61,469 bases of DNA from Syntrophomonadaceae bacterium. GTDB taxonomy: Bacteria > Bacillota > Dethiobacteria > DTU022. Positions 1-61,469 of this stretch are shown piece by piece; position 1 is the stretch's first letter; each line of letters opens with the position of its first letter. A model generated the notes under the pieces. It ran no database searches. It was not told the origin of the DNA and saw only the letters and a program-made list of their open reading frames with translations. The position numbers and the translations under genes are program-made. The stretch covers positions 1 through 61,469 of the forward strand of contig PWYU01000089.1 of NCBI GenBank assembly GCA_003567725.1, written 5' to 3'.

Positions 1-151
1 GATGATATGCCCTGCAGGATCAATCTTTATATAAAAAACTTATATACAATAACGGTCACATTTATTATTCATATTTTATCTTTTTGGGTAAGTATTCCAT
101 AATAGATCTATCGCAGTTTTATAAAATCATAATACAGGTGGTGGTAAATCA
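1..151. other. AT-rich leader upstream of the YedE gene
   Basis: This edge segment is AT-rich and has no supportable reading frame. It carries the ribosome binding site of the next gene, AGGTGGTGG at about 137-145. It presumably also holds that gene's promoter, but I could not pick out a convincing -35/-10 pair. Its left part may be the tail of an intergenic region that continues outside the window. Confidence 0.5.
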
Positions 152-1231
152 GTGAAATATTTTTTATCAACTCGTTGGGGTATTGTTTCTGTCGGAGTTT
201 TTATTGGCATCCTGGCTTCAATGCTGCAGTTCTGGGGCAACCCGCCCAATATGGGCGTCTGTGTGGCCTGTTTTGAGCGCGATATCGCCGGCGCCCTCGG
301 TATGCACAGGGCCGCGGTGGTCCAGTACATGCGTCCGGAAATTATCGGCTTTGTCCTGGGCTCCTTTGGTGCCGCTTATTTATTTAAAGAGTTTAGATCG
401 AGGCTCGGTTCTGCTCCCATCGTCAGGTTTGTGCTTGGCGTTTTTGCCATGATTGGAGCTCTCATTTTTCTGGGTTGCCCCTGGCGGGCTTTGCTCCGCC
501 TGGCCGGTGGGGACGGTAATGCTATTTTAGGGTTACTGGGCCTGGCCGCCGGAATCTGGATCGGGACCTTGTTTTTAAAAAGTGGCTACAACCTGGGTCG
601 CGCCAATAAGACCCACGCTTCAGCCGGGTGGATTATGCCTCTAATCATGCTCGGGTTTCTGGCCCTCATGCTTATAGATCCTCCCGTCAATGGAGAAATT
701 CAAAGCAATTTTCTATTCTACAGCCAGGAAGGTCCCGGGTCCATGTATGCTCCCCTGATCGTTTCCCTGGTGGTCGGCCTGGGAATAGGCTTCCTGGCAC
801 AAAAGAGCCGTTTTTGCACCATGGGGGCCATAAGAGACCTGATATTGTTCAAACAGACCCATCTTTTCGGGGGTCTGGTGGCCCTGGCTGTGGCCGCATT
901 TATCACGAACCTGGTCGTCGGCCAGTTCAACCCCGGTTTTGTCGACCAGCCTGTCGCCCATAACCTCCATGTGTGGAATTTTGCCGGTATGGGGCTTGCA
1001 GGTCTTGCTTTTGCTCTCGGTGGTGGATGTCCCGGTCGTCAGCTTTTCCTGGCCGGAGAGGGCGATGGAGATGCTTCTATCTTCGTTATCGGCATGATAA
1101 TAGGCGCTGCTTTTGCCCACAATTTCGGACTGGCCAGTTCACCGGCCGGAGTTACCCCAGCCGGTATCGGGGCTCTCTTTATTGGGCTGGTAGTTTGCCT
1201 TCTGATAGGTTTTACCATGAGAGGAAAGTAA
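152..1231 (+). CDS. yedE: YedE/YeeE-family membrane transporter (selenium or sulfur compound)
   Basis: This is a polytopic inner-membrane protein of 359 residues with about ten hydrophobic segments and small-residue-rich repeats typical of the YeeE/YedE family. Conserved Cys-containing motifs are visible near residues 29-33 (GVCVACF), near 109 (GCPWR) and late in the protein (GGGCPGRQ). Known relatives are the putative selenium transporter YedE and the thiosulfate importer TsuA. The start is GTG at 152 after AGGTGGTGG. A TusA-like sulfur carrier follows 30 bases later, and this pairing is typical of the family; the two are probably co-transcribed. The substrate cannot be decided from sequence. 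Confidence 0.85.
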   Translation: MKYFLSTRWGIVSVGVFIGILASMLQFWGNPPNMGVCVACFERDIAGALGMHRAAVVQYMRPEIIGFVLGSFGAAYLFKEFRSRLGSAPIVRFVLGVFAMIGALIFLGCPWRALLRLAGGDGNAILGLLGLAAGIWIGTLFLKSGYNLGRANKTHASAGWIMPLIMLGFLALMLIDPPVNGEIQSNFLFYSQEGPGSMYAPLIVSLVVGLGIGFLAQKSRFCTMGAIRDLILFKQTHLFGGLVALAVAAFITNLVVGQFNPGFVDQPVAHNLHVWNFAGMGLAGLAFALGGGCPGRQLFLAGEGDGDASIFVIGMIIGAAFAHNFGLASSPAGVTPAGIGALFIGLVVCLLIGFTMRGK

Positions 1232-1261
1232 GAATAAGCTTTTAAGGAGGAATGATGGAAG

Positions 1262-1477
1262 ATGGAAAATCAAGTTGATGCCAGGGGCTTTTCGTGCCCT
1301 CAGCCGGTAATTATGGCGGTCAATGAAATGAAAAAGGTAGGACAGGGTCAAATAACTGTTTTGGTTGATACCGATACGGCGAAAGAAAACGTAAGCCGCG
1401 CTACGAGTGCCCAGGGCTGGTCGGTGCTTGATATTCAGCCCGATGAAGGGGGCTATAAAATCAAAATAGGAAAGTGA
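1262..1477 (+). CDS. TusA/SirA-like sulfur carrier protein
   Basis: A 71-residue protein with the family's CPxP motif at residues 12-15; Cys12 is the expected persulfide-carrying residue. TusA-fold proteins relay sulfur or selenium between enzymes in the cytoplasm. It lies directly downstream of the YedE-type transporter and is preceded by a good Shine-Dalgarno site (AAGGAGGAATG at about 1243-1253), so the pair is likely one operon that imports and hands over a reduced sulfur or selenium species. The full TusA domain is present and there is no YedF-type extension, so it could serve either element. Confidence 0.88.
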   Translation: MENQVDARGFSCPQPVIMAVNEMKKVGQGQITVLVDTDTAKENVSRATSAQGWSVLDIQPDEGGYKIKIGK

Positions 1478-1979
1478 ATAGTTGATAGATTAAAGCTTTC
1501 AAAAAACCCACGCAAAACGAGCCTGTTAAATGTCAAAAAGCATTTATTGTTGCCCGGCATAACTTTAATACCTAGTTTTTCCGACCTGGTTTTGCCGACC
1601 ATTAAAGTCTTGACATTGAAGGGTGTTTGATTTAGATTTAGTGATACAAAAATAAGTATCGTGGTACAATGTACTTTCCCGGACTTCAGGAAGAATGTTC
1701 AACGTCCTGTCTACCCTTTTAAACCGGTTGCTAAATCATTTTGTGTATGCAGGTTTAAATTCTGCTGAATGCTTAGGAAAATCAATGGTTTTGGAATTAG
1801 CGGGCCACTCCAAAACTTTTATAAAAAATAATCCAGGGCAGCTTAAGCTGCCCTGGATTTCAGTTCACTTTTTGGGTTTTGACGGCTGAATCAGCTTGTA
1901 AGCTGTATAATTCTCTGATTAGTAAACCGGCTAATGTAGTTTTTTAGCATCCATTATCAAGGGTCATCTAGCTTAAGGA
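1478..1979. other. Intergenic region between convergent genes
   Basis: About 500 bases lie between the TusA-like gene and the end of the leftward MORN lipoprotein gene. Apart from the palindromic terminator near 1821-1858, I see no convincing gene. A 64-codon open frame at 1695-1889 runs straight through that palindrome and has no family resemblance, so I do not call it. Confidence 0.5.
1821..1858 (-). terminator. Rho-independent terminator for the MORN lipoprotein gene
   Basis: Bases 1831-1858 form a perfect 28-base palindrome centred on CTTAAG. On the minus strand it is followed by a T-rich run (TTATTTTTTAT, bases 1821-1831), the layout of an intrinsic terminator. It sits about 120 bases past the stop of the leftward lipoprotein gene. 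On the plus strand there is no clear T tract, so it probably acts in one direction. Confidence 0.7.
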
Positions 1980-2639
1980 TTAATCCAGCTGAAACGAGGC
2001 TCCACTTGGGCTGCTGCTTTCTTGTTCCCACCACCGCGATTCTGCCGCATCTTCATCTTCTGCCGGCCCGTCCTGAATCTGACCTTGAGAAAAGTATACT
2101 GTTTCAGTAGTGTCATCAGGATCAGTTTTTGTGAATTGACCATCTGGGTTTCCTTTAACCCAGTTTCCGCTAAGTTTTCCACCATCGGGATGTTCAAAAG
2201 TTCCCTCGCCATGAGGATTACCTTCAAGCCATGAGCCAGTATATTTCCCACGCTGCCATTCTTTATTGCTAACCTGAGTAATTTCAGGTTCTTGGGCTTG
2301 ATCTTCAGCTTCCACATTATGTTCTTGCCCAGGTTGTTCTTGTCTTTGGGCTGCCTGTGTCGGTTCAGCGTCAGTTGTTTCTTCTGGGAGTTCTGGTTCT
2401 ACAACGTCCCTATCTTCATCATCTTCATCGTTTTCAGGATTTTTAGGCTTAAGCGGTCCCGCCGCTTCCCATTCGGTGCTCCTGTGTTCTAAAAGAAGCC
2501 ATTCAGGAAGCTTGCCTTCTTTAGCGGTTGTAAAGTCTTCCGGTTCTTCTTCCTGGCTGGATAGCATTCCACAGCCAATCAGTCCCGAAGAAATAACTAA
2601 TACTATCAGTGTTAAAAAGACAATTTTTAAATTAGGCAT
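1980..2639 (-). CDS. MORN-repeat lipoprotein
   Basis: A 219-residue protein with an N-terminal lipoprotein signal: hydrophobic residues 5-20, then the lipobox LIGC with Cys23 as the lipidated residue. Residues 30-115 are a low-complexity, strongly acidic Glu/Asp/Pro/Gln linker. Around residues 132-170 there are about two MORN-type repeats (YTGSWLEGNPHGEGTF and LSGNWVKGNPDGQF). It should be anchored on the outer face of the membrane. MORN repeats usually mediate protein or lipid contacts, and no enzymatic domain is visible. It is divergent from a zinc-ribbon membrane protein across 245 bases. Function unknown. Confidence 0.75.
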   Translation of the reverse strand: MPNLKIVFLTLIVLVISSGLIGCGMLSSQEEEPEDFTTAKEGKLPEWLLLEHRSTEWEAAGPLKPKNPENDEDDEDRDVVEPELPEETTDAEPTQAAQRQEQPGQEHNVEAEDQAQEPEITQVSNKEWQRGKYTGSWLEGNPHGEGTFEHPDGGKLSGNWVKGNPDGQFTKTDPDDTTETVYFSQGQIQDGPAEDEDAAESRWWEQESSSPSGASFQLD

Positions 2640-2884
2640 CAGGGTCCCTCCTCGTTAAAGCCTGCTCTTGTCTCAAAGCCTAATGCTTTAAAGTTATAAT
2701 CATTATGTGTGGGCATTATAACCGAAGATTAATATTAAATCAATAGCGGTGACTTTTAAAAAATTTTTGGATACTCTAATCTGGTCTGTTGTTGCTTCTT
2801 TGTGTTATAATATAATTCGCATTCCGGCATATATTACTGTGTCGGTTTATATAAGTATTGATTTGATTGGTGGGAGGTAAAATT

Positions 2885-3541
2885 ATGTCTGATATAAAGA
2901 CCTGTCCTTTTTGTTTGGAAGAGATACCGGCCAGGGCAATTAAATGTAGATATTGTGAATCAATGGTTGACGATGTTCCTCCGGATTCATCAGATAAAGC
3001 CAGGAATTCCCAGGATTCATTATACTATGATCAAGGGCGCCCGGATACTCCACCCGGCATGCATTACCAGCCGGTTTCGGAACAAAAAAAAGGCAGGAAA
3101 TTTCTCATTCCCCTGGTTATAGCCGCCGCGCTTTTACTGGTGGCAGGTGCAGGTGCAGGCTACTGGTTTTTGTTGGATGATAATGAAACACCAGTTGCTG
3201 AAGCAGTGGAAAGCGATGATATTTTAGGTTCATGGAAAGGAACCAGTGCGGATGAAGAAATGTATTTTCAATTTCAACCTAATGATATGGTAAGTATTGC
3301 TGTTCCTTCAGAAGGGTACTGGTTTAGAACTGAGTATCGCCTTATTACTGCTGATGAAAAAAGCTATCTTGAACTGCACCACCGGGGCACTGATGATTGG
3401 GAAAGAATAGCTGAGCTTAGGCTTGAAGAGCCGGATAACATCATTATGACTGATACCTGGGAAGGCATAGTAATTGAGATGATCAGCCATCCAGACTCAG
3501 ATGTTGGGGATGTTTTTAGAGAACTACGTTTTGAAAGGTAG
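2885..3541 (+). CDS. Zinc-ribbon, single-pass membrane protein of unknown function
   Basis: A 218-residue protein. The N-terminus is a zinc ribbon with Cys7, Cys10, Cys21 and Cys24, followed by a hydrophilic linker, one transmembrane helix (about residues 73-97) and a C-terminal domain of about 115 residues rich in aromatic and acidic residues. That layout resembles many uncharacterised Clostridia proteins with a cytoplasmic zinc ribbon and an outside lipocalin-like or DUF domain. I chose ATG 2885 because GGGAGGT at 2872-2878 is well spaced; an in-frame TTG at 2867 lies upstream of that site. A terminator follows. Confidence 0.7.
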   Translation: MSDIKTCPFCLEEIPARAIKCRYCESMVDDVPPDSSDKARNSQDSLYYDQGRPDTPPGMHYQPVSEQKKGRKFLIPLVIAAALLLVAGAGAGYWFLLDDNETPVAEAVESDDILGSWKGTSADEEMYFQFQPNDMVSIAVPSEGYWFRTEYRLITADEKSYLELHHRGTDDWERIAELRLEEPDNIIMTDTWEGIVIEMISHPDSDVGDVFRELRFER

Positions 3542-3587
3542 AATGCCTTTAAGCTAAAGCAGTATTATATAGCTAAGGCTTTTTATG

Positions 3588-3612
3588 ATGCCCCGGTAAG
3601 GGGCATTTTTAT
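3588..3612 (+). terminator. Rho-independent terminator
   Basis: Stem ATGCCCC/GGGGCAT with a short GGTAA loop, followed by a T run. It lies 46 bases after the zinc-ribbon membrane protein gene and separates it from tadA. Confidence 0.8.
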
Positions 3613-3749
3613 TGGGTTCACCTGCTTATTTGCTTGCTCTAAGCCAGCCAATATATTTAACAGCTTGGAGATAATGGCTGAGCGGATACATCCAGTTTAA
3701 TTATAGATCCTTAAGGGCGTGATATAATAACTTAACGGGGGTTAAGAAA

Positions 3750-4208
3750 ATGAAACAGGCTGAGGACCTCAGGTTTATGGCGGTGGCGCTAAAGCAGGCT
3801 AAAGTAGCGGCGAAAGCCGGTGAAGTGCCAATTGGGGCGGTTATGGTCAGGGACGGTGAGGTCCTGGCTGCCGACCGTAACCGCCGGGAAGAGTTGAATG
3901 ATGCTGCCGCCCATGCTGAGATCCTCCTGATCAGGCAGGTGGGAGCCATCCTTGGAGGCTGGCGGCTTAGTGGATGCACCCTCTATGTAACCCTTGAGCC
4001 CTGCCCGATGTGTGCGGGTGCTCTGGTGCTGGCCCGTTTGCACCGACTGGTGTTTGGAGCTCCAGACCCGAAAACGGGAGCTGTAGTCAGCCTGTACGAT
4101 ATTGTGCGGGACTGCAGGCTTAATCACAGCCTGAAAGTCAGCGGTGGAGTAATGTGGGAAGACTGTGCCGCCCTGCTCAGGGATTTTTTCCGCCAGAGAC
4201 GGGATTGA
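3750..4208 (+). CDS. tadA: tRNA-specific adenosine deaminase TadA
   Basis: A 152-residue deaminase that converts A34 to inosine in the anticodon of tRNA-Arg(ACG), allowing one tRNA to read several codons. The catalytic signatures are present: H55-A56-E57 (zinc ligand and proton shuttle) and P84-C85-P86-M87-C88 (the two zinc-binding cysteines). Length is normal for the family. It starts at ATG 3750 after a GGGGG-rich ribosome binding site. It stands next to tRNA-Ser and close to the dnaX region, the same neighbourhood as in Bacillus. Confidence 0.95.
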   Translation: MKQAEDLRFMAVALKQAKVAAKAGEVPIGAVMVRDGEVLAADRNRREELNDAAAHAEILLIRQVGAILGGWRLSGCTLYVTLEPCPMCAGALVLARLHRLVFGAPDPKTGAVVSLYDIVRDCRLNHSLKVSGGVMWEDCAALLRDFFRQRRD

Positions 4209-4286
4209 ATATGCCTGTTTGTAGAGTGTGAGCAAGGGGATCCTTTACAACCGCACCGGCCCTGTTATATTATATATCATGGTTGC

Positions 4287-4378
4287 GGAGAGATGGCCGA
4301 GTCTGGCTGAAGGCGCACGACTCGAAATCGTGTAACGGTTTACGCCGTTCGTGGGTTCGAATCCCACTCTCTCCGCCA
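4287..4378 (+). tRNA. tRNA-Ser (anticodon CGA)
   Basis: Acceptor stem GGAGAGA pairs with TCTCTCC, followed by discriminator G and an encoded CCA. The anticodon stem-loop has the loop CTCGAAA, giving anticodon CGA, which reads UCG serine codons. The long variable arm (TAACGGTTTACGCCGTT) is the class II signature of tRNA-Ser. The T arm contains GGTTCGAATCC. Confidence 0.95.
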
Positions 4379-4429
4379 TAGAAATAACATGAATAAAGGG
4401 TTTGCAGTGTGATATTACAAGCCCTTATT

Positions 4430-4606
4430 TCATTTAATGGATATTTTACTGACGCCTGTAAACCATTCTTCCTTGATGGGAACAGAAAGAAGAAGGTATC
4501 GCTCTGTAAAAACCATCTGCAATCCCTTTTCGGGTGCAGCATGCTTGTTAAACTTGGCGGCAAAGTCGGCGATCAGCTCCCTTGTTGCCGGGTTGCGCTG
4601 GAAGCT
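4430..4606 (-). pseudogene. Apparent remnant of a protein-coding gene (C-terminal fragment)
   Basis: On the minus strand, a frame of 59 codons is open between a TAG at 4607-4609 and a TGA at 4430-4432. The translation looks protein-like: it begins near SFQRNPATRELIADFAAK and ends GVSKISIK, with a balanced mix of charged and hydrophobic residues and no low complexity. It has no start codon with a ribosome binding site at its upstream end. Its base composition is richer in G+C than the adjoining AT-rich UxaA cassette. I read it as the broken tail of an older gene next to a tRNA. I do not recognise the parent family. Confidence 0.35.
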
Positions 4607-4610
4607 CTAA

Positions 4611-4898
4611 TTAATCTTGCTGTGGTTTGCTCGCCATATTACGAGTGTGAACTAATTCTCCAGCACCTATATCTTTGCAACTATAACCGACCACTTCTCC
4701 ATATTTTATTATGGCTTCGTTAATCGGGATTTTTCGGACAGCTATTTTATGAAGATATTTTATCTCTTCTGTTGCGGTTAGTTTATTAATAAACTGATCT
4801 TCAATGTTATAGAGTTCAACTTTTTCACCTGCCAGAAAACGATCAAGGGCAACAGCTATATTATCATTTAATGATATTTGTAAAGCACGTTTTTTCAT
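4611..4898 (-). CDS. UxaA-type hydrolase, small (SAF-domain) subunit
   Basis: A 95-residue protein with the SAF fold seen in the N-terminal part of altronate and galactarate dehydratases. The pattern includes IAVALDRFLAGE and KIAVRKIPINEAIIKYGEVVGY. In this family the SAF part is often a separate small subunit encoded beside the large catalytic subunit, as here, 41 bases upstream in the operon. The start ATG at 4898 follows GGAGG. A three-codon open frame (ATG GTT AGA TAA) overlaps the start as TAATG. The actual sugar-acid or other substrate is unknown. Confidence 0.7.
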   Translation of the reverse strand: MKKRALQISLNDNIAVALDRFLAGEKVELYNIEDQFINKLTATEEIKYLHKIAVRKIPINEAIIKYGEVVGYSCKDIGAGELVHTRNMASKPQQD

Positions 4899-4939
4899 TA
4901 TCTAACCATTCCTCCGTAATAGATTCTTCTTTTTATATA

Positions 4940-6100
4940 CTAAAATGTACCATACAAAGGCCATATATCCATCACGTTTACGCCTAATATCTCAGCCTTT
5001 GTTTTTGTTCCGTTAGCTGTATCAATTATTAATTGCATTAATTCGTCCGTTATCTGCTCCAGGTTTTTGACTCCATCTATCAACATGCCTGCATTATAAT
5101 CTGTAATATCTTTTTGTTGATTATAAGCTATCGTGTTCGAAATAACTTTTATGACAGGGGAGATAGGTGTGCCGCATGGGGTCCCCTTTCCTGTAGTGAA
5201 TACTATTATTTGCGTACCTCCAGCAATTAATCCACATAGTGAATAAGCATCGAAACCAGGTGTATTCATAAAAATCAAACCTTTTTTACTTGGCAGTTCA
5301 GCGTAATCTAAAACTTCTTGAATTTTAGAAGAACCTCCCTTTAATATGCATCCCATTGCCTTTTCTTCAAGGGTTGTGATTCCAGCTTTAATATTTCCGG
5401 GCACAGGGTTTGCTGATCTCACGTCCCTTCCAGTTTTTGTTTTTATCATTCTTTCATACCCGGTAATTATGTTTACTATTTTGTCAGCTACATTTTTGTC
5501 AGAGCATCTTTTTGCCAAAATCTTTTCTGTGCCAATTGCTTCGGGGGTTTCGGAGAAAATCGCAGTTCCTCCCATTTCAATGATAAGATCTACTGCTTTG
5601 CCAAGTGCAACATTTGCACTTATACCAGAGGCGGGATCTGATGCCCCGCATTCTAGCCCTAAATTTATACTCGAAATAGGAACTATTTCCCTTCTAGCCT
5701 TGCTTATATCTTCTGCATAAGTATTTGTTAGACGTTTGACTTTATCTATAAAGTTATTATAACCTCCCTCAGAATGCAGCTTAACTAAAGAGCAAGGCTT
5801 ATTAAGCAGTTTTATCCTTTCATAAAGGGCTTCTAAATCTATTGACTCACAACCCATGCCTACAATCACTATTGCTGCAATATTGGGGTTTGCTGCTACA
5901 TTTACCTGAGTATGCATTATTTGTTCGACATCCTCAGGCAGCATTCCACAACCAGTTGAGAATCTAAAAGTACTAACATCATCAAATGATTGTGCTATTT
6001 TATATGTTATATCATTTACGCAATCGACTGCTGGTAATAGCAGCACCTTGTTTCTAAATCCGACCTTATCATCATTTCTTACAAATCCATATAATTTCAT
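4940..6100 (-). CDS. UxaA-family hydrolase/dehydratase, large subunit
   Basis: A 386-residue protein matching the C-terminal catalytic part of UxaA/GarD dehydratases. It shows YGFVRNDDKVGFRN at the N-terminus, a conserved FSTGCGM segment, GMGCE, LECGASDPASG near the middle, and a glycine-rich FTTGKGTPCGTP segment. Family members dehydrate sugar acids such as altronate; several paralogues in anaerobes have unknown substrates. It is the first gene of a leftward pair with the SAF-domain subunit. The pair is visibly more AT-rich than surrounding housekeeping genes and no transporter or regulator of a hexuronate pathway is nearby, so I would not assign altronate as substrate. Confidence 0.75.
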   Translation of the reverse strand: MKLYGFVRNDDKVGFRNKVLLLPAVDCVNDITYKIAQSFDDVSTFRFSTGCGMLPEDVEQIMHTQVNVAANPNIAAIVIVGMGCESIDLEALYERIKLLNKPCSLVKLHSEGGYNNFIDKVKRLTNTYAEDISKARREIVPISSINLGLECGASDPASGISANVALGKAVDLIIEMGGTAIFSETPEAIGTEKILAKRCSDKNVADKIVNIITGYERMIKTKTGRDVRSANPVPGNIKAGITTLEEKAMGCILKGGSSKIQEVLDYAELPSKKGLIFMNTPGFDAYSLCGLIAGGTQIIVFTTGKGTPCGTPISPVIKVISNTIAYNQQKDITDYNAGMLIDGVKNLEQITDELMQLIIDTANGTKTKAEILGVNVMDIWPLYGTF

Positions 6101-6513
6101 AAACTATAACTGCTCCTTTCTGCGCTTGAGCTTTATGATAATTATACCTCATTAATGTTTATATTATAATTGGATAATATGCAAAGCCTGATTAATTTCT
6201 GGCAATTAGACGAAAAATAGAATTACAATTGCCTGTTTCAGCTATAAATGTGTAAAAGCGATTTATTTATTGTTGCTGGTACTGTAAAATGTAATCAATT
6301 CACAAAAATGATCTAGAATTTTTACCCCGGGTTTTGCGGGAGAGTTATTGATGACAGAGAAAGAAGGAGTTTTGCTGGAAAATGCTCAATAGATTTATTA
6401 ACGGTTATCTTCTGAGCGTTAAAATATGTTAAAGGATATTTGCGAAAACCCGTCTTTAAGTTATAACATTTAAACCAGGTGGAGTTTTAAAAATTAAATG
6501 GGAGGACAAAAAA
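6101..6513. other. Divergent intergenic region
   Basis: About 410 AT-rich bases lie between the leftward UxaA pair and the rightward amidohydrolase. I see no gene here. It must hold both promoters, but no near-consensus -35/-10 pair stands out. A 13-codon open frame starting at about 6350 has no family resemblance and is not called. The ribosome binding site of the amidohydrolase (GGGAGG, about 6499-6504) is at its right end. Confidence 0.5.
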
Positions 6514-7242
6514 ATGCCGGTTCTAGATTCACATGTACACTGCGGTTTATCTCTACCGCTGGAAAGTGTAAAGCCTCTTTGGGAAGCTGGCGGGATTGAA
6601 GGGGGAGTTCTCTTTTCGCCTGTGGAAGAAATCTATGATCGTTTTGATCGAAGTTTTGTTGATTCTCCCTCTTATGCAAAGAGCCGGGACAAAGTCCACC
6701 AGTATTTAGAATCACTGCACTCCGAAAAGCTTTATATCTTTTGGTTTGTCTGGAATGATTTTAAAATACCCGGCTTGAAATTTTCAGGTATTAAGTGGCA
6801 TCGCCATGGGGAAGAACCGGATTATTTGTATGGAACAAGGGAATGTGAAGCGGTTATTGAGCATATTTGTGAACGCCGTATGCCTGTAATCCTGGAAGAA
6901 GAATTTTCTCGGACTATGATGATGGTTAAGAAATTTAGCGGCCAGACGGTAACGATTATCCCACATTTTGGGGGCCTCAATGGCGGTTATGAAAGGTTGA
7001 AAGAAGCGGGTTTATTTGAAGATCCGACGGTTTTTGTTGACACAGCACTGGCTGGCCCTCGTCAAATAGAAGACTTTGCTGCAACCTACGGAGTAGAGCG
7101 CATTCTTTTTGGCAGCGATTTTCCTTTTGGGGATCCAGTTCATGAATGCTTGAAAGTAAGGAATATCTTTTCAGGTAAAGAACTCCGAAAAGTGCTGGGT
7201 GAAAACCTGGTTAAGCTTTTAAGCAGCTGGGAAACCTCTTGA
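6514..7242 (+). CDS. Amidohydrolase-family (TIM-barrel) metal-dependent hydrolase
   Basis: A 242-residue protein with the hallmarks of amidohydrolase family 2: an N-terminal HVH metal motif (residues 7-9), a later IIPHFGG segment carrying a metal-binding His, and a C-terminal GSDFPFG segment with the catalytic Asp. It is shorter than typical members (about 270-300 residues). The start ATG at 6514 follows GGGAGG. It stands alone between the UxaA cassette and tRNA-Ser. Substrate unknown. Confidence 0.75.
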   Translation: MPVLDSHVHCGLSLPLESVKPLWEAGGIEGGVLFSPVEEIYDRFDRSFVDSPSYAKSRDKVHQYLESLHSEKLYIFWFVWNDFKIPGLKFSGIKWHRHGEEPDYLYGTRECEAVIEHICERRMPVILEEEFSRTMMMVKKFSGQTVTIIPHFGGLNGGYERLKEAGLFEDPTVFVDTALAGPRQIEDFAATYGVERILFGSDFPFGDPVHECLKVRNIFSGKELRKVLGENLVKLLSSWETS

Positions 7243-7283
7243 TTGTAAGGTATTTTTCGTTATTGTATTCTTCTTTTATTCGG

Positions 7284-7312
7284 TTGAAAAGCGACTTCTT
7301 TAATTGTATAAT
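7284..7312 (+). promoter_or_regulatory. Sigma-A-type promoter of tRNA-Ser(GGA)
   Basis: TTGAAA at 7284-7289 and TATAAT at 7307-7312 are separated by 17 bases. The -10 element lies about 30 bases before the tRNA, a normal distance for a stable-RNA promoter. The transcript may continue into the SRP RNA. Confidence 0.8.
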
Positions 7313-7343
7313 ACGAAAGTAAGATCATATAGTAAAGTTTCGC

Positions 7344-7441
<98 letters not shown>

Positions 7442-7450
7442 TTTAAGTTT

Positions 7451-7719
7451 GACCGTGCTAGACGGGGAGGTAGCGGTGCCCTGAACCCGCAATCCGCTAA
7501 AGCGGGGTTGAATTCCTGTCCGCGGCCGTGCAATTTTGGGGTCGGCTCCGGGTAAGTAGTGTTGAAGGCCTGGTCCCGTGCGGCGCAAACTCACGAACCC
7601 CGTCAGATCCGGAAGGAAGCAGCGGTAAGTGAGAGCTTGCGGGTGCCACGGGGGCGCCGGGCCGGAGCTAACTGCTCGGGAAGCGCTCGAAATTGGCGGT
7701 CAACGGCAGGTGCACGGTC
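7451..7719 (+). ncRNA. ffs: Signal recognition particle RNA (large bacterial type)
   Basis: This is the long, Alu-domain-containing SRP RNA of the Bacillus/Clostridia type. The ends pair: GACCGTGC at 7451-7458 with GCACGGTC at 7712-7719. The 5' domain has the typical GGGGAGGTAGCGGTGCCCTG, and the Ffh-binding helix 8 shows the diagnostic AGATCCGGAAGGAAGCAGC near 7604-7622. The RNA acts with Ffh to target nascent membrane and secreted proteins. The position before dnaX is conserved in this group. Confidence 0.95.
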
Positions 7720-7732
7720 GTTAAATATTATT

Positions 7733-8113
7733 ATGCATAAACTATTATTGACACTGCTGCCGGAAAAACTGGGAATTTACCGGTTGGGAAAGAATCAAAT
7801 CGCCCCGGACTGGCCGATCAGTAGTAATGGCCTTTATTCTATTACCCGTACCGCAGATGAAATTTCGATTGTGTGCCAGGAAGAAAATATTCCGGAAGAA
7901 TGCTTTTCCGAAAAAGATTTTCGGGCTTTAAAGGTTGAAGGCCCGCTTGATTTTAAGTTAACCGGTATTTTGACTTCTCTTTTAAACCCGCTGGCAGAGG
8001 CGGGTATCAGTGTTTTTGTCCTCTCTACTTATGATACCGATTATATTTTAATCAAAGCTGAAGCAATGGAGCCGGCCAGGGCAGTTCTAGGTAAGTTTTG
8101 CATAATCAAGTAA
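7733..8113 (+). CDS. ACT-domain protein
   Basis: A 126-residue protein resembling the small double-ACT (CASTOR-like) family. Tokens such as SITRTADEISIVC and the C-terminal ISVFVLSTYDTDYILIK match this fold, which usually senses amino acids. I place the start at ATG 7733, 13 bases after the SRP RNA end; a longer open frame reaches back to 7559 but that part is the SRP RNA. No ribosome binding site is visible before ATG 7733. dnaX follows. Ligand unknown. Confidence 0.7.
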   Translation: MHKLLLTLLPEKLGIYRLGKNQIAPDWPISSNGLYSITRTADEISIVCQEENIPEECFSEKDFRALKVEGPLDFKLTGILTSLLNPLAEAGISVFVLSTYDTDYILIKAEAMEPARAVLGKFCIIK

Positions 8114-8134
8114 AGTTATGAGGTGTTTTCAAGC

Positions 8135-9973
8135 GTGGCATATCTAAGCCTTTACAGGCTTCATCGCCCCCTTACATTTGCCGATATGACCGGGCAGGAA
8201 CATATTACTCGAACCCTCAGCAATGCTATGGTTAATGAGCGTTTAGCCCATGCCTATCTTTTCTGCGGCCCACGCGGCACAGGGAAAACCACAGTGGCCA
8301 AGATATTGGCCAGGGCTGTAAACTGTGTGCAATATCCGGCCCCGGAACCATGTGGTAAATGTTCTGCCTGTAAAAATATCGCTGCCGGGGTCTCCATGGA
8401 TGTTATTGAAATGGACGCTGCTTCAAACCGGGGCATTGACGAAATCCGAGAGCTGCGGGAAAGAAGCCGCTATGCAAGCGGCGAAAACCGCTACAAAGTT
8501 TATATTATCGATGAAGCCCATATGCTAACTACAGAAGCTTGTAATGCTTTTCTTAAAACTTTAGAGGAACCGCCTCAGAATGTCATATTTATTTTGGCTA
8601 CTACCGATCCCTCACGTCTTCCTTCAACCATAGTATCCCGCTGTCAACGCTTTGATTTTCACCTGCTGACAGTTGATCAAATCCGGCAGCGCATTGAGTA
8701 TATCTTAAAAGAGGAAAATCGGTTATCTGATTCGGAGGCGGTCATATTAATGGCGCGGTTGGCTGATGGCTCCCTGCGCGATGCTCTCGGAATCCTGGAG
8801 CAGTGTGCTGCTTACAGCGAAGAATCTATTTCCGCCGAACATGTTCGTATTGTCACCGGAGCGACTATGACCGAAACAATAGAAGCTTTAATCAAGGCTG
8901 CTGTGGAAAACGATCCCGATTCGGGTTTGGAAATAATTGAGCAGGTAGTTTACAGCGGCCGGGATCTGCAGTTATTGGTGCGAGATCTGACTTTTGTTTT
9001 CAGCAGGCTTCTTCTGACTGAGAACAGAAGGGGACGGGCAGAAAGGGTAAATAGCCATGGCTTTGAAGATCTTGTCCAAAAATACCGTGATAAAATAGAC
9101 CGGGGGTTGTTATTGGAATCGGTAGAGCTGTGGCATGAAATTGGCAATGAACTTAAGCATGCACGAGTCCCTCAGTTTATTCTGGAAGTATCATTCATCC
9201 GTTTGCTCAGACTGCTGCATGGCCGTCCGAAAATCCCTGCTTCAGAAAGCCGGGAGCAGGTTTCAGAAGAAGAATATAAAAAAGTTTCCGGCCCGAAAGT
9301 GGTTTTTCCGGAAGAAAAAAATGAGATCCCTCAGGATGATAAACCGGTCCTTACTGTTTCTGACTCTCCGCCGGTCAAAGGGCCTTTTGAAAGCAGTCCT
9401 GAGGTTTTGTCCGGCGGGGCAGGAGAAGATAAGAATAAGGAAGTGTCGCCAGAGAGTGACCTATTTGCCAGGCTAAAAGAGGATTGGCCGCGCATTGTCC
9501 GAGAGCTCAAAAAGAAACAGAAAAGCACAGCTGCCTGGTTGGAGCCAGCCAGGCTGGAAGATCTGCGGGGGCGTTTAATATGCCTCAGCTATCCTGCAGA
9601 ATACACTATGCATCAGCTGCGGATCATGGAAAACAGCCATCGCAAGCTGGTGGAAGAGGTGCTGTCTGATTATTGCCGTATGCCGGTTAATATTAAAGCT
9701 GAATTTGAGCAGCAAGGAGCAGCAGATGAGGATAACAGCGAATCCCAAAATGTTGTAAAAGAAACCAGTAACACCTATGATAGTGATAAGGCCGTCTACG
9801 CAGATAATAAAAAAATTAAAGCTAAGCCTAAAGAACAGGAATCAAATTCAGCTTTTTCAGCACAGCAAAAAGAACCTGAACCCGGATCTCAAGGCAAAGA
9901 AGTGCAGGAAAACCCACTAAGCGCCGAAGAGGCGATGGAATTGCTTGGTGGTAAGCTAATTGATCCTGATTGA
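8135..9973 (+). CDS. dnaX: DNA polymerase III subunits gamma/tau
   Basis: The clamp-loader ATPase of the replicative polymerase, 612 residues. Visible features are the P-loop GPRGTGKT at about 45-52, a zinc module (NC...PCGKCSAC) at about 62-76, the Walker B DEAH, and the sensor SRCQRFDF. The region after about residue 370 is a variable, Glu/Lys-rich linker with a small folded C-terminus. GTG 8135 is the best start, nine bases after TGAGGTG; an upstream in-frame GTG at 8123 overlaps that site. A run of seven A residues at 9809-9815 lies in frame as AAA AAA A (see findings). It is followed by ybaB and recR, the classic order. Confidence 0.96.
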   Translation: MAYLSLYRLHRPLTFADMTGQEHITRTLSNAMVNERLAHAYLFCGPRGTGKTTVAKILARAVNCVQYPAPEPCGKCSACKNIAAGVSMDVIEMDAASNRGIDEIRELRERSRYASGENRYKVYIIDEAHMLTTEACNAFLKTLEEPPQNVIFILATTDPSRLPSTIVSRCQRFDFHLLTVDQIRQRIEYILKEENRLSDSEAVILMARLADGSLRDALGILEQCAAYSEESISAEHVRIVTGATMTETIEALIKAAVENDPDSGLEIIEQVVYSGRDLQLLVRDLTFVFSRLLLTENRRGRAERVNSHGFEDLVQKYRDKIDRGLLLESVELWHEIGNELKHARVPQFILEVSFIRLLRLLHGRPKIPASESREQVSEEEYKKVSGPKVVFPEEKNEIPQDDKPVLTVSDSPPVKGPFESSPEVLSGGAGEDKNKEVSPESDLFARLKEDWPRIVRELKKKQKSTAAWLEPARLEDLRGRLICLSYPAEYTMHQLRIMENSHRKLVEEVLSDYCRMPVNIKAEFEQQGAADEDNSESQNVVKETSNTYDSDKAVYADNKKIKAKPKEQESNSAFSAQQKEPEPGSQGKEVQENPLSAEEAMELLGGKLIDPD

Positions 9974-9993
9974 AATAGAGAGGAGGAATAGTG

Positions 9994-10314
9994 ATGCCCA
10001 ACGGTGGAATGTCTAAAATGATGAAGCAATTACAGAAAGCCCAGGCTGAAATGAGCAGAATGCAGGAAGAGCTGGCTTCTAAAACGGTAGAAAGCTCCAG
10101 TGGGGGCGGAGCAGTCCGGGTAGTGGCTGATGGCCAAAAGAACCTGGTTTCCCTGCAAATCGATCCTGAAGCTTTAAGCGAAGATAATAAGGAAATGCTT
10201 GAGGATATGATCATTGCTGCTGTAAATGAAGCTTTTCAACGGGTTGATGAAATGATTTCTTCTGAAATGCAAAAAATAACCGGCGGGATGAATCTGCCCC
10301 CGGGCATGTTTTAA
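9994..10314 (+). CDS. ybaB: YbaB/EbfC family nucleoid-associated protein
   Basis: A 106-residue DNA-binding protein of the YbaB/EbfC family, which forms dimers and coats the nucleoid. The N-terminus is a Met/Gln/Lys-rich helix (KMMKQLQKAQAEMSRMQEEL), followed by the conserved GGGAVRVVADG and DPEAL segments. The start is ATG 9994 after AGGAGG at 9981-9986; a GTG codon directly before it is also in frame. It lies between dnaX and recR as in most bacteria. Confidence 0.93.
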   Translation: MPNGGMSKMMKQLQKAQAEMSRMQEELASKTVESSSGGGAVRVVADGQKNLVSLQIDPEALSEDNKEMLEDMIIAAVNEAFQRVDEMISSEMQKITGGMNLPPGMF

Positions 10315-10342
10315 ATTCCAAGGAGGTATTATGTAAAAAGTT

Positions 10343-10939
10343 ATGGTTTATCCTGGCGCTTTAAAGAAACTGGTTGAAGTTTTGTGCCGTTTTCCCGGGG
10401 TAGGGCCGAAAACTGCCCAGAGACTGGCTTTTTTTTTACTTGGCCGGTCCCGGGAAGAGGTTGTCGCTATAGCCAGGGCCATGGTAGAAGCCAAGGATAA
10501 ACTTACCTTTTGCGAGGAATGTGGGAGTTTGGCTGAAGCAGAGCACTGCAGCTACTGCAGTGATCCTAAAAGGGATAGAAGCCTGCTCTGTGTTGTCCAG
10601 GAGCCCCGTGATGTTCTGGTGCTTGAGCAAACCGGTAAATACCGGGGGCTTTATCATGTCCTGCACGGGGCTTTATCTCCCCTGGATGGTATTGGCCCGG
10701 AAGAGCTAAAGCTGGATCACCTGGTCCAGCGGGCTGAAGAATTGAAAGTGCAAGAAGTAATCATCGCCACCAATCCCAATGTAGAAGGCGATGCTACTGC
10801 CGGTTATTTAGCCAGGCTTTTTAATTCCCTGGATCTAAGGGTGACAAGAATAGCCTTCGGCTTGCCGGTAGGTGGCGATATCGAATATGCCGATGAGTTA
10901 ACCCTCAGCAGGGCTCTTGATGGCCGCCGGGAAATGTAG
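10343..10939 (+). CDS. recR: Recombination mediator RecR
   Basis: A 198-residue protein that works with RecF and RecO to load RecA on gaps. It shows the N-terminal helix-hairpin-helix (FPGVGPKTAQRLAF), the zinc finger C57, C60, C69, C72, and the Toprim core with EVIIATNPNVEGDATAGYL. Its length is normal. The start is ATG 10343, matching the family N-terminus (MxYP). The ribosome binding site AGGAGG (10321-10326) is 16 bases away, and an ATG immediately followed by TAA occupies the closer position at 10331-10336. Confidence 0.95.
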   Translation: MVYPGALKKLVEVLCRFPGVGPKTAQRLAFFLLGRSREEVVAIARAMVEAKDKLTFCEECGSLAEAEHCSYCSDPKRDRSLLCVVQEPRDVLVLEQTGKYRGLYHVLHGALSPLDGIGPEELKLDHLVQRAEELKVQEVIIATNPNVEGDATAGYLARLFNSLDLRVTRIAFGLPVGGDIEYADELTLSRALDGRREM

Positions 10940-10943
10940 GAGC

Positions 10944-11564
10944 TTAACCTGGGTATTTTTTCATCACACCGTTAACTATAGCCGGTAGATGAGCGTAATC
11001 TTCAGTAGGCAGGTATGAAGCGGCCGCTTCGTCAAAAAGAATGTTGGCCGAGGATTGGATTTCTTCGTCGCCTGGCCATAATACGAAGCAGATTGGGACT
11101 CTTGGCAGAACAGGGATAACCATACTTATCCCACTCATTGATACTTCAAAACCTCCAATGGCGGCTGCTGCTTTGCGGAATTGCTCGGAATTTTCGCCGA
11201 ATGTTTTTAAAAAAGGGTAAATAGCTCTTTTCTTAAATGGCTCATTATAGATATCTCCCCCGGGCAGATGACGGTAAGCAATCCAGCGGCCAGTAAGCGA
11301 AGTGCCATCGGCAGTAACAAGGTAATGAAGAATTATTATGGTTAAATACTGGGATGCAGGGCTGTCATCACTGGTAGTAACTATGCCGGAAGGGTGTTCT
11401 ACCCGGTATTCTTCATTAATAAAAGGCAGGGTAATTATTTTTTTTGTTTTATCATAATCTGCGCCCGCTTTTTCCGCCGCCTGAGCCGGATCCAAACTGG
11501 AAAAACTATTTTCTGCTTCTTGCTGGGTAACATCAAGATTCATAAAACTCCGTTTTTTGGTCAT
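10944..11564 (-). CDS. DUF3786-domain protein
   Basis: A 206-residue protein recognisable by the DUF3786 core: a central LHYLVTADGTSLTGRWIAYRHLPGG segment (given here only as a landmark at about residues 79-103), then YNEPFKKRAIYPFLKTFG and a C-terminal VPICFVLWPGDEE. The fold and biochemistry are unknown to me; family members are common in anaerobes with corrinoid and methyl-transfer metabolism. It overlaps the upstream alpha/beta hydrolase gene by four bases, so the two are translationally coupled. Confidence 0.7.
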   Translation of the reverse strand: MTKKRSFMNLDVTQQEAENSFSSLDPAQAAEKAGADYDKTKKIITLPFINEEYRVEHPSGIVTTSDDSPASQYLTIIILHYLVTADGTSLTGRWIAYRHLPGGDIYNEPFKKRAIYPFLKTFGENSEQFRKAAAAIGGFEVSMSGISMVIPVLPRVPICFVLWPGDEEIQSSANILFDEAAASYLPTEDYAHLPAIVNGVMKKYPG

Positions 11565-12349
11565 ATTAAATCCTCCTCTATAAAATTAGCAATGGCCCGG
11601 TTGACTGCTTGTGGCTTTTCAAGCATAACCATATGGCCGGCTTCTTCAATTATTTCCAGGCGGCTTTGCTGTAACTTTTCTTTAAGAAAAAGGCTATATT
11701 TTACGGGGGTCATATTATCTTGATCGCCGCAGACAATCAAGCTGGGCGTTTTAATACGAAACAGGTTTTCTATGATGTCAAAATTGTTGCAGGCTCTAAA
11801 ATCAGCCAGACAAACAGAAGGGTCGAGATTGGTTATTTCCCTGCGGCCTAAATCAATTAATTGTTTGGGGGCACCAGGAGCATATAGATGCTTAAGCATG
11901 ATATCCGGTATTTTTCTTTCCTGCAGTTTTTCCAGAATAGCAGGTAAAACTCTTAAGCGGGCGCCGGTGCTAACCAGAATCAAACCACTTAAAGCATCGG
12001 GATATTTTAAAGCGTAGGCCAGCGCTATGGCTCCACCCATGGAGTGTCCGGCCAATATATAATTTTCAAGACCGAGATTTTTAGAAAAACTGCGCACCCA
12101 TTCTCGATACATGTTGATATCGTCAAAAGCTTTTCCTTCTGAGCGTCCGTGGCCGGGCAGATCAACGGCAAAAGGGTTAACTGATAGCGGCATATTTTTA
12201 CACTGGTTATGCCAGTGATGGTGCCCTCCGCCGGAGCCATGGCAAAATAATACTGGCACTCCTGCTTTTTCCTTGTCGCCGGAATAATAGGTTTTAATGC
12301 CGTTGATCCTTAGGTAAGGCAATTCTGTTTCGCATCCTTCCTGGCCCAT
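11561..12349 (-). CDS. Alpha/beta-fold hydrolase
   Basis: A 262-residue serine hydrolase. The nucleophile elbow GHSMGG places Ser at residue 103, an acidic residue sits in CGDQDNMTP, and the catalytic His is in EEAGHMVMLEKP. The oxyanion-hole motif HGSGGG is near residue 38. It heads a two-gene leftward operon with the DUF3786 gene, inserted between recR and guaB where Bacillus has bofA. Substrate unknown; the family includes esterases, C-C hydrolases and haloperoxidase-like enzymes. Confidence 0.85.
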   Translation of the reverse strand: MGQEGCETELPYLRINGIKTYYSGDKEKAGVPVLFCHGSGGGHHHWHNQCKNMPLSVNPFAVDLPGHGRSEGKAFDDINMYREWVRSFSKNLGLENYILAGHSMGGAIALAYALKYPDALSGLILVSTGARLRVLPAILEKLQERKIPDIMLKHLYAPGAPKQLIDLGRREITNLDPSVCLADFRACNNFDIIENLFRIKTPSLIVCGDQDNMTPVKYSLFLKEKLQQSRLEIIEEAGHMVMLEKPQAVNRAIANFIEEDLI

Positions 12350-12474
12350 TTTCCTTTACCATTGCAAGATCTCATTAATTTTCTTTCGTGATGATTATAA
12401 AAATATCCTGCTCCAGGTTAATAATTGAAGGTTATTTGGCTTAAAGTGCTCATTATTAGAAGGCGTTTACGCAG

Positions 12475-12503
12475 TTGACACTCCCGGAGGCGTTTGTTAT
12501 GAT
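12475..12503 (+). promoter_or_regulatory. Sigma-A-type promoter of guaB
   Basis: A perfect TTGACA at 12475-12480 and a near-consensus TATGAT at 12498-12503 are separated by 17 bases. The only gene downstream is guaB, whose likely TTG start is at 12562. Confidence 0.85.
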
Positions 12504-12510
12504 CATTTAA

Positions 12511-14016
<1,506 letters not shown>

Positions 14017-14046
14017 TAGTTTTTAAGGAAACTATATTGTCCGGAG

Positions 14047-14078
14047 ACCGCAGGCCGGCACCGCCCGCGGTTTTTTTC
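14047..14078 (+). terminator. Rho-independent terminator of guaB
   Basis: Stem ACCGCxGGC/GCCxGCGGT with one internal mismatch, followed by TTTTTTT. It ends the guaB transcript. Confidence 0.85.
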
Positions 14079-14102
14079 TTTATAGCAGCTGCCTAAGCGC
14101 CC

Positions 14103-14131
14103 TTTAACCAGATCTGATCCGGCGTTATAAT
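14103..14131 (+). promoter_or_regulatory. Probable promoter of the tmk-holB-ricT operon
   Basis: TTTAAC at 14103-14108 and a perfect TATAAT at 14126-14131 with 17-base spacing, about 50 bases before tmk. Confidence 0.65.
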
Positions 14132-14184
14132 ATAATCAAGCAGTGCTTTAAAGACAACAATTCTGACAGATATATAATAACGAG

Positions 14185-14841
14185 GTGTTTAAAACGGGCG
14201 GTTTACTTGTTTCTCTGGAAGGAATTGATGGTTGCGGAAAATCAACCCAATTTGAGTTATTACAAGCCAGGCTTGCCGAGAAAGGTATTCCCTTTATTGC
14301 GGTCCGAGAGCCAGGTGGAACCGCAGTGGGCGAAGGTATCCGGAAGGTTCTTTTGCAGACGAGTTATTCATTAACTACTGAAGCGGAAATGCTCCTTTAT
14401 TTAGCAGCCCGGGCAGAATTGTGTAAACAGATCATTTTACCATCCTTAAGGGAAGGTAAGATGGTACTTTGTGACCGGTTTATCGATTCTACGCAAGCTT
14501 ACCAGGGCTATGGTGGCGGGCTGGATCTGAGATGGATAAAGCAGCTTAACTGGCAAGTAACCGGAGGACGTCTTCCGGATCTTACATTTATCTTAAACCT
14601 TTCAGTGGAGAAGGCTGCTGAAAGGCGCGGCAGCAGTTTGGATCGTCTGGAAATGCGGGACTTAAGTTATCACAGAAGGGTTCAGCAAGGATACCTAAAA
14701 GTCGCCCGGCAGGAGCCTGAACGAGTAGAGGTGCTTGATGCTGCCATGGCAAAAGATAACTTATTTACTGTCTTATGGAGTAAACTGCAGCCTGTCATAG
14801 AAATGTATTATAAAATGAGGTCGGACCATGACTTTCAGTAA
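14185..14841 (+). CDS. tmk: Thymidylate kinase
   Basis: A 218-residue kinase converting dTMP to dTDP. The P-loop is GIDGCGKST near residues 13-21, the DR(F/Y) motif is CDRFIDST, and REPGG is conserved. The start is uncertain: GTG 14185 is the only canonical codon before the conserved region, yet it overlaps the only Shine-Dalgarno-like site (GAGGTG 14182-14187). holB overlaps the end by 14 bases, so translation is coupled. Confidence 0.93.
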   Translation: MFKTGGLLVSLEGIDGCGKSTQFELLQARLAEKGIPFIAVREPGGTAVGEGIRKVLLQTSYSLTTEAEMLLYLAARAELCKQIILPSLREGKMVLCDRFIDSTQAYQGYGGGLDLRWIKQLNWQVTGGRLPDLTFILNLSVEKAAERRGSSLDRLEMRDLSYHRRVQQGYLKVARQEPERVEVLDAAMAKDNLFTVLWSKLQPVIEMYYKMRSDHDFQ

Positions 14842-15805
14842 GTTGATTGGCCAGGATCCACTGCGTCGAACACTGAACCGTTTGTTGAAATATGATCGCT
14901 TAAGCCATGCAGTTTTGATAGCCGGACCGCCCGGAAGCGGTAAGCAGGCCTGGGGCCAGGCTCTGGCTATGACTATACTTTGTACCGATTCAGCTTCAGG
15001 CGAAGCATGCATTAAGTGTCCATCCTGCCGTCAATTTGCCAGCAATAATCACCCGGAATATTTTGTTCTGGAACCGGATGGTGCTAAGCTAAAGATAGAT
15101 CAGATCCGTTCGATAAGAAACAGGTTTCACCTTGCGGGAGGAAAAAAAGTTTGCCTGATTAAACAGGCTGAAGTTATGACGGCTGAAGCATCTTCGTCGT
15201 TGTTAAAAATTCTGGAAGAACCGCCTGAAGGTTTATACTTTATTTTGCTATCTGAACAACCACGGCAGCTTTTTGAAACAATTCTTTCCAGATGTCAGCG
15301 CTATTATCTGCACCCTTTAAAACAGGAAGACATTAAAGATCTGCTGATTAGTAATCAGGCGATGAACAGAGAAAAAGCTTCTATATTGGCCCGATTGAGC
15401 AGGGGTATTCCCGGCCGGGCTTATGAGCTGGCGGAAGATGAAACATTTGATCGTCGCCGCGAGGAAGCGGAAAGCCTTGCTATCAGCCTGATGTCGGGGG
15501 ATGAAAGCGCTTACCACTTGCTGGAAAAAGCTCTTTCATTGGCTGAAAGAGAAGACCTGTCCTCATTTCTTGAGTTACTTTGTTATGCTTTTCGTGACGG
15601 CCTGGTTATGAATTATTGCCGGGATGATCGGTTGTTAATCGACCCCGGGCGCCCTTCATTGCATGAAAGAGGTTTAGAAATGCCCAGCCTGGAAGCAGCT
15701 ATTTGTTTAATTAACCATACCAGTTATGAATTGGCTGCAACTAATGTCAATCGACGTTTGTTACTTGAAAAGATGCTTATAATGATGCAAAGGAGGTTCA
15801 ATTAA
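14828..15805 (+). CDS. holB: DNA polymerase III subunit delta'
   Basis: A 325-residue clamp-loader subunit. It has the AAA+ fold with a P-loop-like GPPGSGKQ at residues 33-40, where Gln replaces the usual Ser/Thr. This suggests it does not hydrolyse ATP, as is known for delta' in other bacteria. A zinc module is present (CTDS...CIKCPSC), and the sensor SRCQRYY is conserved. It overlaps tmk by 14 bases and ricT by one base, forming a tight operon tmk-holB-ricT as in Bacillus. Confidence 0.9.
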   Translation: MTFSKLIGQDPLRRTLNRLLKYDRLSHAVLIAGPPGSGKQAWGQALAMTILCTDSASGEACIKCPSCRQFASNNHPEYFVLEPDGAKLKIDQIRSIRNRFHLAGGKKVCLIKQAEVMTAEASSSLLKILEEPPEGLYFILLSEQPRQLFETILSRCQRYYLHPLKQEDIKDLLISNQAMNREKASILARLSRGIPGRAYELAEDETFDRRREEAESLAISLMSGDESAYHLLEKALSLAEREDLSSFLELLCYAFRDGLVMNYCRDDRLLIDPGRPSLHERGLEMPSLEAAICLINHTSYELAATNVNRRLLLEKMLIMMQRRFN

Positions 15806-16614
15806 TGCCAAAAATAGTTGGAATCCGGTTCAAAATTGCCGGTAAAGCATATTACTTTGAGCCAGGTTCATATAAACTCGATAAAGGCGACCATGTAATA
15901 GTAGAAACGTCCCGGGGCAAAGAAATTGGTGAGATAGTTATTGCAGAAAGAGATGTTTCTGAAGAAGAGCTGGTTTTTCCTTTAAAAAAAGTTCTTCGTA
16001 AAGCCTCAGATGCTGATTTTGCCCAGGTTGAAGAAAATGCAAATAAAGAATCTACCGCTTTTAATAAATGCCAGCAAAAAATTAAAGAGCACAGCCTGGA
16101 TATGAAACTTGTAGGCGTGGAGTATACTTTTGATCGTAATAAAATTATTTTTTACTTTACATCTGAAGAAAGGGTGGATTTCAGGGAACTGGTCAAAGAC
16201 CTGGCATCAATTTTTAAAACGCGGATTGAGCTGCGTCAGATCGGGGTCCGTGATGAAGCTAAAATCAAGGGCGGTATCGGTCCCTGCGGAAGGCCTTTTT
16301 GCTGCAGCACTTTCCTGGAAGATTTTGAGCCGGTATCTATTCGAATGGCCAAAGGTCAAAATCTGTCCCTTAACCCAACCAAGATATCAGGAGTTTGCGG
16401 ACGTTTAATGTGCTGCCTTCGTTTTGAAGCCAGTAGTTATGAAGATTCTCAAGATCAACTGCCCAGGCTGGGTGAAACTGTAATAACACCCGATGGTGAA
16501 GGCATTGTTAAGGAAGTTGACAAAAGCAAGAAAGTGGTGGTTAAACTTCAAGAGTCCGGATATACCAGGACATTTCCCCTGGAAGAGATAGATATGCTGC
16601 AGGACGAAAAATAG
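15805..16614 (+). CDS. ricT: PSP1-domain protein RicT (YaaT)
   Basis: A 269-residue PSP1-domain protein. In Bacillus it forms the RicA-RicF-RicT complex, which carries iron-sulfur clusters and modulates RNase Y-dependent mRNA maturation. The cluster-binding cysteines are visible: C161, C166, C167 (CGRPFCC) and C198, C203, C204 (CGRLMCC). The start ATG overlaps the holB stop as TAATG. A shared terminator follows. Confidence 0.92.
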   Translation: MPKIVGIRFKIAGKAYYFEPGSYKLDKGDHVIVETSRGKEIGEIVIAERDVSEEELVFPLKKVLRKASDADFAQVEENANKESTAFNKCQQKIKEHSLDMKLVGVEYTFDRNKIIFYFTSEERVDFRELVKDLASIFKTRIELRQIGVRDEAKIKGGIGPCGRPFCCSTFLEDFEPVSIRMAKGQNLSLNPTKISGVCGRLMCCLRFEASSYEDSQDQLPRLGETVITPDGEGIVKEVDKSKKVVVKLQESGYTRTFPLEEIDMLQDEK

Positions 16615-16643
16615 TTTTAGCGGTTGGAAATAATATGGTCACA

Positions 16644-16680
16644 TAAAAAAGGGGCAAAAAAATTACTGCCCCCTTTTTAA
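16644..16680. terminator. Bidirectional terminator between ricT and abrB
   Basis: The hairpin AAAAAGGGGCA/TGCCCCCTTTTT has A and T runs on both sides, so it can terminate the rightward ricT operon and the leftward abrB gene. Confidence 0.85.
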
Positions 16681-16704
16681 GTAACTTTCTGCTGGATTTA
16701 CTGC

Positions 16705-16953
16705 TTATTCTTTGGCCAGTTTATCCACACATTCCTGGCATACAATGCGGTTCCCAAAGTGTTTTACATGATCTGCATTGCCGCAGAATAAACAGGCCGG
16801 TTCATATTTCTTAAGAATGATTCTATCTGAATCAACATAAATCTCGAGGGCATCTTTTACTTCAATACCTAAAGTCCTTCTTAATTCTATCGGAATAACT
16901 ACTCTTCCCAATTCATCTACTTTTCTTACAATACCCGTTGATTTCAAGAGCAT
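16705..16953 (-). CDS. AbrB-family transition-state regulator
   Basis: An 82-residue DNA-binding regulator of the AbrB/Abh type. The N-terminal swapped-hairpin domain shows STGIVRKVDELGRVVIP and LRRTLGI. The C-terminal part holds four cysteines, C54, C57, C72 and C75, spaced like a small zinc finger. The start is ATG 16953, directly after AAGGAGG; a longer frame to 17013 adds a tail that overlaps this ribosome site. It is divergent from metG, the position AbrB holds in Bacillus. Confidence 0.88.
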   Translation of the reverse strand: MLLKSTGIVRKVDELGRVVIPIELRRTLGIEVKDALEIYVDSDRIILKKYEPACLFCGNADHVKHFGNRIVCQECVDKLAKE

Positions 16954-17105
16954 TTCCTCCTTTTCATCATAATGGGGCAACTTTGGTTCGATTATTATAC
17001 CAGTAATTGCCATGGTAAGTCAATAGGTATTTTCCCAAATTAATCAACTTTACAAGAATATTACATGTTTGTTTTTTTCTATAATGAAAAGCAGTAAGCC
17101 ATACC

Positions 17106-17133
17106 TTGACACCTTTAAAGGCTTTGATATAAT
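17106..17133 (+). promoter_or_regulatory. Sigma-A-type promoter of metG
   Basis: A perfect TTGACA at 17106-17111 and a perfect TATAAT at 17128-17133 with 16-base spacing. Transcription probably continues into tatD. Confidence 0.85.
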
Positions 17134-17169
17134 AGCGTCATCCTGAGTAATCAATAGGAGGCCCTAACA

Positions 17170-19122
17170 TTGGCAGATAAGAAAACTTTTTATGTAACTA
17201 CCCCTATCTATTATCCCAGTAACAAGCTGCATGTTGGTAATTCATATACTACCGTAGCTGCTGATGCTATGGCCCGTTTTAAGAGGCTAACCGGCTACCG
17301 GGTCTGGTTTTTGACCGGGACCGATGAGCACGGCCAAAAGATTCAGCGGCAGGCTGAATCTGCCGGGAAAAAGCCAGCAGTCTTTGTAGATGAAATAGTG
17401 GCCTGGATCAAGAAACTATGGAAGGAACTGGATATTCAATATGATGATTTTATCCGTACCAGTGAGCCCAGGCATAAAGATAAAGTAGCCAGTATTTTTA
17501 AACGTTATTATGAACAGGGAGATATTTATAAGGGCAAATATGAGGGATTGTACTGTACTCCCTGCGAAGCTTACTGGACAGAAAGGCAGCTTGATGACGG
17601 CAATTGCCCTGATTGTGGGCGTAAAGTGGAGTTAATTGATGAAGAAGCTTACTTCTTCAAAATGTCAAAATATGCCGATCGTTTACTTGAGCATATCGAA
17701 ACACATCCGGAATTTATTCAACCTTCTTCACGTAAAAATGAAATGATTAATAATTTCCTTAAACCGGGCCTGGAAGATCTTTGTGTGTCCAGGACCTCCT
17801 TTGATTGGGGAATCCCGGTGCCTTTTGACAATAAACACGTGATCTATGTTTGGCTGGATGCTCTCAGCAACTATATTACCGCTCTCGATTATGGTGAAGA
17901 AGGCGGTTTATATGAAGAGTACTGGCCAGCCGATGTACAGCTAATTGGAAAAGATATTCTTCGCTTCCATACTATCTACTGGCCCATTTTCTTAATGGCT
18001 CTCGGAGAGCCTTTGCCCAAGACTGTATTCGGCCATGGCTGGTTGATGCTGCAGGAAGGAAAAATGTCTAAATCAAAAGGCAATGCTATCGATCCAATGG
18101 TTTTAGCAGGCAGGTATAGTTCAGACGCCCTGCGTTATTTTTTGCTTCGAGAAATACCTTTTGGTCAGGATGGTGTTTTCAGCCTGGAATCTTTTATTAC
18201 CCGTATTAATAATGACCTGGCAAATGATCTGGGTAACCTGGTCAGCAGAACCCTGACTATGGCGGAGCGCTATTTCGACGGAGTTTTGCCGGAACCATCC
18301 GCTCAAGCAGAAGCAACAGATCAAGAATTACGCGGTATAGCCCTAAAAACACCGGATGCAGTTGAAACAGCAATGGATCAAATGAAGATCAGCGATGCTC
18401 TGGCTGAATTATGGCTTCTGGTCAGGCAGAGTAATAAATACATAGATGATAATATGCCCTGGAACCTGGCTAAAGATCCAGCCCAAAACGAACGCCTGGG
18501 TACAGTCATTTATAACTTAATTGAAAGTATTCGTTTCGTAGCAGTAATGTTAAAACCTTATATGCCACGTACTCCTGAATCTATATGGGAACAATTGGGC
18601 ATAAAGTCAGAACAAGGTTTACAGCAATGGGAAAGTTTGATGAAATGGGGCCAGATCAAACCAGGTACAGTGGTATCAAGGGGAGAGGATTTATTCCCCC
18701 GTCTTAACCTTCAAGCCGAAATCAGAGCCATGCGGGTAGATAAACCAGCAGAAGAGGTGGACGATGAACCCGGGCAGGAGGAAGAGCAAGCCGGCTTAAT
18801 TAACCTGGAACAATTTCAGCAGGTTGATATGCGTGTGGCAGAAATAGAATCAGCTGAACCGGTGCCTAAATCGGATAAACTTCTGAAGCTGGAAGTGAAT
18901 ATTGGTGAAGACAACAGACGCCAGGTTGTAGCCGGCCTGGCCGGTTATTACAAACCTGAAGAGTTGATTGGCAGGCAGGTCTTATTTGTAGCTAACTTAA
19001 AGCCGGTTAAATTAAGAGGGGTCCTCTCTCAAGGTATGCTGCTGGCCGCAACTGATAAAAACGGAGACTTGGCTTTAACTGCGATTGATAAAAAAATAGC
19101 ACCTGGAAGCAGGATCAGCTGA
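17170..19122 (+). CDS. metG: Methionyl-tRNA synthetase
   Basis: A 650-residue class I synthetase charging tRNA-Met. The HIGH-type motif is HVGN at residues 21-24 and KMSKS is at residues 298-302. A zinc knob (CTPCEAYW...CPDCGR) lies near 128-150. The C-terminal 110 residues are the tRNA-binding OB-fold domain (NLEQFQQVDMRVAEIE). The TTG start at 17170 follows TAGGAGG. tatD begins two bases after its stop. Confidence 0.96.
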   Translation: MADKKTFYVTTPIYYPSNKLHVGNSYTTVAADAMARFKRLTGYRVWFLTGTDEHGQKIQRQAESAGKKPAVFVDEIVAWIKKLWKELDIQYDDFIRTSEPRHKDKVASIFKRYYEQGDIYKGKYEGLYCTPCEAYWTERQLDDGNCPDCGRKVELIDEEAYFFKMSKYADRLLEHIETHPEFIQPSSRKNEMINNFLKPGLEDLCVSRTSFDWGIPVPFDNKHVIYVWLDALSNYITALDYGEEGGLYEEYWPADVQLIGKDILRFHTIYWPIFLMALGEPLPKTVFGHGWLMLQEGKMSKSKGNAIDPMVLAGRYSSDALRYFLLREIPFGQDGVFSLESFITRINNDLANDLGNLVSRTLTMAERYFDGVLPEPSAQAEATDQELRGIALKTPDAVETAMDQMKISDALAELWLLVRQSNKYIDDNMPWNLAKDPAQNERLGTVIYNLIESIRFVAVMLKPYMPRTPESIWEQLGIKSEQGLQQWESLMKWGQIKPGTVVSRGEDLFPRLNLQAEIRAMRVDKPAEEVDDEPGQEEEQAGLINLEQFQQVDMRVAEIESAEPVPKSDKLLKLEVNIGEDNRRQVVAGLAGYYKPEELIGRQVLFVANLKPVKLRGVLSQGMLLAATDKNGDLALTAIDKKIAPGSRIS

Positions 19123-19123
19123 T

Positions 19124-19912
19124 TTGAATGCTTTAATAGATACCCATGCCCATCTTGATTTTCCTCAGTTTAATAATGACCTGGAACAGGTTTTAAAGCG
19201 GGCTTATAAAACCGGTATAGTTGCTATTATGAATGCCGGAACTGATGAAAATAGCTCTTTGCGCTCTGTAGAGTTGAGCAAGCATTATTCTCAGGTGGCC
19301 GCAGCAGTTGGTATTCACCCTCACGGTGCCGCACGGGTATCGAACGGCTGGTTGGAGAAGCTGGAGAAGCTGGCTGCTGAAGATACTGTTCTGGCTGTAG
19401 GTGAAACTGGCCTTGACTTCTACCGCACCCTGTCTCCACGATCAATTCAGGAACAAAGCTTTCGTGACCATATTGCCCTGGCCTGCAAGCTTGAAAAACC
19501 GCTTATTATCCACAGCCGTGAAGCTCATTCAGAAACCCTGCAAATATTAAAAGAAGAGCAGTTACCATCTTGTGCCGGAGTTATGCACTGTTTTTCCGGT
19601 GAACGAGAACAGGCAGAAGCTTTCCTGGATCTGGGCTTTTATATATCTCTGGCCGGGCCGTTAACCTATCCTAGATCACATGCTTTAAGAGATCTGCTTA
19701 ATTATATCCCCCCTGATCGGCTACTTTTTGAAACTGATGCTCCCTACCTTGCTCCACAGGCTTATCGCAGCAGGCGTAATGAACCGGCATATGTGAATCT
19801 GGTTTACGAGCGGGCTGCCCTGGAGTTAAACCAGGGTTTTGAAAAACTTGCCGAGCAAGTCTATGTTAATGCTGTTCGATTGTTTTCCGATACTCTGGTT
19901 GATCGGGCCTAG
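19124..19912 (+). CDS. tatD: TatD-family metal-dependent nuclease
   Basis: A 262-residue TIM-barrel hydrolase of the TatD family, 3'-5' DNA exonucleases implicated in DNA repair. The metal ligands are seen in DTHAHLD (residues 6-12), the GETGLDF segment, IIHSRE, MHCFSG and the FETDAPYL segment. It starts with TTG directly after metG, the usual neighbour, and is likely in the same transcript. Confidence 0.93.
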   Translation: MNALIDTHAHLDFPQFNNDLEQVLKRAYKTGIVAIMNAGTDENSSLRSVELSKHYSQVAAAVGIHPHGAARVSNGWLEKLEKLAAEDTVLAVGETGLDFYRTLSPRSIQEQSFRDHIALACKLEKPLIIHSREAHSETLQILKEEQLPSCAGVMHCFSGEREQAEAFLDLGFYISLAGPLTYPRSHALRDLLNYIPPDRLLFETDAPYLAPQAYRSRRNEPAYVNLVYERAALELNQGFEKLAEQVYVNAVRLFSDTLVDRA

Positions 19913-20005
19913 CCTGCATAACTGTAAGTTGAGCAATAGTATTTTTTTATACCAGGGGCAAGGGGAATCCCCTGCAAGATAGGGTTTGTTTTGCACCAGA
20001 AAAAA

Positions 20006-20035
20006 GCGCCGGTTTTTGCCCGGCGCGTTTTGTAT
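20006..20035. terminator. Bidirectional terminator between tatD and the SCP2-like gene
   Basis: Stem GCGCCGG (20006-20012)/CCGGCGC (20020-20026) with TTTTG after it on the plus strand and an A run before it, which gives Ts on the minus strand. Confidence 0.75.
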
Positions 20036-20073
20036 TTATTTGGAATTTTGCTTTAAACTACTTAAGAAATGCT

Positions 20074-20400
20074 TCAACTTACCAGGCTTTGCAGTTTCAT
20101 GGCCAGGGACATATCGCCTTTTACTTTAAGTTTTCCGGCCATAAATGCTGAAGTAGCATTAAGCTTTCCTTCCAAAAGATCATTAAAATCATCGGCGGCC
20201 ATAGTAATGGTAATATTGGGATTATCATGTGCTTCTTCAACTACAGAGGGTTTGCCGTCTTCAACTGCAACGTGGAATACCCCTCCGTTCTCTCCGGAAA
20301 GATCAAACTGGTAAACAGCGCTGACTCCTTTCAATTTTGCCGGATCAGCCTGTTCAATTTTTTTATTAAGGTTATCTAAAATCTCCTTATACTCTGCCAT
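20074..20400 (-). CDS. SCP2 (sterol carrier) domain protein
   Basis: A 108-residue protein consisting only of an SCP2 domain. The landmarks are VYQFDLSGENGGVFHV, NPNITITMAADDFNDLLEGKLNATSAFMAGKLKVKGDM (spanning about residues 62-99) and LAMKLQSL. The fold has a hydrophobic lipid- or fatty-acyl-binding tunnel. Stand-alone versions are frequent in anaerobes that use fatty acids, but the ligand is unknown. A good ribosome site (AAGGAGG) precedes the start. It is transcribed alone. Confidence 0.85.
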   Translation of the reverse strand: MAEYKEILDNLNKKIEQADPAKLKGVSAVYQFDLSGENGGVFHVAVEDGKPSVVEEAHDNPNITITMAADDFNDLLEGKLNATSAFMAGKLKVKGDMSLAMKLQSLVS

Positions 20401-20771
20401 GTTAGCGATTACCTCCTTATAATTAAATTACCTTCATCAGGTTGATGTAACAATTAGTGATATAAGTTCTTTACCACTCCTTCCTTATTTTTTTATGATC
20501 CTTAGATTGGCAAATGCTTAAACAGTTGAATTATTCCTGATGTTAAATATATTATAAGGCATATCCTTTTATTTGTCATTATGTTTTCTGAAAAGCAAGG
20601 TAACCGGGGACTTCTCTTTAAACAGCATTATAACCTGATTGGCCCTGCTTTGAATTTAGCACTGCAAGGAAAAAATGTTGAATTTTAAGAGATTTAACTG
20701 TTTATGATTTGACGCATTGCGGCAGGGGAGTTAAACTAGAGCAAAACCTGAAAAACCGAGGGAACAATCAA
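20401..20771. other. Divergent intergenic region before rsmA
   Basis: About 370 bases lie between the SCP2 gene and the likely rsmA start. I see the SCP2 ribosome site on the left and a weak promoter-like pair (TTGAAT 20678-20683, TATGAT 20703-20708, spacing 19) near rsmA. No further gene is evident. Confidence 0.4.
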
Positions 20772-21659
20772 TTGGATGAATCACCGGATGTAACTTCACC
20801 CCGTGCCTTAAGCCTCCTTTTTAAAAAATATGGCTTAAAACCTCGCCGTCAGCTGGGGCAAAATTTTCTTATCGATGCCAATATTGTACGAAAAATAATT
20901 AAAGCTGCAGAGATTAGCGAAGATAATTATATTATTGAGATAGGCCCTGGAGCTGGAGCTCTTACTGCTGCATTGGCCCGATCAGATGTAAGGCTGGCTG
21001 TATTAGAAATCGATCGCGGCTTAATCAGATTGTTAAAAGATCAGTTTAAAAATTTACCGCAGGTTAAGATTATGGAGCGGGATGTATTGGAAGTAGAATG
21101 GGAAGAAATGCTAATCGGGCTGGCTGGGCGAAATACTGAAGTCAAGCTTATTTCTAATCTGCCATATAACATTTCAGGCCCTTTTATGTACAACCTGTTC
21201 AGGGAAGCGTTTCCTTTTTCAAAGGCAATATTAATGTTCCAAAAGGAGGTTGCGCAGCGCCTATTAGCGAACCCCGGAGATAGTGATTACGGAACTTTAT
21301 CTGTTCTAAGCCGTTATTATTGCAGAGGTGAAAACCTGTTTGATGTTTCGAAAAATGTTTTCTGGCCCCGTCCTAAAGTTGACTCTACCGTGATAAGGTT
21401 AACTCCACGTAGTAAAGAGCTATCAAACCCTGAAGAAAAACTGTTTTGGGAGATAGTGCAAAGCCTTTTTCAACAACGCAGGAAAACTATCTTAAAAAGG
21501 ATGAGCATTCACTTTAACATACCCAGAAATGATTTGACTGAACTGCTAAAAAAAGCTGCAATAATCCCTGCAGCAAGGCCTGAAGAATTAGATGTCAATC
21601 AATTTGCAAAGCTGGCTCGAATAACATATAATTACCTTAACAATATAAGCGAAAGGTAG
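20772..21659 (+). CDS. rsmA: 16S rRNA dimethyladenosine transferase RsmA (KsgA)
   Basis: This methyltransferase dimethylates the two adjacent adenines in the 3' terminal helix of 16S rRNA, a late step in 30S assembly. It shows QLGQNFLID, the SAM-binding IEIGPGAGALT, and the catalytic NLPYNISGP motif. I chose TTG 20772 because GAGGGA lies about eight bases before it and the N-terminus then matches the family; an earlier TTG at 20709 would add an unrelated 21 residues. The protein is then 295 residues. Confidence 0.94.
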   Translation: MDESPDVTSPRALSLLFKKYGLKPRRQLGQNFLIDANIVRKIIKAAEISEDNYIIEIGPGAGALTAALARSDVRLAVLEIDRGLIRLLKDQFKNLPQVKIMERDVLEVEWEEMLIGLAGRNTEVKLISNLPYNISGPFMYNLFREAFPFSKAILMFQKEVAQRLLANPGDSDYGTLSVLSRYYCRGENLFDVSKNVFWPRPKVDSTVIRLTPRSKELSNPEEKLFWEIVQSLFQQRRKTILKRMSIHFNIPRNDLTELLKKAAIIPAARPEELDVNQFAKLARITYNYLNNISER

Positions 21660-21667
21660 TAACATGC

Positions 21668-22144
21668 ATGTTTTTTACTAGTCCATCCAGGGGCAGGGTA
21701 TCATTTCAGGACTTATTCGAAGACCTGGTGAGCTATACAAATGAATATCCCGATGATTCATACAAGTTGATTATTGGTACTGATTCTCATTCATTCTTAA
21801 ATGATCACGTCATGTTTGTTACAGCAGTTGTAGTCCACCGAATTGGTAAAGGTGGACGTTTTTTCTATCATAAGCAAAAAACTCGCTATATGGAAAGCTT
21901 ACGGCAGAGGATCTATTATGAAACTTTTCTAAGCCTTGAAGTAGCAACCCGCCTTACAGAAAAATTGGCCGAGAATAGCGATCTCCATTTAAATGTAGAG
22001 ATCCATCTTGATGTGGGTGAGAAAGGCGAAACCCGGGATATAATCAAAGAAGTGGTAGGGATGGTTATAGGAAGTGGTTATCAGGCCTTTATCAAACCTT
22101 ACTCTTATGGCGCTGCTACGGTGGCTGATAGATTTACCCGATAA
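21668..22144 (+). CDS. ykuK: YkuK-family RNase H-like protein (DUF458)
   Basis: A 158-residue protein of the DUF458/YkuK family, predicted to have an RNase H-like fold. Landmarks are the acidic IIGTDSHSF motif, VEIHLDVGEKGETRDIIKEV, and the C-terminal ATVADRFTR. Biochemical function is not established. It begins eight bases after the rsmA stop, probably in the same transcript. Confidence 0.85.
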   Translation: MFFTSPSRGRVSFQDLFEDLVSYTNEYPDDSYKLIIGTDSHSFLNDHVMFVTAVVVHRIGKGGRFFYHKQKTRYMESLRQRIYYETFLSLEVATRLTEKLAENSDLHLNVEIHLDVGEKGETRDIIKEVVGMVIGSGYQAFIKPYSYGAATVADRFTR

Positions 22145-22196
22145 AAAGGATTTAAAGCCCTGAGTGCTGTTATTTTTGTTATTTTCTTTGTATATC

Positions 22197-22226
22197 TTGA
22201 CATATTGCAGGATCTTATGTTAATAT
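22197..22226 (+). promoter_or_regulatory. Sigma-A-type promoter of veg
   Basis: A perfect TTGACA at 22197-22202 and TAATAT at 22221-22226 (spacing 18; 17 if TTAATA is used). The veg gene is known for a strong constitutive promoter in Bacillus subtilis. Confidence 0.8.
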
Positions 22227-22257
22227 ACTACTTAGAATAAATATAAGGTGGTTTTAA

Positions 22258-22521
22258 ATGGTGGCTAAGGATGTCCTATTTGAAATCCGTAAGAAGCTTG
22301 AATCACACCTGGGCGAAAAGATAAAACTGCGCGCCAACCGCGGAAGACGTAAAACTTATGAAAAAGAAGGTGTGTTGGAAAGCTTGTATCCTTCAATTTT
22401 CATTGTAAGAGTTGACGAGAATAACTATAACCAAAGATTATCATTCAGCTATACCGATGTTCTAACTGAAACAGTTGAATTAAGTTTTAAGGAAGGCGAA
22501 ATGCGTCGAAGCGCAGGCTAG
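22258..22521 (+). CDS. veg: Veg protein
   Basis: An 87-residue small conserved protein with the Veg signature: LGEKIKLRANRGRRKTYEKEG, then LESLYPSIFIV and RLSFSYTDVLT. In Bacillus subtilis Veg affects biofilm formation and is encoded between rsmA and ispE, the same neighbourhood as here. It has its own strong promoter and a terminator about 100 bases downstream. Confidence 0.94.
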   Translation: MVAKDVLFEIRKKLESHLGEKIKLRANRGRRKTYEKEGVLESLYPSIFIVRVDENNYNQRLSFSYTDVLTETVELSFKEGEMRRSAG

Positions 22522-22622
22522 CATATTGCGGAGCCGATCCAAAATAATTCCGAGCTCCTCAAGTTATGAATATCCAGAGTCTCTTTTTAGAAATGGGACT
22601 TGAAGATATGAATAGCAAAATT

Positions 22623-22650
22623 AAACCGGACTTAGTTCCGGTTTTTTTTC
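22623..22650 (+). terminator. Rho-independent terminator downstream of veg
   Basis: Stem AAACCGGA/TCCGGTT with a six-base loop, followed by eight Ts. Confidence 0.9.
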
Positions 22651-22743
22651 TTAAACTTGATTTTTATTTTACACTTTAAAAAAGGATTAAAAGCTATTTT
22701 GTAGAATACCGTTTTCACAACCATCCCAATAGGAGGGTTATTT

Positions 22744-23259
22744 ATGAAGGCTTTACTTATAGTTGATATGGTGGCTGATTTCATCGATCCGGAAGGAGCT
22801 CTTTACATCGGGCCGGTAGCTGAAAAAGTAATTCCCAATATCAAGTCTCGCCTGGATCGATACCGGGCCGAAGGTAATCCCGTTATTTTTATTGGTGATT
22901 TTCACCTTGAGGATGATGTTGAGTTTAATCTATTTCCGGCTCACAGTGTAGGGGGTAGTGGTGGAGAAGAAATAATATCGGAACTTACCCCTCTTCCTGA
23001 AGAGCGAGTCATACAAAAGAGACGCTTTAGCGCTTTTGTGGGCACTGATCTCGACTTGACCTTGCGCGATAAAGGGATTGATGAGATTGAACTGACCGGT
23101 GTGGTTACAAATATTTGTATCCTTTATACTGCTGCAATGGCTAAAATGTATGGTTACAAAGTAAATGTCCCGGTCGATGCGGTAGCAAGCTTTGATGAGG
23201 AAGCACACCGGTTTGCTTTAAAAGAAATGGAGAAAACCTTGGGAGTAAATATGATCTAA
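22744..23259 (+). CDS. Isochorismatase-family cysteine hydrolase, probable nicotinamidase
   Basis: A 171-residue hydrolase with the catalytic triad of this family: D8 in LLIVDMVADF, a Lys in QKRRFSAF, and C125 in VVTNICILYTA. Nicotinamidases convert nicotinamide to nicotinate. The next gene is nicotinate phosphoribosyltransferase, 18 bases away, which supports a nicotinamide salvage role over other family activities. It is slightly shorter than the typical PncA. The ribosome site is AGGAGGG. Confidence 0.82.
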   Translation: MKALLIVDMVADFIDPEGALYIGPVAEKVIPNIKSRLDRYRAEGNPVIFIGDFHLEDDVEFNLFPAHSVGGSGGEEIISELTPLPEERVIQKRRFSAFVGTDLDLTLRDKGIDEIELTGVVTNICILYTAAMAKMYGYKVNVPVDAVASFDEEAHRFALKEMEKTLGVNMI

Positions 23260-23277
23260 ACTAACCGGAGGACATAG

Positions 23278-24318
23278 ATGAAAATTCAGGACTTTATTAC
23301 TCTTAATGAAATAGGTCAAATTAATGTTGAACCTGGACAGCGTTTTTTTTCGGCATCGGAGCCAGAAATTAAACGGGGCCTAACCAGTGATATTTATTTT
23401 GTGCGCAGCAGGGATTTATTAAAATCCATGGGCCTGGCCGATACTGTAGTGACAGCCGAAATATTTGCTTCCAAAGATGGGGTTTTGGGCGGTATTGATG
23501 AAGCTCTTCACCTGCTGTGTGGGCGTAATCTTGAAATATGGGCCATTTCAGAAGGTGAAAAAGTGCAGGCTAAAGAAGTGGTTATGCGTATTAAAGGCCG
23601 GTATGGAGATTTTGGAATATATGAAACACCACTGCTGGGGATTTTGGCCAGCTCCAGCGGTTGGTGCACGGCGGCGCGCAGCTGTAAAGAAGCAGCTAAA
23701 GAACGAAAAGTTATTTGTTATGGCTCCAGACATCTACACCCGGCTGTCGCACCGGTGATGGAACGAGCGGCAGTAATTGGTGGAGCCGATGCCTGCAGCT
23801 GTATCCTGGGGGCGCTTTTACTGAACCAGGCCCCGGTAGGGACAATACCGCATGCTGCTTTCTTGATTGTTGGAGATACAGTTGAACTGGCTAAAGCTTA
23901 TGATCGCTTTATCCCGGAAGATGCTCCCCGAATTATCCTGGTCGATACTTTTAAGGATGAAACCGAAGAGGCGTTAAGAGTGGCAGAAGCCCTTGGTAAA
24001 AAGCTAAATGGAATCAGGCTTGACACTCCTGGGGAAAGGGGTGGGGTTACTCCCAACCTGGTCAGGGAAACCAGAGCACGCCTTGATCAAGGTGGTTACA
24101 GCCATATTCAAATAATAGTTTCAGGAGGACTCACGCCGGAGCGCATTACCAGATTAGCTGAAGCTGGAGCTGACTCATTTGGTGTAGGTAGTTATATAGC
24201 CCGGGCGCCGGCAATAGATATGACTCTGGATTTAAAGGAAGTGCGGGATAAGGCCATAGCTAAAAGAGGGCGGATCCCCGGTATCACGGAGAATAAACGC
24301 CTTATTAAAATGAGCTGA
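23278..24318 (+). CDS. pncB: Nicotinate phosphoribosyltransferase
   Basis: A 346-residue enzyme that uses PRPP and ATP to turn nicotinate into nicotinate mononucleotide, entering NAD synthesis. It belongs to the shorter archaeal/clostridial type. Visible motifs are YETPLLGILASSSG, CYGSRHLHPAVAP, GTIPHAAFL and IIVSGGLTPERI with a GVGSYIA phosphate-binding end. It forms a tight run with the nicotinamidase before it and ispE one base after it. prs, the PRPP source, is 4 kb downstream. Confidence 0.93.
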   Translation: MKIQDFITLNEIGQINVEPGQRFFSASEPEIKRGLTSDIYFVRSRDLLKSMGLADTVVTAEIFASKDGVLGGIDEALHLLCGRNLEIWAISEGEKVQAKEVVMRIKGRYGDFGIYETPLLGILASSSGWCTAARSCKEAAKERKVICYGSRHLHPAVAPVMERAAVIGGADACSCILGALLLNQAPVGTIPHAAFLIVGDTVELAKAYDRFIPEDAPRIILVDTFKDETEEALRVAEALGKKLNGIRLDTPGERGGVTPNLVRETRARLDQGGYSHIQIIVSGGLTPERITRLAEAGADSFGVGSYIARAPAIDMTLDLKEVRDKAIAKRGRIPGITENKRLIKMS

Positions 24319-24319
24319 T

Positions 24320-25210
24320 ATGATAAGATCATTAATACTGAAAGCGCCTGCAAAGATAAATCTTGGCTTAACCGTTCTTGGCTGCCGGGAAGATGGGTTT
24401 CATGATCTACAGTCAGTGATGCAGCAGGTATCTCTCTTTGATACCCTGGTATTTGAGCCCGCTCCCGGGAAAGGGCTCCAATTTTTTTGCACTGATCTAA
24501 GCTTGTCAGGCCCGGGAAACCTGGTAAACAAAGCAGCTGCCCTGCTGGAAGAAGAAGCGGGCGGAACTTTACCCGGTGTAAAAATAACCCTATATAAAAA
24601 TATCCCTGTTGAGGCAGGTTTGGCCGGAGGGAGCGCTGATTGTGCAGCAGCTCTGGCCGGTTTAAACCGTTTTTGGCAGTTAAGCTACGATCAAAAAAGT
24701 TTACAAAAGTTGGGATTAATGCTGGGTTCTGATGTGCCTTTTTGCCTTCAGGGAGGCACTGCCCTGGCCAGCGGACGCGGCGAAAAGCTGGAAAAATTGC
24801 CTGCCCTGCCATTTTTTTGGGTTGTTCTGGCTTTGCCTGACGCTTTAAAATTATCAACTGCCGCTGTTTATCAAAGCTTTGATAAAACCAGAATGGGCGA
24901 GCCGGAAATTGCTGCACTGGTTGAAGCGATCAGGAAAGGCAGCAGGAGCAAAATCATATCATGGTTGTCCCGGGATTTAACCAATACCCTGGAAACGGCA
25001 GATCTCCCAGGCTCTGCTATTTTGAAAGAAACTAAATACAGGCTGCAAAGTAGAGGGTTGCAACCGGTATTATCAGGAAGCGGCCCGGCTTTATTTGTGT
25101 TGAGCTCTGAATATGAAATGGCCAGTAAAGCGGCCCGGATGATGGAAGAAGAAAACTGCCGGGCCTATTTATGCTGGATCTGCGGGAAAAAAGCTTGGCA
25201 GGAGGGATAA
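24320..25210 (+). CDS. ispE: 4-diphosphocytidyl-2-C-methyl-D-erythritol kinase
   Basis: A 296-residue GHMP-family kinase of the non-mevalonate isoprenoid route. It shows the N-terminal KAPAKINLGLTVLG, the ATP-binding PVEAGLAGGSADCAA and the C-terminal LSGSGPALFVL. It starts immediately after pncB. The ispE position after rsmA/veg is conserved, but here it is separated from veg by the NAD salvage pair. Confidence 0.95.
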   Translation: MIRSLILKAPAKINLGLTVLGCREDGFHDLQSVMQQVSLFDTLVFEPAPGKGLQFFCTDLSLSGPGNLVNKAAALLEEEAGGTLPGVKITLYKNIPVEAGLAGGSADCAAALAGLNRFWQLSYDQKSLQKLGLMLGSDVPFCLQGGTALASGRGEKLEKLPALPFFWVVLALPDALKLSTAAVYQSFDKTRMGEPEIAALVEAIRKGSRSKIISWLSRDLTNTLETADLPGSAILKETKYRLQSRGLQPVLSGSGPALFVLSSEYEMASKAARMMEEENCRAYLCWICGKKAWQEG

Positions 25211-25212
25211 CT

Positions 25213-25983
25213 GTGTTCGATGCTGTTGTTCTGGCTGGAGGGGGAAAGCGGGAACCGCTAACTGAACAGGAAAAAGTCGATAATAAAGCGTTTATCTTGA
25301 TTAACGGCCAGCCTTTGCTTAGCTTTGTTCTGAAAGCTCTTCAGGAAGCGCCTTCGATTCAAAACATAGTCGTTGTCGGGCCCGATCAAGATCTTTTAAA
25401 ACTCAGGAATCAAGAAAATGATTATGTAATCGTTCCTGAAAAAGGAAGTATGCTTAATAATATTGCTGCCGGCCTGGAAGAGGTTGATAAAAATCGCCTT
25501 TGCCTGGTTATAACCGGTGACATTCCCCTGATTAATGCTGATGTTGTTGAGGACTTTCTTATCCTTTGTGAACCGTATGATCATGATTTATATTACCCTA
25601 TTCTGTCAAAGGATAATTGTGACCGGCACTTTCCGGAGACAAAACGGACTTATGTGCGGTTGAAAAAAGGGCAGGTAACCGGCGGCAATCTAGGGCTTGT
25701 CAATCCACACTGGTTCCTTGAAAATAAAGCCAGGCTGGAATTATTCATTTCTTATCGAAAAAAGCCAGTTAAAATGCTGCGGATCCTACCTGCAGCTCTG
25801 GTTTTGAAGTATCCTTTTGGAATGCTTAGTGTCAATGATCTGGAATTATTTATCTCCCGGCTTTTAAACCTCAAAGCAAAAGCTGTTCACTGCAATAAGG
25901 TAGAAATTGGTATGGATGTAGATAAAACAAGTGATTTAGCAGTGGTAAAAAATTTTTTAGCTAATAAAAGAATGACCTGGTAA
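25213..25983 (+). CDS. Nucleotidyltransferase-family protein (MobA-like NTP transferase)
   Basis: A 256-residue protein with the NTP-transferase N-terminus DAVVLAGGGKR, a conserved Lys near KAFILINGQPLL and the metal-binding LVITGDIPL. The C-terminal part is unusual for MobA or IspD. GTG 25213 follows AGGAGGG and the ispE stop by two bases; an earlier ATG frame begins inside ispE. It sits where Bacillus has purR. The activated substrate is unknown. Confidence 0.78.
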   Translation: MFDAVVLAGGGKREPLTEQEKVDNKAFILINGQPLLSFVLKALQEAPSIQNIVVVGPDQDLLKLRNQENDYVIVPEKGSMLNNIAAGLEEVDKNRLCLVITGDIPLINADVVEDFLILCEPYDHDLYYPILSKDNCDRHFPETKRTYVRLKKGQVTGGNLGLVNPHWFLENKARLELFISYRKKPVKMLRILPAALVLKYPFGMLSVNDLELFISRLLNLKAKAVHCNKVEIGMDVDKTSDLAVVKNFLANKRMTW

Positions 25984-25990
25984 ATAACTG

Positions 25991-26878
25991 CTAATCTACC
26001 TGCGGCGGCATTTCCTTCTCCGGCCAGCTTGCTCCTCTATAGATCATGTTTTCATTTTCCCCTTTTAAAGCCTTGAATACCTGGGCAGTTACTGAATCTG
26101 TTGGATTGTAAACCAAAAGATAGAGATCACCATTTCGGGTGTTGACAACAGATTCGGTTGCCAGGTATGAGAGCGGTCCATAACGAGCGTGCTCATATTG
26201 AAAATCGACATAAACTAAATCATAATGATCGGCATATCTATGGCAAAAGTACCAATCAATATCAAACTGCTTTTTTTTAAGTAATATAGTTATTAAATAT
26301 TGAAAGTAAGCAGTATGGCGGTAACATAATGTAGAACGGCGAAACAGCAGGATTTCTATTATAGTCATTTTCCTCCAAAAGTTGCCGAACAACTCCTGGG
26401 TACCAAATAAAGGTGTATAAATCATATTTAACAAATTCAGACCGCCCGGCAACTGCCGGGCATAATCCAGCAGTTCAGGCGTAATCATGAAAAGATTCAT
26501 AGTCGAGTCATTGGCTGCTATGATATCTGTATAGGAGTCAATCAGCAGGGCCGGGGATTGGAGGCTTGCCATTTTGTTTAAAAGATTGTTCATTTGATTC
26601 TCTATGCTATTGGTTCTATAGAGTTCTTCATTCGATAGGCCCAGGGCAGCATAAAAAAATTCTTTTTTTTCCAGGCTGGTAAGCTTGAAGGCGTTGGCCA
26701 GCAGCATTAGGGTTTTTGTATCAAGGTACTTAAGATCTCCTCTTTCCAAGCGCCCTAGCTTATCGGGGCTAAGGTTGATCGCTTTACTCAAGCTTTCCCT
26801 TGTCCAATAATTTCCCAGTTTATCTACACTGTTTTTACGCAGCGTTCTAATAAGCAGACCAAAATCAGTAAGGTTCAT
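25991..26878 (-). CDS. XRE-family transcriptional regulator with C-terminal ligand-binding-like domain
   Basis: A 295-residue protein. The N-terminal 75 residues are a helix-turn-helix (TRESLSKAINLSPDKLGRLERGDLKYLDTKTLMLLANAF, spanning about residues 26-64). The remainder resembles the MmyB-like ligand-binding region (DSYTDIIAANDSTMNLF, then a long alpha/beta part). It is convergent with the nucleotidyltransferase and divergent from spoVG, so it may act on its own gene or on spoVG. The start is ATG 26878; a longer frame to 26917 has no ribosome site. Ligand unknown. Confidence 0.8.
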   Translation of the reverse strand: MNLTDFGLLIRTLRKNSVDKLGNYWTRESLSKAINLSPDKLGRLERGDLKYLDTKTLMLLANAFKLTSLEKKEFFYAALGLSNEELYRTNSIENQMNNLLNKMASLQSPALLIDSYTDIIAANDSTMNLFMITPELLDYARQLPGGLNLLNMIYTPLFGTQELFGNFWRKMTIIEILLFRRSTLCYRHTAYFQYLITILLKKKQFDIDWYFCHRYADHYDLVYVDFQYEHARYGPLSYLATESVVNTRNGDLYLLVYNPTDSVTAQVFKALKGENENMIYRGASWPEKEMPPQVD

Positions 26879-27231
26879 TTTAATGCTCCAAACCGTTGTT
26901 GTGGAGATAATATGCAAATTTTCGCAAGTTGACTTACGAAAAAAAGTAAAATTAAGTGATTTGCAAAAAATGACGCAGCGGTTAAGATGTTTAGTACATT
27001 ACAATAATCCACTTTGCAGAATAATTTCTTTTAGCTTTAATATACCTGATATCTATAGAGAAAGCAAAAACAACTAACCAATTTTAAATAGGTCTTTTAA
27101 GCACTCTTTTATAATTAATGTAAGCGACTTGTCTCTTTAAGGGCTTATCTGGTCTGTCTTTGTTTGATTGTTCTGCTTAATATGGTTGTTACGGTATTAA
27201 ATATAGAAAAATATATTTAAGGAGGACGGGT
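26879..27231. other. Intergenic region between the XRE regulator and spoVG
   Basis: About 350 AT-rich bases that should hold the promoters of both divergent genes. A perfect TATAAT-like element lies near 27109, but I cannot match it to a -35. The spoVG ribosome site AAGGAGG is at about 27219-27225. I see no further gene. Confidence 0.4.
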
Positions 27232-27507
27232 ATGATAGTTACGGATGTTAGAATCAGGCGAATAACGCGGCAGGGAAAAATGAGGGCAATTGTTTCAATT
27301 ACCCTGGATGACAATTTTGCAATCCATGATGTCCGGGTTATAGAAGGCAATAACGGCTTATTTGTGGCCATGCCCAGTAAGCGCAATCCTAATGGTGAGT
27401 TCAGAGATATTGCTCATCCTATAAATGTAAATACCAGAGGGGAGATCCAGAGAGCAGTTTTAGAAGCTTATAGTATTGAAATGGAGAAAGAAACTGTAAA
27501 GGTTTGA
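27232..27507 (+). CDS. spoVG: SpoVG family regulator
   Basis: A 91-residue RNA/DNA-binding regulator. It matches the family closely: [32 protein letters not shown], and [22 protein letters not shown]. SpoVG is widespread in non-sporulating Bacillota too, so its presence does not prove spore formation. It precedes glmU, the conserved order. Confidence 0.95.
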
Positions 27508-27587
27508 AAAAGCTTTATCCTATTTTTGTCTCTTCTCCAAATCTGCAGTATAATATGAATTAAGGTTTTTTATGGGGAGGGGACAGT

Positions 27588-28586
27588 GTGGCAGAGTTGT
27601 GGGCTGTTATACTAGCTGCAGGCGAAGGGAAACGGATGCATTCCCGTTTGCCTAAAGTTCTTCATCCTTTGTGTGGTAGAAGAATGTTGGAATATATATT
27701 GAGAAGCACCGTTGAGCTGACCAGCCAGGTCCTGGTTGTAGTCGGCCATGGTGCTTCACAGGTTCAGGAGACTCTTGGCGATAAATGGTCCTATGTTCTT
27801 CAAGAACAGCAACTGGGAACGGGACATGCGGTCATGGAAGCTTTGCAGAAGCTTCCTGATAAAGGAATTTTGCTGGTGCTATGCGGAGATACTCCCTTGC
27901 TGGAAGCTTCCTATTTGAAAAAATTGATAAATTGTTATCATGAACATAAAGCTGCAGTTGCTACCGCTCAAGTTCCTGACCCCAGCGGTTATGGACGGGT
28001 AGTGCGGAATACTAACGGAAAGGTTATAAAGATAGTTGAAGATAAGGATGCTTCCGATCGAGAAAGAGAATTACGTGAAATAAACACCGGTACATACTGT
28101 TTTGATCTGGAGTTATTGCGCCACTACCTGCCCAGATTAAAAACTGATAACCTTCAGCATGAATATTATCTTCCTGATGTAATAACCATGATGCACCAGG
28201 ATGGTTACCCTGTCGGCGCCTGCTGTCTTGATGATTACAGGGTTGGCCTGGGAATTAATAATCGCGCTCAGCTTGCTGAAGCGATTGGCATTTTGCAGCA
28301 AAAGGTCAAGCTTGGATTGATGCAAAAGGGGGTTACCATAGAAAAACCGGATACAGTTTATGTAGATGTAGATGTTCAAGTCGGGATGGATACAGTATTA
28401 CGGCCGCACTGTGTCCTTGAAAAAGGGACTATAATCGGAAAGCAATGTATAATTGGCCCGGGGAGCTATCTTTCTCAAGCAATTGTTGGTGATGATAGCG
28501 TAATCAGTTATTCGGTTGTTGATAATTACAGGCTGGAAATAAATTCTGAAGTTGGCCCGTTTGCCCATTTAAAAGGTGAAGGGTAA
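27588..28586 (+). CDS. glmU: GlmU, uridylyltransferase part only (C-terminal acetyltransferase missing)
   Basis: A 332-residue protein; full-length GlmU has about 455. The N-terminal pyrophosphorylase is complete: LAAGEGKRMHSRLPKVLHP, QLGTGHAV, LCGDTPLL, EINTGTYCF. The left-handed beta-helix has only its first turns and stops at GPFAHLKGEG just where the family would continue with RPG and the acetyltransferase active site. The next 160 bases hold no remnant of the missing part in any frame. GTG 27588 follows a GGGGAGGGG site. It should make UDP-GlcNAc from GlcNAc-1-P but cannot acetylate GlcN-1-P. Confidence 0.9.
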   Translation: MAELWAVILAAGEGKRMHSRLPKVLHPLCGRRMLEYILRSTVELTSQVLVVVGHGASQVQETLGDKWSYVLQEQQLGTGHAVMEALQKLPDKGILLVLCGDTPLLEASYLKKLINCYHEHKAAVATAQVPDPSGYGRVVRNTNGKVIKIVEDKDASDRERELREINTGTYCFDLELLRHYLPRLKTDNLQHEYYLPDVITMMHQDGYPVGACCLDDYRVGLGINNRAQLAEAIGILQQKVKLGLMQKGVTIEKPDTVYVDVDVQVGMDTVLRPHCVLEKGTIIGKQCIIGPGSYLSQAIVGDDSVISYSVVDNYRLEINSEVGPFAHLKGEG

Positions 28587-28747
28587 TTATCAATGGGCTT
28601 AGTTTCAAGAGGTTTTTAAAAAATATTTTCGCCGACCCCTCCTTTTTTCCAAACATTGATCCTCCGGCAGGAAAACAAGGCAAAAAAGAGAAAGGGTATT
28701 TATAAAAACTTGCACTAAATCTGGATTAACTATGCTCAGGAGGGTTT

Positions 28748-29704
28748 ATGGTGATCAACAGTGAAGAACTAAAGCTTTTTTGTGGCAGCGCTAACCGGCA
28801 GTTGGCAGAAGAAATAGCAGAATATATAGAGCTTCCTCTTGGTAGTTGTGAGGTTACTCGTTTCAGCGATGGAGAAATATCGATCAGCATCAGGGAAAGT
28901 GTGCGCGGAGCCAATGCTTTTTTAGTCCAGCCGCTTTGTGGGCCCATTAATGAAAGTATACTTGAACTTTTAATCATTATAGATGCCCTGAAAAGGGCAT
29001 CGGTTAATTCTATTAATGCTGTTATACCCTACTATGCTTATGCCCGACAGGATCGTAAAACACGGGCTCGAGATCCGATTACTGCCAAATTAATTGCTGA
29101 TTTGGTTACGGCGGCAGGCGCAAACCGGGTCGTAGCCATGGATTTACATGCCGGACAAATCCAGGGTTTTTTCGATATTCCCTTAGATCACTTAACTGCG
29201 CTGCCCATTCTGGCAAAATATTTTATAGATAAAGAAATTGAAAACGGAGTAGTCGTTTCTCCTGATTTGGGCGGTGTAACAAGGGCGAGAGACCTGGCAA
29301 ACCGCCTGGTTATGCCGATAGCAATCATAGATAAAAAGCGGCCTGCTCCAAACAAAGCTGAAATAATGAATATTATTGGAGATGTTAAAGGCAAAACGGC
29401 TATATTTATTGATGATATGATTGATACTGCTGGAACAATAACACTCGGGGCCGAGGCTTTGATTGAAGAGGGCGCTCAAAAAGTTTATGCTTGTTGTACT
29501 CACCCGGTTTTTTCCGGCTCCGCACTAAAACTCCTTAGCGACTCAAGTTTGGTTGAGATTGTCTATACCAATACCATTCCAGTTGATCGCGGTATGTTAA
29601 GGGGTTTGAATGATTGTTTCACCTCTTTATCAGTGGCTCCTTTAATTGGTGAAGCGGTAATTCGTATTCAAGAAAAACATTCAGTCAGCGAACTTTTTGA
29701 TTGA
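28748..29704 (+). CDS. prs: Ribose-phosphate pyrophosphokinase
   Basis: A 318-residue enzyme making PRPP from ribose-5-phosphate and ATP for purine, pyrimidine, His, Trp and NAD synthesis. It shows the FSDGE segment, YYAYARQDRKTRARDPITAK, and the PRPP-loop FIDDMIDTAGT. ATG 28748 follows AGGAGGG. Genes in this window that use PRPP include pncB and hpt. Confidence 0.96.
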   Translation: MVINSEELKLFCGSANRQLAEEIAEYIELPLGSCEVTRFSDGEISISIRESVRGANAFLVQPLCGPINESILELLIIIDALKRASVNSINAVIPYYAYARQDRKTRARDPITAKLIADLVTAAGANRVVAMDLHAGQIQGFFDIPLDHLTALPILAKYFIDKEIENGVVVSPDLGGVTRARDLANRLVMPIAIIDKKRPAPNKAEIMNIIGDVKGKTAIFIDDMIDTAGTITLGAEALIEEGAQKVYACCTHPVFSGSALKLLSDSSLVEIVYTNTIPVDRGMLRGLNDCFTSLSVAPLIGEAVIRIQEKHSVSELFD

Positions 29705-29705
29705 G

Positions 29706-29734
29706 TTGATCTTCGCTGCTTCCTGCAGTATACT
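29706..29734 (+). promoter_or_regulatory. Probable promoter of rplY
   Basis: TTGATC at 29706-29711 and TATACT at 29729-29734 with 17-base spacing, just after the prs stop. Confidence 0.6.
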
Positions 29735-29757
29735 ATTGCAGAAGGAGGCTGGAATGA

Positions 29758-30426
29758 ATGGACAGAATGGAAATGGAAGTACAGACTCGGCCAAGCTTGA
29801 CCAAGGGAGAGCTCAACCAAATACGCCGTGAAGACAAAGTACCTGCAGTACTTTACGGAAGAGGCGATGATAATTTTTCCGTAGTCGTAGATGGTCGGAC
29901 CTTGAGGCAGGTTTTAATGACAGGAGGCGGTAACGTTCTCCTTGATCTGAAGGTCAAATCAAAAGGTAAAAAAACACGGCAGGAAACAGTCATGTTTAGA
30001 GATATCCAAAGAGATATACTCTATCAGGACCGCATTCTCCATGTTGATTTTATTCGAATCTCAATGACCGACAAGATCGAAGTCCCTGTTTATCTTAATT
30101 TTGTTGGCGACCCGGCTGGTGTTGAGGAGGGGGGGGTTTTATCTCTGGTAACACGGGAAGTTGAAGTTAAATGTTTGCCCGGCGATATCCCTGAACAATT
30201 TGATATTGATATTTCAGCATTGAACATCGGTGACAGTATCACTGCTGAAGCCCTGGTTTTTGAAGACGATATTGAAATGATCACTCCCCCGGATACCACT
30301 TTGGCTCAGGTGCTTGCTCCTATGGCCGAGGAAGAATTAGAACCGGCTATTGAAGAAGAACTGGAAGAAGGCGAAGAAGGCGCTGAAGATGAAGAGCCCG
30401 CTGAAGAAACTGAAGAAGAAAGCTAA
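29758..30426 (+). CDS. rplY: 50S ribosomal protein L25 (general stress protein Ctc type)
   Basis: A 222-residue L25 of the long Ctc form, which binds 5S rRNA. The N-terminal L25 domain includes NQIRREDKVPAVLYGRG and HVDFIRIS; the C-terminal beta domain follows. The last 35 residues are almost all Glu/Asp, a very acidic tail. It lies between prs and pth as in Bacillus, and is followed by a terminator. Confidence 0.94.
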   Translation: MDRMEMEVQTRPSLTKGELNQIRREDKVPAVLYGRGDDNFSVVVDGRTLRQVLMTGGGNVLLDLKVKSKGKKTRQETVMFRDIQRDILYQDRILHVDFIRISMTDKIEVPVYLNFVGDPAGVEEGGVLSLVTREVEVKCLPGDIPEQFDIDISALNIGDSITAEALVFEDDIEMITPPDTTLAQVLAPMAEEELEPAIEEELEEGEEGAEDEEPAEETEEES

Positions 30427-30463
30427 GCTTAAAAAACAAGGCAGTTTGATTATGGCTAGTTTA

Positions 30464-30494
30464 AATGCCCCTTGGTTGAGGGGCATTAATTTTT
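30464..30494 (+). terminator. Rho-independent terminator of rplY
   Basis: Stem AATGCCCCT/AGGGGCATT followed by AATTTTT. It lies 38 bases past the rplY stop. Confidence 0.85.
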
Positions 30495-30529
30495 AAAGGA
30501 TAAGATCTGGATAGATTCGGGGGTTTTTA

Positions 30530-31105
30530 ATGTTTCTGATCGTAGGACTTGGTAACCCTAAAAAGCAGTATGCGAACACCAGGCACAATCTTGGCTTCCG
30601 GGTGGTAGAAATGCTGGCCAGCCGCTTGAAATCAAACCCTCCAGTTTCCAGGCATAGATCGCTTTTAACTGAAATTGAGTATACTGGAAAGAAAATGATC
30701 CTGGCCCAACCGCTTACTTATATGAACCGAAGTGGCCTGGCTGTTCAAGAGATTGTCTCTAATTACCGGCTGGATTTAGATAGGATTTTGATTATTTATG
30801 ATGACCTTGATCTCCCTCCCGGTACAATCAGGCTCCGGAAAAAAGGTGGAGGGGGTGGCCATCGTGGAGTTCAATCGATTATTGAAGCTCTGGGAACCGA
30901 AGAGTTTTCCCGCTTGAAAATTGGCATTGGCAAGCCTCCACCCGGCCTGGAACCTTCAGAATATGTATTGCAGCCGTGGCTGGAAGATCAAGATTTGATA
31001 GGGCCAGCCCTGTTAAAGGCATCGGGTGCAGTTTTGAGCTTTGTAACAGACGGGCTTGAAACGGCCATGAATAATTATAATCGGGACTTGTCTTCTCCCC
31101 AGTAA
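30530..31105 (+). CDS. pth: Peptidyl-tRNA hydrolase
   Basis: A 191-residue hydrolase that recycles peptidyl-tRNA released from stalled ribosomes. The catalytic His is H19 in TRHNLGF. The family signatures VGLGNP, KPLTYMN-type (AQPLTYMNRSG) and IYDDLDLPPGTIRLRKKGGGGGHRG (about residues 89-113) are present. The ATG start at 30530 agrees with the family N-terminus. Confidence 0.96.
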   Translation: MFLIVGLGNPKKQYANTRHNLGFRVVEMLASRLKSNPPVSRHRSLLTEIEYTGKKMILAQPLTYMNRSGLAVQEIVSNYRLDLDRILIIYDDLDLPPGTIRLRKKGGGGGHRGVQSIIEALGTEEFSRLKIGIGKPPPGLEPSEYVLQPWLEDQDLIGPALLKASGAVLSFVTDGLETAMNNYNRDLSSPQ

Positions 31106-31139
31106 TATGTTAAACTTCTTTCAATATAAAATTAAAGGC

Positions 31140-31415
31140 AATGCAGAAGGAAAGTAAGTTGAGTAGGCCGCCTCTCAGAGAGGCCGGGTCAGAGGCTGCA
31201 AGCCCGGTCGGTTTGGTTCTCAATCGAAGTTCCCTTCGAAGCTTTTCACTGAAAACCCGATAAGGGTTTAAGTAGGTGTAAACGGTTCTTCTCCGTTAAT
31301 GGAAGAGGGTATCGGCGGCCGGTAAGGCAGCCCGTACTTATCGAGTGGATATCTATCAAAATGGGTGGTACCGCGGATAAAAAATCCGTCCCTCAGGGGG
31401 GCGGTTTTTTTTTTA
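31140..31415 (+). promoter_or_regulatory. T-box leader controlling aroF-pheA (Phe specifier likely)
   Basis: The T-box sequence TGGGTGGTACCGCG lies at 31362-31375, followed by a terminator hairpin (CCGTCCC...GGGGGCGG) and a T run at about 31404-31413. Stem I begins near GAAAGTAAGTTGAGTA (about 31149). A TTC triplet at 31245-31247 sits where the specifier codon is expected, so the leader would read uncharged tRNA-Phe. This fits the downstream genes for phenylalanine synthesis. Uncharged tRNA stabilises the antiterminator and turns expression on. Confidence 0.9.
31384..31415 (+). terminator. T-box regulated terminator
   Basis: GC-rich hairpin CCGTCCCTCAGGGGGGCGG followed by a run of Ts. It competes with the T-box antiterminator upstream of aroF. 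Confidence 0.85.
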
Positions 31416-31449
31416 TATAATAATACTTTTTTTGAAAGGGGTTTTAATC

Positions 31450-32499
31450 ATGATTGTGGTAATGCAGAAAGCAGCGGAAAAAGAAGAGGTTAAAGAAGTG
31501 GAAATTAAATTGATGGAGATGGGCTTTGCCCCGCACCGTATCGAGGGAACCGGAAGGGTTGTTATAGGGGCAGTGGGAGAATCTAAAATTGTTTTTCCAA
31601 CCGGATTGGAAGTGTTGCCCGGTGTGGAAAAAGTGGTTCCTATTAGCGCTCCTTACAAACTGGTCAGCAGAGAGGTTAAAGAAAGCGGCAGTGAAGTGGC
31701 AGTTGGAGATCTTAAAATTGGCGGAACTGAAATTGTAGTTATGGCCGGGCCGTGTGCTGTGGAAAGCGAAGAACAGCTTTTAACTATAGCCAGGCATGTA
31801 AAAGCTGCTGGAGCCCAGGTGCTTCGTGGTGGAGCATATAAACCCCGATCTTCGCCTTATAGTTTTCAGGGCTTAGAGTTTGAAGGTTTGAAAATGCTTA
31901 ATCGGGCCAGGGAGGAAACCGGTTTAAAAATAGTGACTGAAGTCTTAAACCCCCAGGAAGTTGAACTGGTTGCCGACTATACCGATATAATTCAAATTGG
32001 TGCAAGAAATATGCAGAACTTTTCCTTGCTTCGTGAAGTGGGCCGAACTAATAAGCCGGTTTTGCTTAAAAGAGGCCTGGCTGCTACTGTTGAAGAATGG
32101 TTAATGGCCGCCGAATATATCCTGGCCGAAGATAACTTCCGGGTTATTCTTTGTGAAAGAGGAATCCGCACTTTTGAAACCTCAACCAGGAGTACTTTGG
32201 ATATAAGTGCTATTCCGCAAGCTAAAAGCATGACTCATCTTCCTGTTATTGCTGATCCTTGCCATTCCAGCGGCAGTTGGAAACTGGCCTCTCCTCTTTC
32301 TCAGGCGGCAATAGCAGCCGGTGCAGATGGTTTGCTCATCGAAGTCCATCATAAACCTGCAGAAGCACTCTGCGATGGCCCTCAGTCACTGACCCCAGAA
32401 AAATTTTCACGGCTGCTTTCCTCGCTTAAACCAGTTGCTGAGGCTGTTGGCAGGAATGTATCTATTAATGAAGATCTGTCAATTACAAGGGGGCTTTAA
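31450..32499 (+). CDS. aroF: 3-deoxy-7-phosphoheptulonate synthase (DAHP synthase, type I beta)
   Basis: A 349-residue enzyme joining PEP and erythrose-4-phosphate, the first step of aromatic amino acid synthesis. An N-terminal ferredoxin-like regulatory domain (about residues 1-70) precedes the KDSA/DAHP core with MAGPCAVESEEQ, GGAYKPRSSPYSFQG, CERGIRTFE and VIADPCHSSG. ATG 31450 follows AAAGGGG; an in-frame TTG at 31432 lies before that site. It is followed directly by pheA and controlled by the T-box. Bacillus does not have these genes at this place. Confidence 0.94.
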   Translation: MIVVMQKAAEKEEVKEVEIKLMEMGFAPHRIEGTGRVVIGAVGESKIVFPTGLEVLPGVEKVVPISAPYKLVSREVKESGSEVAVGDLKIGGTEIVVMAGPCAVESEEQLLTIARHVKAAGAQVLRGGAYKPRSSPYSFQGLEFEGLKMLNRAREETGLKIVTEVLNPQEVELVADYTDIIQIGARNMQNFSLLREVGRTNKPVLLKRGLAATVEEWLMAAEYILAEDNFRVILCERGIRTFETSTRSTLDISAIPQAKSMTHLPVIADPCHSSGSWKLASPLSQAAIAAGADGLLIEVHHKPAEALCDGPQSLTPEKFSRLLSSLKPVAEAVGRNVSINEDLSITRGL

Positions 32500-32501
32500 C
32501 C

Positions 32502-33347
32502 ATGGCGTCAGGGAGAGTTGGCTACCTCGGGCCGCAGGGAACTTTCTCTGAGGAGGCAGCTTTACTTTATCAGAGGAAAGTAGAATGCAGCCTGCATGAA
32601 TATCCCACCATTGGCGCCGTTATAGAAGCAGTGACCTCGGGTAAGGTTAATCAAGGTCTGGTCCCTTTGGAAAACCGCCTTGAGGGTGGGGTCGGCGCCA
32701 CCCTGGATTGTTTGTCCAATAGTGAAGGCATATTAATCAGGAATGAAATATACTACCCCATCAGGCAGTGTTTGATGGCTGAAGAGGATATTAGGCTCGA
32801 CCAAATTGCCGTGGTCCTTTCCCATCCTCACGCTCTCGGGCAGTGCTCTGAATTTATTAACAATAACTTGCCTAAAGCTAAACCTTTACCGGTGGAAAGT
32901 ACGGCCGCTGCAGCAAAAAGTTTAACTGGTAAAGCAGGTTATGCCGCAATTGCTCCCCGCCGAGCTGCCGAATTATTTTATTTAACCTTGCTTGAGGAGG
33001 GTATTGAAGATAACAAGGAAAATACCACCCGTTTTGTCGTTCTTTCTTCCGTTGGTCAAAAGCCTACGGGAGATGACAAAACGTCGCTGGTCCTGACTAT
33101 CCTTGATCGTCCCGGAAGTCTTTACCGGGTGCTGGGCTGTTTTGCCCGCCGCGGGATCAACCTGACGCGCATAGAATCCCGCCCCTCTCGGGAGATTATT
33201 GGGGACTGGCTTTTCTTTATCGACTGTGAAGGACACTGTGACGAATTTAATAATACAGGCCTGTGGCAAGAAATAAGCAGCGAAGTAACCTTTCTTAAAA
33301 TGTTGGGTTCATACCCACAGGGAAAAACAGTTTCAGTTGTGAAATAA
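32502..33347 (+). CDS. pheA: Prephenate dehydratase
   Basis: A 281-residue enzyme converting prephenate to phenylpyruvate. The catalytic part shows YLGPQGTFSEEAA, PLENRLEGGV and the TRF motif in NTTRFVVLS. The C-terminal ACT domain (SLVLTILDRPGSLYRVLG, ESRPSRE) binds phenylalanine for feedback inhibition. Only two bases separate it from aroF. Confidence 0.94.
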   Translation: MASGRVGYLGPQGTFSEEAALLYQRKVECSLHEYPTIGAVIEAVTSGKVNQGLVPLENRLEGGVGATLDCLSNSEGILIRNEIYYPIRQCLMAEEDIRLDQIAVVLSHPHALGQCSEFINNNLPKAKPLPVESTAAAAKSLTGKAGYAAIAPRRAAELFYLTLLEEGIEDNKENTTRFVVLSSVGQKPTGDDKTSLVLTILDRPGSLYRVLGCFARRGINLTRIESRPSREIIGDWLFFIDCEGHCDEFNNTGLWQEISSEVTFLKMLGSYPQGKTVSVVK

Positions 33348-33974
33348 GCGGGTTAAAGTATGAGCTAACTTCGTTCAATAATATATTAGTATCAATCAGC
33401 CCTATTTAGCTGCGGTTGCCTGCTGAAGAAAACTGTGCTCGCTGATCCTTTAAGGTTGGAACTGCATCGGTTTAGCTTCAGCCCTTCGCCGGGGCTTCCC
33501 TGATGGTAAGCTCATCTTTTGCTCTCGCCCGGCGGCCGGTTTCCAGCCGGCCAGCGCGCTTTGGGCCTCGCCTTGCCGGCAATTTCAAACCTCCACTTAA
33601 TGCTTGACCTGAGTTTTAATTGCAGCTTTTCCGGGTTAATATAAAGCTGGTTATGCAGCCTCTATAAATCAAACCATAGCCGGTGGAAAACTGGTAATGT
33701 TATGGTTTTATCGAAAATCCGTTTGCTGACCAGGGCTCTTCAATGATGGTAGTGCAACATTTTTCTAATATTTCTGAGCATGATTCGGGCTGTTGACGCT
33801 TTCACGCGGGCCAGATAGAATGGTTATAATTCAAAGCTTATCCAGGCTGATAATCGCCCATACTTTGAATTATGGTTAATAAGTAATAAGGGGGATATTT
33901 ATATATTCCTCCCTATTATGCTGTACAAGTGTAAACAGCTTAGACTTAGAGCATTAAAAGTAAGGAGAATTAAT
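33348..33974. other. Long intergenic region before mfd
   Basis: About 630 bases with no supportable gene. The left half (about 33400-33600) is GC-richer than the surroundings and can fold: GGCCGG/CCGGCC around 33533-33551. A second hairpin pairs AAACCATA (33671-33678) with TATGGTTT (33701-33708). The right end carries the promoter assigned to mfd. It could hold a decayed gene or a non-coding RNA; I cannot match it to a known RNA family. Confidence 0.4.
33793..33821 (+). promoter_or_regulatory. Sigma-A-type promoter upstream of mfd
   Basis: TTGACG at 33793-33798 and TAGAAT at 33816-33821 with 17-base spacing, about 150 bases before the mfd start. Confidence 0.65.
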
Positions 33975-36900
33975 ATGGCGGAGCAGTTACTTGATTTATG
34001 GTTGAAGGACGACAGTTTTCAAACCATACATGCGAAAATTTGCCAAAAGCCTCGTTACCGGGCTATGGTCGCAGGCCTTGACAATGGTGCCCGGTCTTTC
34101 TTCATGGCTGCCCTGGCCCGTCAATCTAAAACACCTGCCTTAATCGTCGTACGTGATCCAGCCCGAGCAGAGAAATTGTATACAGAATTAGGCGGTTATT
34201 TCCCAGATAAGATTAACCTGCTACCCCCCAGGGAATTTTTTATGAATACTGAAGTACTTGGCCGTAGTGAAGAATATCAACAGATGCGCTTACAGTTTCT
34301 GGAATGGATTGACAGCGGAGAAACAGGCATTTATATAGTTACGGCAAGCGCCTTATTTTCAAAAATGGTCCCCTTTACTACCTGGCAGGAACATATTTTG
34401 CATCTTCATACCGGGCAAAAACTGGACCGGGAAAAATTAATTGACCAATTAATCCGGATCGGTTATGAACGATCCGCTCTGACTGAAGCCGGGGGTTATT
34501 TTAGTGCCCGGGGAGACATTGTAGACATCTATCCACCAGGGCAAACTTTGCCTGTTCGAATCGAATTATTTGACGAGAGCATTGAATCCATACGTATTTA
34601 TGACCCCTCTACTCAGCGTTCCATTACAAAACTATCAGAAGCAACCATTAAGCCGGCTAAAGAGTTAATTACTACAGAAAATGTGTTTAGGCGTGGGGAA
34701 AATAAAATCAATTATGAACTCGATCAGGCTCTTTCCAGGCTTAGGCGAAGAGGAGAAAAAGAAGCTGCTGTTAAACTTGATCAGGAAGTAAAAAGGCACC
34801 TGCAGAAATTGGCTGAGCCAGGGGGACTTGATTTCCTGGGCAGTTATTATCCCTTCTTTTATGAAAAAGGGGGAGCGCTTGTGGATTATCTTCCCTCCCG
34901 CTTTCTCGCTTTTATAGAAGAACCAGCCGCTGTTGCTGAAGCTGGTGAAAATTTTTGTAAAGAATTTGATGATTATTTCAATAGCAGCCTTATGGAGCAA
35001 GAGCTGGTTGGTTCTTATGAAAAGCTAGTGTGGGACAGCCATAAACTGTTTCAAAGGCTAAACTGTCCTTTAATTAGTTGTTCTCTCTTTCAGGGAACGG
35101 GAGGCCTTTTCCAACCTGAACAATCCTTTCAAATTGAAGCAAAAAGCGCACCTTATTATCACGGGCAGTGGGAACTGTTTCAAAACGATTACCAGGGCTG
35201 GCTGGATCATAATTACCGGGTGTTCTTTATGGCTGCTACAAGCAGCAGGGGAACCAGTTTAATCCAGCAGCTCACCGATCAAGGGGTTTTTATAAAGAGG
35301 GCTAAAAAGAAAGAGTCAGGCAGTGAAAACACTTCCAGGGTAGAGTCTCTTCCTTTGCCTCTGGTTATTCAAGGCAGTCTGGAAGATGGGTTAATTATTC
35401 CTTCTCTAAACCTGGCCCTGGTTACAGAACACAACCTGCTTCCGCAGCGGAAAAAGAAAAAGCGTTTACGTTCCCGGGAAGGAATTCGCCTTAGTGATTA
35501 CCGGGAATTAAAGCTTGGTGATTTTGTAGTCCATGAACAACATGGTATTGGCAAATATCAGGGGGTTAGCACCCTGGAGATTAGTGGTGTCAAACGCGAT
35601 TACCTGCTCCTAAAATACCGGGGAACTGATAAATTGTATATTCCTGTGGATCAAATTGCATTGATTCAAAAATATAAGGGGGGGGAAGGCCCCGCTCCCC
35701 GCCTGCACAGTCTAGGTGGAGCAGAATGGCAAAAACTTAAAAATAAAGCCAACCGGGCTGTAGAAGAACTGGCCAGGGAACTGTTATCCCTTTACGCCGG
35801 ACGGGAGGCAGCAGCAGGTTATCGTTTCGAACCTGATCATCCCTGGCAGCAGGAATTTGAAACCCATTTTCCTTTCGAAGAAACGCCTGATCAACTCCAG
35901 GCTATTGCTGATGTCAAAGCAGACCTGGAAAAACCCTATCCCATGGATCGTCTGATCTGTGGTGATGTAGGTTATGGAAAAACCGAGGTAGCCATGCGAG
36001 CTGCTTTTAAAGTAGTTATGGAAGGTAAGCAAGTAGCTATTCTGGTGCCGACTACTGTTCTTGCCCAGCAGCACTACCGGACCTTCCAGGAACGGTTCGA
36101 AGGTTTCCCGGTGCGCATTGCTCAGCTGAGCCGGTTTGTATCCAGGGGCGAGCAAAAAACGGTGATTACAGATTTGTCTGCCGGAAAGATTGACATTATT
36201 ATTGGCACACACCGCCTTCTCTCCGGCGATGTTAATTATAATGATCTCGGCCTGCTAGTGTTGGACGAGGAACAGCGATTTGGGGTGCGACAGAAAGAAA
36301 AAATTAGAACAATGCGCCTGGAAGTAGACACCTTGACTATGACCGCTACCCCTATTCCCAGAACCCTCCATCTTTCGCTTTCTGGAGCAAGGGATTTAAG
36401 CGTTATTGATACTCCACCTGAAAACCGCTATCCGGTTCAGACTTATGTCCTCGAGTATTCAGATAATTTGATCAGGGAAGCTGTCAACCGGGAATTGAAC
36501 CGGGACGGTCAAATCTTTATTGTTTTTAACCGGGTCTCTCAAATAGATGCCTTTGCTGGAAAGATTAAAAAAATGTTTCCAGGTGTTACTGTAGCGGTAG
36601 GTCATGGGAGAATGCCTGAAACAAAACTGGAGAGGATTATGGCTGATTTCCAGGCAGGATATTACCAGATCCTGGTATGTTCGACAATTATCGAATCAGG
36701 CCTTGATATTCCCAATGTCAATACTCTAATTGTTTATGAAGCAGATAAATTTGGCCTGGCTCAGCTATATCAAATTAGAGGTAGGGTTGGACGTTCCAAC
36801 CGTCTTGCTTATGCCTACCTTACTTATCGCGCAGATAAAATAGTTAATGAAACTGCGCAAAAGAGGCTAAAGGCTGTTAAAGAATTTACAGAGCTTGGCT

Positions 36901-37550
36901 CAGGGTTCAAAATAGCCTTGCTTGATTTGGAAATCAGGGGTGCAGGCAATATCCTGGGTGCCGAGCAGCACGGCTTTGTCACTGCAATCGGGTTTGACCT
37001 TTACTGCAAGCTTTTGGAAAAAGCGGTGGCAGAGCTAAAAGGCGAACAGCCAAAGCAAGCTGTAAACCCTCGCCTGGAACTTAATGTCAATGCTTATATC
37101 CCTTCCTCTTATATCACTTCTCAAAGCCAAAAGGTAGATTTCTATCAGAGGATATACAATGCTGATTCTAAAGGGGAATTAGAAGAACTCGATGAAGAAT
37201 TAACCGATCGATATGGGTCACCACCCCAACCGGTCATGAATCTTTTATCCGTAGGCCGAATTAGGATTCTGGCTTGCTGCCTGGGCCTGGAACTAATTCA
37301 GCAGCAGCAACAAGCGATTTTGATCCAGTTTTCTCGGCGAAATGCGGTAGATAAAGGGCTGCTAGAAAAAACGCCATTTTTCAAGGCAGGCACTGTCATA
37401 ATTCAAGAAGAAAAACCGTTAAGGTTAAAACTGAATGTTACAGGATCTGGAAAAACAAATGGCCGGGCTGACTCACTAAGTGATCTGAAGTTCTTTCTCG
37501 AAGAATTGACGTCGCTTCAAGTAAGCCCTGACAGTAGCTGTAAAAGTTAA
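33975..37550 (+). CDS. mfd: Transcription-repair coupling factor Mfd
   Basis: A 1191-residue ATP-driven translocase that removes stalled RNA polymerase and recruits UvrA. The N-terminal UvrB-like modules are followed by the RNA-polymerase-interacting domain (LKLGDFVVHEQHGIGKYQG). The helicase has GDVGYGKTE near residue 667 and DEEQ near 764, then motif VI QIRGRVGR. The C-terminal TRCF domain is complete. ATG 33975 follows AAGGAG; an in-frame ATG at 33918 has no ribosome site. Confidence 0.96.
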   Translation: MAEQLLDLWLKDDSFQTIHAKICQKPRYRAMVAGLDNGARSFFMAALARQSKTPALIVVRDPARAEKLYTELGGYFPDKINLLPPREFFMNTEVLGRSEEYQQMRLQFLEWIDSGETGIYIVTASALFSKMVPFTTWQEHILHLHTGQKLDREKLIDQLIRIGYERSALTEAGGYFSARGDIVDIYPPGQTLPVRIELFDESIESIRIYDPSTQRSITKLSEATIKPAKELITTENVFRRGENKINYELDQALSRLRRRGEKEAAVKLDQEVKRHLQKLAEPGGLDFLGSYYPFFYEKGGALVDYLPSRFLAFIEEPAAVAEAGENFCKEFDDYFNSSLMEQELVGSYEKLVWDSHKLFQRLNCPLISCSLFQGTGGLFQPEQSFQIEAKSAPYYHGQWELFQNDYQGWLDHNYRVFFMAATSSRGTSLIQQLTDQGVFIKRAKKKESGSENTSRVESLPLPLVIQGSLEDGLIIPSLNLALVTEHNLLPQRKKKKRLRSREGIRLSDYRELKLGDFVVHEQHGIGKYQGVSTLEISGVKRDYLLLKYRGTDKLYIPVDQIALIQKYKGGEGPAPRLHSLGGAEWQKLKNKANRAVEELARELLSLYAGREAAAGYRFEPDHPWQQEFETHFPFEETPDQLQAIADVKADLEKPYPMDRLICGDVGYGKTEVAMRAAFKVVMEGKQVAILVPTTVLAQQHYRTFQERFEGFPVRIAQLSRFVSRGEQKTVITDLSAGKIDIIIGTHRLLSGDVNYNDLGLLVLDEEQRFGVRQKEKIRTMRLEVDTLTMTATPIPRTLHLSLSGARDLSVIDTPPENRYPVQTYVLEYSDNLIREAVNRELNRDGQIFIVFNRVSQIDAFAGKIKKMFPGVTVAVGHGRMPETKLERIMADFQAGYYQILVCSTIIESGLDIPNVNTLIVYEADKFGLAQLYQIRGRVGRSNRLAYAYLTYRADKIVNETAQKRLKAVKEFTELGSGFKIALLDLEIRGAGNILGAEQHGFVTAIGFDLYCKLLEKAVAELKGEQPKQAVNPRLELNVNAYIPSSYITSQSQKVDFYQRIYNADSKGELEELDEELTDRYGSPPQPVMNLLSVGRIRILACCLGLELIQQQQQAILIQFSRRNAVDKGLLEKTPFFKAGTVIIQEEKPLRLKLNVTGSGKTNGRADSLSDLKFFLEELTSLQVSPDSSCKS

Positions 37551-37601
37551 TTATTGATATAATATTTTCGATTACTAAGAACTTCAAAAGAGGGTAAACT
37601 A

Positions 37602-39233
37602 TTGATTGCAGGCAGCACCGCTTTTGTCAAAGGAGCAGCTATTTTGGCAATAACCGGCCTCGTGGCCCGGGGTATTGGGGCTATATTTAGAATTGTCCTG
37701 GCGGCAATCCTTGGCGATGAAGGGATCGGTCTTTTTATGTATGCCTATCCGATTTATTCTACCCTTTTGGTGCTTTCCACCGCCGGCATACCGGTAGCCC
37801 TTTCAAAGATCATGGCTGAAAAAATTGCTCTTTATGACTACCGTGAAGCTTTAAGAGTATTCAAAGTTGCTTTTTTGATCTTGACTCTGTCCGGCCTGGC
37901 TATAACAGTTATTATGATGGTTGGAGCTGAGCTGTTTGCTAAAATGATTGTTCGAGATATGCAGGCGTTATATCCTCTTCTGGCTATTTCGCCGGCAATA
38001 TTTTTTGTAACTATTATGGCTGCCCTGCGCGGCTTTTTCCAGGGCCAGCAGAATATGACACCTACCGCGGCTTCGCAAATGTTGGAACAACTGGTTCGGG
38101 TGGTATTTTCTATCGCCATGGTTCTGCTCCTTTTGCCTGCTGGACTTGAATATGCTGCTGCCGGCGCCTCTTCAGGTGCCGCTGCTGGAGGGTTGGCTGG
38201 ATTTATGCTTCTGGCCGTACTATACAAGTACAGGCGGCGTAACCTGCAAGACCTGGCTTTACAACAAAAAAGTCATCATCCAGCCAGGATTCAAACCATC
38301 ATCTCGCGCCTGTTTCGCCTGGCAATACCGGTTACTGTCGGTGGTTTAATTATTCCATTAATATCTTTGATCGATTTAGCTGTAGTGCCCCGGCAGCTGC
38401 AGGCTGCCGGATTTGACCTGGAAACAGGTCGAGCATTATATGGTCAGCTAACCGGAATGGCCAGTCCGATCGTTTACTTTCCCAACGTAGTGGCGCTGGC
38501 TTTAAGTATTAGCCTGGTACCGGCTATTTCAGAAGCTCATACTCTAAGCCAGGAGTTATTGATCAGACATCGCTCGGCTATTGCTATAAAGTTGACAGTG
38601 CTGTTTTCTGTTCCGGCTGCCTGTGGTTTGTTTTTACTTGCCGAGCCGATTACCATTTTATTGTATAACAATGTAGAAGCAGGTTATGCACTGGCTTATA
38701 TGGCCTGGTCGGTTATACCGCTTTGCCTTTATGTTTCTACAACCGGTATTCTCCAGGGCCTCGGAAAACCAATCCTGCCTGCTTTAAATATGTTTTACGG
38801 GGGAATTGTCAAAACTATTTTAGCCTGGTTTTTAACTGCCATTCCCGTTTTGAATGTAGGTGGAGCTGCCCTGGCTACTGTAGTTGGGCTGACAGTGGCC
38901 GCAGCATTTAATCTTTTGCATGTGGCCCGTAATACGGGATTGCGTATGAACTGGCGAGAATTGGTTATTCTGCCGGGGCTGGCTGTCCTGGTTATGGCGG
39001 GGTTTGTGGTTATTATTTATAATATAGTTGATAATATTGGAGCTTCGTATCTATCACCAGGAATGCTGAACGGGGCGGCAACTTTCTCAGCCATCATTAT
39101 GGGGATTATAATTTATGTTTTATCTTTATTTTTAAGCGGTGCTCTCAGTAAAGAAGAACTGCAGATGATGCCTGTTTTGGGCAGACCCCTTTCCAGCCTG
39201 GCTGAGCGGCTTAAGCTGTTTCGTTCTTCTTGA
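37602..39233 (+). CDS. SpoVB/YabM-type polysaccharide flippase (MOP superfamily)
   Basis: A 543-residue membrane protein with 14 predicted transmembrane segments. It matches the SpoVB/MurJ-like exporter group: FVKGAAILAITGLVARGIGAIFRI at the start, IPVALSKIMAEK, and AALRGFFQGQQNMTPTAASQ near residue 135. Members flip lipid-linked sugars such as lipid II. In Bacillus, spoVT lies between mfd and its yabM homologue; here mfd is directly followed by this gene. TTG 37602 follows GAGGG. Confidence 0.87.
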   Translation: MIAGSTAFVKGAAILAITGLVARGIGAIFRIVLAAILGDEGIGLFMYAYPIYSTLLVLSTAGIPVALSKIMAEKIALYDYREALRVFKVAFLILTLSGLAITVIMMVGAELFAKMIVRDMQALYPLLAISPAIFFVTIMAALRGFFQGQQNMTPTAASQMLEQLVRVVFSIAMVLLLLPAGLEYAAAGASSGAAAGGLAGFMLLAVLYKYRRRNLQDLALQQKSHHPARIQTIISRLFRLAIPVTVGGLIIPLISLIDLAVVPRQLQAAGFDLETGRALYGQLTGMASPIVYFPNVVALALSISLVPAISEAHTLSQELLIRHRSAIAIKLTVLFSVPAACGLFLLAEPITILLYNNVEAGYALAYMAWSVIPLCLYVSTTGILQGLGKPILPALNMFYGGIVKTILAWFLTAIPVLNVGGAALATVVGLTVAAAFNLLHVARNTGLRMNWRELVILPGLAVLVMAGFVVIIYNIVDNIGASYLSPGMLNGAATFSAIIMGIIIYVLSLFLSGALSKEELQMMPVLGRPLSSLAERLKLFRSS

Positions 39234-39296
39234 TGTCAAGAAATGATATACTTAGTTTTTTTAACAGCGGTTTAAGGATAACAGGAAGGGGATTGT

Positions 39297-40760
39297 ATGA
39301 GAGAAATAATTGTTATAGGCCTGGGTACGGGTCAAAGAAAGCATTTAACCCGGGAAGCATTGAAATATTTGAATAGTAAGCGTCCGCTTTTTTTTCGGAC
39401 CGGTAATCATCCGGTTGCGCAGTATTATGGAAGCTGGAAAAAAGGCAGGACCTTCGATTACCTGGGTGAATTTGGCGCTTCTGAATACAATTACAGGAAA
39501 ATTACCCGGAAATTGTTGAGCGCTGTCCGTCAACATGGGCAAATCTGTTATGCGGTTCCAGGCCATCCCTTAATTGGTGAGGCAGCAGTTAAACAGCTGC
39601 TTAAACTGGCATCATCACTGGGTATAAAAATAAGAATAATCCCGGGACTAAGCTTTATCGGGCCGCTCCTCAGGATTTTAAAAATAGATCTGATGGAGGG
39701 AGTAAGGGTAATCGATACCCGGAAAATGGATCAACTGGAAGAACCCTGTCCCGACCATTTGATTTTAATTAAATTCTATACCAGCGATACTCTTTCTAGC
39801 CTTAAATCCACGCTGCTAAAACTGTATCCTGAAAACTATCCAGTAACTGTAGTTCGGACAGCGGGGATGCGCCGTGAAAGCTGCTGGACTATCCCTCTTC
39901 ATTTCCTTAATTGCTCTCCCTTAAACAATCATTATACTGCATTATATCTACCTCCTTACCGGGGTTATTTAATGGGCGATTTGCTGCGCATAATGGCCAG
40001 GCTTCGTGCTGTGGATGGCTGCCCCTGGGACAGGCAGCAGTCCAACCACTCCCTAAGGCAGTACCTGGTTGAAGAAGCGTATGAAGTGGTAGGAGCAATT
40101 GATGAAGATGATGATACCGCTTTGAAAGAAGAGCTGGGCGATGTTCTTTTGCAGGTAGTTTTTCACAGCAGAATTGCCTATGAAGAAAATCGCTTTGATT
40201 TCTTACAGGTAATCGAGGGAATTGCTTCTAAATTGATCAGGCGCCACCCTCATGTTTTTGGTACTGGCAGCGCATCAAACGCGTCTGAGGTTAGATTGAA
40301 GTGGGAAGAGATTAAGTTAAATGAAAAAAATAGCCAAAACAAGCACTATGATAAAAATGTCCCGATAATAAACATCGATCATTCTCTGCCTGCTCTGCTT
40401 AAAGACTATAAACTGCAAAAAAAAGCGGCTGATATTGGATTCGATTGGCCCTGCATAAAAGGCCCCCTGGAAAAAGCCCGGGAAGAGCTAAGAGAGTTGC
40501 AGGAAGCCTTTGAGGCCGAAAATCAAGATGCCGTTGAGGAGGAGTTAGGTGATTATCTTTTTACCATAGTTAACCTGGCCCGATTTTTGGGAGTAAATCC
40601 TGAACTGGCCCTGGGTAAAACTATTGATAAATTTATTGATCGCTTCCTTTATGTTTTAAAGCAGGCTGAAAAAACTGGCCGGCCTGCTTCGGACTTTTCG
40701 CTCGAACAGCTTGATAAATGGTGGGAAGAAGCTAAAAAAATAAGGAAAATAGGTAAATAA
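39297..40760 (+). CDS. mazG: MazG-family NTP pyrophosphohydrolase with N-terminal tetrapyrrole-methylase domain (YabN)
   Basis: A 487-residue two-domain protein. Residues 1-220 form a TP-methylase-like domain (VIGLGTG at the start, YAVPGHPLIGE). The rest carries two MazG modules (VDGCPWDRQQSNHSLRQYLVEEAYEV and KAREELRELQEAF, with EELGD metal motifs in both). It hydrolyses non-canonical or surplus NTPs. The order spoVB-mazG matches the Bacillus yabM-yabN pair. Confidence 0.92.
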   Translation: MREIIVIGLGTGQRKHLTREALKYLNSKRPLFFRTGNHPVAQYYGSWKKGRTFDYLGEFGASEYNYRKITRKLLSAVRQHGQICYAVPGHPLIGEAAVKQLLKLASSLGIKIRIIPGLSFIGPLLRILKIDLMEGVRVIDTRKMDQLEEPCPDHLILIKFYTSDTLSSLKSTLLKLYPENYPVTVVRTAGMRRESCWTIPLHFLNCSPLNNHYTALYLPPYRGYLMGDLLRIMARLRAVDGCPWDRQQSNHSLRQYLVEEAYEVVGAIDEDDDTALKEELGDVLLQVVFHSRIAYEENRFDFLQVIEGIASKLIRRHPHVFGTGSASNASEVRLKWEEIKLNEKNSQNKHYDKNVPIINIDHSLPALLKDYKLQKKAADIGFDWPCIKGPLEKAREELRELQEAFEAENQDAVEEELGDYLFTIVNLARFLGVNPELALGKTIDKFIDRFLYVLKQAEKTGRPASDFSLEQLDKWWEEAKKIRKIGK

Positions 40761-40838
40761 AGCAGGAATCTATAAAGCAAGGTCGAATAGCATTTATTAT
40801 AAAGGGAATCAAATTATGTATGAGGAGGGCTTTTAACA

Positions 40839-41111
40839 GTGAATAAGTCTGAGCTTGTAGATCTGGTTGCTGAGAAAGCTGGAATGTCAAAAAAGGATAG
40901 CGAAAAGGCAATTAAAGCAGTTCTAGACAGCATTACAGATGGTTTGGTAAAAGGAGAAAAAGTACAGCTCGTAGGTTTCGGAACCTTTGAAGTTCGCAAT
41001 CGCAAAGAGCGGGAAGGCCGTAATCCCGCAACCGGCGAAAAAATTAAAATTGAAGCGCTTAAAGTGCCGGCTTTTAAACCGGGCAAGGCCTTGAAAGACA
41101 AAATTAAATAG
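40839..41111 (+). CDS. hup: DNA-binding protein HU
   Basis: A 90-residue histone-like protein that bends DNA. It shows NKSELVDLVAEKAGMSKKD, FGTFEVRNRKEREGRNPATGE and the C-terminal PAFKPGKALKD. GTG 40839 follows GAGGAGGG. It stands where many Clostridia carry hup beside the yabO-yabP-yabQ genes; those genes are absent here. Confidence 0.95.
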   Translation: MNKSELVDLVAEKAGMSKKDSEKAIKAVLDSITDGLVKGEKVQLVGFGTFEVRNRKEREGRNPATGEKIKIEALKVPAFKPGKALKDKIK

Positions 41112-41285
41112 CACTACACTAATAAGGTATTCAAACAAATATAAAGCAATGTTAGTATCCCCCCTGGGTGCGGTTGTATATCTTCCTCTAAAGGGGGGAT
41201 ATTTCCCAAAAAAAGGTTAGTTAGTATTAAAGAGCAGCTGAATGTTTCAGCCTGATCAACAAGGCCTGCATTTTCTACTGAAGAT

Positions 41286-41630
41286 GTGATTTATATGTTT
41301 TTTGTTAAAAGGAAAGAGAAAAAGGAACAAGTCAGCTTTCCCCGTTATCAAAAGGGGAATAGTTATAGTATGTACAAATTGGTCAGCGCTACAGGCCTGT
41401 TGATCATCGTCTGCCTGCTGGTGGTGATAGGGGCTCAACATCTCCGGCAGCGCCAGGCAGAGCAGGAATTGTTGGAGTATAAGGCCCGTATTGATAAAGT
41501 GGAACAGCGCCGGGAAGAAGCTTTAAATGAAATTGAAAGGCTGCAGGATATGGATTACATCGAAATACAAGCCCGCAACCGGCTTGGACTGGTAAAGCCT
41601 GATGATAGGATTTTCCAAATAGAGGATTGA
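41286..41630 (+). CDS. divIC: Septum formation initiator family protein (DivIC/FtsB-like)
   Basis: A 114-residue bitopic membrane protein: a basic N-terminus, one transmembrane helix (about residues 33-52) and a coiled coil (QRQAEQELLEYKARIDKVEQRREEALNEIERL spans about 56-87), ending in a conserved YIEIQARNRLGLVKPDD. It belongs to the divisome FtsL/DivIC/FtsB group. The start is GTG 41286 or ATG 41295; no strong ribosome site is visible for either. Confidence 0.85.
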   Translation: MIYMFFVKRKEKKEQVSFPRYQKGNSYSMYKLVSATGLLIIVCLLVVIGAQHLRQRQAEQELLEYKARIDKVEQRREEALNEIERLQDMDYIEIQARNRLGLVKPDDRIFQIED

Positions 41631-41654
41631 CATTATTGTTAAAGCAGTTATAAT
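41627..41654 (+). promoter_or_regulatory. Sigma-A-type promoter of yabR
   Basis: A perfect TTGACA at 41627-41632 and a perfect TATAAT at 41649-41654 with 16-base spacing. The -35 overlaps the divIC stop codon. It would start a transcript about 35 bases before the yabR start. Confidence 0.85.
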
Positions 41655-41680
41655 AACAATATCTTAAAATTATTACAACG

Positions 41681-41686
41681 AGGAGG
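41681..41686 (+). promoter_or_regulatory. Ribosome binding site that sets the AUU start of yabR
   Basis: A perfect AGGAGG lies eight bases before ATT 41695, optimal spacing. The nearest canonical in-frame start, GTG 41725, is 38 bases away. An in-frame TAG at 41692-41694 excludes any start further upstream. Confidence 0.75.
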
Positions 41687-41694
41687 AGTTTTAG

Positions 41695-42108
41695 ATTAAG
41701 GAAGACATAGTTTTAGGCAGTATTGTGGAAGGAGTGATAACCGGTATAACAAAATTTGGAGCGTTTGTTGAGTTATCTAACGGCTCTACAGGCCTTGTCC
41801 ATATATCGGAAATTGATGATGATTATGTAAAGGATATCAATGATTTTTATAAAAAATCGGATAAAGTTAAAGTCAAAGTGCTGTCGGTTGAAAAAAACGG
41901 TAAAATAGGTCTTTCTATTAAACAAGCTAAAGCAGGCTACACTCCGGGTGGCAAAAAAGAGCGCAAGAAAAATGAAACGGAAAGTAAAGCCTCATTTGAA
42001 GATAAAATGAATCGCTTTCTTAAAGAAAGTGATGAACGCTTATTAGATTTAAAGCGCAACACTGAATCTAAAAGAGGCGGCCGCGGTTCTTGTCGTGAAG
42101 CATTTTAA
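41695..42108 (+). CDS. yabR: S1-domain RNA-binding protein YabR, apparent AUU start
   Basis: A 137-residue protein with one S1 domain (GSIVEGVITGITKFGAFVEL...GLVHISEIDDDYVKDIND...KIGLSIKQA) and a basic C-terminal tail. The first codon appears to be ATT: read as Met it gives MKEDIVLGSIVEGV, which lines up with the start of Bacillus YabR. Starting at GTG 41725 would remove the first strand of the S1 fold. It has its own consensus promoter and a terminator. It binds RNA or ribosomes by family analogy. Confidence 0.85.
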   Translation: MKEDIVLGSIVEGVITGITKFGAFVELSNGSTGLVHISEIDDDYVKDINDFYKKSDKVKVKVLSVEKNGKIGLSIKQAKAGYTPGGKKERKKNETESKASFEDKMNRFLKESDERLLDLKRNTESKRGGRGSCREAF

Positions 42109-42141
42109 GATTTAATGGTTATCATAATATGAGCAGAAAGG

Positions 42142-42166
42142 CACTCTGTTTCAGAGTGTTTTTTTA
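42142..42166 (+). terminator. Rho-independent terminator of yabR
   Basis: Stem CACTCTG/CAGAGTG with a TTT loop, followed by seven Ts. Confidence 0.88.
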
Positions 42167-42210
42167 TCTAGCCTGTTTGCTTATATTATCAGGCGGATAG
42201 GTTGTGATCA

Positions 42211-43605
42211 ATTCTGTGCCAGCTGAAAAAAGTTACGGATTATATTACCAGGCACGCTCTTCTAAATAAAGATGATCTGGTAATTGTTGCTGTATCCGGA
42301 GGGCCGGATTCTCTAACTCTTTTGCATATGCTTAACAATATATCGCAGAGCTTCAGGCTTCAGCTGGTAGTCGCTCACTTAAATCACTGCATGCGCCCCG
42401 AAGCAGATCAAGAAGAAGCTACCATTATAAGCCTTGCAGAATCTTGGTCGCTTAATTATGAATCCAGATCGGTTAAAGTTCGAGAATTAAAAAGAATTAA
42501 AGGAATTTCAGAAGAAGAAGCAGGAAGGCTGGCCCGTTATAAGCTTTTTTATGATGCTGCCTATAAGTATGGCGCTTCAAAAATTGCCCTCGGCCATCAT
42601 CTTGATGATCAGGCTGAAACAGTGTTATTAAACATAATCAGGGGAACCGGTGTGGATGGCCTGGCAGGAATCCTTCCAATTTATAAAAGGGGCGGAATAG
42701 ATATAATCAGGCCTTTGCTTTGTTTGAGGCGCCATGAAATAGAAGCCTATTGCAGTGAAATGAAGCTAGAGCCTTTTACTGACAGCAGTAATTTGGAAAC
42801 CGATTATACCAGGAATAAACTTCGCCTTGAACTGATACCCCAATTGGAAAAAAAATATAATCCCAGGATCAGGGAAGCCCTGTTTGGGCTGGCTGCCCTT
42901 GCAGCTGAAGACAGGCGTTTATTGCAGGCTTTATCTAATAGAAAATACTTGGAACTGGCTGGTTTTGGTAATAAAGAGATTGTTATAGGTAGAAATAAGC
43001 TGCTTAAGCTCCCGGTGGCTTTAAGCAGCCGTATTTTAAGGAAAGCTCATAAAAGATTTGCTCCTAAAAGAGAGCTGGACAGTTATCACATCGGACGCAT
43101 CTTTAACCTGCTGGAAAGCAAAAAAACAACCGGCCAGGTTACTCTGCCCGGTAAAGCTTCTCTGTATTTGTCCCAGGAACAGGTTATCATAACCAGCTCA
43201 GATAAAGAAAAAAAGCCCTACTTCCCCCAAAAAACCTTACCTGTCCCGGGAAAAACAGTTCTGGGCAATGGTTCTATCATAGAAGCCAGGTTTAGAAATA
43301 AAGAAGAATTATCCTGGCCGCCTTTAAAATACCAGGCTTATTTGGATTATGATTTGCTGCCTTCCGGGAAATTAACGGTCAGAGCCAGATGGCCCGGGGC
43401 CAGGTTTCATCCGCAGGGTTTGCCGGGGGGGAAAAAGCTGAAAGATTTTTTTATTAATCAAAAAATACCCCGGCACAGAAGAGATTTTGTGCCCCTGGTA
43501 ACAGTTGGAGATAAGATATTATGGGTTGCTGGGCTTAGAATTGCAGAGCATTATCGGGTTACAGCAAAAACTGAAAAGATTTTGGTTTTAACTTATAAAA
43601 ATTGA
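42211..43605 (+). CDS. tilS: tRNA(Ile)-lysidine synthase TilS, start unresolved
   Basis: TilS makes lysidine at C34 of tRNA-Ile(CAU). The PP-loop SGGPDS (bases 42295-42312) is in frame but lies before the first canonical start codon, TTG 42322. The frame is open back to a TGA at 42205-42207 and contains only ATT 42211, CTG 42214, CTG 42223 and similar codons. GTG 42204, with AGGCGG seven bases before it, is in another frame and would join tilS after a one-base loss in the A6 run at 42226-42231. Later domains (LNHCMRPEADQEEA, GHHLDDQAETVLLN, C-terminal TilS domain) are complete. The coordinates use the earliest plausible in-frame codon. Confidence 0.85.
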   Translation: MLCQLKKVTDYITRHALLNKDDLVIVAVSGGPDSLTLLHMLNNISQSFRLQLVVAHLNHCMRPEADQEEATIISLAESWSLNYESRSVKVRELKRIKGISEEEAGRLARYKLFYDAAYKYGASKIALGHHLDDQAETVLLNIIRGTGVDGLAGILPIYKRGGIDIIRPLLCLRRHEIEAYCSEMKLEPFTDSSNLETDYTRNKLRLELIPQLEKKYNPRIREALFGLAALAAEDRRLLQALSNRKYLELAGFGNKEIVIGRNKLLKLPVALSSRILRKAHKRFAPKRELDSYHIGRIFNLLESKKTTGQVTLPGKASLYLSQEQVIITSSDKEKKPYFPQKTLPVPGKTVLGNGSIIEARFRNKEELSWPPLKYQAYLDYDLLPSGKLTVRARWPGARFHPQGLPGGKKLKDFFINQKIPRHRRDFVPLVTVGDKILWVAGLRIAEHYRVTAKTEKILVLTYKN

Positions 43606-43656
43606 AGATGCCCAGGCAGAAAAAAATCCGCTGCAATTAACGAGGTGGCTTTAAAT

Positions 43657-44205
43657 ATGACAGATCACTATATAAATGGTAAAAAAATTGATGACCTTGA
43701 AATTATTATTTCTTCGGAACAAATAAATACACGGGTTAGGGAAATGGCAGAATTAATTTCGAAAGATTATAGCGGCAAAAGGCCTTTGTTGATAGGAGTT
43801 CTAAAAGGCGCTGTGATCTTTCTTAGTGATTTGATCCGATATTTAACCATCACCGTTGAAATTGATTTTATTGCAGTATCCAGTTATGGAAATTCCACAG
43901 CTTCATCGGGTGTAGTTCGGATTTTAAAAGACTTGGAACAAAGTATTCAGGGTAAAGATGTCCTTATTGTTGAAGATATTGTCGACACGGGCTTAACCTT
44001 GAATTACCTGGTTGATAATCTTGGCAGCAGGCAGCCCTATTCTTTAAAAGTAGTTACTTTGCTTGATAAACCTGATCGCAGGAAAGTAGTACTTGAGCCT
44101 GATTATTGCGGTTTTACCATACCCGATCGTTTTGTAATCGGCTACGGGCTTGATTACGGGGAAGATTTCCGTCAACTCGCTGATCTGCGCGTTTTAGATG
44201 AATAA
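43657..44205 (+). CDS. hpt: Hypoxanthine phosphoribosyltransferase
   Basis: A 182-residue purine-salvage enzyme using PRPP. The PRPP-binding motif is VLIVEDIVDTGLTL, and GVLKGAVIFLSDLIR and FVIGYGLDYGEDFRQL are typical. ATG 43657 has GAGGTGG before it; an in-frame GTG at 43645 lies inside that site. It lies between tilS and ftsH, the conserved order. Confidence 0.95.
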   Translation: MTDHYINGKKIDDLEIIISSEQINTRVREMAELISKDYSGKRPLLIGVLKGAVIFLSDLIRYLTITVEIDFIAVSSYGNSTASSGVVRILKDLEQSIQGKDVLIVEDIVDTGLTLNYLVDNLGSRQPYSLKVVTLLDKPDRRKVVLEPDYCGFTIPDRFVIGYGLDYGEDFRQLADLRVLDE

Positions 44206-44250
44206 CATCATTATTATAAGAAATTATAACCAAAGCTATAACCTGTTTTA

Positions 44251-44279
44251 TTGCTTTGAACAAGGCAGTGTGTTACAAT
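44251..44279 (+). promoter_or_regulatory. Probable promoter of ftsH
   Basis: TTGCTT at 44251-44256 and TACAAT at 44274-44279 with 17-base spacing, 44 bases before the ftsH start. Confidence 0.65.
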
Positions 44280-44322
44280 TTATTTCAGCCTTTCAGGGCT
44301 TATTTGGAGAGGAGGGTACTTT

Positions 44323-46377
44323 TTGAGCCCATTTGTAAGACAAATAATATTCTACCTGGTAATAGCCATGGTAGTGGTCATCCTACTGGCAACCTTCAAT
44401 ACCGGGCCGCAACCTGAAGAAATAAGCTACAATCAGTTTGTAGAAAAAATAGAAAACGGTCAAGTGGAAAAAGTCGTTGCGCATGGCAATGAAATAGAGG
44501 CTGTCCTCGTTGATGGGACAGAAATTGAAACGACTCGCCCTGAAGACCATCAGTTAACTGAACTATTACTGGAAAACAATGTTTCTTATTCGCCTCATCC
44601 TGAGCGTGGCCCCGAGTGGTGGCAGACAGCACTTACATACATGATTCCTTTTTTGCTGATTATCGGGATCTTTTTCTTTTTCATGCAGCAGTCTCAGGGT
44701 GGCGGTAATCGGGTAATGAATTTTGGTAAAAGTAAGGCCAAACTGCAGGAAACTGATAAAAAGAAAGTTACTTTTGATGATGTGGCGGGCGCCGATGAAG
44801 AAAGAGCAGAACTGAGCGAGGTAGTTGATTTCCTGAAAGACCCCCGCAAATATATCGAAATTGGAGCAAGAATTCCAAAAGGGATATTGCTGGTTGGGCC
44901 TCCTGGCACCGGAAAAACCCTGCTGGCCCGTGCTGTTGCTGGAGAAGCAGGAGTGCCTTTTTTCAGCATTAGTGGTTCTGACTTTGTGGAAATGTTTGTT
45001 GGTGTTGGCGCTTCCAGGGTGAGGGATATGTTTGAAAATGCTAAAAAGAATTCTCCCTGTATTGTCTTTATTGATGAAATCGATGCTGTGGGAAGGCACC
45101 GCGGTGCCGGACTCGGTGGAGGCCATGATGAAAGAGAGCAAACTTTAAATCAGCTTCTGGTTGAAATGGACGGATTTGATGTTAACGAAGGGATAATAAT
45201 TATTGCCGCTACCAACCGGCCCGACATATTAGATCCTGCTTTGCTCAGGCCGGGCCGCTTTGATCGTGAAATCACAGTTACCTTGCCTGATGTTAAGGGA
45301 AGAGTGGAAATACTGAAAGTTCATACCAAAAATAAACGTTTTTCTGAAAACGTGGAACTAAAAAGCCTGGCGCAGGGAACCCCAGGATTTACCGGTGCCG
45401 ACCTGGAGAATGTGGTGAATGAAGCAGCGCTTTTAACTGCTCGAACCTCTAAAAAACTTATCAGCATGAAAGAGCTGGAGGAGGCGGTGGAAAGAGTTGT
45501 AGCCGGAACCCAGAAAACAAGCCGGGTGATAAGTGAGTTTGAGAAAAAAATTGTCGCTTATCATGAAGCCGGCCATGCTCTGGTGGGATACCTTCTTCCT
45601 CATACAGATCCTGTTCATAAGGTATCTATAATTCCTCGCGGCCGGGCGGGAGGTTATACTTTAATGTTCCCGGAAGAAGACCGTTATTATATGACCAAGA
45701 CAGAATTATTGGATAGAGTAAGCACTTTGCTTGGTGGGCGAGTTGCTGAAAAGCTGGTTCTTAATGATATCAGTACCGGGGCTCAGAATGACCTGGAAAG
45801 AGCTACTCAAATAGTCCGCCAGATGATCATGGAGTATGGCATGAGTGATAGCCTGGGACCCATTACCCTTGGTAGAAAACAGGATCAGGTATTTCTGGGA
45901 CGCGATCTGGGAAGGGATCGTGATTACAGTGAAGAAATTGCCAAAGCCATTGACCAGGAGATCAGAAAATCCATAGATGATTGTTACCAAAAAGCACAGG
46001 ATATCCTGGAAAACGAACGTCCCAAACTTGAAAGAATTGCCCAGGCATTATTAGAAAAAGAAACTCTTAATTCAAAAGAGATTAAAGCTTTGGTTGAAGG
46101 CCGGGAACTGCCTGAACCAGAAGAAGAATCTCAGGATGAAGCTGATGATAACTACCGGGAGGAACCGGAAGAAGAAATTGAAGCGGAAGAGTCAACGGTT
46201 GTCTCCGGTAATCAAAACGGGCCTGATGATGATTCCGGTGAAAGCGAATCTTCTGAGGAAGAAGTAGCTAAGCCAGAATTGGATGATGATAGCGCAGAAA
46301 AAGAAAAAGCGAAGCGACAGGCTTCTTTCCAACAATACAGTGAACAGAGCGATAACCCTACTAAAGACCATCAGTAA
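44323..46377 (+). CDS. ftsH: ATP-dependent zinc metalloprotease FtsH
   Basis: A 684-residue membrane protease with two N-terminal transmembrane helices (about residues 7-25 and 108-126). The AAA+ domain has GPPGTGKT near 192-199 and the SRH region; the protease has H414-E415-x-x-H418. The tail after about residue 600 is long and highly acidic, unusual in length. TTG 44323 follows GAGGAGGG. It lies after tilS-hpt as in most Bacillota. Confidence 0.96.
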
Positions 46378-46391
46378 ATTCGGAATTGCCG

Positions 46392-46419
46392 AGCCAGGTG
46401 ATAAACCTGGCTTTTTTTC
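46392..46419 (+). terminator. Rho-independent terminator of ftsH
   Basis: Stem AGCCAGGT/ACCTGGCT followed by a T run. Confidence 0.9.
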
Positions 46420-46456
46420 TTTGGTTAAATGCTAGAAAAAATTTGAGGTGATCGTT

Positions 46457-47407
46457 TTGGCCTCGGGATTGACTAACATTCCCGGCATTAAAGTTGGCGT
46501 AGCGCATAACCGAAACGCAGCTACCGGAGTTACCGTGGTGCTGGTTGAAGATGGGGCAAGAGCTGCAGTTGAGGTTAGAGGATCTGCACCGGGAACCCGG
46601 GAAACAGATCTGTTAATGCCTGGATGTCTGGTGGAAGAAGTCCAGGGGTTGGTTTTAGCCGGAGGAAGCGCTTATGGCCTTGAAGCAGCAAGTGGCGTAA
46701 TGGAATACCTTGAAAAGAATAATCTGGGTTTCCAGGTGGATCGTTTTAAGGTTCCCATTGTTCCGGCGGCCGTGTTGTTTGATTTATTAGTTGGCGACGG
46801 TAATATCAGGCCGGGCCGCGAGATGGGGTTTGAAGCATGCGCCAATGCTTCAACTGGCCCGGTGCCGGAAGGTTCTGTCGGAGCTGGTTGTGGAGCTACA
46901 GTTGGAAAAATTTATGGTGCTGGTAATGCCATTAAATCCGGACAGGGATCCTTTGCCTGTCATAATGGCGATTTAATCGTAGCTGCGCTTGTAGCAGTTA
47001 ATGCTTTTGGCGACGTTTATGATCAAAAAGGCGTTCTGATGGCCGGGCCGCGAAATCCTCACTCGGGGGAAATGGAGAAAACCGCCACCAGGCTAACAGA
47101 AAATGGCATGCAGGGCGGTCTGAGCAATACCACGCTGGGTATAATTGGAACAAATGCCGCTTTCAATAAACTTTTACTGCAAAAAGTTTGTCAGCTTGCT
47201 CATAATGGATTGGCTCGTTCTATTTGGCCCGTTCACACTATGTGGGATGGAGATGCTATATTTGCCATATCTAAAGGAGATGTGAATGCAGATGTTAATG
47301 TAGTTGGCATAATGGCAGCTGAAGCAATTAGCCGGGCTGTAGAAAGGGCGATAACAGAAGCCGAATCCATTTGCGGGGTGCCTGCAGCAGCTGATCTATC
47401 AACTTAA
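46457..47407 (+). CDS. P1-family (DmpA-like) N-terminal nucleophile peptidase
   Basis: A 316-residue member of the DmpA/NylC family, which self-cleaves before a Ser or Thr nucleophile and acts as an aminopeptidase or amidase. Landmarks are the N-terminal LTNIPGIKVGVAHN, GSVGAGCGATVGK and the cleavage region S-N224-T225-T226 in SNTTLGIIGTNA. TTG 46457 follows GAGGTG by six bases; an in-frame GTG at 46448 overlaps that site. It is monocistronic between ftsH and fhs. Substrate unknown. Confidence 0.85.
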   Translation: MASGLTNIPGIKVGVAHNRNAATGVTVVLVEDGARAAVEVRGSAPGTRETDLLMPGCLVEEVQGLVLAGGSAYGLEAASGVMEYLEKNNLGFQVDRFKVPIVPAAVLFDLLVGDGNIRPGREMGFEACANASTGPVPEGSVGAGCGATVGKIYGAGNAIKSGQGSFACHNGDLIVAALVAVNAFGDVYDQKGVLMAGPRNPHSGEMEKTATRLTENGMQGGLSNTTLGIIGTNAAFNKLLLQKVCQLAHNGLARSIWPVHTMWDGDAIFAISKGDVNADVNVVGIMAAEAISRAVERAITEAESICGVPAAADLST

Positions 47408-47552
47408 AAGCACAAAAAAGTATATAAAAAAATATGTGAAAACCTGAACTTTATGGCAGGAATCTGCGCAGTGATGTGGAATTTAAACCTTTGCCTGCGT
47501 TTATACATGGAGGTAAGCACTATTTAATAAAAATGTCAAGGAGGTTGTTTAA

Positions 47553-49316
47553 ATGCCGTTAGATCCAACTAAACATGCTGACTGGGAAATTGCTGAAGCT
47601 GCTGAAAAAAATATGAAAAAGGTATACCAGTTAGCCGAGGAGCTTAAGCTTGATCAGGAAGAGCTCCTTCCCAATGGCCATTACGTGGCTAAAGTGGACT
47701 ACAAAAAAGTTCTCGACCGGACGAAAGATGTACCCGATGGAAAGTACATCGATGTTACTGCAATTACACCTACGCCCCTGGGTGAAGGAAAGTCAACATC
47801 TACTATGGGGTTGACCCAGGGAATGGGTAAACTAGGCAAGAATGTTATTGCTACCATCCGTCAGCCGTCTGGCGGACCTACTATGAACGTAAAAGGCTCT
47901 GCTGCCGGTGGGGGATTGTCACAATGTGTTCCCTTAACACCATTTTCTCTCGGTTTGACCGGAGATATTAACGCCATTATGAATGCTCACAACCTGGCCA
48001 TGATAGCTTTAACCTCTCGCCTCCAGCATGAGTTTAATTCTACTGATGCTTTCCTGGAGCGAAGCGGTTTGAAGCGCCTTAATATCGATCCGCGCAATGT
48101 AGAAATGAACTGGATTATTGACTTCTGTGCACAGGCCCTGCGTAATATCATTATCGGCCTTGGCGGTAGAAGAGATGGCTTTATGATGAATTCTGGATTT
48201 AATATTGCCGTTTCATCAGAGGTTATGGCAATCCTGGCTGTAGCCAACGATCTTAAAGATATGCGGGAACGGATGGGTAAAATTGTGGTTGCTTATGATA
48301 AGAGAGGTAACCCGGTAACAACTGAAGATCTTGATGTTGCAGGCGCTATGACAGCATGGATGGTTGAAGCGATTAACCCCAACTTGATGCAGACTATTGA
48401 AGGGCAACCTACATTTGTTCACGCCGGACCGTTTGCCAATATTGCAATTGGACAGTCTTCTATTGTCGCCGATCGCGTCGCCCTTAAACTTGGCGATTAT
48501 GTTATAACCGAATCCGGTTTTGCTGCTGATATCGGTTTCGAGAAATTCTGGAACCTGAAGTGCCGTATGTCCGGACTGACACCTGATTGCGCCGTGCTTG
48601 TGGCTACTATCCGGGCTTTAAAAGCTCACGGTGGTGCGCCGCTGCCCAAACCGGGACAGCCGCTTGACCCTTCCTACGGACAGGAAAATGTGGGCTGGGT
48701 TGAAAAAGGCTGCGACAACCTGATCCACCATATCAACACTATCAAAAAAGCAGGCATTACCCCGGTGGTTTGTATCAATCACTTCTATACCGATACAGAC
48801 AATGAAGTTAAAGCTGTTCGCCGTCTGGCTGAAGAAGCGGGCGCAAAGGTTGCTGTTTCCAAACACTGGCAATATGGCGGAGAAGGAGCCAAGGAATTTG
48901 CCGAAGCTGTGGTTGAAGCCTGCGAAGAACCCAGCGACTTTAAATTCCTTTATGAGCTGGATACTCCACTGCGCAAGCGGATTGAGCTGATTGCTCAAGA
49001 AGTATACGGCGCTGATGGTGTTGATTATACTCCTGATGCTCTTGAAAAAATCAAGAAAATGGAAGGTGATCCGAAGTTCCAGAAGATGGGCACCTGCATG
49101 GTTAAAACCCACCTTAGCTTAAGTGATAATCCCGTGCTAAAAGGTGTTCCAAAAGGCTGGAACCTTAAAATCCGCGACATCTTGACTTATGGTGGAGCCG
49201 ACTTCGTGGTACCGGTAGCCGGCGCTATTTCCCTAATGCCGGGTACTGCTGCCAACCCTGCTTACCGTAAAGTTGATGTCGATGTAGAAACAGGCAAAGT
49301 AGAAGGCCTCTTCTAA
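47553..49316 (+). CDS. fhs: Formate-tetrahydrofolate ligase
   Basis: A 587-residue enzyme that makes 10-formyl-THF from formate, THF and ATP, the entry step of the methyl branch of the Wood-Ljungdahl pathway and a C1 source for purines. The nucleotide-binding loop TPLGEGKST is at residues 74-82; [18 protein letters not shown] and LTGDINAI are typical. It is about 30 residues longer than the common 555-560 residue form. AGGAGG precedes ATG 47553. The adjacent folate operon supplies its cofactor. Confidence 0.95.
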
Positions 49317-49377
49317 AAAGAGATTGCTAAAGGGCTGGTTTTTTCAGTTAGACCTTTTAACTAAAGTGTTACCTAAC

Positions 49378-49425
49378 AAGCGCCGCTTACAACCTGTAAC
49401 GCAGGTTGAAGCGGCGCTTTTATAA
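49378..49425. terminator. Large bidirectional terminator between fhs and folK
   Basis: AAGCGCCGCTT at 49378-49388 pairs with AAGCGGCGCTT at 49409-49419, enclosing an inner CAACCTG/CAGGTTG stem. T-rich sequence follows on both strands' downstream sides, so it can end both fhs and the leftward folate operon. Confidence 0.8.
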
Positions 49426-49440
49426 TTTTCATACCGTATT

Positions 49441-49962
49441 TTAGCTGGTTTTGAACCAGTCCTGTGAACAATAGAGCTTTACATCAGGGTTGTCTGCTCT
49501 CTTTGCTAAAACCTGCCCGACTGTTTGATCGGTTCCGGAAATAATCAGATCAGAAGCAATGTTGGCCAGGGGAACTAGTACAAAATCTCTTTTTGTAATA
49601 CGGGGATGAGGAAGCTGTAAGAAAGGTGTATTTACAATTGTTCCATCATAAACCAGCAAATCCAAATCAATGATACGCGGCCCCCACCTCTCTTCCCTGA
49701 TTCGCTTCATTGCATTTTCCACATTGTGCATTTCCCGGAGCAGGCTTACAGGTGGAAGTTCAGTGTAAATAGAGATACAAGCATTAAGAAAAGGGTCTTG
49801 TTCAGGGCCCCCCACTGGAGCTGTTTCATAAATATTTGAACATGCTGCGAGCTCTATTTGCGGGTTTATAAAAAGTAAACTTATGGAGCGCTTTAAATTG
49901 TTTAAGCGTTCACCTAAATTGGAGCCAAGGCCGAGATAAGCAATTTTTATTTTATTATGCAT
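49441..49962 (-). CDS. folK: 2-amino-4-hydroxy-6-hydroxymethyldihydropteridine diphosphokinase
   Basis: A 173-residue enzyme of folate synthesis that pyrophosphorylates the pterin side chain. YLGLGSNLGERLNNL is at the N-terminus, with ETAPVGG, GPRIIDLDLL and LPHPRI(T)KRDFVL. It is the last gene of the leftward folate operon, four bases after folB. Confidence 0.94.
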   Translation of the reverse strand: MHNKIKIAYLGLGSNLGERLNNLKRSISLLFINPQIELAACSNIYETAPVGGPEQDPFLNACISIYTELPPVSLLREMHNVENAMKRIREERWGPRIIDLDLLVYDGTIVNTPFLQLPHPRITKRDFVLVPLANIASDLIISGTDQTVGQVLAKRADNPDVKLYCSQDWFKTS

Positions 49963-49966
49963 TGAT

Positions 49967-50323
49967 TTACGGGTTCCTCCGGGTTACTATTACTCCTGTA
50001 CCTCCACTTACTGCTGCCAGAGGCGGGTTTGGTTTGCGAACTTCAACCTCTACTTCCATTACTCCAGGAACCAGAAGCAGTTGATTGGCAATCCGTACAG
50101 CCAGGGTCTCCAGTAAATGGCAAGAAGGCCCCTTCATAATTTTCTGAACAACCTCTACTGCATGCCGGTAATCAACAGCCTGTTCAATCTGATCATCTTT
50201 GATAACTGAAAAATCAGCGCCCAGTTCAAGGCTGATCTGAAATTCCTGGCCCAGCTCTCTTTCTTCGGGAAGCACTCCATGGTAGGCATAGCTAATAATA
50301 TCATCAATAATAATTTTATCCAT
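49967..50323 (-). CDS. folB: Dihydroneopterin aldolase
   Basis: A 118-residue aldolase that cuts dihydroneopterin to the hydroxymethyl pterin. YHGVLPEERELGQEFQISLEL and ETLAVRIANQLL are typical, and the C-terminal VRKPNPP is conserved. GGAGGTG precedes its start. It is six bases after folP. Confidence 0.94.
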   Translation of the reverse strand: MDKIIIDDIISYAYHGVLPEERELGQEFQISLELGADFSVIKDDQIEQAVDYRHAVEVVQKIMKGPSCHLLETLAVRIANQLLLVPGVMEVEVEVRKPNPPLAAVSGGTGVIVTRRNP

Positions 50324-50329
50324 ACTAAA

Positions 50330-51154
50330 TCACCTCCGCACCATCGCATCGGTCATATCGGCTACGCGACGCATTTGTAAAACATCATGAACTCTTACCA
50401 GATTTGCGCCTGCGCTAATACCGTAAGCAACTGTTGCTGCAGTTCCTTCAACCCTCTCTTGAAGAGGCAGGTCAAGAGTTTTGCCAATCATTGATTTTCG
50501 GGATGTTCCAAGCAGAAGAGGATAGCCCAGGCTGCTGAATTCACGGAGATAGTACATAACATCTAAGTTTTGCTGCAGATCTTTACCAAACCCGATCCCG
50601 GGATCAATAATTATCTGCTCATCTTTAACACCAGCCTGATGGGCAAGCTGAATTGATTCTTTTATTTCGGCAATAATATCGGTGATGAGGTTTTCATAAT
50701 CTGTGCTGCTGCGATTGTGCATCAGACAGACAGGGACTTTGTAGCGAGAAACCACCTCTCCCAGCTGGTTATCCGCTTTTAAGCCATAGACATCATTAAC
50801 CATCTCAACGCCTATTTTTAAAGCTTCTTCAGCTACGGCTGCTTTGTAAGTATCAATAGATAGAGGCAGAGTAAAAGCTTTTTCCCTTTTCAAGGCTTTG
50901 ATCACGGGAAGAACCCTTTTAAGTTCTTCCTCAGCTGATATTGGAATAAATCCCGGTCGAACCGATTCTCCTCCAATATCTATGATGTCTGCCCCATCTT
51001 CAGCCATTTTAAAGGCTTGATCTACCGCTTTTTCTGCCTGGTCATAACGGCCTCCATCTGAGAAAGAATCGGGAGTGACATTTAAAATACCCATAACCAG
51101 AGTTCGTTTTTCTATCTGATATGATTTAGCACCTAATTGCAGGACTCTGCTCAT
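50330..51154 (-). CDS. folP: Dihydropteroate synthase
   Basis: A 274-residue TIM-barrel enzyme condensing the pterin with p-aminobenzoate; the sulfonamide target. MGILNVTPDSFSDGG, DIGGESVRPG, SIDTYKAAVAEEA, and the C-terminal RVHDV are visible. It overlaps the HD-domain gene by four bases. Confidence 0.95.
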   Translation of the reverse strand: MSRVLQLGAKSYQIEKRTLVMGILNVTPDSFSDGGRYDQAEKAVDQAFKMAEDGADIIDIGGESVRPGFIPISAEEELKRVLPVIKALKREKAFTLPLSIDTYKAAVAEEALKIGVEMVNDVYGLKADNQLGEVVSRYKVPVCLMHNRSSTDYENLITDIIAEIKESIQLAHQAGVKDEQIIIDPGIGFGKDLQQNLDVMYYLREFSSLGYPLLLGTSRKSMIGKTLDLPLQERVEGTAATVAYGISAGANLVRVHDVLQMRRVADMTDAMVRR

Positions 51155-51645
51155 AAGATTAACCTCCGTTGATGCGGCTGCTCGTTCAACTTATAGCATT
51201 CATCGCGGGCTTCACATTCAAAACAAATCCGGGAAAGCCTGTCAGCTTTATTTAAAGCTTTGCTCAGGGGCGAACGGTGAACATTTTCGGTTTTTTTATT
51301 ACGATGCTGGGCGATAGCTTGTTTAATCAATTGCTGTTCAGATAAAGAGTATCCGGCCTCTTTCAATATTGGGCCTGCCAGCTCGGAGCTTATTTTTGCG
51401 TGGTCCGTGCCGTCTTGATATTCTTTCCATCTTCCGATGTCATGTAAAAGCCCCGCCGCATAAGCTATTTCCCGGGAAATAAAGGGCTGGCCTTCTTCAA
51501 GCAGCAGTAAATAGGTTAACCGGGCTACTGAAACTGAGTGATCGAAGTGATGTCGGCAGAAAAGCCTGTCTGCTTCTTCTTCGTTATTATAATGTAAATA
51601 AAGCCGGTATTTTTGGTTGGATGTAATATTAGTGCATCTTTCCAT
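51151..51645 (-). CDS. HD-domain phosphohydrolase in the folate operon
   Basis: A 164-residue protein with a single HD domain. Metal ligands visible are H36 in HHFDHS, H68-D69 in GLLHDIGRW, and later His/Asp residues in IAQHRN and ALNKADRL. The C-terminus contains CFECEARDEC, a cysteine cluster of unknown role. It lies between folE and folP, overlapping folP by four bases, so a folate function is likely; removal of phosphates from dihydroneopterin triphosphate is one possibility but is inference. Confidence 0.82.
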   Translation of the reverse strand: MERCTNITSNQKYRLYLHYNNEEEADRLFCRHHFDHSVSVARLTYLLLLEEGQPFISREIAYAAGLLHDIGRWKEYQDGTDHAKISSELAGPILKEAGYSLSEQQLIKQAIAQHRNKKTENVHRSPLSKALNKADRLSRICFECEARDECYKLNEQPHQRRLIL

Positions 51646-51668
51646 ACTTTTCTCCCCTCAGTTTAAAC

Positions 51669-52229
51669 TTAACCTTTGATTAGGCTGAAGGCTTCAATGC
51701 GTGAGCTGGCATTGGTCCTGAACAGGCCGCGAACGGCTGAAGTTACAGTTACAGAACCCGGCTTGCCAACGCCGCGAATGCTCATGCACAAATGCTCTGC
51801 TTCTACAACCACTACCACTCCTTTAGGTTTTAGTTCTTCAGTTATAATATCAGCCACATTACTGGTAAGCCGTTCCTGCAACTGAGGGCGGCGTGAAATA
51901 ATTTCTATCACCCTGACCAGTTTACTGAGCCCTACAATTCTTCCTCCCCCGGGAACGTAGGCAACGTGAGCTTTTCCATAAAAGGGCAGCAGGTGGTGTT
52001 CGCACATAGAATAGAATGAAACATCTTTAAGCAACACAATTTCATCATGTCCATCTTCTACAAAGCAGGTTTGCAGTGGAGAGCGGGGATCTTTATTTAA
52101 TCCACCAAACAATTCACAATACATATTAGCAACTCGTTCCGGAGTGCCCTTCAGGCCTTCACGGTTTAGATCTTCGCCTATTGCTTCTAATATCATTTCC
52201 ACTCCCCGGGATATTTTTTCTTTATCCAT
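51669..52229 (-). CDS. folE: GTP cyclohydrolase I
   Basis: A 186-residue enzyme turning GTP into 7,8-dihydroneopterin triphosphate, the first step to folate. [29 protein letters not shown] with zinc-binding Cys and His, and [17 protein letters not shown] are conserved. It is the first folate gene of the leftward operon, just after the CPBP-like membrane protein gene. Confidence 0.95.
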
Positions 52230-52247
52230 TTTAATACCGCCTTTCTT

Positions 52248-53561
52248 TTAATACAGGATGATATCGGGTAAATAAATTATACAGCTGTGTAAAAGCGCAC
52301 AGGCAAGAATATTTTCTGTTCGTAAATAAAGATAGCCTAGAATAGCAGCTGTACCTGGAGCCAGGATGGCAATTTCCAGGTGGGTATAGGGGTAATAAAG
52401 CATCCAGGGTTCAGTAATATAGATAAATATAAACTGGCTTAAGCCAACTAAAGTAATCATGATCAGCAGGCCCCAGTTTGGCCCGGTTAAGCGGGTGAGG
52501 TATGCCTGGATATAACCGCGCCAGATCATTTCAACGGGCAAAGCGAGCAGCAAAAATATTAGCGGCAGGTGGATTAGTTCATCTGAATCAGCGATTTCAA
52601 TGCCGGCAGGCAATCCTCTTGTGGCCATTAAGATCAATGCTGCAGATAAAATAGCAAGAATGTAGCCATTTTTCAGTTTGTCACGGCGCAGGCCAAAGTC
52701 GAGATAATCAACCTGGCCCCGTTTATGTAATATGATTAAAAGCAAAATCCCCGCTCCGTAACCTAGAAAAGCATAATAAACTGGCCAATTATTAAGCTCG
52801 GGTGTGATTTTACCTGCTGTAAAAAAGGCTGCTGTTATTGGCACCAAAATCAATCCTAGATAACCCGGGTGAGTCCTGGCCAGATGGACCCAGTACTGGG
52901 AATAGCGGTGGTCCAAAGTAAAAAGAGTCATTACCAGAAGCATGATAACAATAAAAAGGCTATAAATTATAGCAGAACCTGAGATGCTAAGAGTGCTGTA
53001 TTTCGCCTCCGGAGGTAAGATTGGTTCCCCATCTGTTGCTATAAAATAAAAGTATGACAGCTCTTTGGGAGTATGAAAGCTAATGGGAATTTTATCCTGC
53101 CAGATAGTCGGTTTGCCTACTTGTTTGTTAAAAACCGTGGAAACCATCTCCAGCCGGCTTCGATCTTCAACAGGGACAAAAATGTTATCTCCCCTGATCT
53201 CATCGAAAATATCATGCTTGACAGCCATAAAAATGCCCAGAGCGTTAGTTTGATCATATACATCATTTTCATGTCTCATTGATCCTTTTCCGATAAGCAT
53301 CACTGTTCGATCGTAACTGGTCTCCTGAACTGTGCAGACTAGACCTCCCTCAGGAAAGCTAACACTTATATCCTTAATTCTAAACCGCCAGGGTTCGAAT
53401 TCGGAAACCGAGCTAATCACGTATTCCTGGGGATTTTGTCCCAGTGCGTCCGGTATTAAAGCTGTAACAGCGAAAACTGCAATTACCAATAGTACAATAA
53501 GCCCAAATAAGATTAATGAGGCCACAAAATAATTCTTGCCAGCCATTTTCTTTAAAAGCAA
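52248..53561 (-). CDS. Polytopic membrane protein with CPBP (CAAX protease)-like C-terminus
   Basis: A 437-residue membrane protein: one N-terminal helix (about 12-36), an extracytoplasmic domain of about 165 residues, then roughly eight transmembrane helices. The C-terminal helices resemble the CPBP family; the segment LPVEMIWRGYIQ is like its EExxxR motif but lacks the first Glu, and the usual FxxxH motif is not visible. Activity is therefore doubtful. TTG 53561 follows AGGAGGAA. It lies 18 bases upstream of folE in the same direction and may be co-transcribed. Confidence 0.65.
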   Translation of the reverse strand: MLLKKMAGKNYFVASLILFGLIVLLVIAVFAVTALIPDALGQNPQEYVISSVSEFEPWRFRIKDISVSFPEGGLVCTVQETSYDRTVMLIGKGSMRHENDVYDQTNALGIFMAVKHDIFDEIRGDNIFVPVEDRSRLEMVSTVFNKQVGKPTIWQDKIPISFHTPKELSYFYFIATDGEPILPPEAKYSTLSISGSAIIYSLFIVIMLLVMTLFTLDHRYSQYWVHLARTHPGYLGLILVPITAAFFTAGKITPELNNWPVYYAFLGYGAGILLLIILHKRGQVDYLDFGLRRDKLKNGYILAILSAALILMATRGLPAGIEIADSDELIHLPLIFLLLALPVEMIWRGYIQAYLTRLTGPNWGLLIMITLVGLSQFIFIYITEPWMLYYPYTHLEIAILAPGTAAILGYLYLRTENILACALLHSCIIYLPDIILY

Positions 53562-53800
53562 AGCGGTTCCTCCTTATGCTATCATCTCTTGTTGTCAAAG
53601 TACCTATTTAAAATTCGACGGTTGATCTAATTATCCTCTATCAGTAAAAGCTGTGGTTTTTCAAAGCCATTTGTTTTCTTTATTGTTTAAGTTAATTATT
53701 ATAAGTGTCTTGGAATTCTTTTCAAACAAATAATGATCTGCTATAGTGTAAATGCTTAACTGTTCTATAATAACAGAAAAATAACTTCCGGGGTGAAAAA

Positions 53801-54580
53801 ATGTTATTAACTATTGATGTAGGCAATACACATATCATGCTGGGTATTTATAAAGATGAGGAAGTCCTTGTTTACTGGCGTTTACCAACCCGGGAAGACA
53901 GTACGGAAGATGAACTGGGAATGGTTATAAAGAATCTTTTGCATAACAGCCGTCTTAGCTTAAAAGATATTAATGCCGTTGCCATATCGTCTGTTGTCCC
54001 TCCTTTAATGTATTCCCTGGAAAGAATGTCAACCAAATACTTTAAAGTCGAACCCCTGGTGATTGGGCCTGGCATTAAAACCGGATTAAATATAATTACT
54101 GATAATCCTCGTGAAGTTGGCGCCGACCGCATAGTAAATGCAGTTGCAGCCTATAACTTATATGGCGGTCCTTTAATTATCGTTGATTTTGGAACAGCAA
54201 CTACTTTTTGCGGTGTTTCTGAAGATGGCGACTACCTGGGTGGTGTTATTGCCCCCGGTATAGGTATATCTATAGAAGCTTTATTTGAAAAAGCTGCTAA
54301 GCTGCCTCGTGTAGAAATAGTCAGGCCGACCCGGGTTATCGGAAAAGATACTGTCTCCAGCATGCAATCAGGAATTATTTTCGGTTTTGTCGGACAGGTT
54401 GATGAGATTGTTCGGCGGATGAAAGATGAATTTAGGCAGGAACCGCTGGTTATCGCCACCGGTGGTTTTGCTTCTCTAATCGCCAGCGAATCTGACACTA
54501 TTAACAAGGTCAATACTTTACTGACTTTAGAAGGCTTGAGAACCATACACAACATGAACTTAAGGGGGAATGAAAAATGA
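53801..54580 (+). CDS. coaX: Type III pantothenate kinase
   Basis: A 259-residue kinase making phosphopantothenate, the first step of CoA synthesis. The ASKHA motifs [34 protein letters not shown] and GVIAPGI are complete. It overlaps the patatin gene by four bases (ATGA). In Bacillus, coaX also follows ftsH. Confidence 0.95.
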
Positions 54581-55377
54581 AAATTGGCCTGGCCCTGAGT
54601 GGAGGAGCAGCCAGGGGTATCGCTCACATTGGGGTGCTGAAGTATTTGGAAGAGCTTGGTGTGAAACCCGCTTTTGTGGCTGGAACCAGTGCAGGAAGCA
54701 TTGTCGGTGCCCTTTATTGTTCCGGCAAATCCGTTGATCAGCTAAGCAAGATTGCTTCAACAATAACATGGAAAGATTTAATCAATTTTTCATTTCCCAA
54801 AATAGGTATTATTGATTCAAAAAATTTGCTGAAAATCATTAAAGAGCAGCTTGGAGAGATTACTTTTGAAGATTTGGAAATACCGCTACTGGTTAACGCT
54901 GTCGATCTGGTAAGCGGTGAAGAAATAGTGATCGAAGAAGGTCCAGTTGCAGAAGCTGTCGTGGCCAGCTGTGCTGTTCCGGGCATTTTTACCCCGGTAA
55001 AATGGAAGCAATATCTTCTGGTTGACGGAGGCTTGCTGGATAATGTTCCTGCAGTTCATTTAGAAAGTAAAAATATTGACTTTAAAATAGCTGTAAATGT
55101 AGGGGCCCAGAGCCCTTTGCAAAAAGAGCCCGGTAATATATTTGAAATCCTGATTCAATCCTATGATATTGTTCGCAGGGACCGCTATATGCCTGCTTAT
55201 GAGAGTGCAGATACAATTATTGAACCCGAACTGGGTGATATCGCTTTTCATGACACCAGCAAACCCGGCGTTTTGATCGATCGGGGCTATGATGCTGCTA
55301 GAAAGGTCCTTAATCAAAAAAGCTTCAAAAAAAAGCGAAGCTTCTGGTCTTTTTTCTCCCAGGAAAAAAACAAGTAA
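54577..55377 (+). CDS. Patatin-like phospholipase
   Basis: A 266-residue lipid acyl hydrolase of the RssA type. The catalytic dyad is Ser38 in GTSAG and Asp150 in DGG; the oxyanion loop [11 protein letters not shown] is at residues 9-19. The C-terminus is basic ([18 protein letters not shown]), which could favour membrane contact. It is translationally coupled to coaX. Substrate unknown. Confidence 0.88.
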
Positions 55378-55400
55378 CAATCAAGTCTATAAAACAAAAA

Positions 55401-55428
55401 AGGCGCAACCCAAAAGCTGCGCCTTTTT
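55401..55428. terminator. Bidirectional terminator between the patatin gene and nifJ
   Basis: Stem AGGCGCA/TGCGCCT flanked by an A run on the left and a T run on the right, so it serves both convergent genes. Confidence 0.85.
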
Positions 55429-55442
55429 AACACCATTGGCAT

Positions 55443-58400
55443 TTAATTATCTGAATCCGATTGAGCCTGGGCTAATTGCTTGTACATTTCCATTTTTTCT
55501 TTGGCAACCTTCTCCGCTTCTTCGAAGAGATGCTTAGCCCGATCGGGAAATTCCTTTTGCAGCGAGCGGAAACGAACTTCGTTCATCATAAAAGTTCGCA
55601 GATCTTCTTTTGGATCCTTGGAATCTAAGATAAATGGGTTCTTACCTTCCCTGGCCAGCATGGGGTTATAGCGGTATAACGGCCAGTAACCCGACTCGAC
55701 GGCCAGTTTCCCCTCTCGCTGGCTCTTGCTCATATCAATACCGTGAGCAATACAGGGTGAGTATGCGATAATAATTGATGGGCCCGGATACGCCTCTGCT
55801 TCCGTAATTGCCTTCAAGAACTGGTTCTGGTTGGCGCCCATTGAAACCATGGCTACGTAGACGTAACCGTAGGTTACAGCCATCAACCCCAGATCTTTTT
55901 TGCGCATCTCCTTCCCGGCGGCAGCAAACTTGGCAATCGCTGCTGTGGGAGTTGACTTGGAAGATTGTCCCCCGGTATTGGAATAAACCTCAGTATCGAG
56001 AACCAGTAAATTGACATCCGCTCCCGTCGCTATAACGTGATCAAGGCCGCCGTAACCGATGTCATAAGCCCAACCGTCCCCACCAATAATCCAGATTGAA
56101 CGTTTAGGCAGGAAGTGAGACTTTTCCTTAATTTCAGCTAATAACGGAGCATTAATATCCTGCGGTGTTTCAGTTTCCAGTAATTCAAGTACCCGATCAG
56201 CAGCTTTGATGGACGGATCGCCCTGGTCTTTTACTTTCAGCCACTCCTGGAGAACTTGCTTAAAGGGTTCTGAAAGGTTTGTCTCCAGGATCAGTTTAAC
56301 AGTATCGATAAGCTTGTTTCTTTGCTGGTTTATAGCCAGGGAATAACCGTAACCAAACTCGGCATTGTCTTCAAATAGAGAACTGGCCCAGGCCGGTCCC
56401 CGTCCCCTGCTGTCCACGGTATAGGGAACAGTCGGGGCATTTCCCCCGTAAATTGATGAGCATCCGGTGGCATTAGCAATAACCATTCGGTTGCCAAAAA
56501 GTTGAGTGATAACTTTGATATAAGGTGTTTCGCCACAGCCCGCGCAGGCTCCGGAGTATTCGAATAAAGGCTTGCGGAACTGGCTGCCGCGTACGGTATT
56601 GGGTTTTATTTCTACATCTATTGCCGGTAAGCTTTCAGCAAACCGGAAATAGGCGTCTTCGGTATCAGCTATATTTTCTAGAGGTTTCATCTCCAGCGCT
56701 TTTTCTTTAGCCGGACAAACATCGACACAATTGCCGCAGCCGGTGCAATCAAGTGGCGAAATTTGCATTCTGTATTTAAAGCCTTTAATATCTTTAGCTT
56801 TGCCGTCTAATGTGGTAAAGCCTTCAGGCGCCCCATCCAGGTCTTCTGTACGGGCCAGGTAAGGCCTGATCACAGCATGGGGGCAGACAAAAGAGCATTG
56901 ATTACACTGGATGCAGTTTTCCGGTATCCAAACCGGGACATCTACAGCAATACCTCGTTTTTCATACTGGGTAGTTGCAGTCGGAACAGTTCCATCAGGA
57001 TTGAATGCACTCACCGGAAGATTGTCACCTTTAAGTTCGATCATGGGATATATGGTATCGCAAACATATTTAGGAGCTTTTTCAGGCTCAAAGGTTCCGC
57101 CGGTGGTGGATTCTGCCCAGCTTTCAGGATAGTTTAACTCTTCTATAGCTTCAAGGGCTTTATATATAGCGTTAATATTCATTTCAACCACATCAGCGCC
57201 CTTTTTGCCGTATGTTTTTTTAATCATTCTCTCTATTTCTTTAAAAGCCAGATTGGGATCAATTACTTCAGACAGCTTGAAGAAAGCGGCTTGCATAATA
57301 ATATTTATCCGCGCGCCCAATCCAAGCTCGCCGGCTATTTTAAAAGCGTCGATGTTATAGAATTTCAGATTTTGTTGAGCAATTATTCTTTTCATTTCTG
57401 CCGGCAGATGTTCTTCCATTTCCTCTAAACTCCAGCTGGAGTTAAGAAGGAATACGCCATTTTCTTTAATCCCTTCCAGGATATCGTAACGTGTTACAAA
57501 AGATGGATTGTGGCAGGCAATAAAATCAGCCTGGTCGATCAGATATGTCGATTTGATTTTCTCCGGCCCAAAACGGAGGTGAGATACGGTTATACCCCCT
57601 GATTTTTTAGAATCATAAACAAAATAGCCCTGGGCATATTGTTCGGTGTTGTCACCGATAATGATAATACTGTTTTTATTTGCCCCTACTGTACCGTCAG
57701 CGCCAAGGCCGAAAAACTTGGCCCGGTGCGTGCCTTCTGGCGTTGTGTGGAGGCAGCTCGGATAATCGATTGAGGTGTGAGATACATCGTCGGTAATTCC
57801 AACAGTAAAGTGGTTTTTAGGCTGGTCGGAATTAAGGTTGTCAAAAACTCCCTTGACCATGCAGGGATTGAATTCTTTGGATCCCAGTCCGTAACGGCCC
57901 CCTATTATCAGGGGTGCTTGACCTGATTCCATCATGGCCGTACAGATATCCTGGTAAAGCGGTTCACCTAAAGCGCCGGGCTCCTTGGTCCGGTCCAGGA
58001 CGGCAATTCGTTTGCAGGTGGAAGGCAGAGTCGCCAGGAAATGTTCGATGGAGAAGGGCCTGTAAAGGCGGACTTTAATCAAGCCTACTTTTTCTCCATG
58101 CTTGTTCAGGTAATTAACAGTTTCCTCCACCGTGTCGGCAGCTGAGCCCATACAGACTATGACCGATTCAGCATCCGGTGCTCCACAGTAATCGAACAGG
58201 TGATAGCGGCGTCCGGTCAGTTCATAAACCTGGTCCATGACTGTGGCTACTTTTTCAGGAGTGGCGGCATAATAAGGGTTGGCTGCTTCCCGGTTTTGGA
58301 AATAAATGTCCGGATTTTGGGCGGTTCCGCGTTGATGGGGCTTTTCAGGGCTCAAAGCGCGTTCGCGAAAAGCTTTAATCGCTTCCCAGTCTGCCAGCTC

Positions 58401-58976
58401 TTTGATATCTTCATAATCGATCAATTCCACTTTCTGAACCTCGTGCGAGGTCCGAAAGCCGTCAAAAAAGTGAAGGAATGGAACCCTTGTTTTCAAGGTG
58501 CTCAGGTGTGAAACCAGTGCCAGATCAATTACTTCTTGAACCGAAGAAGAAGCGATCATGGCAAATCCGGTCTGCCGGGCGGCCATCACGTCAGAGTGAT
58601 CTCCAAAAATGGAAAGGGCATGAGTAGAAAGGGATCTGGCCGAAACATGAAAAACCGAGGGAAGAAGCTCTCCGGATATTTTGTACATGTTTGGAATTTT
58701 TAGCAGCAGGCCCTGGGAGGCCGTAAAGGTTGTGGTCAGGGCGCCGTTTACCAGCGACCCGTGCACTGCTCCAGCAGCCCCTGCCTCAGACTGCATGGTG
58801 GATACTTTTAATGCTTGGCCAAAAATATTTTTGCGACCGTAAGCAGCCCACTCGTCGCATATCTCAGCCATCGGGGAGGACGGAGTAATGGGATAAATCG
58901 CCGCCACATCGCTTAAAGCATAGGCGATATATGATGCAGCAGTATTTCCGTCCATGGTTTCAATTTGCTTACTCAA
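55443..58976 (-). CDS. nifJ: Pyruvate:ferredoxin oxidoreductase (single chain)
   Basis: An 1177-residue homodimer-type enzyme that oxidises pyruvate to acetyl-CoA and CO2 with ferredoxin, or runs in reverse. Domains in order: the TPP/pyrimidine-binding N-terminus (YPITPSSPMAEICDEWA), the CoA-binding region, the gamma part (FGLGADGTVGANKNS), the ferredoxin domain with CIQCNQCSFVCPHA and CTGCGNCVDVCPAKE, and the C-terminal TPP domain with CAGCGETPY and GGDGWAYDIG. TTG 58976 follows GGAGGTG; a longer open frame to 59129 has no ribosome site. Confidence 0.96.
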   Translation of the reverse strand: MSKQIETMDGNTAASYIAYALSDVAAIYPITPSSPMAEICDEWAAYGRKNIFGQALKVSTMQSEAGAAGAVHGSLVNGALTTTFTASQGLLLKIPNMYKISGELLPSVFHVSARSLSTHALSIFGDHSDVMAARQTGFAMIASSSVQEVIDLALVSHLSTLKTRVPFLHFFDGFRTSHEVQKVELIDYEDIKELADWEAIKAFRERALSPEKPHQRGTAQNPDIYFQNREAANPYYAATPEKVATVMDQVYELTGRRYHLFDYCGAPDAESVIVCMGSAADTVEETVNYLNKHGEKVGLIKVRLYRPFSIEHFLATLPSTCKRIAVLDRTKEPGALGEPLYQDICTAMMESGQAPLIIGGRYGLGSKEFNPCMVKGVFDNLNSDQPKNHFTVGITDDVSHTSIDYPSCLHTTPEGTHRAKFFGLGADGTVGANKNSIIIIGDNTEQYAQGYFVYDSKKSGGITVSHLRFGPEKIKSTYLIDQADFIACHNPSFVTRYDILEGIKENGVFLLNSSWSLEEMEEHLPAEMKRIIAQQNLKFYNIDAFKIAGELGLGARINIIMQAAFFKLSEVIDPNLAFKEIERMIKKTYGKKGADVVEMNINAIYKALEAIEELNYPESWAESTTGGTFEPEKAPKYVCDTIYPMIELKGDNLPVSAFNPDGTVPTATTQYEKRGIAVDVPVWIPENCIQCNQCSFVCPHAVIRPYLARTEDLDGAPEGFTTLDGKAKDIKGFKYRMQISPLDCTGCGNCVDVCPAKEKALEMKPLENIADTEDAYFRFAESLPAIDVEIKPNTVRGSQFRKPLFEYSGACAGCGETPYIKVITQLFGNRMVIANATGCSSIYGGNAPTVPYTVDSRGRGPAWASSLFEDNAEFGYGYSLAINQQRNKLIDTVKLILETNLSEPFKQVLQEWLKVKDQGDPSIKAADRVLELLETETPQDINAPLLAEIKEKSHFLPKRSIWIIGGDGWAYDIGYGGLDHVIATGADVNLLVLDTEVYSNTGGQSSKSTPTAAIAKFAAAGKEMRKKDLGLMAVTYGYVYVAMVSMGANQNQFLKAITEAEAYPGPSIIIAYSPCIAHGIDMSKSQREGKLAVESGYWPLYRYNPMLAREGKNPFILDSKDPKEDLRTFMMNEVRFRSLQKEFPDRAKHLFEEAEKVAKEKMEMYKQLAQAQSDSDN

Positions 58977-59420
58977 TATAATTACACCTCCAATTTGATT
59001 GTAGAGAATAAGCTTTATATTCCAATTATTATCGCTTTGAATCAAATTTATCTTACCACTTAATAATCTTAAAAACAAATAGAAGAACTCGCTCCTGGTC
59101 AGGCCTATTTGTCCATTATTGTTTCTCACTTAACCTTAAAAAGATTATTTATAAAAAGTCTATTGTTAGGACAGGCCTGCTTTATAATTTCATGGCATAA
59201 ACCCAATCACCCATAAGGATCAGGTTATAATCAATAATAATGTTAAACCAACAGCCATTAAAATAAAGACAGTATAACAATGTGTGGTAAAATAAGCATA
59301 GTAAAACTGGAGCAAAAATTTTTGGAAGCCGATTGTAATTATTTGCCTGCAGGGTTAAGGGAAATTGATCTTTTCGCTTCAAAGTAAAAATCGAAGAGAT
59401 TTAGAAAGCAGCTGCTGATT
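58977..59420. other. Divergent intergenic region between nifJ and the response regulator
   Basis: About 440 AT-rich bases that must contain promoters for both genes. On the minus strand a TTCAAA/TATAAA pair with 16-base spacing lies about 60 bases before the nifJ start. No clear plus-strand promoter or gene is seen. Confidence 0.4.
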
Positions 59421-60167
59421 ATGACCGATGCTAAAAAAAACTTAAAAAAACACCTGGTCCTGGTGGTTGAAGATGAGGAAGATATTGTACGCCTCATTTC
59501 CTATCACCTGGAAAAAGAGGGTTATTCAGTTTTAAGTGCCGGGAGCGGACCGGAGGCGCTGGATTATGTTTTTGAACACCATCCTGACCTGGTAATATTA
59601 GATATCATGCTGCCTGAAATGGACGGCCTGGAGGTTTGCCGCCGCCTGCGCAGTAGTGAAAAAACCGCTTCTACGCCGATCTTGATCCTTTCGGCCAGGA
59701 AAGAAGAGCTGGACCGGGTGCTTGGCCTGGAAATGGGCGCTGATGATTACATGATCAAGCCCTTCAGTGTAAGGGAGCTGATGGCCCGGGTGAAGGCCAT
59801 GCTGAGGAGGGTGGAACACTTTGCAGGGATCCAGGATAGCGCTGGTCGTGAAGAAGAAAAGGTGCTGAAAGGCGGTGACCTTTTGCTGTACCCGGAAAGA
59901 TACCGGGTTACTGTTGCTGGCCAGAACTGCAATTTAACCCATAAAGAGTTTGTCCTTTTGCACCTGTTGATGTTGCATCCCGGCAAAGTATTAACCAGGG
60001 AACTTTTGCTTGACCGGGTATGGGGGTATGAGGTTGAAGTTGATACGCGAACGGTAGATGTCCATATCCGTTACCTGAGACAAAAAATCGAACCGGATCC
60101 GGCTAACCCTCGCTACATCGAAACAGTACGGGGTGTGGGCTACCGGTTTGCCGGTGAACCGGGTTAA
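59421..60167 (+). CDS. OmpR/PhoB-type response regulator
   Basis: A 248-residue two-component regulator. The receiver domain has the acidic pocket VVEDEED, phosphorylation site D61 in LVILDIMLP, and K113 in DDYMIKPF. The C-terminal winged helix shows LTHKEFVLLHLL and DTRTVDVHIRYLRQKI. ATG 59421 has only a weak ribosome site. The next gene is its likely kinase. Resembles PhoP/PhoB, but the stimulus is not shown by the sequence. Confidence 0.92.
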   Translation: MTDAKKNLKKHLVLVVEDEEDIVRLISYHLEKEGYSVLSAGSGPEALDYVFEHHPDLVILDIMLPEMDGLEVCRRLRSSEKTASTPILILSARKEELDRVLGLEMGADDYMIKPFSVRELMARVKAMLRRVEHFAGIQDSAGREEEKVLKGGDLLLYPERYRVTVAGQNCNLTHKEFVLLHLLMLHPGKVLTRELLLDRVWGYEVEVDTRTVDVHIRYLRQKIEPDPANPRYIETVRGVGYRFAGEPG

Positions 60168-60303
60168 GTAAGTTACTTATTTAAAACAACCTGATTACTG
60201 AACTGCGGAAAGCGCGAACGGATTTGAATCAGTCCATATTTTAAGCAAAGACAGGTCTTATAAGCCTTAAGAAATCTCTTTTTTCCCGCCGGAGGGATAT
60301 CCA

Positions 60304-61469
60304 TTGTATACCAGTATCAGGCGGCGCTTAATTTCATATTACCTGATTGTGATTGCCGTGATTGTGCTCCTGATCGGAGCGTTCTTCATCTGGTTTCTTA
60401 ATTATTTCTACATGGAAAACCTCCGGGAAAGCCTCTATAACCAGGCCATTTTTACTGCTTCGCTTGTTGATGAAATGATGCTGCGGGAAACTTCGCCGGA
60501 AGAGATGGATGCCCATTTCAAAGAACTTGGTAAAAAACTGGGAGTGCGGATCACCCTGGTTAATCAGGGCGGGATGGTGCTGGCCGACTCGGACGAAGAC
60601 CCCGCCCTGATGGGCAACCACAGTGACAGGCCTGAGATAAAAGAAGCATTTCAAGATGAAAGAAAAGGTGTAGCTACCAGGTACAGCGATACCCTTGACG
60701 AAGAGTTGTATTACCTGGCCGTTCCCTTTGATAATAACCTTGAGTTAAACGATAGTGAGGGCCGTGTTAAAGTGATCAGGCTGGCGCTGCCCCTGGCGGT
60801 CATAAACCGGGCTATCACTGATCTGCTTTTATTTATGACGGGTGCTCTGCTCACCTCTTCCTTTCTTGCCATGGGAGCTGCATTTGTTTTGTCCCGGAAA
60901 ATAACCGGGCCCATCAATAAAATCAGCAGTGCTGCCCGTGAAATTGCCGGCGGCAATTTCACGCCTGCTTTAAAAATTGAAGGCAGGGATGAGCTGGTCA
61001 TGCTGGCTGAAAACATTACTGAGATGGGCCGAAGTTTAAAAGAAAAAATAGACCAGGTTACCTGGCAGAAAAACAAGCTGGAAACAGTGGTTTCTTCGAT
61101 GAGCAGCGGAACTATCCTAACTGACAGCAATCTCAGGGTGGAAATGATTAATCCCGCTGCGGAGAGACTTTTTGACCTGGATAACAGGGAAGATGCCGGA
61201 AAGCCTCTCCAAAGCCTGATCAGGTACCATGCTCTTCATGAGAACCTGAAAGCAGCTAGCCAGGACGGGCGGACCCGGATTATGGAATTAAGCACCTACT
61301 ATCCTCACTCAGCAGTATTTGAAACCTATATTCTACCAGTTACCGGCTCAAATAAAGAACTGATCGGAGTGCTGCTTCTTTTTCACGAAGTAACCCATTT
61401 ACGCTCCATTGAAAAAATGCGCAGTGATTTTGTCGCCAACGTATCCCATGAAATAAGAACCCCGCTGAC
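60304..61469 (+). CDS. Sensor histidine kinase, cut by the window edge
   Basis: The first 388 residues of a PhoR/ResE-type sensor kinase, partner of the response regulator 137 bases upstream. TTG 60304 follows GGAGGGATAT. Two transmembrane helices (about residues 10-35 and 173-200) enclose an extracytoplasmic sensor region; a HAMP-like segment (ITGPINKISSAAREIAGGNF) and a PAS domain (about 258-370) follow. The phosphorylated residue is His382 in VANVSHEIRTPL. The kinase ATPase domain lies beyond the window. Confidence 0.92.
   Translation, partial: MYTSIRRRLISYYLIVIAVIVLLIGAFFIWFLNYFYMENLRESLYNQAIFTASLVDEMMLRETSPEEMDAHFKELGKKLGVRITLVNQGGMVLADSDEDPALMGNHSDRPEIKEAFQDERKGVATRYSDTLDEELYYLAVPFDNNLELNDSEGRVKVIRLALPLAVINRAITDLLLFMTGALLTSSFLAMGAAFVLSRKITGPINKISSAAREIAGGNFTPALKIEGRDELVMLAENITEMGRSLKEKIDQVTWQKNKLETVVSSMSSGTILTDSNLRVEMINPAAERLFDLDNREDAGKPLQSLIRYHALHENLKAASQDGRTRIMELSTYYPHSAVFETYILPVTGSNKELIGVLLLFHEVTHLRSIEKMRSDFVANVSHEIRTPL

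Follow-up and report, generated by a model that had tools for sequence, protein, structure and literature searches.

A Short GlmU Ending after the First Beta-Helix Coils

The window analyzed here, a stretch of 61,469 nucleotides from the draft genome of an uncultured Syntrophomonadaceae bacterium (Bacillota), encodes a short glmU in the gene order spoVG, glmU, prs, rplY (ctc), pth, which is also that of Bacillus subtilis. The coordinates of this gene, its domains and its surroundings are given in table 1, together with those of two genes found on another contig (C75) of the same genome. A MobA/CofC-like nucleotidyltransferase gene also lies in the window, upstream of spoVG–glmU.

Table 1. Features of the short glmU region and of contig C75 in the same draft genome
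Feature	Sequence	Position	Strand	Details
MobA/CofC-like nucleotidyltransferase	window	25171-25983	+	270 aa; overlap with the end of ispE
Short glmU	window	27588..28586	+	332 aa; GTG start, TAA stop
Pyrophosphorylase (uridylyltransferase) domain	window	27603..28277	+	aa 6-230; motifs, PDB and profile matches
First left-handed beta-helix coils left	window	28326..28577	+	aa 247-330; Hexapep 262-295; end GPFAHLK
Intergenic stretch up to prs	window	28587..28747	+	without trace of acetyltransferase domain (tblastn)
Stand-alone left-handed beta-helix acetyltransferase	contig C75 (G000)	941-1771		276 aa; near start of 20.5-kb contig
Protein X	contig C75 (G000; locus L010)	1788-2687	+	~300 aa

The pyrophosphorylase half of the protein is intact: it retains the nucleotide-sugar motifs of bifunctional GlmU (LAAGEGKRM..LPKVLH, QLGTGHAV, GDTPLL, GYGRVV, IVEDKDA, EINTGTY, and GINN) and is 41% identical to Streptococcus pneumoniae GlmU (4–332). 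The NCBIfam models of bifunctional GlmU, 447–459 positions long, are covered only at positions 2–331, with scores of 381 and 363 bits that lie below the respective cut-offs of 450 and 366.85. For TIGR01173, whose curated cut-off is the latter (362.8 bits reached), the N-terminal UDP-GlcNAc pyrophosphorylase domain and its conserved motifs are present, and the C-terminal beta-helix acetyltransferase domain with its Glu/His/Tyr/Asn/Lys site is lacking, as the protein ends at about position 331 of 452. GlmU chains in the PDB are likewise matched only up to residues 329–333 (about residue 333 in Escherichia coli), and the remaining coils hold none of the acetyltransferase active-site residues. In contrast to the bifunctional enzymes of E. 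coli and S. pneumoniae (TIGR01173/NF010934), with which it has the pyrophosphorylase domain in common, the window GlmU is thus without residues ~334–455 and without the acetyltransferase site.

A search with eight intact GlmU C-termini (tblastn) gave no match to a remnant of this domain between 28551 and 28760, and its hits in the rest of the window did not rise above noise; neither a different reading frame nor the DNA farther downstream holds a trace of it. The natural end corresponds closely to an artificial one: the E. coli GlmU cut at 331 (PDB 1fwy/1fxj) has the same content as the window protein, and the alignment with 1fwy, 6–326 to 8–330, covers nearly the full length. The truncation in the window differs in that it is a natural one, has become fixed in a clade, and goes together with a separate acetyltransferase gene. 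An earlier note on this DNA had described a GlmU of 332 residues with an intact pyrophosphorylase domain, no acetyltransferase site, no beta-helix remnant behind the stop and an end close to the artificial cut, and the reading frame, profile, PDB and tblastn results agree with it on each of these; of the range it gave (27588–28747) the start holds, whereas the end, 28747, lies beyond the gene and immediately precedes the start codon of prs.

Distribution of the Short Form among Relatives

The draft of the window's genome is fragmented, with 127 contigs, a completeness of 95.9% and a contamination of 3.5%, and the earlier note had advised looking for the short form in relatives. Among 60 genomes, comprising the window's own and its relatives, 28 encode a short GlmU: 27 from the window's family and one further genome, G052. 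In the 27 short-GlmU genomes other than the window's, which come from other assemblies, the place where the protein stops varies by no more than a few residues (GPFA...), which rules out a misassembly behind the short glmU. No catalytic motif was found downstream of the short glmU by motif search in the family loci checked.

In a tree of the pyrophosphorylase part, 24 short sequences form one supported clade (SH-aLRT 95), and such fixation across 24 genomes of a well-supported group excludes both chance and misassembly. The sequences of G020, G012, G026/G034, and G052 branch outside this main clade, beside full-length relatives. Across the whole sample, 12 changes between short and full forms are placed on the best tree and at least five are forced by supported branches, counts that are reliable to an order of magnitude only, as the tree was built quickly and many of its forks are left open.

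A Stand-Alone Acetyltransferase with a GlmU-Type Active Site

A family-by-family search of the window's draft genome found no second full-length GlmU; the presence of one would have spoken against the earlier note. The genome did contain a candidate for the separate acetyltransferase that the note had suggested seeking elsewhere in the genome, a GlmU/ST0452-type protein on contig C75. The profiles nearest to this protein match it with their C-terminal halves: first the archaeal GlmU model TIGR03992 (148.9 bits, positions 248–393), next another archaeal model, NF041173, third TIGR03991 (alternative bacterial GlmU), and last GlmU (TIGR01173, 55.8 bits). It falls outside TIGR03992 proper: the score stands against a cut-off of 292.1 bits, only 146 C-terminal positions are covered, and there is no fused nucleotidylyltransferase domain. 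The nearest PDB sequences are those of ST0452 from Sulfolobus tokodaii (113.6 bits) and then GlmU, and the predicted fold of a relative (L093; 83% identical, pLDDT 91.8) superimposes on ST0452 with a Z score of 25.7 (2.2 Å over 210 residues) and on E. coli GlmU with a Z score of 18.7. The beta-helix domain is therefore nearest to the C-terminus of ST0452 (PDB 2ggo, 5z09, 5z0a; TIGR03992) in both sequence and fold; unlike ST0452, in which it is fused to a nucleotidylyltransferase, the acetyltransferase here is separate and has its own N-terminal region of ~85 residues.

When aligned with intact GlmUs, the protein carries Arg138, Glu154, Lys156, His168, Tyr171, Asn190, and Lys213 at GlmU-equivalent positions, and all seven are invariant among 56 homologues. 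Intact GlmUs and ST0452 both have matching positions in the alignment for E..K, H..Y, N, and K. In S. pneumoniae GlmU, Glu348 and His362 are key catalytic residues (PMC11947611); we take Glu154 and His168 as their equivalents, and counterparts of the Tyr, Asn, and Lys residues are present as well. The conservation of the His/Tyr stretch KAGHFAY is partly circular, since SKAGHFAY served as a search pattern for the 80 loci described below; ANLK and Lys213 lie outside any pattern. The lysines in the stretch DEKEVKV, which follows the Asn in ST0452, are unmatched in the stand-alone family, and only the later Lys213 aligns with the GlmU lysine.

Codistribution of the Stand-Alone Gene and Amputated GlmU

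Within the set of relatives, the stand-alone gene occurs in 24 of the 28 genomes with a short GlmU and in only 1 of the 24 with a full one (Fisher 1e-9). The sole exception among the latter is G057, where the 5' end of another glmU, besides the full one, lies at the edge of a contig. We also drew an even sample of the phylum, 139 genomes of at least 90% completeness including the window's own, in which GlmU is short in 6, not found in 3, and full in 130; here a stand-alone homologue is encoded by all nine genomes with a short or absent GlmU, which belong to six families, and by 3 of the 130 with a full GlmU (Fisher 5e-12). Both Fisher values ignore relatedness and are hence inflated, and within the relatives only two independent short/full pairs lie on supported branches. 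Coincidence is nevertheless unlikely, because the carriers are spread over families and the gene is directly linked to glmM.

Fifty genomes from many phyla, a few of them of the window's own family (G061 is the same genome as G023), were reached through the stand-alone gene itself. Their GlmU is amputated in 33, at lengths near 245, near 330, or near 350–390 residues; it is full-length with a dead site in 1, intact and full-length in 6 (G075, G078, G082, G083, G085, and G086), and not clearly found in 10. The dead-site protein (G091, L176) has lost the acetyltransferase Glu, His, and Tyr and, on the alignment, is a possible intermediate of domain decay. In another genome with a full GlmU (G197, L278), a glmM–acetyltransferase–nagB cluster has its acetyltransferase gene split by a frameshift, either a pseudogene or a sequencing error. 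Under a split pathway, the genomes with both forms (these six and G197) would be intermediates or reversals.

Four relatives combine a short GlmU with no stand-alone gene: G003 (96% complete), G005 (78%), G026 (86%), and G034 (94%). A TIGR03992 search of these genomes revealed no other ST0452-like acetyltransferase. Incompleteness can account for the absence in G005 and perhaps for that in G003. In G026 and G034, which represent one genus (g16; L053, L054), GlmM was also not detected and MurA is present; these possibly use a third route to GlcNAc-1-P or have a gap common to both drafts.

Pathway Genes and Gene Neighborhood

GlmM and GlmS are encoded next to each other on contig C38 of the window's genome, which also encodes MurA; the organism is therefore equipped to make GlcN-1-P and has a need for UDP-GlcNAc. 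The 80 loci of the stand-alone gene come from about a dozen phyla (by record titles), and in 33 of them glmM follows immediately downstream. In the window's genus the stand-alone gene is followed by a gene for a protein of about 300 residues, here called protein X, and then by nagB.

Protein X is present in 29 of the 80 loci and adjoins the acetyltransferase, glmM, or nagB in several phyla, with an invariant GSDLD motif. A profile search placed it in no curated family above cut-off, and a PDB profile search gave no usable match. In the structure modeled for it, a winged-helix-like N-terminal part precedes a nucleotidyltransferase core of the pol-beta type, with matches to kanamycin nucleotidyltransferase-type (Z 10.9) and MNT-type (Z ~9) structures; protein X might thus regulate the flux of amino sugars by nucleotidylylation. 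GlmS was not found in G020 (L276/L206), G012, G018, G021, G023, G028, G032, G034, and G035, several of which are drafts of more than 90% completeness. In G020 (L116), nagB lies inside the acetyltransferase–glmM cluster, and GlcN-6-P might there come from NagB working in reverse.

Discussion

Peptidoglycan cannot be made without UDP-GlcNAc, and the usual view of GlmU is that of a bifunctional bacterial enzyme and a drug target. In the window's organism, the synthesis of UDP-GlcNAc is very probably divided between two proteins, one that acetylates GlcN-1-P and a GlmU that is a uridylyltransferase only. GlmS and GlmM would supply GlcN-1-P, the stand-alone ST0452/GlmU-type enzyme would convert it with acetyl-CoA to GlcNAc-1-P, and the short GlmU would join this to UTP, giving UDP-GlcNAc and PPi, with MurA using the product. 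The acetyltransferase is presumably a trimer, in which His168 would act as the base and Arg138, Glu154, Lys156, Tyr171, Asn190, and Lys213 would occupy the GlmU-equivalent positions of the site; for each of the two proteins, the function to be expected is that of its counterpart within the bifunctional enzyme. It is the co-occurrence and the adjacency to glmM that tie the GlcN-1-P step to the stand-alone protein. The earlier note had left a choice between a separate enzyme for the acetylation of GlcN-1-P and another source of GlcNAc-1-P: the former is strongly supported by the C75 protein, its catalytic positions, the co-occurrence, and the position beside glmM, and the latter may hold for the four short-GlmU relatives without the gene.

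Acetylation could instead be bypassed, with GlcN-6-P acetylated by a GNA1-like enzyme or GlcNAc imported or salvaged, the resulting GlcNAc-1-P uridylylated by the short GlmU, and the stand-alone protein serving another role. The Rickettsia GlmU, which like that of the window naturally lacks the whole acetyltransferase domain and has been proposed to draw its GlcNAc-1-P from the host (PMC5615194), offers a precedent, and G026 and G034, with a short GlmU and MurA and neither acetyltransferase nor GlmM, would fit as well. In contrast to the host-dependent Rickettsia, however, the window's genome encodes GlmS, GlmM, and a candidate substitute acetyltransferase, and so makes GlcN-1-P; the stand-alone gene also tracks the loss of the GlmU domain and in many phyla has glmM as its immediate downstream neighbor, so that a bypass appears quite improbable.

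It is very improbable indeed that the substrate of the stand-alone protein is some other amino sugar, such as GalN-1-P or a surface-sugar intermediate, with GlcN-1-P handled by an unrecognized enzyme. Left-handed beta-helix acetyltransferases do act on many substrates, ST0452 takes more than one and is titled "Dual sugar-1-phosphate nucleotidylyltransferase" in the PDB, and some genomes have the stand-alone protein beside an intact GlmU; yet the gene is linked to glmM and nagB, its match with the loss of the GlmU domain is near perfect, and the GlmU-type active site is conserved. An artefact, either a glmU truncated in assembly or a stand-alone gene on a contaminant contig, might be suspected from the fragmentation and contamination of the draft and from the position of the gene near a contig start, but it can be dismissed almost entirely given the shared stop position in the other assemblies and the nearest relatives of the stand-alone gene (77–83% identity), which sit in genomes of the same genus.

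For the split pathway, the differing cut points of GlmU suggest that acquisition preceded repeated domain loss, and we infer this direction of events: the stand-alone enzyme would have been gained first, leaving the C-terminal domain of GlmU redundant and free to be lost repeatedly, at different points. A GlmU without the acetyltransferase domain, like that of the window, was noted in 2020 in a free-living organism, Chlorobaculum limnaeum (PMC7725333); there it was read as pathway loss, and the passage on it names no replacement acetyltransferase. The same survey counts ~10% of non-endosymbiont genomes as lacking the UDP-GlcNAc pathway and suggests that whole phyla have been losing it (PMC7725333). 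We found no description of a stand-alone replacement acetyltransferase or a split route in bacteria in the open-licence literature.

We incline, with some reserve, to the broader view that split GlmU represents a second, widespread bacterial route to UDP-GlcNAc, in which an archaeal-type stand-alone GlcN-1-P acetyltransferase, often in a glmM operon, displaced the C-terminal domain of GlmU in many independent events across about ten phyla. On this view, some or all of the free-living genomes called pathway-less in profile surveys would have the split route. Because the stand-alone gene goes along with amputated GlmUs, it provides a concrete alternative to the pathway loss proposed in PMC7725333. 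The split route would correct the pathway annotation of many uncultured lineages, and would show clearly how, in nature, a domain is lost again and again once its function has been replaced.
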